From: an uncultured Clostridium sp.
GTDB lineage: Bacteria; Bacillota; Clostridia; Clostridiales; Clostridiaceae
Length of the DNA: 35,080 bases
Assembly (NCBI GenBank): GCA_902785295.1
Contig: CACZYK010000032.1
Span: 1 to 35,080, forward strand
Reading direction: 5' to 3'
The notes beneath the pieces were generated by a model. It ran no database searches, was not told the origin of the DNA, and worked only from the letters and a program-made list of their open reading frames with translations. Of this stretch, positions 1-35,080 are shown piece after piece. Numbering within the stretch: the stretch's first letter is position 1; the number at the start of each line of letters is the position of its first letter. The position numbers and the translations under genes are program-made.

Positions 1-119
1 AAAATAAAAAGAGACTATTTTTTATTATAAAATTACACCTTTTTAGGGTATAATAATAAAGAAATGACTTCTAATTGATTAAAATATGAAAAATAGTCAT
101 AAAAGTTACTAAAAACTGA

Positions 120-148
120 TTGATAAATTCTTGTAAATTTTGTACAAT
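120..148 (+). promoter_or_regulatory. Promoter of the pfkA-pyk operon
   Basis: TTGATA at 120-125 and TACAAT at 143-148 are separated by exactly 17 bases, a good vegetative-sigma promoter. Transcription would begin near 155 and leave an untranslated leader of about 80 bases before pfkA. A second TATAAT at 50-55 has no convincing -35 box. Confidence 0.6.
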
Positions 149-236
149 AAAAACGGTTATTATTAGTGAGTGGTTAAATTTAGCATACAATAAGGACGAA
201 GTAATAGTCCAATAGGTGTGTAAGGAGGATACAGTA

Positions 237-1196
237 ATGAAAAAAATAGCTATTTTAACAAGTGGTGGAGATGCACCAGGAATGAATGCAGCAGTAAGAG
301 CTGTAGTAAGAACTGCTTTAAGCAATGGAATTGAAGTTATGGGAGTTCAAAGAGGATATAGTGGATTATTAGATGGAGATATAACACCTATGACTAGATC
401 TTCAGTATCAGACATAATCCAAAGAGGTGGTACAATCCTTAGAACTGCAAGATGTCCAGAATTTAAACAAGAAGAAGTAAGAAAAAGAGCTGTAAAGATA
501 TTACAAGCTTATGGAATTGAAGCATTAGTAGTAATAGGTGGAGATGGTTCTTTCACAGGAGCTAAGCTTTTATCAAAGTTAGGAGTAATGACAGTTGGAT
601 TACCAGGAACAATAGATAACGACTTATCATATACAGATTATACAATAGGTTTTGATACAGCATTAAATACTATTGTAGATGCAATAAATAAAATAAGAGA
701 TACTTCAACTTCACATGAAAGAGTTTCTATAGTTGAAGTAATGGGTAGAAATTGTGGTGACTTAGCATTATACGCAGGAATATGTGGTGGTGCTGAGGCT
801 GTTATCGTGCCTGAATTACCTTTTGATAAAGAAGAATTATGTAGAACTATACTTGAAGGAAAAAATCAAGGTAAGAGACACAATCTTGTAATATTAGCAG
901 AAGGTGTTGGAGGAGCATACGACCTTGCAGAATATGTTGAAGGCGTAACAGGAATAGAAACAAGAGCTACAATATTAGGACACATTCAAAGGGGTGGAAG
1001 TCCATCAGCTCAAGATAGAGTTTTAGCTTCAAGAATGGGTGTTAAGGCTGTTGAAGTATTAATGGAAGGAAAAACTTCAAGAGTTATAGGAATAAGAGAT
1101 AATCAAATAATAGATCAAGATATAGATGAAGCTTTAGCAATGGAAAGAAAGTTTAACCAAGAACTTTATGACCTTTCAGTTGTTATCTCAAAATAA
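237..1196 (+). CDS. pfkA: ATP-dependent 6-phosphofructokinase
   Basis: Phosphorylates fructose 6-phosphate to fructose 1,6-bisphosphate in the cytoplasm, the committed step of glycolysis. The 319-residue product has the usual length of bacterial PfkA. Visible motifs are the N-terminal [13 protein letters not shown] nucleotide-binding loop (residues 10-22), GGDGS (101-105), and PGTIDND (123-129), whose Asp127 falls at the classical catalytic-base position. MGR and the [12 protein letters not shown] segment of the allosteric/substrate site are also present. ATG 237 was chosen because AAGGAGG at 222-228 lies 8 bases upstream and the protein then begins [12 protein letters not shown]; an in-frame ATG at 216 would precede that ribosome binding site. 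pyk follows after 67 bases with no terminator, so the two are probably one operon. Confidence 0.97.
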
Positions 1197-1263
1197 TTAA
1201 AAGTCAAAAATTATATTTATATAAAATAAAAACAATAAACAAATTAAGAGGAGTGTTAATCAC

Positions 1264-2679
1264 ATGAAAAAGACAAAGATGATATGTACAGTAGGACCAG
1301 CTAGTGAAACAGAAGAAATCATAACTCAATTTATAGAAGCTGGTATGAATGCTTCAAGACATAACTTTTCACATGGAGACCATGAAGAACATCGTGGAAG
1401 AATTGAATTAGTTAGAAACACAGCTAAGAAATTAGGAAAAGAAATTGCTATAATATTAGATACAAAGGGACCAGAAATAAGAACTGGTAAATTTGAACCA
1501 AATAAGGTTGAATTACAAAAAGGAACAGAATTCACAGTATATGCTGGTGAAGATGTAGTAGGAGATACTACTAAGTGTTCTGTTACATATGCAGGACTTG
1601 CAAATGATGTTGTTCCAGGAAACACTATATTAATAGATGATGGTTTAGTTGGATTAACAGTTAAATCAATCGATGGAAACAAAATCATATGTGAAGTTCA
1701 AAATACTGGTTTAGTAGGAACTCACAAGGGTGTTAATGTACCAGGAGTTTCAATTAAGTTACCAGCTTTAACTGAAAAAGATAAAGACGATCTTAAGTTT
1801 GGATGTGAAATGGGTGTTACTATGATAGCAGCATCATTCATCAGAAAAGCAGAAGACGTATTAGCTATAAGACAAGTATTAAAAGAAAATGGTGGAGAAC
1901 ATATCCTTGTTTGTCCTAAGATAGAAAACCAAGAAGGTGTTGATAACATAGATTCAATACTAGAAGTATCAGATATGATAATGGTTGCTAGAGGAGACCT
2001 AGGTGTTGAAATCCCAGTTGAAAATGTACCACAAGTACAAAAAATGATAATCAAGAAGTGTAACGAAGCTGGTAAGCCAGTTGTAACAGCTACACAAATG
2101 CTTGATTCTATGATAAGAAACCCAAGACCAACAAGAGCAGAAGTTTCAGACGTTGCTAACGCTATATATGATGGAACAGACGTTATAATGTTATCAGGAG
2201 AAAGTGCTAATGGTAGCTATCCAGTAAATGCTGTTAGAACTATGGCTAAGATAGCAGAAGAAACTGAAAAGAACTTAGACTACCATGTTGCAGTTTCTAA
2301 GGCTAAGAAGCACATTCCAGCAATCGCAGGAGTTATTTCAAGAGCTACTTGTAATGCAGCTGCTGAATTACAAGCTTCAGCTATAATTTCTTCGACTCAA
2401 AGTGGTGCAACTGCTCAAAGATTATCTCAATGCAGACCAGAATGTCCAATCGTTGCTGTTACACCATGTGAAAAAGTTGCTAAGAAGTTAGTATTCTCAT
2501 GGGGTGTATATCCAATCGTTGCAGAAAAGATGGAATCTACAGATGAAATGATGGAAAAGGCTGTTTCAATAGCAGAAGAAGCTGGATTCGTTAAGAAAGG
2601 TGATACAGTAGTTATGGCTGCTGGAGTTCCAGTTGCTAAGGGTGCTACTAACTTAATGAAGGTTAGCGTAGTAGAATAA
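1264..2679 (+). CDS. pyk: Pyruvate kinase
   Basis: Transfers phosphate from phosphoenolpyruvate to ADP, giving pyruvate and ATP at the end of glycolysis. At 471 residues it is the short form, without the extra C-terminal PEP-utiliser-like domain found in many Bacilli. Recognisable are the NFSHG loop near residue 35, TKGPEIRTG, the catalytic Lys219 in CPKIEN with metal ligand Glu221, and the signature MVARGDLGVEIP (240-251) with metal ligand Asp245. The MLSGESANG segment follows further on. An AGAGGAG ribosome binding site lies at 1247-1253. It is cotranscribed with pfkA and ends at a clear terminator at 2698-2729, a standard clostridial arrangement. Nothing in the reading frame looks abnormal. 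Confidence 0.97.
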   Translation: MKKTKMICTVGPASETEEIITQFIEAGMNASRHNFSHGDHEEHRGRIELVRNTAKKLGKEIAIILDTKGPEIRTGKFEPNKVELQKGTEFTVYAGEDVVGDTTKCSVTYAGLANDVVPGNTILIDDGLVGLTVKSIDGNKIICEVQNTGLVGTHKGVNVPGVSIKLPALTEKDKDDLKFGCEMGVTMIAASFIRKAEDVLAIRQVLKENGGEHILVCPKIENQEGVDNIDSILEVSDMIMVARGDLGVEIPVENVPQVQKMIIKKCNEAGKPVVTATQMLDSMIRNPRPTRAEVSDVANAIYDGTDVIMLSGESANGSYPVNAVRTMAKIAEETEKNLDYHVAVSKAKKHIPAIAGVISRATCNAAAELQASAIISSTQSGATAQRLSQCRPECPIVAVTPCEKVAKKLVFSWGVYPIVAEKMESTDEMMEKAVSIAEEAGFVKKGDTVVMAAGVPVAKGATNLMKVSVVE

Positions 2680-2697
2680 TATATTTCATTCACATAT

Positions 2698-2729
2698 AAA
2701 AAGAAGGCTTTTAAGAGCCTTCTTTTTTT
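2698..2729 (+). terminator. Rho-independent terminator of pfkA-pyk
   Basis: A perfect 9-bp stem (AAGAAGGCT at 2701-2709, AGCCTTCTT at 2716-2724) closes a small loop. It runs into seven T residues at 2723-2729 and is preceded by A residues that can extend the stem. Confidence 0.92.
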
Positions 2730-2740
2730 AACATTTCATA

Positions 2741-2820
2741 AGTTTGTGTTATTGATGTTTAAAAACTTTTTATATTTTAAAGTTTGTGTTATTAATGTTT
2801 AAAAACTTTTTTAATTTTAA
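2741..2820. repeat. Two-copy 40-bp tandem repeat
   Basis: Unit 1 (2741-2780) and unit 2 (2781-2820) match at 37 of 40 positions, and 2821-2830 looks like the decayed start of a third. Each unit holds a short AAAGTTT/AAACTTT inverted pair, so each could fold as a hairpin. It lies in the 399-base gap between the pyk terminator and the methyltransferase pseudogene. Function unknown. Confidence 0.8.
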
Positions 2821-2959
2821 AATTTGTAGCATAATTAAATTAATTGTCCGCTTTTTTATAAAAAATTATATCAGTTGTTAATATGTAACTTGTTAAGTTT
2901 AATAAAACAAATAAGTTTAGAAATTTAAAAAAAATATGTATATATTAAAAAAAATAAGT

Positions 2960-3023
2960 TATAATTAATATATGGGATTAAGTGGCAACTGATTCTGTAC
3001 TAGCATCCGAAAGGGTGCTTTTT
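2960..3023 (+). promoter_or_regulatory. -10 element and short leader ending in a terminator-like hairpin
   Basis: A TATAAT at 2960-2965 (no good -35 seen) would start a transcript near 2972. About 30 bases later a 7-bp stem, AGCATCC (3002-3008) with GGGTGCT (3013-3019), closes on a GAAA tetraloop and runs into TTTTT (3019-3023). This looks like a premature terminator 55 bases before the methyltransferase start. A second TATAAT at 3038-3043 lies after the hairpin and could bypass it. It could be an attenuator or a tiny RNA; the sequence does not decide. Confidence 0.45.
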
Positions 3024-3078
3024 ATTATAATTTATGATATAATTAGTACACAAATATTTAAACATGGAGAATAAATAA

Positions 3079-4402
3079 ATGGTAGAAAAAAATAAAGAAT
3101 ATATTTTAGATATAATATCTCAAGGGTATGAAGGAGAAGGAATAGCTAAAATTGATGGATATCCAATTTTTATAGAAGGAGCACTTCAAGGAGAAAAAGT
3201 AAAAGTTAAGATAGTAAAAGTTAAAAAAAGCTATGCTTATGGAAAGTTATTAGAGATAATTGAAAAATCAGAAGGAAGAGAAGAACCTAAGTGTAGCAAT
3301 TATAAAAGATGTGGTGGCTGTTCAATTCAACATATGAATTATAAAAAACAATTAGATTTTAAATGGAACAGGGTAAAGGACTGTATATCTAAAATAGGAG
3401 GAATTTCAGAAGAAATAGTAAAATATCCTATAGGAATGAATGAAAATCCTTATAGATATAGAAATAAAGTTCAACTTCCAATAGGAAAGGTTAATGGTGA
3501 TATTGTTATAGGATTTTATGCACCAAGAAGTCACAACATAATAAATATAGATAACTGTTTAATTCAAGATGAAGTTGCAGATAAAGTAGCTAAATTAACT
3601 AAGAAATGGATAAATAAATACAAAATAGAACCTACAACAATAGATGGAGAATTTAATCCTAATGGAATTTTAAGACATATAATGATACGTAAAGCCTTTA
3701 AAACTGGAGAAGTAATGGTGGTATTAGTGGCTACAAAAGAAAAAGTTCCTTTTGTAGATGAATTCAAAAAAATAATAATTGAAAATATAGAAGGAATAAA
3801 AAGCATAGTTCTTAATGTAAACCCTAAAAATACTAATGTTATTTTAGGAGAAAAGTGTATAACCTTATATGGAGAAGATACTATACAAGATTATATAGGA
3901 AATTTTAAATTCAATATATCACCACTATCATTTTTTCAAGTAAATCCAAAACAAACAGAAATTCTTTACAATAAAGCATTAGAATATGCAAACCTAACAG
4001 GGGAAGAAACAGTATTTGATGCCTATTGTGGAACAGGAACAATAACACTATTTTTATCACAAAAAGCCAAAAAAGTTTATGGAGTAGAAATAATAGAACC
4101 TGCAATTATAAATGCAAAAGAAAATGCAAGAAGAAATAATTCCACAACTTATAAATGAAGGAATTAAGGCTGATGTAATAGTAGTAGACCCACCAAGAAA
4201 AGGCTGTGACATAAAATTACTAGATGCTATAGGAGAAACAAAACCAGAAAAAATAGTTTATGTATCATGTGATCCTAGTACATTAGCAAGAGATTTAAAA
4301 ATACTAGAAGAAAAAGGATATAAAACAATGAAAGTTCAACCTGTGGATATGTTCCCTCAAACAAGCCATGTTGAGAACGTAGTATTGTTGAATATGGTAT
4401 AA
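3079..4402 (+). pseudogene. rlmD: 23S rRNA (uracil-5-)-methyltransferase RlmD-like, broken by an internal deletion
   Basis: The intact family uses SAM to methylate a uridine of 23S rRNA. The first frame (3079-4158) has an N-terminal TRAM-like domain, four iron-sulfur cysteines (C72, C78, C81, C160) and SAM motif [11 protein letters not shown], then stops at TGA 4156-4158. The remainder continues in another frame to 4402, carrying the DPPRKGCD motif and the catalytic-cysteine motif [11 protein letters not shown]. At the junction (about 4128-4143) the text passes from ENARRN directly to EEIIPQLI, so roughly 11-14 residues of the normal linker between the two motifs are missing and the frame is shifted. 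The SAM-binding and catalytic halves are thus separated and the enzyme should be inactive. The rest of the gene is well preserved, so the loss looks recent. The related family RlmCD/TrmA-like is an alternative subfamily name. Confidence 0.88.
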
Positions 4403-4469
4403 AAATAAAAGTATAATAGGTAAAAAAACTGTCAACTTTTACTTAACTAAAAATATAAATAAAAAAGTA

Positions 4470-4498
4470 TTGACAAATTACTTATGGAGGAATACTAT
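4470..4498 (+). promoter_or_regulatory. Promoter of the T-box leader
   Basis: TTGACA at 4470-4475 and TACTAT at 4493-4498 are spaced by 17 bases. The start point is expected near 4505, just ahead of the T-box stem I. Confidence 0.75.
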
Positions 4499-4504
4499 AA
4501 TAAC

Positions 4505-4772
4505 TGTCAGATGCAGTGATAAGGCCAAGTAGTAAAGCATATAAATGTCAGAGAGTTGCAGTTTGATGGAATGCAATATTTATAACTTTATGAAAAATCT
4601 CCTTTGAGCATTTAAACTGAAACAATAGTAAGTTCAAACGCATAACACCCGTTAAAGTGTTACATATTAGTATATGATATGGTGAAAGTGGCTGATTATT
4701 TATCAGCAATTAGAGTGGTACCGCAGAGAGTTTGTAACCTTTGTCTCTTAAGATAGAGACAAAGGTTTTTTT
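4505..4772 (+). promoter_or_regulatory. T-box riboswitch (tRNA-sensing leader)
   Basis: The leader carries the T-box hallmarks in order. These are an AGTA element at 4529-4532 on the 5' side of stem I, an AGAGAG bulge near 4550-4555 followed by a TTGCA/TGCAA hairpin, GAGCA after stem I (4606-4610), and the T-box sequence TGGTACCGC at 4716-4724. A 13-bp terminator stem (4736-4748 with 4755-4767) ends in a T run to 4772. The base after UGG is U (4719), which pairs with a discriminator A on the tRNA. The specifier loop reads TGAAAAATCT (4591-4600); ATC (Ile) fits the discriminator, whereas AAT (Asn) and TCT (Ser) fit poorly because those tRNAs normally carry G73. AAA (Lys) is not excluded. The ligand is therefore not settled. 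Uncharged tRNA should favour readthrough into the transporter at 4850. Confidence 0.9.
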
Positions 4773-4849
4773 ATTCTCTTTTTTCTAAGAAACTAATTAA
4801 TAATTAAGCACCTGACTATTTTTAATATTAATTTTAGGGAGGCATTTTT

Positions 4850-5806
4850 ATGCAATTATTAAAAAGAATCAGTAAATTCTTATCAGACAAAACAAGTTAT
4901 TTTGTTATAGCAGTAGCTATAATAGCATTTTTCCTACCAGGAGGATTTAGCTGGGTAAAAGGAACTAATCAAAGTATAGTTATAGGTATTATAATGTTTA
5001 GCATGGGAATTACTTTATCTAAAGAAGATTTTAAAATATTAGCTCAAAGACCATTAGACATTTTTATAGGAGCTTTGGCACAATACACAATAATGCCTCT
5101 TGTAGCATTTACATTAACTAAGGTTTTACATCTTCCAACAGGAATTGGAGTTGGTTTAATATTAGTTGGATGTTGCCCTGGTGGTGTTTCATCAAATATA
5201 ATGTCATTTTTATGTAAAGGTGATGTTGCATTTTCAGTTGGTATGACAACAGCATCTACTATTCTTTCACCAATATTAACACCATTGCTTGTATTAAAAC
5301 TTGCAGGAAAACAAATTTCTGTTGATGCCCTTGGAATGTTTAAAACTATTATGATTGTAACAATTATTCCTATAGCTTTAGGTTTTGTTGTTAATACATT
5401 ATTTTCCAAGAAAAAGAAATTTGATGACGTAAAAGAGGTTATGCCTGCTGTTTCTGTTATCGGATTAGCTTTAGTTGTTGGTGGGGTTATAGCACTTCAA
5501 GGAAGCAATTTCTTAAAATCAGGAGTAACAATTTTCATTGCAGTATTATTACATAATGGTATAGGATATGCTCTTGGTTATTTAGTTGGTAAATTAACAG
5601 GAATGAGCAAAGAAAAGAAAAAGACTATTTCTATTGAAGTAGGAATGCAAAATGCAGGACTAGCTACTAACCTTGCAACAGCTCACTTTGCAACATTACC
5701 ACAAGCAGCACTTGCAGGTGCAGTATCTTGTGTATGGCATTCTATTTCAGGTACTATTCTTGCAGGACTATTTATACAACTTGAGAATCATAAGAAAAGC
5801 AACTAA
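4850..5806 (+). CDS. Bile acid:Na+ symporter (BASS) family transporter
   Basis: A 318-residue membrane protein with about ten hydrophobic segments, the size and pattern of bacterial BASS proteins. The CCPGGVSSN motif (near residues 107-115) and the EVGMQNAGLA motif (near 263) are typical of the conserved Na+-binding crossover regions. BASS relatives carry organic anions; some bacterial members move keto acids such as ketopantoate, so bile acid need not be the substrate. The AGGGAGG site at 4836-4842 supports ATG 4850. The gene stands alone between the T-box leader and a terminator, so tRNA charging is the evident control. That points to an amino acid, a precursor or a keto-acid derivative as substrate. 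If the specifier is Ile, a branched-chain-related compound would be the natural guess. Confidence 0.9.
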   Translation: MQLLKRISKFLSDKTSYFVIAVAIIAFFLPGGFSWVKGTNQSIVIGIIMFSMGITLSKEDFKILAQRPLDIFIGALAQYTIMPLVAFTLTKVLHLPTGIGVGLILVGCCPGGVSSNIMSFLCKGDVAFSVGMTTASTILSPILTPLLVLKLAGKQISVDALGMFKTIMIVTIIPIALGFVVNTLFSKKKKFDDVKEVMPAVSVIGLALVVGGVIALQGSNFLKSGVTIFIAVLLHNGIGYALGYLVGKLTGMSKEKKKTISIEVGMQNAGLATNLATAHFATLPQAALAGAVSCVWHSISGTILAGLFIQLENHKKSN

Positions 5807-5832
5807 AATTAAACAAGAAACTTGAACAAGAA

Positions 5833-5940
5833 ATGGGACTATTGTATCAACAAATATTAATACAATATATAGCACTTTGCTAAGTGACTATTCACTGTAT
5901 ATTATTATGAAATTTCTTTGTGCTACAGTCCTATTTTTTT
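5833..5940 (+). terminator. Branched terminator-like structure after the BASS gene
   Basis: An outer stem, ATGGGACT (5833-5840) with AGTCCTAT (5927-5934), runs into seven T residues. Inside it lie arm 1 (ATTGTAT 5841-5847 with ATACAAT 5860-5866) and arm 2 (TAGCAC 5870-5875 with GTGCTA 5920-5925). Arm 2 itself holds a small AGTGA/TCACT hairpin (5883-5896). The T tail suggests termination, but the three-way-junction shape is more elaborate than usual. Confidence 0.6.
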
Positions 5941-6188
5941 CTTTATCATACTGTTTACTTATAACCATTCCTTAAATTAATCTTAATTATATTATATCTC
6001 TTTTTAAAAAATTTCTATTTTAAACTTATATTATTTTTATTCTAGCATCATTTTTAAAAATATATTTTAATAAATTAAATTTAGAACTATAAATTCAAAC
6101 AAATAAAGACGTTATTTTACATATAAAACAATTAATATAGAAAAAATATTTAATTTATTGATAATTTCAAAATAAAAAAACACATACA
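5941..6188. other. AT-rich spacer, no gene seen
   Basis: Very AT-rich sequence between the branched terminator and the adhesin promoter. I see no credible reading frame, RNA gene or repeat here. Confidence 0.6.
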
Positions 6189-6217
6189 TTGACAATTCGA
6201 CAATAAGGCTTTAAAAT
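6189..6217 (+). promoter_or_regulatory. Promoter of the giant adhesin gene
   Basis: TTGACA (6189-6194) and TAAAAT (6212-6217) are 17 bases apart. The start point should be near 6224, giving a leader of about 95 bases to ATG 6320. Confidence 0.7.
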
Positions 6218-6319
6218 TTATATAAAGATAACTATGATTATTTTTCATAAAAAGCAATTATATCACAATGGTCTACATATAGAGACTTAAAGTTTTAAAT
6301 AGATGGAGGGTGATTTAAA

Positions 6320-9300
6320 ATGAAATTGAAAATGTTTACTATAAAAATGCTAAAGATGATGTTGGCTATTATATTATGTTTTACTATAATAATGACATTT
6401 ATTCCAAGGGAATATGTTAAGAATATTGTATTTGCGGCTGGAGAAACTTATTCCCAAACTAAGTATGAAAATATTACAGAATTCCAAAATGCAAGATGGA
6501 CAGAAATACAAAATGCAGTATTTGGGAAAAACTTTACAACAGTTCAAACAGCAACAGCTATTAAAGATATGTCTGTAAAAGCTGGTAACTCATATTTTAA
6601 TTGGACAGATACATCAAAACTACAGGGATATAATAATGATGGAAACAGGGTAGATGGTGGTCTTATTTCTTATGGAACAACACCTGTTAAGAGTATGCAA
6701 GGTACTCCAATCACCGAAACAAATATAGAAAATTATATTAAATATACAGGAACAAGCCAATCAGTAAGTAGCACAACAAACTTTATAGTATACAATGTAT
6801 ATACTGCTGACCAATTTGTTTGGATTTTAAAAAATAGAGCAAGTGCAAGTGACATAACAAAAGTAAATATATGTGCAGATATTGATATGGGTGGAGCTAA
6901 TGATAAAAAATATACTAGTCTAAAAGATTTAAGTGGAACTATGTATTTTGAAGGTAATGGTCATACTATATATAATTTAAAAATTTATGGAACAGATCAA
7001 AGATTAGGATTATTTAAGGAAATTTCAAGTTCAGGTAAGCTAATTGTAAGAAATCTTGGATTCCAATCAACAATGCTTCTTCATGATTGTAATTCAGGAG
7101 AACCTACTTCAGGTCTTTGGTATGGTTATTGTAAGGATGGAAGTGTATCTTTTACAAATGTTCATTTAAGTGTGGCTTTTTTTCAGCAAAATACTAATAC
7201 AAGTAATCAGGGAATAGGTTTATTAGGTGGAAAAGGTAATTATAAACATGGACTTTTTAATAATTGTTCAACTTCTAATTCTTATATATATGGAAAAGGA
7301 CATGTAGGAGGAACATTTTCATATATAAGTTCTTCAATAAATATTTTAGTTAATTATAAGGCAGATTATCCTGAAAATCCTGAAGCTTTTGTTCTTTCAG
7401 GTACAGTTCCATTCCCAATTATGTTTAATAACTGCTATTCAGTTGATTGTGAGTTATTTTCTACTGGAGCTGATTCAGGTGCATTTATTTCTTGTGGATC
7501 TGGTATATTAGCTACTAATTGTTATACAAATAATACTATGTATTCAAATAATAATACAGGTGCATTTATAGGAAGAGTTATACATAATAAATGTATGTAT
7601 GATGCTGAAAATAAACAAACTATAGGTTGTTATTTTAGCAATTGTTATACATCAGGCATTGTAGAAGGAGAAAGAGCTATGGGTGGATTTACAGGCTTTG
7701 ATTGTGGATATAGAGCTTGGAATCATACTGATAGTCAAAGTGATGCTTCTGTGCAAACAAATGCAGCTACAGTTTATAGTGATTGCTATTCTACTACTAT
7801 GGTAGGCATGGATTATACTGGAAAGTTTTGTGGAGGATTTGTAGGTCTTGATGATAATTATAGTTCAGCAGGTACTTCAGTAACTTCAAGTGATGAAAAG
7901 CAAATTAAGAATGTATATGGTTCAATATATATGAATTGTTATGCAGCTGGTGAAGTTGGAAATATTCTTACAGTTACTGATTGTACGAATGCTGTAGAAT
8001 ATGATTCTAAATTTTATAAAGAAGGTTATTACAAGAGTTCAAATAATCTTAGTAATTATTATCCTTCTGGTGGCTTTATAGGTGCAATAAATCCAGATGC
8101 TTATTGTCTAAAAACAGCTTCTCCTGTTAATAATAATAAAACAGGGTCAACATTTGGATATTTTTATAATTGCTATTATGATATGCAAACAACAGCAATG
8201 CATGAAATGGCAATTGGGCTCGCTTATGCCGAAACTTGTAGAGATGATGAAAGTGGAAACAATAAAAGAACAGGAATAAATGAGGCAACAAAAGTTGTAC
8301 ATAAAGATATTAATGGAAATGAAATACCATTTTCTGTTAAAGGAATCACAGGAGTATATACAGAAAAATCAGATGTAAAGAAAATAGCTGGGCTTACTGG
8401 ACAACCTTCAGAATATACTAATGGAGATGTATTAAGTCATATGTCAATGGATTCTGAAGATGGTACACAAATTTCTGATAATTCTTTATGGGAATATAAT
8501 GAAGGTTATTATCCTCAATTAAAATCCTTTATGATTTCAGATTCTACAGTTGAAAATTTAAAAAATGCTACTGCAAGTGATGTCACAGAAGAAATTAAGA
8601 ACTCTAGTTTTTATGTTAAAGATTCAAGTGCAGAAAAAGACAGTAGTGGTAATGTGACTTGCAATGAAACACATCCTGTTTTATCTCTTTCAAATGATGT
8701 TACATCTCTTTTAAGTTCAAAATATGATGAATTTGAACCTAATGCAAATGTAAGTGCAGCACAGATAGCAAATGTTGCTAGGGCATATAGATATTCACAA
8801 GCTTCAACCTCAACTGTTTTTCTTGACCATTGGGATTATACTATGGATACAAATTCTGGTGAAGTTGGTGCAGAAAATGATTGGGTAGTAGGTCTTCCTA
8901 TTAATGCAATGAAAAAGGTTATAATAAATGAAGGAAAAGAAAATGAACTTGTTGAGTGGCAAAAAACTTATACAAATCTTCAAGCAGGAACTTATGATTT
9001 TAAAGTTCAAGCAAATACTTCTTGGGCTTATAACTATGGAGCAAATGGTTTTAATGGAAATCAGAATTTAAGTTTAGTTATTCCTAAAGATGATTGTAAA
9101 GCTGTTATAAGATTTCATTATGCTTCATTAAAATCTCAAGAATACTATGTTTATGCTGATATTTATGACAAAAATGGAACACTTATAGAAACAGAAACCC
9201 TTGCAAAGCAAGATGGTGATAAATACCAAGAAATTCCTTATACAGTTGCAGGTTCTTTTGATATTCAATGGGAAGCTTCTTCAGATAATGGATATAAAAT

Positions 9301-12300
9301 GAGTTGTGTAAGTAACGATGGGGAAAAAGGTATTTATAAATATACATTTAAAAATTTAGCAGAAAATGAATATAACTTTAAAATTACTGATGGTAATGGC
9401 TGGACTAATAACTGGGGTAAAGATGGTAAAGTTGGTGGAGATAATATGTCTTTCAAAGTAGATAAGCCTTGTGATGTAACAATTACCTTTGATGAAAAAA
9501 CACTAACTTGTAATGCAACAGGAGATAATATAAGTAATGTTAATTGTACGTCCAAAACTATAGACTACAATGGTTATTCAGTAATTTTTTCAAGTGATGT
9601 TTTTACAGGATATGAATGGCTTCCCACAGGAAAAGAACTTGAGGCAGCAACAGTTGGTGCAATGACATATAATGAAAGCACAAAATGTTATGAAAAAGAA
9701 GTTGTTTTACCTCCTACTGATAAAAATGGCAATGACCTTACAGGTAGAAATTATGGATATAAAGTTATAAAAGATGCTATTGATACAGGAGAAAATAATT
9801 ATTTCTTTGTTAATTCATCTAATAAAAATACAACTATAAAAATATCATATAATCCAGAAACAGGAAAGTCTGAAATTGAAGAAAATGAGGATATTAGTGA
9901 TGCTGTAATAAACAGTTATGTTGTTGCTGGAAATAAAAATCTTACAGGATATAATTGGCTTGAAGATGATGGGGCCGCTGAAGCAGGAAAAATGACAACT
10001 GTGCAAGGAAATAGTACACTTTATTCTATTACTTTCAAAGATAAACCAGCAGATACTTACAAGTTTAAAATTGTTGGTGATGGTACTTGGAGTTCAGGAA
10101 TTTCTTGGGGTGATTCAAATTCTGACGATGGAAACTATACCTTCACCCTTACAGATAAATGTGATGTCACAATTTATTTTGATACTACTACTCATAAAAT
10201 TTCAGTAAGTGCTGAACATTTACAAATGGATAAGTATGTTCTTTCTGGTACATCAAAGCTTATGAAAAATGTTCTTGATGAAACAGGTGCAGAAGTAGGA
10301 GCTTGGAATGCCTTTTCTCCAGTGATGACTTATAATGAAACTACAGGAAAATATGAATATGATTTAAAAGATGTTCCTACAAATGAAACTGATATAGTAC
10401 CAGATGGACAAAGAGAAATAAATTCAAATTATGCTTATAAAATTATTTCATATGGAAAAGACACAGGTTCAAATATTATTTTTGCACTATATGGGGATGA
10501 AACTTCCTATAATCTTCACTTTGAATATGATGCAAAAACAAATAAATCTACTATAACAGTTTACAATTCTAAAAAAGAAGATGTTACTGAACAAGTTCTT
10601 AAATATGATGTTAAAGTATCATTTTATTCTGTTCTTGGTGATACAAACCTTACTGGTGATAATTGGGGTAATAGCAATCCTTCACTAGCTGCTTATAATG
10701 GTCGTATGACTCTTAATACAAGTACAGGTTATTATGAAAAAAAATATAGGATAAAAGTTCCTACAGATGGTATTTCAACAGATTATTCCTTTAAGATTGC
10801 AGCTAATGGTACTTGGGATTCAGGAATTTCTTGGGGAGATAGTAGTGGAGGAAATATATCAGTATCTGTTTCTTCAGTTGATGAAGAAATTAATGAAGCA
10901 GACCTTACAATTTACTTTGACCCTAACACAGATAAGGTATGGTTCAAAACAAACCCTGAATCTGTAAGTAAGGAAATTACTGATGAAAACTTTACATGGT
11001 ATATTACTGGAACATATACTTTAAGAAGTGATAATGGCTATACTTATGATGCTTACACCTATGATACTGTTCGTGATATTACATCTAAGTTTACATTTAC
11101 CAGTGGAGAATCTACTAATGAACGTGCTTTAACTTGGGCAAAAAATACACAGAAAAATTTTGATTCAAACTTTTATGACACTAGCATATTTAACTTAAAT
11201 TATAATGTTGAAGGAAAGAATATCACTGGAACTTTTAAAGGGGATGTTATATCTCTTAAAATTAAAGCAATTAAAGATGAAAACTATACAGGAGGAGATG
11301 AAGCAGATAAGTTACTTGCACAATACTATTCAGAAGATTTTATGCCAGGAAAACAATGGCTTACAATAAAATCTTTTGGTAAAGGAAACACTAATGAATA
11401 TAGAAAGTGGAAAGAAGCTTATTTAAATTACAATGATTATAAAAATAAAAAAGAAAAATATAATAGAGTTTTTGATAAATATTTAAATACTCTTTCAGGT
11501 ATAGATTTTGAAGAATCTAAAGAAGGAAAAGTTACAGAGAATAATCTTATAGATTATCTAAATAAAGATCCTAAAATAGCAGAAGAAGTAGCAAAAAAAT
11601 TAAAGCTAGAAGCAGGGGTAACATTACTTACTTTAAAAAAAGATATGGAAAGTTGTATCCAACAAACTGAACCTGAAGAATTATCACTTAATGAATTAAT
11701 AGCTGGTTCTCGTAATTTAAGATTAATTCCAACAGCTTATCTTGAAGCTGGAAATGATGCAAAAATAAATGTTTTTCAATCTGACAGTGATATAAGTGGT
11801 TCATTAGCAACAAATGTAGTTAAATATAGTGATACAAATGAAAATAGTAGTATAACATTTAATGAAGCTCTTACCAATAATGGTTTTGGATATTATAATT
11901 TTGCACTTACTGCTGGATATCTTATAACTGATAAAGTAGGTCTTGGAATTTACAGCAACTATGAAAAACAAGAGGTTGTTAATTATAGGGCAGATAGATT
12001 AAGAGATGACGATAAAAATGAAGATAAAATCCCAAATACTTATTATGCAATGTCATCTGTTTATAATAATAATGCTACTACTCAGTCTATGGGAGAATAT
12101 TCTGACAATGGAAATCGTAATGGAGCTAACTTAACTATTGGAGAATTTAGAAATGAATCTTCAATTGGTGCATCAAAAAAGATTATAGCAGAGACTACAA
12201 CAGCTTCAGGAAAAACAACTGAGAGTCAAGCTAAGACCATTGTAAAAGTATTTAAACATGTAGAAAATACAGATGGAAGTACAACACTTTCTCTTGTTAA

Positions 12301-14350
12301 TATGGATAAATCTAGCACTTCAATAGGTATTTATCATAACAATTATTTAAAATGGACAGGACAAAAAAATTTCACAGCTTCTGATGAAGGAACATATACA
12401 ATTACTTTTTATTGGACACTTTCAGATGGACGTTACCTTACAGATTCAAAGGAAGTTCAAGTTGTTGTTCTTAAACCAAGTCTTACTAAAGAGGTTAATA
12501 TAACTTGTACTAATACTTCAAATAAAGAAAATAGCCTTGAATATAATGTTACCTATAGAAATAATACAGCATATGAAAAACTTAGCTTCGCAGTTCTTGA
12601 TATATTACCTTTTGATGGAAGCAAACGTTCTTTTATTAATGAAAATAATGAAGAATACAGTAATACAACTAAATATAAAAATAATAATTGGAAAATAACA
12701 TCTGTTAGAGTAACTCAATCAAATGAAGTTACCAAAATAAAAGGACTTTATTATTCAAATGAAAAAGCTATACAATCAAAGTATGATGCTTCTAAAAAAA
12801 ATGCAGCAGAGGGTATAATTAATGAAGATGCAACCTTAAATAATAATTTAGCTTTTACTGCCTTTAAGAAATATACAAGTTTAGGGGATAATGATTATAG
12901 TTATGCACAAGGAAAAAGAAATGTAGATATTAACAATGCAACAGCACTTCTTCTTACTGGTAGTGAGTTAGGAATAGGTGAAAGTGTTACTTTAGTTTTT
13001 ACTGTTGAATATGAACCTACAGTTAATGATGTTTATGTAAATAATGCTCATTTTTATTTAATTTCAGCAGATGGCACTGGTTCAAAAATTTCAGGCAACT
13101 GTGCTCCAGTTACTACAGCTGTTGTATCTCGTAACTTTTCAGGATATGCATGGCTTGATACTAACAGAGATGGTGTTTATAATACTGAAGAAAATGTTAT
13201 TAAAGGTGTAAAAGTTACTCTTTGCAATAGTAAAGGAGAACCTATTATTGATAAAGATGGAAAATTATATAACACTACTACAGATGAAAATGGTAAGTAT
13301 GAATTTAAAAATGTACCAAAAGGAGATTATACCGTTAAATTTGAAGCACCAGATGGTAGTGGAAAAGTTTATGTAGGAGATAAGGAGTATGATTTTTCAA
13401 AACTTAAAGTCTCAAAAACAAAATCTGAAGCAGAATTTAAAAATACCTTATTAAACTCTAGAAATATATCATCAGGTGTTTATGATGATGATAAACTTAA
13501 TTATGCTTACTTTAATATTGAATTACCTAGCGATAATGATATTTATGGAAAAAGCTGGTCACCAAAAACAATTCGTAATAAAGTTCTTAATGGTTATGAG
13601 TATAATAAAACTATTCAAAATGCTGCATTTTATGATGAAGAGGATAAAGATATATATAATTATTCAATCTATATTCACAAAAAAGGCAATTCAGGAGAAA
13701 ATTTAAAAGGAGTTGAATTTATGCTTGAGTTTAAATCTGAAGATATAGATTCAAGTGGTGAAACTATTGAAACTTGGTATCCTGTATATTTTGTTAGTGA
13801 AGGTAACGATAGGCATATGTATTATGATATTGAAGGAGGATTAAAAAACCAGAAAACTTTAGATGAAATCATTAAATATAATGAAGAAAATCCAAGTAAC
13901 CCTATTGAATATATTTTTTCAACTGATGACAATGGTTTGATAGAAAATATCTTTACTGGTCTTATTGCAGGAGATTATAGAATGGTAGAAGTTAAAACAG
14001 TAGATGGATATATTTTAAATGAAAAACCAATTACCTTTAGTTTGCCTTATGAAATAACTGTTGATATAGATGAAGAAGGAAATCCTGTTGGCATTAATAA
14101 AAACATTTTATTAAATGAAGAAAATCTTTTAAAGGGTTATCCTATTGAGTCAACAGATAGTGATGGAAATAAAAAATTAACATATGCATATAATAAGGTA
14201 GGCTTTACAATAATAAACAAAAAACAATATATAATACCTTCTACTGGAAGCAGAAATAGATGGATTTCTGTTGCTTTAGGAATGGTACTTTTAAGTACAA
14301 ACTTAGCCTTACTTTTTGAAGCAATTAAAAATAGAAGACAGCAAAGCTAA
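6320..14350 (+). CDS. Giant sortase-anchored adhesin with X25-like repeats
   Basis: A 2676-residue cell-wall protein. A signal peptide ends near residue 40 (VFAAGE). Residues about 155-735 resemble a GLUG-type beta-helix, with many NCY turns and a closing YPQL. Residues about 875-1550 hold roughly six tandem modules of the pattern TYxFKI, GTW, SWG, then DVTIYFD. This strongly recalls the X25 starch-binding-type module of pullulanases. A poorly recognised, partly helical region follows (about 1550-2200), then an SdrD-type B domain (about 2270-2380, GYAWLDTNRDG) and a SpaA/Cna-B domain (about 2450-2595). The C terminus is a sorting signal: IPSTG at 2639-2643, a hydrophobic segment and a basic tail. 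GGAGGG at 6305-6310 supports the start. It opens the pilus locus and is probably a tip or stand-alone adhesin. Binding to glucans is inference from the modules; no catalytic domain is recognised. Confidence 0.85.
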   Translation: MKLKMFTIKMLKMMLAIILCFTIIMTFIPREYVKNIVFAAGETYSQTKYENITEFQNARWTEIQNAVFGKNFTTVQTATAIKDMSVKAGNSYFNWTDTSKLQGYNNDGNRVDGGLISYGTTPVKSMQGTPITETNIENYIKYTGTSQSVSSTTNFIVYNVYTADQFVWILKNRASASDITKVNICADIDMGGANDKKYTSLKDLSGTMYFEGNGHTIYNLKIYGTDQRLGLFKEISSSGKLIVRNLGFQSTMLLHDCNSGEPTSGLWYGYCKDGSVSFTNVHLSVAFFQQNTNTSNQGIGLLGGKGNYKHGLFNNCSTSNSYIYGKGHVGGTFSYISSSINILVNYKADYPENPEAFVLSGTVPFPIMFNNCYSVDCELFSTGADSGAFISCGSGILATNCYTNNTMYSNNNTGAFIGRVIHNKCMYDAENKQTIGCYFSNCYTSGIVEGERAMGGFTGFDCGYRAWNHTDSQSDASVQTNAATVYSDCYSTTMVGMDYTGKFCGGFVGLDDNYSSAGTSVTSSDEKQIKNVYGSIYMNCYAAGEVGNILTVTDCTNAVEYDSKFYKEGYYKSSNNLSNYYPSGGFIGAINPDAYCLKTASPVNNNKTGSTFGYFYNCYYDMQTTAMHEMAIGLAYAETCRDDESGNNKRTGINEATKVVHKDINGNEIPFSVKGITGVYTEKSDVKKIAGLTGQPSEYTNGDVLSHMSMDSEDGTQISDNSLWEYNEGYYPQLKSFMISDSTVENLKNATASDVTEEIKNSSFYVKDSSAEKDSSGNVTCNETHPVLSLSNDVTSLLSSKYDEFEPNANVSAAQIANVARAYRYSQASTSTVFLDHWDYTMDTNSGEVGAENDWVVGLPINAMKKVIINEGKENELVEWQKTYTNLQAGTYDFKVQANTSWAYNYGANGFNGNQNLSLVIPKDDCKAVIRFHYASLKSQEYYVYADIYDKNGTLIETETLAKQDGDKYQEIPYTVAGSFDIQWEASSDNGYKMSCVSNDGEKGIYKYTFKNLAENEYNFKITDGNGWTNNWGKDGKVGGDNMSFKVDKPCDVTITFDEKTLTCNATGDNISNVNCTSKTIDYNGYSVIFSSDVFTGYEWLPTGKELEAATVGAMTYNESTKCYEKEVVLPPTDKNGNDLTGRNYGYKVIKDAIDTGENNYFFVNSSNKNTTIKISYNPETGKSEIEENEDISDAVINSYVVAGNKNLTGYNWLEDDGAAEAGKMTTVQGNSTLYSITFKDKPADTYKFKIVGDGTWSSGISWGDSNSDDGNYTFTLTDKCDVTIYFDTTTHKISVSAEHLQMDKYVLSGTSKLMKNVLDETGAEVGAWNAFSPVMTYNETTGKYEYDLKDVPTNETDIVPDGQREINSNYAYKIISYGKDTGSNIIFALYGDETSYNLHFEYDAKTNKSTITVYNSKKEDVTEQVLKYDVKVSFYSVLGDTNLTGDNWGNSNPSLAAYNGRMTLNTSTGYYEKKYRIKVPTDGISTDYSFKIAANGTWDSGISWGDSSGGNISVSVSSVDEEINEADLTIYFDPNTDKVWFKTNPESVSKEITDENFTWYITGTYTLRSDNGYTYDAYTYDTVRDITSKFTFTSGESTNERALTWAKNTQKNFDSNFYDTSIFNLNYNVEGKNITGTFKGDVISLKIKAIKDENYTGGDEADKLLAQYYSEDFMPGKQWLTIKSFGKGNTNEYRKWKEAYLNYNDYKNKKEKYNRVFDKYLNTLSGIDFEESKEGKVTENNLIDYLNKDPKIAEEVAKKLKLEAGVTLLTLKKDMESCIQQTEPEELSLNELIAGSRNLRLIPTAYLEAGNDAKINVFQSDSDISGSLATNVVKYSDTNENSSITFNEALTNNGFGYYNFALTAGYLITDKVGLGIYSNYEKQEVVNYRADRLRDDDKNEDKIPNTYYAMSSVYNNNATTQSMGEYSDNGNRNGANLTIGEFRNESSIGASKKIIAETTTASGKTTESQAKTIVKVFKHVENTDGSTTLSLVNMDKSSTSIGIYHNNYLKWTGQKNFTASDEGTYTITFYWTLSDGRYLTDSKEVQVVVLKPSLTKEVNITCTNTSNKENSLEYNVTYRNNTAYEKLSFAVLDILPFDGSKRSFINENNEEYSNTTKYKNNNWKITSVRVTQSNEVTKIKGLYYSNEKAIQSKYDASKKNAAEGIINEDATLNNNLAFTAFKKYTSLGDNDYSYAQGKRNVDINNATALLLTGSELGIGESVTLVFTVEYEPTVNDVYVNNAHFYLISADGTGSKISGNCAPVTTAVVSRNFSGYAWLDTNRDGVYNTEENVIKGVKVTLCNSKGEPIIDKDGKLYNTTTDENGKYEFKNVPKGDYTVKFEAPDGSGKVYVGDKEYDFSKLKVSKTKSEAEFKNTLLNSRNISSGVYDDDKLNYAYFNIELPSDNDIYGKSWSPKTIRNKVLNGYEYNKTIQNAAFYDEEDKDIYNYSIYIHKKGNSGENLKGVEFMLEFKSEDIDSSGETIETWYPVYFVSEGNDRHMYYDIEGGLKNQKTLDEIIKYNEENPSNPIEYIFSTDDNGLIENIFTGLIAGDYRMVEVKTVDGYILNEKPITFSLPYEITVDIDEEGNPVGINKNILLNEENLLKGYPIESTDSDGNKKLTYAYNKVGFTIINKKQYIIPSTGSRNRWISVALGMVLLSTNLALLFEAIKNRRQQS

Positions 14351-14353
14351 TAA

Positions 14354-14400
14354 GAAAAAAGAGTAATAATATTAATTTTAGGAACAGACAAAAAGCAAAA
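14354..14400 (+). pseudogene. Remnant of a copy of the 142-aa membrane-protein gene
   Basis: Bases 14375-14400 are identical over 26 bases to 17901-17926 inside the 142-aa gene. Bases 14354-14376 nearly match the first codons of that gene (17627-17650: one A fewer and one substitution). The order is the same but about 250 bases between the two parts are missing. The simplest reading is a second copy of the small gene behind the adhesin that suffered a large internal deletion, leaving about 47 bases that do not encode anything. Confidence 0.6.
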
Positions 14401-14440
14401 AACCTGTAAGATGTTATAAATTAAGTCTTACAGGTTTTTT
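14397..14440 (+). terminator. Terminator after the giant adhesin
   Basis: AACCTGTAAGA (14401-14411) pairs with TCTTACAGGTT (14426-14436) and the stem extends through A and T runs. Six T residues follow the GC-rich part (14435-14440). Confidence 0.92.
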
Positions 14441-14471
14441 ATATTATTTATTCCATTTCTATTAACTATTT

Positions 14472-14500
14472 TTGACATAGTATCAATTATATGTTATAAT
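14472..14500 (+). promoter_or_regulatory. Consensus promoter of the caspase-like gene
   Basis: TTGACA (14472-14477), 17 bases, TATAAT (14495-14500): a perfect match to the vegetative consensus. The start point should lie near 14507, leaving about 27 bases of leader. Confidence 0.85.
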
Positions 14501-14533
14501 TATAAAAATAATTTTTTTAAGGGGGAAGGTTAT

Positions 14534-17500
14534 ATGAGGAAAATTAAGAAACTATTAACATTTAAGTACTTAAGTTGTTTGTTAACCTTAATATTAGTAT
14601 TAGGAAGCAATGTAAGTGCTTATGCTACTGAAACCTCACAAGATGGAATTTCAGTTCAAGTAAACTTTAACAAGGAAGAAGCTTATGATAAAGGGGAAGA
14701 AGTAGAAGCATCTATTATTATAAGTAATAATAATGATTTTGCCGTAAATAATATAAAGATAAAAACAGATATACCTGATGATTTTAAAATCAAAAATGAA
14801 TCAGAAGAAAATATTAATCTTGAAAAGCTTAATCCTCAAGAATCAAAAACTGTAACTTTAACATTAGTAGCTAAAAAATCTCAAGAAGAAAATAGTAACA
14901 TAGAAACTAACACAGCTGAAAATGAAGAAAACAACGGAAAAGAAACCGTTGTAAAAAATGAACAAAATAAAGAAAATAATAAAAATCAAAATATTACCAG
15001 TAATAATAAAAATCAAAATATCAACAATAATAATACAAAGCAAAATATTAAAAATGGAGCTGCTAAAACAGGTGATAACAACTCACTAATAATTTGGTCA
15101 GTTATATTAATAGTTTCATTATTAGTAATTTGTTCAGGAATTATATTAAAGAAAAAGAAATTTATAAAATTATTTTCAATTTTATTAGGAACAATATTTT
15201 TTGGAAGTTTCTTTTATGGAATTGATGTAAAAGCATCAGAATTATATCAAAATAATATTACAGTAAAAAACAATTTTAAATATGATGAAAAAGATTATGA
15301 AATTACAGTAAATATAAGCTATGAATATGAAATTGAGGAAGAACAACCAAAGCTTGAACTTTCATCAAATATTAGTGAATTTTTAATTCAAGAAGATAAG
15401 CAAGTTTTATATATCTATGCAAAGACTGAATCTCCAGTAGAAAATATAGAACTTTATGAAAAAGGAAATAATGAAAAAATAGCAGATATGTTGGATGATG
15501 GAGCTTATTCTCAAAGTGGAGATGACATTCCTAATGATGGAATATATTCAGCAAAAATACTTTTAAATCCAACAGAAAATACACAATATGAATACTATGC
15601 AATTGCTAAAAATGGAGAAGAAGAAATTAATAGTAACAATATTGTTGTTTATGGATACTTACCAATGCAAGAGGAAAATTTTGATGAAATGGAAAAAGCA
15701 GATGAAGAATTACAACAATTATTATCATCTGAAGAATATAAAAAATTATCAATAGAAGAAAAAGTTCAAAAAGTAGAAGAAAAATTACAAGAATTAGCAA
15801 ATTCAGAATTAATCATAAAAGAATCTATATATTATGATAATGAAAGCAAGTTATATACTTTTTCATATAAATGTGGAGTATATGGAAGCGTAATGGTAGG
15901 AGATTTTAATGATGAATTAGATACAGTAGAAGCAAATGAGGAAACTTCTAATGATATTGAAGAAACAACAGAAATTTTAAAAGAGTCAGAAAGTGAAAAA
16001 TCACTAGAAGAAAATACTTCACAAGATGTTTTAACTGAAGAAGTAAGTGAAGAAAATTCAACTGAAGAAGTAAGTGGAGAAAATTCAATTAAAGAAGAAG
16101 CAAATGAAGAAGAAGCAAATGAAGAAGAAGCAAATAAAGAAAATATATCAGTAAAAGATGATGAGGATATTAAATCAGAAGAAAAAGTATTAACAGATGA
16201 TAAAAATGAAATAAATAATGAAAAAACAACAAATTTTGAAGAAACTAAATTAGAAGAAAATAATCCTCAAAAAATAAGTAAAAATTTATCATTAGATGCA
16301 CAAAAAACTGCAAGTCAAAATAGTTCTATTAAAGCTAAAATATTATATAGTAGAGATGAGGCATCAAGCACTAATGATATATATCAAAAATGGGTTGGAA
16401 TAAAAAATAAGCTAGAAGAAAATAATGTAAAAGTAAATATAGATTCAGATGTAACAATAGAAGATTATAAAACAGCTTTTTCAGGAAATGATTTGGTATT
16501 AGTACATTCACATGGAAGTAGACAAACATATCGCAGTGGATTTTTATGGTTAACTAAAAACACATATTCAGTAGTGTGTTTGAGAGATGAGTCTACTAAA
16601 GAAAAGGATAAAAAGTATAAAGAAGATTTACAACAACATCGTATATTAAAAGCTACAACAGGTGATGGAACATTTTATTGGGTTTTCCCTTCATTTTTTA
16701 ACTACTATTATTCAGGAAGCAAAATAAATGATGCAATAGTATATATGGGAATGTGCTTAGGATTTGGAGAAGGAAATACAACAGATTATACACTTGGTAA
16801 AGCATTAACAGATTCTGGTGCAGCAATAGCTTTAGGATATAGAGAAAGTGTTTATACTTATTACAATGTAGCTATGGCAGAAGAAATTGTAAATCAATTA
16901 ATAGACGGAAAGACTATTGGTGAATCAATTAATGAAGCTATGAAGGTTAATGGAAAAGATGATGTGACTTGGGGACAAAAAAATAATATAAATGATCCAG
17001 AAAAGAAAAAAGCAGTACTTCAGTCTACTGGTAATAAAGAAAAGATTTTATTTAATACTGGAATTTTAAATGGAAGTTTTGAAGAAAGTGCTAATATTTC
17101 AACATCTAAGTGGAGCAATGTAGGAGATGCAAGAATATTACAAAAGCTTGCCGAACTAAAACCAGTAGATGGTTCAAGAATGGCAATAATAACAACAGGT
17201 CTAGGTTCAGCAGAAGAAAGTTATATAAGTGGAACAGAAGGAAGTAGCATTTATCAATATTTCAAAGTGCCTGTAGGTACTAAGTCATTAACATTTTCTT
17301 ATGATATAATATCAGAAGAACCAATGGAGTATGTAGGCAGTATGTTTGATGATAAGTTTGTAGCTGAATTACTAGATGAAAAAGGAAATGTTATAACACA
17401 ATTAACTTTTGAATCTGTAAATACTTCACAATGGTATGAGATTGATGGAATTAATTTTGATGGTGGAGATAATACTACTTACCATACAAAATGGAAAACA

Positions 17501-17623
17501 GTAACTAATAAAGAAATAAGCAAATATTCAGGAAAATTTGTTACATTAAGATTCTCTGTATGGGATACTGGAGATTCAATATATGATACTGCAGTATTAA
17601 TAGATAGTGTTTCTTTAAAGTAA
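14534..17623 (+). CDS. Membrane-anchored caspase-like (CHAT/C11-type) surface protease candidate
   Basis: A 1029-residue protein. Residues 1-32 form a signal peptide. A short Ig-like/DUF11-like domain runs to about 115, followed by an Asn/Glu-rich linker. AAKTGD (176-181), a hydrophobic stretch (185-205) and KKKK then look like a degenerate cell-wall sorting signal. They lead straight into a second signal-peptide-like segment (210-236, ending VKASE). After that come a beta-sandwich region, an acidic repeat linker (about 455-590) and a caspase-like domain (about 598-820). In that domain His660 in VHSHG and Cys741 in YMGMCLGF form the expected dyad. A jelly-roll-like domain (about 838-1029) closes the protein. 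There is no terminal sorting signal, so the two internal segments probably hold it as a membrane hairpin with both ends outside. Proteolysis is inferred from the dyad; a non-peptidase role is possible. It has its own promoter and a G-rich ribosome binding site at 14521-14529. Confidence 0.75.
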   Translation: MRKIKKLLTFKYLSCLLTLILVLGSNVSAYATETSQDGISVQVNFNKEEAYDKGEEVEASIIISNNNDFAVNNIKIKTDIPDDFKIKNESEENINLEKLNPQESKTVTLTLVAKKSQEENSNIETNTAENEENNGKETVVKNEQNKENNKNQNITSNNKNQNINNNNTKQNIKNGAAKTGDNNSLIIWSVILIVSLLVICSGIILKKKKFIKLFSILLGTIFFGSFFYGIDVKASELYQNNITVKNNFKYDEKDYEITVNISYEYEIEEEQPKLELSSNISEFLIQEDKQVLYIYAKTESPVENIELYEKGNNEKIADMLDDGAYSQSGDDIPNDGIYSAKILLNPTENTQYEYYAIAKNGEEEINSNNIVVYGYLPMQEENFDEMEKADEELQQLLSSEEYKKLSIEEKVQKVEEKLQELANSELIIKESIYYDNESKLYTFSYKCGVYGSVMVGDFNDELDTVEANEETSNDIEETTEILKESESEKSLEENTSQDVLTEEVSEENSTEEVSGENSIKEEANEEEANEEEANKENISVKDDEDIKSEEKVLTDDKNEINNEKTTNFEETKLEENNPQKISKNLSLDAQKTASQNSSIKAKILYSRDEASSTNDIYQKWVGIKNKLEENNVKVNIDSDVTIEDYKTAFSGNDLVLVHSHGSRQTYRSGFLWLTKNTYSVVCLRDESTKEKDKKYKEDLQQHRILKATTGDGTFYWVFPSFFNYYYSGSKINDAIVYMGMCLGFGEGNTTDYTLGKALTDSGAAIALGYRESVYTYYNVAMAEEIVNQLIDGKTIGESINEAMKVNGKDDVTWGQKNNINDPEKKKAVLQSTGNKEKILFNTGILNGSFEESANISTSKWSNVGDARILQKLAELKPVDGSRMAIITTGLGSAEESYISGTEGSSIYQYFKVPVGTKSLTFSYDIISEEPMEYVGSMFDDKFVAELLDEKGNVITQLTFESVNTSQWYEIDGINFDGGDNTTYHTKWKTVTNKEISKYSGKFVTLRFSVWDTGDSIYDTAVLIDSVSLK
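16034..16138 (+). repeat. In-frame tandem repeats in the acidic linker
   Basis: Two 27-bp units (16034-16060, 16061-16087), each coding for TEEVS(E/G)ENS, are followed by three 15-bp units (16094-16138) coding for EEANE, EEANE and EEANK. All keep the frame, so slippage would change linker length without breaking the protein. Confidence 0.85.
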
Positions 17624-17624
17624 T

Positions 17625-18053
17625 ATGAAAAAAAGAATAATAATATTAATAATTCTAATTATTATGGGTGCTATAGGATTAAAAGTTATGTTTGGAAGTA
17701 ATAAATTATTTGAAGTAACAATAAATAAAAAAGAAATTAAGTTATCTAATGAAAAAGAAGAAGAGATAAAAGAAACAGTACTTCAAGAGCTTAATACAAA
17801 ATCAGAAGTTGATTTAATGTTAACAAATGATGATATAAAGAACATGAAAAAAAATGGCTTGTTTATAAGTTGCAAATATACTAAAGAAAAAAGCATAAAT
17901 ATTTTAGGAACAGACAAAAAGCAAAATATAAATAGCTGGATGGTAGTTTCTAATTCAAAACAAAATTATATAATAGCTGTTATAGACAAAAAAACTTATA
18001 TTTTTAATTTAAGTAAAAAGAAACAAAAAGAACTATTAACATTAATAGAATAA
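17625..18053 (+). CDS. Small membrane-anchored protein of unknown function
   Basis: A 142-residue product I do not recognise. One hydrophobic N-terminal segment (about residues 4-24) follows a basic start and could be an uncleaved signal anchor. The rest is a Lys/Glu-rich extracytoplasmic domain with a single Cys. The start codon lies one base after the stop of the caspase-like gene and has no good ribosome binding site of its own. Translation is therefore probably coupled to the upstream gene and the two products likely act together. A terminator follows directly. A deleted fragment of a related copy lies at 14354-14400 behind the giant adhesin, suggesting that this type of small gene accompanies large surface proteins here. 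Inhibitor, chaperone or anchor are all possible; nothing in the sequence chooses among them. Confidence 0.7.
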   Translation: MKKRIIILIILIIMGAIGLKVMFGSNKLFEVTINKKEIKLSNEKEEEIKETVLQELNTKSEVDLMLTNDDIKNMKKNGLFISCKYTKEKSINILGTDKKQNINSWMVVSNSKQNYIIAVIDKKTYIFNLSKKKQKELLTLIE

Positions 18054-18059
18054 AGAAAG

Positions 18060-18107
18060 AAGGTATCGCATTAGCACTTAAAAACTGCTTACGATACCTT
18101 ATTTTTT
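18060..18107 (+). terminator. Terminator after the caspase-like operon
   Basis: AAGGTATCG (18060-18068) pairs perfectly with CGATACCTT (18092-18100). The loop can form an inner AGCA/TGCT stem, and a T run follows at 18102-18107. Confidence 0.9.
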
Positions 18108-18401
18108 ATATTAAATGAATGTCACCCACTCTGCAGATGGTTTTGAAAAGCTTTTAGCTTTGGAAATAAGATTTATGTTGAAAAGTTACAATATATTTAA
18201 AATTTAAAAAGCAATATCCATAAAAATATATATTATAAGAAATAAATAAAAAAATGTAATATACTTGAATAAAATATAGTTTTGTGTTATTCTTATGTCG
18301 TAATCTAAATATATAACTATTTGGGTTATATTTATTTTGGCACAATTTATTAAATAAATGGGAAATAAAAATAATCTATTAGAAAGGGGAGCAGGAGAAT
18401 A
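18108..18401. other. Spacer before the 1800-aa pilin gene
   Basis: AT-rich sequence with no credible gene. A weak promoter is listed separately inside it. Bases 18150-18163 contain an AAAAGCTTTT palindrome of no evident role. Confidence 0.5.
18265..18293 (+). promoter_or_regulatory. Possible promoter of the 1800-aa pilin gene
   Basis: TTGAAT (18265-18270) and TATTCT (18288-18293) are 17 bases apart, each matching four of six consensus bases. It is the best-spaced candidate in this spacer but only a weak one. Confidence 0.35.
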
Positions 18402-21400
18402 ATGAAAAAAAGAAAAAATATTTTCGTAAGAAATCAAAGAAAGTCAATTTTCAAACTAAAAGGTTTTAAACAAGCCCTTTCTTTGATTATGATTTTATTT
18501 ATGTGCTTGGTATTGTTACCAGTAAGACCCATAGAAGCAGTAGGAGAAACATTTAATTCAAACTATATCTATTTAGATGTTAATGGAATGAATAGAAATT
18601 CAAGCTGTAATTTTGAAAATTTTGATAATGTAAAGATAGTTGGTCTAAATGCTGGAGCTTGGACTCCAAGTAAACCAGATGGAAGAGAAACAATCAATGG
18701 AATAGAATACTTTTATTGGAATATAAGTGGCTGGTCTAATACTGATAAGGAATTTGCAATATTGTATAATGATTGGAATACAGCAAATGGTAATGATTGG
18801 GCAAGAACAAATGCAGTTACAACTTTTGATAATGCAAAAGGTAAAGCTTTTTATTGGGATGGTTCAGAAGATGAATATGTAAATAAAAAGCATGTATATA
18901 AATTAATAGAAGGGGTAAGAATAGTTAGCAAAGCTGGAAGTCCATTAAAGTTTGTAGATATGACTGAAACTTTAGGTGAAATAACAGCAGTTTTTGCAAC
19001 AGATGAAAGTTTTTCAGATAAAAGAGATGTTCCTAAAGAAAATGGAGTATTTACAGTTCCACCAGATAATGCAGCTGGAAATGCATATAAATATGTAATG
19101 TTTAAAAGTGGTGATAAAAATATTACTAAAGCATATGAAGTAACTTCAAGTGTTACAGATGGTACAGATATAAATATAAATGAAGGAAATTCAGTTTTAT
19201 ATTATGGAGCAACAGAAAATCCAAATGGAACTAAGTATAGCTATTGGGGTAAGGAAAATACAGCTGACTCAAGTATAAATGATAGAACATTATATTTAGA
19301 TAAGATTAGCTTCTTAAGTAGTGAAGAAACAAAAATACAAATTTGTGCTGGAGACCCAGTAATATTATCACAAGATGCAAATGATGATAAAACATTAAGT
19401 TATACAATGCCATCAGGAACTACACAACAAACAAAAATAACAATTATAAAAAGTGATGGGACTAAATATCATTTTTTCTGGAATGTTTCTGACTTAGATA
19501 ATAATAATGTTGTTACAACTTCTAATAATATAGCACTTGTATCTGGTAAGTATAGTAAAACTTATACTGTTTATTTTGATGCTACTCTTTCAAAACTTTC
19601 TTATGCAGGTGATCAGGGCGGTAATAATGGTGTTGATAAAGCAAACCGTGAAATTCCTAATAGTGATGGAAAGGTTTGGTGTCACGTTTGGAAAAAAGAT
19701 GATAATACTAGTATAAACGCTGATATAGAGATGACAAAAGTTCCAAGTTATAAAAATGGCAATAACATATGGAATGATGTGTATAAGGTTGATTTAGATC
19801 CAAACCAATATGATAAAATAATTTTTTATAGTACTGACAAACTTACTGGAGATACTTCAGCTAAAACAGAAGATTTAGATATTCCTACTAACTTATCCTT
19901 CCCTTGTTTTTATGCAGATAGTAGTGATGATATTATATATTCTAATTCTTTGCGTAAGGGATATTGGAATGAAGTTTATACAATTCGTAATCCAGAACTA
20001 GAAGGTAAAGAAAAAAGTAATAAGGAAGCTGAAAAATCAATAGTAGATATAGATGATACACAAAGTTTTGTAAGAAATACAAAAACTAAGTATGTAAATA
20101 CTACATTTTATGATTTTTATACAGATTATGAATTGAATGGAAATAATAGAGATAGTTATAATCTTGAATCAAATGGAAAGAATATAAATACTCATAGAAT
20201 ATATCAACCATTTAATCAATTTAATCAAGCTCTTAGCAGTTATTATAAAGAAAATCAAGCAACAGACCCTATTTATTGGGGAAACTTCCAAAACTATGTT
20301 GGTAGCAACTATTCTGAGATTGGTCAAAATTTAGATTTATATGGTTATGATAAAAGTGATATTACAAGTAATAATACTACTGCAAAGAATAAATTCTTTT
20401 ATGAACATCATTCTATGTGGGGTGCAGATGGAAAAGAACTTACAGGTAGTGAAGGAAAAAATGCTGTTTTGGATTTGGTAAATCCTAATTTAGATACAAA
20501 TGGAAACTTACAAATAAATACTAATAATGGAACAAAATTAGCACCATATTTTAATGAAAGTTTCTTAGAAGGAAATAATGCTAAAAATACTGTATTAGGA
20601 AAAGTATACAAAGATGTAGAATTCCCATTTACTAAAAAAACTCTAAAAAGTCAAAGTGATCCAAGTAAAACTGGAACAGTAGATTATTGGGAATTTAATA
20701 GTGCAGATACTTCACTAGAGATGAAAAAAGATGCTTCTAAAAATGAATATTATTTAAAAGAAAATAATGCTAAAGTTTGTGGACAAAAACCAGAAGGTAC
20801 AGTAACAACAGATGGAAACTTCTTCCCATTTAATACAACAACTCAAAGTGGTAAAGCTACTCAGTTGAATTATGGATTTGCTATGAAGCTTCAATTTGAT
20901 TTTAAGCTAACAGATACTAAAACAGTTAAAACTAGTAACCAAGAAGAGGTGCCTATTGAATTTAACTTTTCTGGAGATGATGATGTTTGGATATTTATTG
21001 ATGGTAAATTAGCTTTAGATATCGGTGGTGGACATGGTGTAGTTTCAGGAACATTAAACTTTAAAGATAAAAAGTATAATATAAGTAGAATTAAAAATAA
21101 AGATAGAGGATTTACTAGTTATGATAGGAATGCTACTGATAAAGTAAATGGTAGTACAACTGGTTCTTTTGAACTTGATGATAATAAAAAGTCACATACA
21201 TTAACAATGTTTTATATGGAACGTGGTCTTTGGGAGTCTAATATGAGAGTTACATTTAACTTCCCAGATGAAAATAAATTACAAGTAGAAAAACAAGTTG
21301 ATGTAAATAATGTAAATGATGAATTTAAAAGTTGTTTTGACAACGCAAATAAAATGTTTAGCTTCAATATAAAAAATCAAGTTACTTCATATGGAGCATA

Positions 21401-23804
21401 TACCCCAAGTGGTACTTCTCAACAACAAACTTCACTTGTATTTAATGATAGTTTTAAAAATAGTAGCGTATATCCAGTAACTGGAAATGTTTTTGAACAT
21501 TGTTCAAGTAAAGCTGGAAATAATGATGTAGCTCATGGAAACACAGGAAATGTTGATGATCCTTCTGGTTCATATATTGACCAAAGATTGGGAATTATTA
21601 AAAGAGAAGATGGTAACTCATTCGATATATCAAGTGCTAAAAAATATTTGCAATTTGACTTTTATTTCGATGATGCAACATTTGATCCATTAATAGCAAA
21701 TATGTATATTGAATTAGAAGATTCAAGTGGTCAAAAAATAAATGGATGGCTTAGTAGTCAAAATGTTGAAAGTACATTAATGTTAAAAAAGAGAACTTGG
21801 CATACTATATTAGTAAATATTAGCAAATTAACACAAAATTCTAATTTCAATTTTGAAAATTTAATGTATGTTAAGTTTGGTTATAAATATCGTAATGACA
21901 TTTATCTTGATAATGTAATATTTAAATCAGAAGATGTTAAATTATCTGCAACAGGCTTCCAAATAGATGAGAGACTAATACCAGATTATGGTTCTGCCTC
22001 AAGTTCAAGTGGAGATTTAAAAAATGCAAAAGATGCTTTATTTGAGTTAAATGATAAAGATAATACAATTAAGAAGGTTGATTCAGAAGGAAACTTTTTA
22101 TTAGGAAATAATGACATTGCAACATTTAAAAATCAATTTAGAAGAGGAAGTTATATTTCATTAACAGAAGAAGTTAATCCAGATGTATTTTCAACTAAAT
22201 GGACCTTATATGAAAATGGTAGTAACATACAAAACTATGGTACAGGAAATACAATAACTAATCCTCAAGATGCAAATGTTAATAATTTAAAAGAACACGA
22301 TGGTTTAAAAGTAGATGATGGCAGAATAGCAAATGTACCAAATGATCTAGACAAGAGAGTTCCTAATGGTAAGTATGATAAAGCAAGAAAGCCAAATGAT
22401 AATACCATAGTATTTCGTTCTTATAGTGAACCTGATGATGATAATTCAAATATAAATTTGAAGGCTGTTTTTGTGAATACAGTACGTACAGGTAAAATTA
22501 CAATTAAAAAAGATAAAGCATATACACAAGAAGAATTAACAGGAACATATAAATTTAAAGTAACCTTTACAAATGTTGCAGGAATGGCATTAGAGGGAAA
22601 AAATCCAATTGTTATAGAAACTGACCCAATAGAGATAGGTGGAGAATATACTATTAGTGGTATTCCAGCAGGTACAACATATTGTATTGAAGAAGTAATT
22701 GGGGAAACTGATGATTTTAGAGTAGATAGTATTGATAAAGTTGAAGGAAATGACAAAAATGTTAATCTTGATTCACAAAATATGACTGTAACAGGAGTAG
22801 TTGTTGCAGATGAAGATGATACTACAAAGTCAACTTACACATTTAAAAATACTAAGCATAGGAAGATATCTATTGACTTAGAAAAAGAATGGAAAAATAC
22901 AGAAAATATATTAGACAATTCATCACTTCCACAATACATTGATGTTCAATTACAAAGAAGAGTAAAGGGAACAGAGGATGCTTTTACTATAGTACAAGTT
23001 CATGAAAAAGATTATGTAAGAATTGTTGGAGCTTATACTCAATGGAGATATACATTTAAAAACTTAGATAAATCCAACGCAGATGGACATGATTATGAAT
23101 ATAGAATAGTAGAGGTTGAAGTTAATGATATAGATAAAGTAACTTCTGTTAAAAAGAATGGAAGTGATATTACATTAAATGGTCAAAAATACCAAATATC
23201 TGGTGGAAATGTTAATGAATCAGGTTCACAGGCTGACCCTAAATATACAGCTACAATAACAAATAAAAGGATTGGTTCTGGTTCAATAGAAATAACTAAA
23301 GTGGATTTTGAAGATTCAAGTAAGAAATTAAATGGTGCTAAATTTACAATAAAGAAATTAGTAAAAGATGAGGCTGAAACTATTCAAATAGGAAATGATA
23401 AATTTAAGGTAGATACAGGATTTGAAAAACAACCTATAACTACTTCTGATAATGGAATTGCTACATTTAATGAACTAGACCCAGGTTTCTATCAGATAGA
23501 AGAAACAGAAGCTCCAGAAGGATATGTTAAACTAAATTCATCATTTATAATAGAACTTTCTCCAGATGGTGATAGTTTAAAAGTAATTGGTGATAAAAAT
23601 GATGATAAAGTAATAGATAGCTCATTAAATGATAATAAACCTATGTCTATTAAACTAAATGTTTTAAATCCTAAAGGTGCTATACTTCCAATATCAGGAC
23701 TTAAAGGAATTCAATTATATTTATTAATTGGTGTTTTAACTATGCTATTATCAGCAGGAGTTTATACTGTTGTTAAAGTAAGAAAATCTAAAAAAATAAG
23801 CTAA
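18402..23804 (+). CDS. Ancillary/tip pilin with fibro-slime and Cna-B domains
   Basis: An 1800-residue sortase substrate. A long basic signal peptide ends near residue 46 (PIEAVGE). Residues about 50-560 hold Trp- and Tyr-rich beta modules, tentatively carbohydrate-binding-like. Residues about 566-956 match the fibro-slime/PA14-like fold, with the signature SGDDDVWIFIDGKLALDIGG near 856-875. A jelly-roll-like domain (about 1056-1185) resembles the one ending the neighbouring caspase-like protein. Three Cna-B-type domains follow (about 1363-1481, 1486-1623, 1625-1756); the last carries an E-box-like IEETEAPEGY. The sorting signal LPISG starts at 1762, with a hydrophobic stretch and a basic tail. 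An AAGGGGAG site (18385-18391) supports ATG 18402. Its position before the shaft pilin and sortases suggests a tip or minor pilin; sugar or surface binding is inferred. Confidence 0.85.
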   Translation: MKKRKNIFVRNQRKSIFKLKGFKQALSLIMILFMCLVLLPVRPIEAVGETFNSNYIYLDVNGMNRNSSCNFENFDNVKIVGLNAGAWTPSKPDGRETINGIEYFYWNISGWSNTDKEFAILYNDWNTANGNDWARTNAVTTFDNAKGKAFYWDGSEDEYVNKKHVYKLIEGVRIVSKAGSPLKFVDMTETLGEITAVFATDESFSDKRDVPKENGVFTVPPDNAAGNAYKYVMFKSGDKNITKAYEVTSSVTDGTDININEGNSVLYYGATENPNGTKYSYWGKENTADSSINDRTLYLDKISFLSSEETKIQICAGDPVILSQDANDDKTLSYTMPSGTTQQTKITIIKSDGTKYHFFWNVSDLDNNNVVTTSNNIALVSGKYSKTYTVYFDATLSKLSYAGDQGGNNGVDKANREIPNSDGKVWCHVWKKDDNTSINADIEMTKVPSYKNGNNIWNDVYKVDLDPNQYDKIIFYSTDKLTGDTSAKTEDLDIPTNLSFPCFYADSSDDIIYSNSLRKGYWNEVYTIRNPELEGKEKSNKEAEKSIVDIDDTQSFVRNTKTKYVNTTFYDFYTDYELNGNNRDSYNLESNGKNINTHRIYQPFNQFNQALSSYYKENQATDPIYWGNFQNYVGSNYSEIGQNLDLYGYDKSDITSNNTTAKNKFFYEHHSMWGADGKELTGSEGKNAVLDLVNPNLDTNGNLQINTNNGTKLAPYFNESFLEGNNAKNTVLGKVYKDVEFPFTKKTLKSQSDPSKTGTVDYWEFNSADTSLEMKKDASKNEYYLKENNAKVCGQKPEGTVTTDGNFFPFNTTTQSGKATQLNYGFAMKLQFDFKLTDTKTVKTSNQEEVPIEFNFSGDDDVWIFIDGKLALDIGGGHGVVSGTLNFKDKKYNISRIKNKDRGFTSYDRNATDKVNGSTTGSFELDDNKKSHTLTMFYMERGLWESNMRVTFNFPDENKLQVEKQVDVNNVNDEFKSCFDNANKMFSFNIKNQVTSYGAYTPSGTSQQQTSLVFNDSFKNSSVYPVTGNVFEHCSSKAGNNDVAHGNTGNVDDPSGSYIDQRLGIIKREDGNSFDISSAKKYLQFDFYFDDATFDPLIANMYIELEDSSGQKINGWLSSQNVESTLMLKKRTWHTILVNISKLTQNSNFNFENLMYVKFGYKYRNDIYLDNVIFKSEDVKLSATGFQIDERLIPDYGSASSSSGDLKNAKDALFELNDKDNTIKKVDSEGNFLLGNNDIATFKNQFRRGSYISLTEEVNPDVFSTKWTLYENGSNIQNYGTGNTITNPQDANVNNLKEHDGLKVDDGRIANVPNDLDKRVPNGKYDKARKPNDNTIVFRSYSEPDDDNSNINLKAVFVNTVRTGKITIKKDKAYTQEELTGTYKFKVTFTNVAGMALEGKNPIVIETDPIEIGGEYTISGIPAGTTYCIEEVIGETDDFRVDSIDKVEGNDKNVNLDSQNMTVTGVVVADEDDTTKSTYTFKNTKHRKISIDLEKEWKNTENILDNSSLPQYIDVQLQRRVKGTEDAFTIVQVHEKDYVRIVGAYTQWRYTFKNLDKSNADGHDYEYRIVEVEVNDIDKVTSVKKNGSDITLNGQKYQISGGNVNESGSQADPKYTATITNKRIGSGSIEITKVDFEDSSKKLNGAKFTIKKLVKDEAETIQIGNDKFKVDTGFEKQPITTSDNGIATFNELDPGFYQIEETEAPEGYVKLNSSFIIELSPDGDSLKVIGDKNDDKVIDSSLNDNKPMSIKLNVLNPKGAILPISGLKGIQLYLLIGVLTMLLSAGVYTVVKVRKSKKIS

Positions 23805-23880
23805 ATTATAAAGTGTAATATGCCTAAATAAAGAGTCTATCTATTAAAGAGCATTCTTATGTCAAAACAGGTTTATATCG

Positions 23881-23917
23881 ACAAAATATCAAAAAATATC
23901 AAAAAATATCAAAAAAA
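23881..23917 (+). repeat. Phased A-tracts upstream of the major pilin promoter
   Basis: Three 10-bp units ending in ATATC, each with an A-tract, and a fourth A-tract stand about one helical turn apart. They lie directly ahead of the -35 box at 23922. Such phasing is known to bend DNA, and A-rich sequence here can act as an UP element that raises promoter strength. Confidence 0.75.
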
Positions 23918-23921
23918 GTTA

Positions 23922-23950
23922 TTGAAAAATATAGAAAAAAGTGATAAACT
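23922..23950 (+). promoter_or_regulatory. Promoter of the major pilin gene
   Basis: TTGAAA (23922-23927) and TAAACT (23945-23950) are spaced by 17 bases, just downstream of the phased A-tracts. The start point should be near 23957, giving a leader of about 130 bases. Confidence 0.65.
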
Positions 23951-23985
23951 TACGTAGTAAGTAAAAACAAGTAAAAAGATATAAT

Positions 23986-24009
23986 AAGAGATTGTATTTA
24001 CAATTTCTT
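23986..24009 (+). other. 5' leader hairpin of the major pilin mRNA
   Basis: AAGAGATTGT (23986-23995) pairs with ACAATTTCTT (24000-24009) around an ATTT loop, with one G-U pair. There is no T run, so it is not a terminator. Such a leader hairpin could stabilise the pilin mRNA. Confidence 0.5.
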
Positions 24010-24088
24010 TTATATAAATAAATGTTAACTTTGAGAGTAATTTAAACAAGCTCTTAGAAAAAATAAAAAATTTTTGGAGGGAAAAAAT

Positions 24089-25750
24089 ATGAAAGTAAAA
24101 AACAAAATCAAACAAATTCTTTCAATCATTGTCACAGCTATGATGATGATGAGCCTATTTACTGTTAATGCATTTGCAAATAGTACTGGAGTTGGATCAG
24201 AAACATCTATTAATGAAACTGCAACAAAAGGAAAAATAACTATTACAAATCCTGCTAAAGCTCCTAATGCAGTATATACAGCATATAAGGTATTAACTGC
24301 TAATTATGTAGAAGGTCAAAGCACATATTCATATACTGTAGAAAATGCATTTAAGAGTATAATTGATACTGAAGCTGCCCCAAATTCTGACTTAACTGTA
24401 AAATATACAGTTAAAAGAACAGGAAAAATTGTAAATAAAGGAACTGATACAGAAGCAAATAGTTATTTACTTGCAAGAGATATAGAAGAAGTAATAAATA
24501 CTACTGGATTTGATGGTACTAGCCAAGTACTTACAAGTGGAACAGAAAACGAATTACCTATTGGTTACTATGCTGTTTTACAAACTGGTTCATCTGATGG
24601 AGATGCATGGGTTGCAACTGCTCCAATATTAGCAGCAGTTCCAGCATTCGGTAGTTCAGTAGATAAATTCTTCTATAAACAAACAATAGCTCCTAAGGGA
24701 AATGAAATAACTATTGATAAAAATATTGTTCAAGAAACTGTAGGAACAACAGATTTACAATCTAATTATTCAGTAAAAAAAGATGATGCAAGTGTTGGTG
24801 ATATTCTTACTTATGAATTAAAAGCTGATGTACCACATTATACAGTAGAAGGTTCTGAAACTGGAGTTCCAGCATCATATAATGAAAGTAATATAGTATT
24901 TGAATTATTAGATACACTAAGTCAAGGTTTAACATATAAAGCTAATGTTAGAGCGTTAGGACATAAGGTTGATGGTGATAATGGTGAAGATATTACATCT
25001 CAATTAATAGATGTACCAGTTGAATTAACTACTGATCCTACTGCTAATACTGATTTAACTTTTAAATTTACAGGAAATTATTCAAATATAAAAGCTTATA
25101 AATATATAACAATTACTTATCAAGCTAAAGTAAATAAAAATGCTATAATTGGTGGAGATGGTAATAAAAATGAAGTTAAATTACATTATACAGTAAACCC
25201 TTCTAAAAAAACAGAAACTAATACAGATAAAAAAGAAACTGTAACTTATAGCTATAATGTAGCTATTAAAAAGATAGATGCTGCAAATAATGAAATAACA
25301 ACTGATTCTGTAGAATTTGAATTATACAGAAAAGTTAAGGATACTTATGTTCTAGTTAAGAGTCTAGGTAAAGATTCTACTAATGCAACAATTGATTCTT
25401 CTACTGGAAAAATTACTTTTACAGGACATGCTACATTAACAGGTCTTGATGCAGGTGAATATAAGTTAACAGAAGTAAAGGCTCCAAATGGATATACTCT
25501 TCCAGCAAACCCAGACACTTGCTTTACAATAGTTGCAGGTAACACAGATGGAATTTTAAATGGTACTCATACAGTTACAGGAACAACTGTTGATACTGAT
25601 AAATTAACAGTAAAAGTTACAAATACTCAAGGTGTAACTCTTCCTCAAACAGGTGGAGCTGGTACTTGGATGTTCACAATTGGTGGTCTTGTATTAATGG
25701 CTGGAGCAGTTGTAGTATTCATGGCTACTAGAAAGAAAAAAGCTAACTAG
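24089..25750 (+). CDS. Major (shaft) pilin, LPQTG sortase substrate
   Basis: A 553-residue secreted protein with the features of polymerising SpaA/SpaH-type pilins. A signal peptide ends near residue 31 (NAFANS). Lys203 in IAPKGNEITIDKNI sits at the pilin-motif position that a sortase joins to the next subunit. A middle domain (about 205-390) is of the fimbrial isopeptide-forming type. A C-terminal Cna-B domain contains the E-box LTEVKAPNGY with Glu462. LPQTG (518-522), a hydrophobic segment and RKKKAN end the protein. An in-frame TTG at 24074 was rejected because it overlaps the ribosome binding site; GGAGG at 24076-24080 sets ATG 24089. It has its own curved, A-rich promoter and is followed by a terminator before the sortases, fitting high expression. 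It resembles the CppA-type pilins of C. perfringens, but identity cannot be checked here. Confidence 0.9.
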   Translation: MKVKNKIKQILSIIVTAMMMMSLFTVNAFANSTGVGSETSINETATKGKITITNPAKAPNAVYTAYKVLTANYVEGQSTYSYTVENAFKSIIDTEAAPNSDLTVKYTVKRTGKIVNKGTDTEANSYLLARDIEEVINTTGFDGTSQVLTSGTENELPIGYYAVLQTGSSDGDAWVATAPILAAVPAFGSSVDKFFYKQTIAPKGNEITIDKNIVQETVGTTDLQSNYSVKKDDASVGDILTYELKADVPHYTVEGSETGVPASYNESNIVFELLDTLSQGLTYKANVRALGHKVDGDNGEDITSQLIDVPVELTTDPTANTDLTFKFTGNYSNIKAYKYITITYQAKVNKNAIIGGDGNKNEVKLHYTVNPSKKTETNTDKKETVTYSYNVAIKKIDAANNEITTDSVEFELYRKVKDTYVLVKSLGKDSTNATIDSSTGKITFTGHATLTGLDAGEYKLTEVKAPNGYTLPANPDTCFTIVAGNTDGILNGTHTVTGTTVDTDKLTVKVTNTQGVTLPQTGGAGTWMFTIGGLVLMAGAVVVFMATRKKKAN

Positions 25751-25780
25751 TTTTAAACAAAAAAATTAAAGAAAATCTAT

Positions 25781-25817
25781 AAAAAGGGATGGGGGAAACC
25801 TTATCCCTTATTTTTTT
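25781..25817 (+). terminator. Terminator between pilin and sortases
   Basis: AAGGGAT (25784-25790) pairs with ATCCCTT (25803-25809), with further A-T pairing on the outside and seven T residues at 25811-25817. The first sortase starts only 20 bases later and has no promoter of its own that I can see, so partial readthrough is likely. Confidence 0.88.
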
Positions 25818-25836
25818 ATAGAAGTGGAGAGAATTT

Positions 25837-26709
25837 ATGAAAAGAAAGTTGTCAATTATTCTTATGTCATTAATATTTTTATCAGGATTTGGAATTATGC
25901 TTTATCCTGTAATTAGTAATGCTTATATGGAACATCAACAGAAGATTATAATTAACAGTTATGAAAAAAAAGTTGAAAAAATGCCCGAAAATACTAAAAA
26001 TGAAGAGTTAGAGCGTGCAAGTGACTATAATAAACTTTTAATTGGAACTGCTATTGTAACAGACCCTTTTGACCCAGAAGCTCAAAAAAGGCTTGAAGAA
26101 AGCTCTGATTATTTTAATATTTTAAATCTTGACGAAAAAGGTTTAATGGGTTATGTTGTTATTCCTAAAATAGATGTTAATCTTCCTATATATCATGGAA
26201 CTTCTGAGGAGGTTTTGCAAAAAGGGGTTGGGCATTTACAAAACACTTCTCTTCCCGTTGGAGGAGAAAGCACTCATGCTGTATTATCAGGTCATACTGG
26301 TCTTTCTTCTGCAAAGTTATTTACGGATTTGGATAAGCTTGAAGAAGGAAATATATTTTATATAAAAACCTTAGGAGAAACTTTTGCTTATGAAGTAGAC
26401 CAAATAAAAATAGTAGAGCCACATGAAACTTCAGATTTATTAATTGAATCTGATAAAGATTATGTAACATTAGTAACATGTACTCCTTATGGTATAAACT
26501 CTCACCGTTTATTGGTGCGTGGAACTAGAATTCCTTATACAGAAGAAGTTGAAAAAGAGATTAAGAAGGAACAAAAAGAAAATGTAGGAAGCACATGGCG
26601 TGATGAGTACTTTAAGGCATTAGCTATTGGATTAGGTGGATTGGCTATCTTAGGAATTATCTTTATAATAGTTGTACTTATTAAAAAGAAGGGAAGGAAA
26701 AAAGAATGA
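25837..26709 (+). CDS. srtC: Class C (pilus-polymerising) sortase 1
   Basis: A 290-residue membrane transpeptidase expected to cut sorting signals and join pilin subunits. It has the class C layout of an N-terminal membrane segment (about 5-27), an extracellular catalytic domain and a C-terminal membrane segment (about 262-284). The lid motif DPF is at 76-78. The catalytic triad is His153 in SGHTG, Cys215 in TLVTCTPYG and Arg224 in SHRLLVRG. The ribosome binding site is GGAGAG just ahead of ATG 25837. Its stop overlaps the start of sortase 2 by four bases (ATGA). It is closely related to sortase 3 at 27567, sharing a stretch of 32 identical bases near 26167. Of the three it is the only one with all class C hallmarks intact and probably carries the polymerising activity. 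Confidence 0.95.
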   Translation: MKRKLSIILMSLIFLSGFGIMLYPVISNAYMEHQQKIIINSYEKKVEKMPENTKNEELERASDYNKLLIGTAIVTDPFDPEAQKRLEESSDYFNILNLDEKGLMGYVVIPKIDVNLPIYHGTSEEVLQKGVGHLQNTSLPVGGESTHAVLSGHTGLSSAKLFTDLDKLEEGNIFYIKTLGETFAYEVDQIKIVEPHETSDLLIESDKDYVTLVTCTPYGINSHRLLVRGTRIPYTEEVEKEIKKEQKENVGSTWRDEYFKALAIGLGGLAILGIIFIIVVLIKKKGRKKE

Positions 26710-27536
26710 AGCAAAAATTAAAATTGATTTTTGTAGGCTTAATGTTTATATTAGGATTAGTTCTTTTTCTATATCCTTTAGCAAATAAATATGAGAATAA
26801 AGTAGAAGTTGAAGAAACTAAAAAGAATTTTGAAAAAACAGTAGAAAAGCTACATGAAGAATCAAATGATGAAGAAAGTCCTTTAAATAGATTATATAGT
26901 GATATGAAAGCTTATAATGAAAAAATTTATAAAGATAATCAATCAGATTTAAAGGACCCTTGGTCTTATCAACAGAGTAGCTTCGATTTAACTCAGTATG
27001 GAGTTGAAGATAATATAATTGGTTATATTGCAGTTCCTCATATGGAAATAGAGCTTCCAATATATTTAGGTGCAAATACTGATAATATGGCAAAAGGTGC
27101 AGTTCATATGAGCCAAACTTCTCTTCCAATTTGTGATATTGAAATTATGGAAATTGGAGATGAGGTTATCATCAAAAACCTTTGGGAAACTTTAAGATAT
27201 CGAGTTTCAGAGATAAAAATAATTAATCCAACAGATTCTCAAGAAGTTCTTATACAGCCTGGAAAAGATATGGTAACTTTAATAACATGCCATCCATACA
27301 CAAAGAATTATAAAAGATATGTTGTTTATTGTGAAAGAGAAAAAGATAATGAAGAAGAAATAAACAATCAAACAATAAGCACAGAAACTGCTACCTCTTC
27401 AAAAGAAGATAAACCTAAAAAATTGTCAGAATCTCAATACATGATATTATTTGACAGATACTCTCCTTTAGTAGGAGTAATAATAATGGGAATTCTTCTT
27501 ATAATAGTAATAGTTACTGGAAAAAAGAAAAAATAG
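26706..27536 (+). CDS. Class C sortase 2, lacking the catalytic histidine
   Basis: A 276-residue protein with class C sortase layout: N-terminal membrane segment (about 5-24), lid motif DPW (84-86), catalytic Cys195 in TLITCHPY, Arg204, and a C-terminal membrane segment (about 252-272). The stretch that carries the catalytic His in both neighbours is missing. After TSLP (138-141) the text goes IC and then straight to DIEIMEIGDEV, about 21 residues shorter than sortases 1 and 3. The remaining His133 in AVHMSQTS corresponds to a structural His in the neighbours, not the catalytic one. The frame is intact on both sides, so this is an in-frame deletion. The product should be unable to perform normal transpeptidation. 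It may be an inactive remnant or a non-catalytic partner. Translation is coupled to sortase 1 by a four-base overlap. Confidence 0.88.
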   Translation: MKQKLKLIFVGLMFILGLVLFLYPLANKYENKVEVEETKKNFEKTVEKLHEESNDEESPLNRLYSDMKAYNEKIYKDNQSDLKDPWSYQQSSFDLTQYGVEDNIIGYIAVPHMEIELPIYLGANTDNMAKGAVHMSQTSLPICDIEIMEIGDEVIIKNLWETLRYRVSEIKIINPTDSQEVLIQPGKDMVTLITCHPYTKNYKRYVVYCEREKDNEEEINNQTISTETATSSKEDKPKKLSESQYMILFDRYSPLVGVIIMGILLIIVIVTGKKKK

Positions 27537-27566
27537 ACCCAAATTTGTAAGGAGACTTTTTCAGAG

Positions 27567-28442
27567 ATGAGAAAAAAGGTAAAAATTATATTTATTCTAC
27601 TTATGTCTATTGTAGCATTAGGAAGTATATTGTCTTCTTTAATTAGTAATTCACATGTTGAAGATAATCAAAAAACTGTTATTGAAGAATATAAAAAAAA
27701 TATTCAGTCTATACCCTATGAAACTTTAGAAAAGGAAAAAGAGAAAGCAAAAAATTATAATAAACTTTTAGTAGAAAACACAATAATAACAACAGCACCA
27801 TTTAATTCAGAAGCTGAGGAATTTGAAGTGGATTATGGTTATTATAATATTTTAAATATAGGAAAAGATAATGTAATTGGATATGTTAATATTCCCAAAA
27901 TAGATGTTAATCTTCCTATATATCATGGCACTTCTGAGGAAGTATTAGAAAAAGGAGTAGGACATTTGCAAAATACATCTTTTCCTATAGGTGGGGAAGG
28001 CACTCACTCAGTTTTACTGGGACACACAGGCCTTCCAACTGCCAAATTATTTACAGACTTAAATAAGCTTGAAAATGGAAATGTTTTTTATGTTGAAGTA
28101 TTAGGAGAAAAATTAGCTTATGAAGTAGACCAAATAAAGGTTGTAAAACCAGAAAATATCTCTGATTTATTAATAAATCCTACTAAAGATTATATAACTT
28201 TAGTAACATGTACTCCTTATGGAGAAAATACTCATCGTCTTTTAGTGCGTGGTACCAGAATTCCTTATACAGAGGAAGTAGAAAATAAAATTAAAAAGGA
28301 ACAATCGGAAAAAATAGGAAGCACTTGGATTGATGAACTTTTAAAAGTAGTAAATACTTGTCTAGAGATTTTAGGAATTATTTTGCTTGTTGTTGCTATG
28401 GTACTATTTTTTAAGAAAAAAGTTAGGACAAAGAGAAAATAG
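27567..28442 (+). CDS. Class C sortase 3 with altered lid
   Basis: A 291-residue paralogue of sortase 1 with the same numbering of the triad: His153 in LGHTG, Cys215 in TLVTCTPYG and Arg224 in THRLLVRG. Two membrane segments flank the catalytic domain (about 5-27 and 264-284). The class C lid normally reads Asp-Pro-aromatic, but here the same place reads APF in TTAPFNSE, so the Asp is replaced by Ala. Loss of this Asp is known in other class C sortases to open or destabilise the lid, so this enzyme may be less autoinhibited or use other substrates. AAGGAG at 27549-27554 serves ATG 27567. Similarity to sortase 1 at both protein and DNA level indicates local gene duplication. Confidence 0.92.
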   Translation: MRKKVKIIFILLMSIVALGSILSSLISNSHVEDNQKTVIEEYKKNIQSIPYETLEKEKEKAKNYNKLLVENTIITTAPFNSEAEEFEVDYGYYNILNIGKDNVIGYVNIPKIDVNLPIYHGTSEEVLEKGVGHLQNTSFPIGGEGTHSVLLGHTGLPTAKLFTDLNKLENGNVFYVEVLGEKLAYEVDQIKVVKPENISDLLINPTKDYITLVTCTPYGENTHRLLVRGTRIPYTEEVENKIKKEQSEKIGSTWIDELLKVVNTCLEILGIILLVVAMVLFFKKKVRTKRK

Positions 28443-28498
28443 ATACTAATATTGTGATAAGGAAGATATCATTAAAAATAAAGAAAGGAAGTGAAGTG

Positions 28499-28684
28499 AT
28501 GGCTGTATATTTAAATACAAATAGTCCTTTGGAGAAATTTGAGTTTTTATTAAATTCAAAGTATTATGTTGATAAATCAAATATAATAGAAAAACTTAAT
28601 GAAATTATTAATACTGAAAATCGTTATGTATGTATTACAAAGCCAAGAAGGTTTGGAAAATCATCAATAATAAATATGGCTTAA
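28499..28684 (+). pseudogene. N-terminal stub of an AAA-ATPase-like gene
   Basis: Sixty-one residues match the start of the predicted AAA-ATPase family (PF09820 type). The conserved YVDKS segment is followed by KPRRFGKSSIINM, the Walker A region. The reading frame then stops where the intact family continues for several hundred more residues, and the next bases show no family resemblance in any frame. GGAAGTG just upstream and the family's usual start (MAVYLN) favour ATG 28499 over an in-frame ATT-like start earlier. It cannot be a working ATPase. Confidence 0.8.
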
Positions 28685-28726
28685 AACATTATTGATATTT
28701 TAATAGAAATTATGTAAGTTATAGGA

Positions 28727-28732
28727 TATAAT
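28727..28732 (+). promoter_or_regulatory. Possible -10 element for the pspA operon
   Basis: A perfect TATAAT lies 35 bases before the pspA start, but the -35 position reads TAGAAA, a poor match. I do not see a sigma-W-like promoter, which controls the equivalent B. subtilis operon. Confidence 0.35.
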
Positions 28733-28766
28733 AGAATAAAGTAAAATATTAAAGAGGGTGAATTTC

Positions 28767-29525
28767 GTGGGGGTTTTAAAAAGATTTGGTAATATAATGT
28801 CTTGCAAAGTAAATTCTTTGTTAAATAAGTCAAAAAATCCACTTAAGGATGTGGATAAGTATATAGCTTTATTGGAAAGCCAGTTAGGAGAGATAAAAGC
28901 AGAAAAAGAAGCAGTAGTTGTTCTTGAAAAAAGAAAGAAGAGAGAAGTTTTAGAATGTGAAGATACAGTGGATAAGTTCCAAAGATATGTGGATAAATCT
29001 TTAGCAGCTAATAAACAAGGAGATGCTAAAAGATTTATGGCAGAAAAGGAAAACGCAGAGAAAAAATTAGATATATTAAGGAAAGAATATACATTAATAG
29101 CAGATAGCAATAATAAAATGCTCCAAATGGATGAAAAGCTTTTAAATGACATAAATGAACTTAAAGCTAGAAAAGAAGAAATAAAAAATAAGCTTAGTGC
29201 ATCAACTACTGGAGCATCTGTAAATTCTAAGTTAGATGAAATGTCAGAAAAAGCAGATAGAGCAGTTTTTGAGGCAGAGGCTTTAGCAGAATTAAATAAT
29301 GGAAGTTATAAAAATAATGAAAATATTAGCGATATGAGCATATTTGATGAACTTTATGAGGATAATAACACTGAAAATGCTAATAAAGTTGAAACAAGCA
29401 ATATAGTAGATAAAAATCAAGGTTCTTTAAATAGCAATATAGAAACAAGCAACCAGCAAACAAATACAAGTAATGAAGCTGATGATGGCTTAGATGAATT
29501 AAGAAAACAATTAGGTTTAATTTAA
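28767..29525 (+). CDS. pspA: PspA/IM30 family membrane-stress protein
   Basis: A 252-residue, almost wholly helical protein of the PspA/IM30 (ESCRT-III-like) family, which binds and remodels stressed membrane from the cytoplasmic side. The N terminus GVLKRFGNIMSCKVNSLLNK is the family's amphipathic helix. Long heptad-rich coiled coils follow (about 22-190), then a polar, Asn/Thr-rich tail. GTG 28767 was chosen because the product then starts MGVLKRF and AGAGGG at 28753-28758 sits at proper distance; GTG 28758 would overlap that site. Two downstream genes encode YdjG-like and YdjI-like proteins, the partners of PspA in B. subtilis. The last codons and stop are repeated 66 bases later. Confidence 0.92.
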   Translation: MGVLKRFGNIMSCKVNSLLNKSKNPLKDVDKYIALLESQLGEIKAEKEAVVVLEKRKKREVLECEDTVDKFQRYVDKSLAANKQGDAKRFMAEKENAEKKLDILRKEYTLIADSNNKMLQMDEKLLNDINELKARKEEIKNKLSASTTGASVNSKLDEMSEKADRAVFEAEALAELNNGSYKNNENISDMSIFDELYEDNNTENANKVETSNIVDKNQGSLNSNIETSNQQTNTSNEADDGLDELRKQLGLI

Positions 29526-29599
29526 TGATTTTACTTGTAAATTGATGTAATGTTTAAATTTGCTGAAGTTTATGGAGAAAGTTTAATTTAATGATTTTA
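29515..29599 (+). repeat. Pair of 19-bp direct repeats at the 3' end of pspA
   Basis: Bases 29515-29533, which include the last pspA codons and stop, recur identically at 29581-29599, exactly 66 bases further. Similarity continues for a few more bases after each copy. This looks like a partial tandem duplication of the gene end. Confidence 0.8.
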
Positions 29600-29628
29600 T
29601 TCATAAATTAGATTTAGGGAGTGGGGAA

Positions 29629-30693
29629 ATGGCAGAGGATAAAGTTTATAGGTGTGAAAATTGCGGTGGGATAATGGAGTTTGATGTAAAAACTCAAACG
29701 CTTAAGTGTCCAAACTGTGAAACAAGCATACAAATAGAAAATGACAATTCATCAATAGTTGAGCATGATTTAACATTAGATTCTAGAAGAGTTGTTAAGG
29801 CTACTGAAAAACAAAGTAAAACAATGCAATGTAGTGGTTGTGGAGCTTCAATAGAAATTGGAGCTAATGATACAGCAGCAAAGTGTCCATATTGTGACTC
29901 TAGCTATGTATTAGCAGAAAGGCAGGAAGAAACCATAATTCCAGATGGAGTTGTTCCTTTTAAAATTGATAAAAATCAAGCACTATTAGATTTTAGAAAT
30001 TGGATGGGGAAAAGATGGCTTGCACCAAATGAGTTAAAAAAGCTATACCAACATGGTGGATTCCAAAGCATATATATTCCTTATTGGACTTTTGATGCTC
30101 AAGCTGATTGTCATTATACAGCAGATGGTGGTAAAGAAAGACAAGTAAAATATAAGGACGAAAATGGAGAGGAAAAAACTAAAACAGAAGTTGATTGGTA
30201 TCCTACATCAGGTCATGTATCAAAATTCTTTGATGATATACAAGTACCAGCTTCATCAACTCATGAAAAAAAGTTCTTTGATGGAATTATGCCATTTAAT
30301 TTAGGGGAGGTTGCTTCATATTCACCTAAATATATTTCAGGAAATTTATCTGAAAACTATAGTGTGAGTTTAGAAGATGGACATAAAGAAGCTGTTTCAA
30401 AAATGAATAGTGAATTAAGAAGTATGGCTTCTAGTGATGTATTAAAAAGATATGATAGGGTTAGGGATGTAAGGATAAGCCCTAGATATTCAAATGAAAC
30501 ATATAAATATCTTCTTTTACCTGTATATTCTGTGGCATATAATTATAAAGATAAAGTATATAATGTAATGATAAATGGGCAAACAGGAAAGGTTAAAGGA
30601 GATTACCCTTATAGTAAGCTTAAAATAACTATTTTAGTTATAATTGCAATAATAATAATTGCAGGAATTGCATATTTTATGTCACAAAATTAA
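29629..30693 (+). CDS. TFIIB-type zinc-ribbon membrane protein, YdjG-like
   Basis: A 354-residue protein with two N-terminal zinc ribbons (Cys9, Cys12, Cys27, Cys30 and Cys68, Cys71, Cys86, Cys89). A soluble middle domain follows and a single membrane segment (about 330-350) lies four residues from the C terminus, making it a tail-anchored protein facing the cytoplasm. In B. subtilis the comparable YdjG sits in the pspA-ydjG-ydjH-ydjI operon and works with PspA and YdjI at the membrane under envelope stress. The order here, directly after pspA and before an SPFH/zinc-ribbon gene, supports the same role. AGGGAG (29616-29621) serves the ATG. I see no ydjH equivalent between this gene and the next. 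Confidence 0.82.
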   Translation: MAEDKVYRCENCGGIMEFDVKTQTLKCPNCETSIQIENDNSSIVEHDLTLDSRRVVKATEKQSKTMQCSGCGASIEIGANDTAAKCPYCDSSYVLAERQEETIIPDGVVPFKIDKNQALLDFRNWMGKRWLAPNELKKLYQHGGFQSIYIPYWTFDAQADCHYTADGGKERQVKYKDENGEEKTKTEVDWYPTSGHVSKFFDDIQVPASSTHEKKFFDGIMPFNLGEVASYSPKYISGNLSENYSVSLEDGHKEAVSKMNSELRSMASSDVLKRYDRVRDVRISPRYSNETYKYLLLPVYSVAYNYKDKVYNVMINGQTGKVKGDYPYSKLKITILVIIAIIIIAGIAYFMSQN

Positions 30694-30696
30694 TTC

Positions 30697-30768
30697 TTGT
30701 ATAATGGTGCTGTCGTATAAATACTATATTATAGTATGGTATATATTGCTGAAAAATTTTTTATACAA
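30697..30768. other. Nested inverted repeats between the YdjG-like and YdjI-like genes
   Basis: Outer arms TTGTATAA (30697-30704) and TTATACAA (30761-30768) enclose a perfect 17-base palindrome, ATACTATA-T-TATAGTAT (30721-30737). It could form a cruciform or RNA stem after the upstream stop codon. The T run at 30756-30761 is not directly attached to the inner stem, so it is not a clear terminator. Confidence 0.5.
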
Positions 30769-30801
30769 CAACCTTATAAATTAAATGATTTATAAAAATA
30801 A

Positions 30802-30830
30802 TTGTAAGCAATTAGGTTTCAACATAAAAT
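30802..30830 (+). promoter_or_regulatory. Promoter of the SPFH gene
   Basis: TTGTAA (30802-30807) and TAAAAT (30825-30830) are 17 bases apart, with a start point expected near 30837. The inverted repeat listed next overlaps its -10 region. Confidence 0.5.
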
Positions 30831-30854
30831 TTTATTATGAAAATATGTTGAAAC
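30816..30854. promoter_or_regulatory. 11-bp perfect inverted repeat, possible operator
   Basis: GTTTCAACATA (30816-30826) and TATGTTGAAAC (30844-30854) are perfect inverted copies separated by 17 bases. The left arm covers the spacer and -10 box of the promoter and the right arm falls just after the expected start point, the usual place for a repressor site. There is no T run, so it is not a terminator. Confidence 0.55.
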
Positions 30855-30876
30855 AAGTAGTAAGGAGGAATAAAAA

Positions 30877-31875
30877 ATGGGATTATTTTCAAATCAGTTT
30901 TCTAATGTAGTTGAATGGGAAGAATATCGAGATGACCTTATGTTCTGGAAATGGAGCAATAAGGAAATAAAGAAGGGGTCAAAACTTATAATACGTCCAG
31001 GTCAAGATGCAATATTTATGTATAATGGTAAGGTTGAAGGTGTATTTAAAGATGAAGGAAGTTATGATATAGAATCACAAATAATACCTTTCTTATCAAC
31101 TTTAAAAGGATTTAAGTTTGGCTTTAATAGTGGAATTAGAGCAGAAGTTTTATTTATAAATACAAAAGAATTTACAATGAAGTGGGGAACTCAAAAGCCT
31201 GTATATATGAAAGATGAAAGAACAGGAAGAGGAATTCCTATAAGAGCTTTAGGTAATTTTAGCTTTAAGTTATCAGATTATATGACATTTATTGATAAAA
31301 TTGCAGGAGTAAAGCAACAATACTCTATAGATGAAGCTAAGGAAAGAATTATGTCAATTCTTCCACAAGAATTAATGAAGTGGATAGCAAAAGAAGGAAA
31401 GGATATATTCAATCTTCAAGTGACTTCAGATGCAATAGCAGCAGGAATTCAAGAAGATTTAGATATGGATATGTCTAAAATAGGTATTGAAGTTACAAAC
31501 TTTGCAATTGGTGGAATAACTATTCCAGAAGAAATGGAAAAGATGATGAACACAATGTCAGCACAAGACATGGTAGATGATGTAAATAAATATCAAAGAA
31601 TGAAGATGACTGATGCAATGGCAGAAGGAAAAATGCAAGGCGGTGGAATGGCTGCTGATATGATGAGCATGCAAATGGGCATGATGATGGGACAACAAAT
31701 GATGAACAACATGAATAATATGAACAATAATCAACAACAAAACTATCAACAATCAAATAATCAACAACAACCATCTCAAGGTGGAAGTGGTCAAGGACCT
31801 AAATTCTGTCCAGAATGTGGAACAAGAACAAATGGAGCAAAATTCTGTCCAGAGTGTGGAACAAAGCTTATGTAA
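30877..31875 (+). CDS. SPFH-domain protein with C-terminal zinc ribbon, YdjI-like
   Basis: A 332-residue protein with an SPFH (band 7-like) domain (about 25-220). A Met/Gln/Asn-rich low-complexity linker follows (about 225-300). The C-terminal zinc ribbon has paired motifs FCPECGT with Cys311, Cys314, Cys324 and Cys327. This architecture matches B. subtilis YdjI, an SPFH protein needed to place PspA at the membrane. It lacks its own membrane segment, so membrane contact would come through the SPFH domain or the YdjG-like partner. AAGGAGG (30862-30868) gives a strong ribosome binding site. A separate promoter with an operator-like inverted repeat suggests expression independent of pspA. Confidence 0.88.
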   Translation: MGLFSNQFSNVVEWEEYRDDLMFWKWSNKEIKKGSKLIIRPGQDAIFMYNGKVEGVFKDEGSYDIESQIIPFLSTLKGFKFGFNSGIRAEVLFINTKEFTMKWGTQKPVYMKDERTGRGIPIRALGNFSFKLSDYMTFIDKIAGVKQQYSIDEAKERIMSILPQELMKWIAKEGKDIFNLQVTSDAIAAGIQEDLDMDMSKIGIEVTNFAIGGITIPEEMEKMMNTMSAQDMVDDVNKYQRMKMTDAMAEGKMQGGGMAADMMSMQMGMMMGQQMMNNMNNMNNNQQQNYQQSNNQQQPSQGGSGQGPKFCPECGTRTNGAKFCPECGTKLM

Positions 31876-31965
31876 AAAATTTTTTATCACAAAATATAAC
31901 ATAAAAATTTGAAATAAAGTGTAAAAAACTTATATAAAAATAAGATATTATATTGTATAATTCTG

Positions 31966-31994
31966 TTGACATCGATTATCAAAGAGAGTATCAT
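31966..31994 (+). promoter_or_regulatory. Promoter firing into an immediate terminator
   Basis: TTGACA (31966-31971) and TATCAT (31989-31994) are 17 bases apart. The expected start near 32001 falls at the first base of the terminator hairpin at 32003-32045, upstream of the ATP-grasp operon. Confidence 0.7.
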
Positions 31995-32002
31995 ATAGTT
32001 AT

Positions 32003-32045
32003 AAAGCAAAGGAGCTGAATGTATTCAGTTCTTTTGCTTTTTTTT
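32003..32045 (+). terminator. Strong terminator before the ATP-grasp operon
   Basis: An 18-base arm (32003-32020) pairs with 32023-32040 with few wobbles or mismatches. It holds AAAGCAAA and GCTGAAT against ATTCAGT and TTTGCTTT, and a run of T follows to 32045. It may end the SPFH transcript, attenuate the next operon, or both. Confidence 0.88.
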
Positions 32046-32086
32046 GTTTTCTTAACATATTTTTAGTTTTAAGGGAGGGAAAGGAT

Positions 32087-33400
32087 ATGAATAAGTTGGT
32101 TGAACATGTAGATAGTGTCAATAGGCTTATGGCTAGGTATGGTGTCAAATTTGGAATTTATAAAAATAATGAGTTTAAGGAACAATTATTTCCTTTTGAT
32201 GCAATACCAAGAGTTATTGGAAAAGAAGAATTTGAATATCTTGAAAAGGGGTTAATTCAAAGGGTTAAGGCTTTAAATTTATTCTTGAAGGACATATATA
32301 GTGACAAGAATATAATTAAAGATGGTATAGTACCAGAAGATTTTGTATTCTCATCAAAGGGGTATCTTCCACAATGTGAGGGAATTACTCCACCAGCAGA
32401 TATATATAGTCACATATCAGGAATAGATTTAGTACAAGCAGAGGACAAAAGTTGGTACATATTAGAAGACAACCTTAGAGTGCCATCAGGGGCATCTTAT
32501 CCAATGATAGCTAGAGAGTTAACAAGAAGGGTAAGTCCTAAAACATTTAATGAGACAAAGATAGTAGATAATAGAAATTATGCAGAATTGCTAAAGGAAA
32601 CTATGGAAAATGTAAATACTGGAGGGGTAAGAGTTATAATGACTCCAGGAAGAAACAATGCAGCATTTTTTGAACATTCTTATTTAGCAGAAAAAACAGA
32701 CTCGATTCTTGCAATGGCAAGTGACCTAGTAGTAGAAGATAATGTTCTTTATTATAAAGAATTTGATGGAAGCAGAAAGAGAGTAGGAGTAATGTATAGA
32801 AGAATTTCTGATGAGTACTTAGACCCTATGTGCTTTTTACCAGAATCTTTAATTGGTATTCCTAACCTTATGGAAGCTTACAAAGCTGGAAATGTGGCAA
32901 TTATAAATGCACCAGGAAATGGTGTTGCAGATGATAAGGGAATTTATTATTTTGTACCTAAAATGATTAAGTATTATTTAGGAGAAGAACCAATACTTAA
33001 AAATGCACCTACATACCTTCCTTTTTATGAAGAAGACAGAAAATATGTATTAGATAACATAGAAAACTTAGTAATAAAAGATGTATCAGAAGCAGGGGGA
33101 TATGGTGTAATTTTTGGTAGAGATTTAAGCAAAGAAAAGTTAGAAGAATTAAAAAATATTATTATAAATGAATCAAGAAGATTTATTGCTCAAGAGGTTA
33201 TAAACTTCTTAGACTTAAATATTATGGAAGATGGAAAATTGGTGCCTAGAAAAGCAGATTTAAGAGCTTTTGTTCTTTGTGGAAAAGAAGTAAAGGTATG
33301 GGCAAGTGGCTTAACTAGATTTTCTAGAGAAGCAGATTCATTTGTAGTTAATTCATCTCAGGGAGGAGGTTTCAAAGACACATGGGTATTATGTCAGTAG
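32087..33400 (+). CDS. Circularly permuted type 2 ATP-grasp protein
   Basis: A 437-residue cytoplasmic enzyme of the circularly permuted ATP-grasp family (DUF404/DUF407 type), predicted to form amide bonds with ATP, possibly making or attaching a short peptide. Recognisable family segments are EDNLRVPSGASYPM (about residues 127-140), MTPGRNNAAFFEHSYLA, the GYGVIFG nucleotide-binding loop and KADLRAFVL near the C terminus. The N terminus is slightly shorter than in many relatives. GGGAGG (32073-32078) sets the ATG. It overlaps the alpha-E gene by 19 bases and lies beside a transglutaminase-like gene. This trio was defined by comparative genomics as a predicted peptide-ligation/processing cassette. 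The exact substrate is unknown. Confidence 0.9.
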   Translation: MNKLVEHVDSVNRLMARYGVKFGIYKNNEFKEQLFPFDAIPRVIGKEEFEYLEKGLIQRVKALNLFLKDIYSDKNIIKDGIVPEDFVFSSKGYLPQCEGITPPADIYSHISGIDLVQAEDKSWYILEDNLRVPSGASYPMIARELTRRVSPKTFNETKIVDNRNYAELLKETMENVNTGGVRVIMTPGRNNAAFFEHSYLAEKTDSILAMASDLVVEDNVLYYKEFDGSRKRVGVMYRRISDEYLDPMCFLPESLIGIPNLMEAYKAGNVAIINAPGNGVADDKGIYYFVPKMIKYYLGEEPILKNAPTYLPFYEEDRKYVLDNIENLVIKDVSEAGGYGVIFGRDLSKEKLEELKNIIINESRRFIAQEVINFLDLNIMEDGKLVPRKADLRAFVLCGKEVKVWASGLTRFSREADSFVVNSSQGGGFKDTWVLCQ

Positions 33401-34065
33401 AAAAATTTCAACATTTATTTTGGCTTGGAAGATATACAGAAAGAGTATTTTCAACTTTAAGGATATTTTGTAAATTTTACGATAAAATGATAGATAACGA
33501 TATAGATGAGACTGTATATAAGGATTTTTGTAATAAATTAGGGATACCTGATGTTTATGGCTCAAAAGAAGTTTTCTTAAATAATTATCTTTTTGATAAA
33601 AGCAATCCTAATTCAGTAGGCTCATCTATGGTAAGAGCTTTTGATAATGCTGTTGTTATGAGAAAAGAAATAAGCACAGAAACATTATCTTACATACAAC
33701 TTGCATTAGATGAACTAGAAAAATGTAAAGAAAGTCATTCACCAATAGTAAAACTTCAAAAAGTCATGGATTATATATTTGCCTTTTGGGGAAGTGTAGA
33801 TGACAATGTTCTTGCAGAAAACTTTAGAAATGTAATGAAAACAGCGAGATACATAGAAAGAGTTGATTTATATTGCAGAATGGGATACAGTCAACCAGAA
33901 ATAGAAAAAGAATTTACTAAACTAAAAAATAGAATAGGAAAAATAGGAATGCCTTATGATGAACCACTTTTACAAAAATTAAGTGATATAGTTAAAGATG
34001 AAGAGAATTTAAAACTTAACTATTTTACAATAATAACAAACTTAGGCAACTTAGTTAAAATGTAA
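33382..34065 (+). CDS. Alpha-E domain protein
   Basis: A 227-residue, mostly helical protein of the alpha-E family (DUF403), starting with the typical FWLGRYTERV segment (about residues 13-22) and carrying a second MKTARYIERVDLY element (about 152-164). Its biochemical role is unproven; it regularly accompanies circularly permuted ATP-grasp enzymes. Relatives are often near 300 residues, so this one is short, without visible frame damage. ATG 33382 is 12 bases after GGGAGGAGG (33361-33369), which lies inside the ATP-grasp gene. ATG 33391 is an alternative start. The 19-base overlap suggests coupled translation. Confidence 0.87.
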   Translation: MGIMSVEKFQHLFWLGRYTERVFSTLRIFCKFYDKMIDNDIDETVYKDFCNKLGIPDVYGSKEVFLNNYLFDKSNPNSVGSSMVRAFDNAVVMRKEISTETLSYIQLALDELEKCKESHSPIVKLQKVMDYIFAFWGSVDDNVLAENFRNVMKTARYIERVDLYCRMGYSQPEIEKEFTKLKNRIGKIGMPYDEPLLQKLSDIVKDEENLKLNYFTIITNLGNLVKM

Positions 34066-34125
34066 AATATAAAGAAAAGCTGAACATAAAATCGGCTTTA
34101 AAGTAAAAATAATTGGGGTGATTTG

Positions 34126-34899
34126 ATGAAGAAACTTAGGTTTACTTATAGAATGATTCTAACACTTGGAGAAGATATTATAAATCATAGCTTTTCTTTA
34201 AGATGTACTCCAAAGAGTGATTCATATCAAAAGGTGTATTCTTTAAAATGTAATGTATCTCCATATGAATCTTTAAATAAAACAACAGATGGTTTTGGAA
34301 ATATAGTGTATGTGGGGCATTGCAACGCTCCTCATAATACATTTCAATATGAAACAACAGGCATTGCTTGGGTTAATAGAAATAATATTGTAAAAGAAGA
34401 ACTCAACCCAATATACAAATATCCTTCAAAATATACAGAATTTAACGAATCTATGGCAGATTTATATTCAAAATCTTTGCTCTTTGAAGGAACAGATCTT
34501 CAAAGGGCAATATTTTTAATGAATTTATTATATGAAAGATTTACATATACTCCTGGAGTTACAAATATAAATACAACAGCAGGAGAAGCAATGAAACTTG
34601 GACAAGGAGTTTGTCAAGATTATTCTCATATACTTATAGCCTTATGCAGAAAATATAAAATTCCAGCTAGATATGTAGTAGGAATGATTATTGGTGAGGG
34701 AGCAACACATGCATGGGTAGAGGTTTATTATAATGGCTCTTGGTATGGTCTAGACCCAACACATAATAAAGAAGTTGATGATTACTTTATAAAAATATCT
34801 CATGGAAGAGATTATGAAGATTGTATTGTAGATAAAGGAGTATTTACAGGTTCTACAACACAAACTCAAGATATATATGTAAACGTAGAGGAAATATAA
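34126..34899 (+). CDS. Transglutaminase-like cysteine peptidase
   Basis: A 257-residue protein with the N-terminal beta domain common to bacterial transglutaminase-like proteins (about 1-95), then the catalytic core. Cys163 in GVCQDYSH, His195 in THAWVEVY and Asp210 in LDPTH form the expected triad. No signal peptide or membrane segment is seen, so it should act in the cytoplasm. In the ATP-grasp/alpha-E cassette it is predicted to cut, transfer or process the peptide product. ATG 34126 was preferred over the TTG one codon earlier; GGGGTG at 34115-34120 supports it. The 57-base gap after the alpha-E gene holds a weak stem without a T run, so the three genes are probably one operon. Confidence 0.92.
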   Translation: MKKLRFTYRMILTLGEDIINHSFSLRCTPKSDSYQKVYSLKCNVSPYESLNKTTDGFGNIVYVGHCNAPHNTFQYETTGIAWVNRNNIVKEELNPIYKYPSKYTEFNESMADLYSKSLLFEGTDLQRAIFLMNLLYERFTYTPGVTNINTTAGEAMKLGQGVCQDYSHILIALCRKYKIPARYVVGMIIGEGATHAWVEVYYNGSWYGLDPTHNKEVDDYFIKISHGRDYEDCIVDKGVFTGSTTQTQDIYVNVEEI

Positions 34900-35080
34900 A
34901 GTACCTTATGGTAAAAATAATTAAAAAAAATAGAAAATTGATTTTCAACAACAAAAACAGTATCTGAACCAATATTAATAATTACTATAATAGTGCAAAA
35001 GTGCTTGAAAAATTTTACAAATAAAAAAAGAAACATTTATGCTAAATTTCTGATATAATTAAATTCTCACAAAAAAAATA
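34900..35080. other. 3' spacer with an extended -10 element
   Basis: AT-rich sequence after the transglutaminase gene. TGATATAAT at 35051-35059 is an extended -10 element, without a good -35, and may start a gene beyond the window. No clear terminator was found for the operon. Confidence 0.4.

What the first reader, a model, noticed from the sequence alone, without database searches (positions are those of the whole stretch)
14534..17623. Caspase-like surface protein that looks like two secreted proteins fused in frame
Residues 1-209 read as a complete small wall protein: signal peptide, beta domain, AAKTGD, hydrophobic stretch, KKKK. The next residues (210-236) look like a fresh signal peptide ending VKASE, followed by a large ectodomain with His660/Cys741 of a caspase-like domain. 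The fusion would turn a sorting signal plus a signal peptide into a membrane hairpin that displays a protease next to a pilus assembly line. I know of no described pilus locus with this arrangement.
Basis: partly seen in the sequence, partly recalled or inferred. Interest (0 to 1): 0.75.

Follow-up and report, generated by a model that had tools for sequence, protein, structure and literature searches.

The report
Caspase-like protease with N-terminal sorting signal
One bacterial gene welds a small cell-wall protein, anchor tail included, to the front of a secreted caspase-like protease, so the protease is probably held at the cell surface by its front end, much as certain streptococcal antibody-cutting enzymes are.

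Summary
ORF 14534-17623 (1029 aa) is one frame: signal peptide, NEW3-like domain, AAKTGD sorting signal, membrane helix, KKKK (1-209), then a signal-peptide-like helix ending VKA|SE (206-234), then the ectodomain. No start codon lies in frame between codons 150 and 318, so the second half is not made alone. The ectodomain holds a caspase-like unit: His660-Gly661 and Cys741 are invariant in 10 of 10 aligned rows; one relative passes Pfam's C25 cut-off. Nine relatives have this unit behind other front ends, none with a sorting signal, which supports a fusion. But neither layout nor fusion is unprecedented. Streptococcal M26 proteases have an N-terminal LPXTG and are cut 56 residues later; here the predicted site is 55 later. 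A Lactococcus pilus cluster has a published fusion with an internal sorting signal. The gene has its own promoter-like site between two terminator-like hairpins and a non-pilin-like motif, so the link to pilus assembly is weak. Most likely: an M26-like N-terminal sorting module on a clan CD protease. No structure could be predicted.

The parts
14472..14500 (+). promoter-like site TTGACA-17-TATAAT with TG before the -10, just upstream of the fused gene
   Evidence: 12 of 12 matches, the only perfect one of 31 sites; 33.7 sites of the looser kind expected by chance; the call gives no expectation for perfect ones
14520..14529 (+). ribosome-binding site AGGGGGAAGG before ATG 14534
   Evidence: sequence
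14534..17623 (+). fused ORF, 1029 aa
   Evidence: no in-frame start codon between codons 150 and 318
14534..14626 (+). residues 1-31: signal peptide
14690..14869 (+). residues 53-112: NEW3/NPCBM_assoc-like domain, below Pfam cut-off
   Evidence: E 0.0036, 17.9 bits, cut-off 24.4 (fragment); whole protein 16.1 bits
15059..15160 (+). residues 176-209: AAKTGD sorting signal, membrane helix, KKKK
   Evidence: LPXTG_anchor model below cut-off 15.9: 13.6 bits for the fragment, 10.4 for the whole protein
15149..15235 (+). residues 206-234: second signal-peptide-like element, predicted signal peptidase I site VKA|SE
15488..15556 (+). residues 319-341: choice-of-anchor-X-like motif, in a region shared with relatives
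   Evidence: 14.5 bits whole, 15.6 fragment, cut-off 25; one relative passes the cut-off (25.6)
15899..16324 (+). residues 456-597: acidic low-complexity linker
16325..17056 (+). residues 598-841: caspase-like (clan CD type) domain, His660 and Cys741
17057..17620 (+). residues 842-1029: choice-of-anchor-L domain
   Evidence: 31.2 bits for residues 842-1029 and 27.9 for 598-1029, cut-off 27; not listed when the whole protein is scanned; 51% identical to the SLH-anchored relative
17625..18053 (+). 142-aa ORF with an N-terminal hydrophobic stretch, starting one base after the stop codon; probable second gene of the unit, function unknown
14397..14440 (+). terminator-like hairpin after the upstream adhesin gene
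   Evidence: seen by eye; -19.3 kcal/mol, z -6.32, 0 of 200 shuffles as low; not listed by the consensus scan
18060..18105 (+). terminator-like hairpin after the 142-aa ORF
   Evidence: seen by eye; -18.4 kcal/mol, z -6.55, 0 of 200 shuffles as low; not listed by the consensus scan
14355..14400 (+). deleted remnant of a second copy of the 142-aa ORF
   Evidence: score 76.0 against a maximum of 58.4 in 300 shuffles and 53.0 for the best non-overlapping window of 1726

Best explanation
The gene is a true in-frame fusion that gives a caspase-like surface protease an N-terminal sorting module laid out like that of streptococcal M26 proteases. Shown: the sequence layout, the single reading frame, the conserved His/Cys pair, and that relatives carry the same catalytic unit behind other front ends. 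Inferred: the first signal peptide starts export; helix 186-205 stops it; KKKK stays in the cytosol; helix 210-226 restarts export of the large ectodomain. A sortase cuts AAKT|G and fixes the N-terminal piece to the wall, and signal peptidase may cut VKA|SE, leaving the protease held by the hairpin, by association with the N-terminal piece, or released. The ectodomain then cuts proteins near the cell; the substrate is unknown.
For: One frame and no internal start. Front ends of the nine relatives compared: 4 an N-terminal membrane helix, 3 a lipobox-type start, 1 SLH domains, 1 a signal peptide alone, 0 a sorting-signal-like element in the first 300 residues (lipoboxes read by eye). His660, Gly661, Cys741 and two glycines are the only invariant columns of 10 rows; I cut the rows around the HG and Cys that I saw, so this is not a blind count. 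C-terminal domain 51% identical to that of an SLH-anchored relative outside the class. One relative passes Pfam C25 (28.3 bits, cut-off 23) and matches the five-row family profile, which did not contain it, at 7.1e-32. M26 layout: passages and one M26 N-terminus with LPQTG, helix, SKKHRKK, helix, VEVAA. Spacing from motif glycine to the small-residue site: 55 here, 51 in that M26 (M26 site chosen by eye); 56 quoted for the family. Two same-genome anchors of like tail length.
Against: AAKTG lacks the proline of LPXTG and the anchor model stays under its cut-off. No other copy of the caspase-like unit in 68 genus genomes or 225 order genomes, and none of the nine wider relatives compared has the fusion, so conservation cannot vouch for function. 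The CHAT match of the window protein is below cut-off 24 (17.1 bits for the domain, 12.2 for the whole). The profiles find no solved structure of this kind. No structure model. Only one M26 protein was inspected.
Confidence: 0.6

Rival explanations
1. Polyprotein: the chain is cut efficiently (signal peptidase I at VKA|SE, sortase at AAKT|G), so one gene simply delivers two separate products in equal amounts, a wall-linked small protein and a free secreted protease.
For: VKA|SE fits the -3,-1 rule (recalled) and the element passes the same scan as N-terminal signal peptides of neighbouring genes. The relative in MT835937.1 has a signal peptide and no visible anchor. Precedent: fused SpaCB of a Lactococcus pilus cluster, which its authors propose is split at an internal LPSTGGSG, perhaps to control the ratio of the two parts (PMC5152845 section 16; proposed there, not shown).
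Against: 8 of the 9 relatives keep the unit attached by some anchor, which favours attachment; the published M26 case is cut and yet described as linked to the cell.
Confidence: 0.25
2. Recent accidental fusion or degenerate gene: two unrelated genes joined by a local rearrangement with no selected function.
For: The fusion was seen in this genome only; the spot is rearranged, with a deleted remnant of the neighbouring 142-aa ORF 3.3 kb upstream that keeps a 26-base exact stretch.
Against: 1029 codons open, His and Cys kept, perfect promoter match and good ribosome site, junction exactly at the KKKK end of the sorting signal.
Confidence: 0.1
3. Assembly artefact joining two loci.
For: No independent copy found; draft genome of 151 contigs.
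Against: The C half has no start codon of its own before codon 319, so a wrong join would have had to remove a stop and a start and keep the frame; no long repeat at the junction.
Confidence: 0.03
4. Catalytically dead sensor or scaffold that only looks like a protease (can hold together with any of the above).
For: Weak Pfam match; some members of this superfamily are inactive (recalled).
Against: His-Gly and Cys are among only five invariant positions in 10 diverged rows.
Confidence: 0.12

Closest known systems
Streptococcal M26 metalloproteases (IgA1 protease/ZmpA, ZmpB, ZmpC, ZmpD)
   Same: N-terminal sorting motif before a large surface protease; in the one inspected: signal peptide, motif, membrane helix, basic patch, second helix. 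Motif-to-cut spacing 56 published, 55 to the predicted site here.
   Different: Zinc protease with G5 domain there, caspase-like domain here; no sequence relation seen; LPXTG there, AAKTG here; NEW3-like domain between signal peptide and motif here.
Fused pilin SpaCB of the Lactococcus lactis pSH74 pilus cluster (PMC5152845)
   Same: Two surface proteins fused in one gene of a pilus cluster, with an internal sorting motif between them; relatives of the parts are separate genes elsewhere.
   Different: Both parts are pilins and the second also ends in an LPDTGE anchor; no protease. Whether a second signal peptide follows the internal motif is not stated in the section read.
   Same: Caspase-like unit followed by a choice-of-anchor-L domain 51% identical to the window's.
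   Different: SLH domains at the front instead of a sorting signal hairpin.
Clan CD peptidases C25 (gingipains) and CHAT
   Same: His-Gly ... Cys pair; one relative passes the C25 cut-off.
   Different: Window protein is below the CHAT cut-off and gives no C25 match; fold not modelled.

Membership tests
M26-type N-terminal sorting module (as layout) | sorting motif near the N-terminus before the catalytic part | tested here: met
   AAKTG at 176-180 with helix and basic patch; yardstick M26 LPQTG at 100-104
M26-type N-terminal sorting module (as layout) | second hydrophobic segment and cut about 56 residues after the motif | tested here: inconclusive
   segment and predicted site present, 55 residues; cleavage not testable here
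M26 metalloprotease family | Pfam M26 match | tested here: not met
   no M26_C match in the own genome and no M26 model in the protein's Pfam list
Clan CD (caspase-like) cysteine peptidase | His and Cys dyad | tested here: met
   HSHG 658-661, YMGMC 737-741, H660 and C741 invariant in 10 of 10 rows; rows were cut around these motifs
Clan CD (caspase-like) cysteine peptidase | family profile match over cut-off | tested here: inconclusive
   window protein CHAT 17.1 bits, cut-off 24; of 10 rows 1 matched CHAT and 1 matched C25; G979 C25 28.3, cut-off 23; no PDB match of this kind by profile
Clan CD (caspase-like) cysteine peptidase | caspase-type fold | not testable with these tools
   structure prediction switched off
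Sortase substrate | xxxTG-like motif, helix, basic tail of normal length | tested here: met
   32 residues K178-K209; two own-genome KTGD anchors 32 and 31
Sortase substrate | curated anchor model over cut-off | tested here: not met
   TIGR01167 13.6 bits (fragment) and 10.4 (whole), cut-off 15.9
Sortase substrate | cut by a sortase of this organism | not testable with these tools
   needs experiment
Pilus subunit of the local cluster | pilin-type motif or co-transcription with the pilus genes | tested here: inconclusive
   local motifs IPSTG, LPISG, LPQTG (read) against AAKTG; promoter-like site and hairpins suggest a separate unit; transcription not testable here

The most novel reading that the evidence does not exclude
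Joining the poly-lysine end of a sorting signal to the lysine-rich start of a signal peptide is a repeatable route by which bacteria turn a secreted protease into an N-terminally sorted one; it happened here with a caspase-like enzyme and may be how the M26 module arose, and the product is a bacterial polyprotein cut by a sortase on one side of the membrane hairpin and by signal peptidase on the other.
Probability: 0.28. Interest if true: 0.7.

Novelty: new variant of a known kind. Interest (0 to 1): 0.47.

Why it matters
It shows the N-terminal sorting layout of streptococcal IgA1 proteases on an unrelated enzyme, in a genome of another class than the M26 genome met here, with the two source parts still recognisable. 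That offers a way to ask how such modules arise and why a protease would be sorted by its front end. It also points to a little-described family of secreted caspase-like proteins, spread thinly through this phylum, whose front-end anchors differ from member to member.

Tried and rejected
Close homologues by peptide pattern: none in genome contigs or viral contigs; an alignment search there was not possible. Plasmids: none for the ectodomain or the NEW3 part. Separate N-half gene: searched with the NEW3 part, 1 of 67 genus genomes (self) and 2 of 371 class genomes (self and a NEW3-like stretch in G380, 28% identity, in a long ORF that looks by eye like a PHP-type protein). So a stand-alone relative of residues 1-209 was not found. 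The region 234-469 alone was searched in the own genome only (self). The 142-aa partner: 1 of 67 (self), no Pfam match; a 151-aa ORF behind the G360 gene is not related to it.

Rows dropped before counting: of the 8 of 391 class matches, one is self; G211 is a match in an ORF that looks like a purine-synthesis enzyme; G320, which I did not read, matches the same query stretch with a like open frame and was dropped on that ground; G411 matched in the choice-of-anchor-L part, and in the 802 residues of its frame that I saw there is no caspase-like part by eye; G360 has the caspase-like and anchor-L parts in broken frames and was left out of the alignment. Of the 7 of 398 phylum matches, one is self and G929 lies in an ORF that looks like a metallo-hydrolase. 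The ten rows of alignment A3 are the window, MT835937.1, G139, G192, G424, G979, G618, G840, G927, G838. For MT835937.1 and G979 I chose an internal ATG as the start.

Weak hits to residues 102-252 in the own genome and three relatives are low-complexity linker plus anchor. N-terminal residues 1-60 match an EF0750-type sortase-dependent surface protein model far below its cut-off (20.2 against 47). Considered and rejected: two overlapping genes with internal start. The likeness of AAKTGD to the genome's other anchors rests on a pattern that asked for KTGDxN with some codons excluded, so KTGD in them is by construction and other anchor types of this genome were not catalogued; a further anchor-like end (VDKTG) was met.

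Full-text searches whose listed papers showed me no caspase-like protein with an N-terminal sorting signal. They cover open-licence papers only; some searches listed 20 of 38, 34 and 61 papers; I saw listings and starts of abstracts. From seven papers I called up passages: PMC9637739, PMC2705793, PMC7695701, PMC7939560, PMC2225412, PMC5152845 (its section 16 read whole) and PMC4572922. PMC4572922 and one paragraph of PMC5152845 use 'N-terminal LPxTG' for what read as ordinary anchors.

Changed on checking: the SpaCB precedent was added; best explanation 0.62 to 0.60, polyprotein rival 0.22 to 0.25, novel case 0.25 to 0.28 (a further internal-sorting-signal fusion) with interest if true 0.72 to 0.70, overall interest 0.50 to 0.47.
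Full report
What is there. The window is a whole contig (C32) of a 3.2 Mb draft genome. Positions 14534-17623 hold one open frame of 1029 codons. Residues 1-31 are a signal peptide; 53-112 resemble the NEW3 domain (E 0.0036, under Pfam's cut-off); 113-175 are an N/E/K-rich linker; 176-181 read AAKTGD; a strong hydrophobic helix and KKKK end at 209; a second hydrophobic helix follows and ends VKA|SE at 234. After that come a region with a choice-of-anchor-X-like motif (below cut-off), a stretch that looks helical, an acidic linker, a caspase-like domain (598-841) and a choice-of-anchor-L domain. The last passes its NCBIfam cut-off of 27 when 842-1029 or 598-1029 is scanned (31.2 and 27.9 bits) but is not listed for the whole protein.

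Is it two proteins in one? Three facts say yes. The sorting tail K178-K209 has 32 residues; of five places in the own genome that fit a DNA pattern for KTGDxN, three lie in open frames of that reading, this one and two that end a protein, and the tails of those two have 32 and 31 residues; the other two places are not open in that frame. The element 206-234 is the only internal signal-peptide-like element that a simple scan found in 18 window genes (the scan is not sensitive). And between codons 150 and 318 there is no ATG, GTG or TTG in frame, so the two plans are made as one chain.

Relatives of the second half. In the genus (68 genomes) and order (225) only this genome has a match to the caspase-like unit. 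Wider samples gave relatives in class and phylum, and a record labelled phage, MT835937.1, gave another; its other long ORFs look by eye like bacterial housekeeping genes. After dropping unrelated rows (listed under Tried and rejected) nine relatives were compared. His660, Gly661 and Cys741 are invariant in 10 of 10 rows, with two glycines as the only other invariant columns; I cut the rows around the motifs that I saw. One relative, G979, passes Pfam's C25 cut-off; the window protein matches CHAT below cut-off; of the 10 rows, 1 matched CHAT and 1 C25 at all. Sequence profiles find no solved structure of this kind. G618 has the caspase-like unit and a choice-of-anchor-L domain 51% identical to the window's behind SLH domains. 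The front ends of the nine are: four an N-terminal membrane helix (three of them after a zinc ribbon, of which two pass the Pfam cut-off), three lipobox-type starts, one SLH protein, one signal peptide alone. None has a sorting-signal-like element in its first 300 residues. So the ectodomain is a portable unit and the front is where anchors differ; here the front is a small wall protein.

How it probably works. Export starts at the first signal peptide, stops at helix 186-205, and restarts at helix 210-226 with the lysines in the cytosol. The ectodomain ends up outside. This is the layout of streptococcal M26 proteases. A passage of PMC9637739 says these enzymes share an N-terminal LPXTG recognised by sortase A and are cut 56 residues downstream; passages of PMC7695701 give the mature pneumococcal enzyme as residues 154-1963, linked to the cell by sortase A; passages of PMC7939560 list IgA1 protease, ZmpB, ZmpC and ZmpD with an amino-terminal LPXTG; a passage of PMC2705793 reports one in S. 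suis. Bender and Weiser 2006 was seen only as a reference. From the motif glycine to the last alanine it has 51 residues; the window protein has 55 to its predicted site. No sequence relation is claimed; the likeness is of layout. Whether sortase and signal peptidase cut here, and whether the protease then stays attached, is not shown.

A second precedent. PMC5152845 (section 16 read whole) describes a Lactococcus pilus cluster in which tip and base pilins are fused (SpaCB) with an internal LPSTGGSG that the authors propose is cut by a sortase; they suggest the fusion may set the ratio of the two parts. So a fusion of two surface proteins around an internal sorting motif in a pilus cluster is in print, and a polyprotein reading of the present gene deserves weight.

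Link to the pilus. The gene lies between a 2676-aa adhesin and an 1800-aa SpaA/Cna_B protein, upstream of a pilin-backbone gene and three sortase genes. But it has a perfect promoter match of its own (the call gives no expectation for perfect matches) and lies between two hairpins with T runs that fold far better than shuffles (z -6.32 and -6.55, 0 of 200 each), though the consensus terminator scan listed neither. Its motif is unlike the local IPSTG, LPISG and LPQTG. I read it as a separate two-gene unit that sits in the cluster; transcription was not tested. The 142-aa ORF starts one base after the stop codon; its role is unknown. A deleted remnant of a second copy of it lies at 14355-14400, so this spot has been rearranged. 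In G927 the caspase-like gene is followed on the same strand by a serpin gene (E 1.1e-100), which makes a protease-inhibitor pairing an idea worth testing for the 142-aa protein; there is no direct evidence.

How the fusion may have arisen. The join falls in AAG AAA AAG AAA, which can serve both as the end of a sorting tail and as the start of a signal peptide. Recombination between two such lysine runs would fuse the genes in frame. This is inference; neither parent gene was found.

Verdict. The new points are the enzyme type, the still visible two-part make-up with a second signal peptide, and the family with differing anchors. Interest 0.47; new variant of a known kind.

Noticed in passing
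window 26706-27536: The middle of the three sortases lacks a stretch of about 21 residues that holds the GHTGL histidine of its two neighbours, while the TLxTC cysteine and the arginine region are kept (alignment); it may be inactive or specialised.
   Followed up: partly
window 14355-14400 and 17625-18053: Deleted remnant of the 142-aa ORF just after the 2676-aa adhesin gene, with a 26-base exact match to the intact ORF.
   Followed up: yes
L035 425-1621 (- strand): Serpin gene downstream of a caspase-like gene in G927, on the same strand: possible protease-inhibitor pair.
   Followed up: partly
L009 (MT835937.1): Record deposited as 'Bacteriophage sp.' whose long ORFs look like bacterial chromosome genes by eye; probably mislabelled.
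   Followed up: no
L010, L016, L033: Relatives combining the caspase-like unit with a VWA domain, membrane helices and zinc ribbons; an unusual make-up that may be a surface sensor or recruiter.
   Followed up: partly
L037 3903-7021: In G360 the SLH, caspase-like and choice-of-anchor-L parts lie in successive broken frames, apparently a decayed gene or sequencing errors.
   Followed up: no
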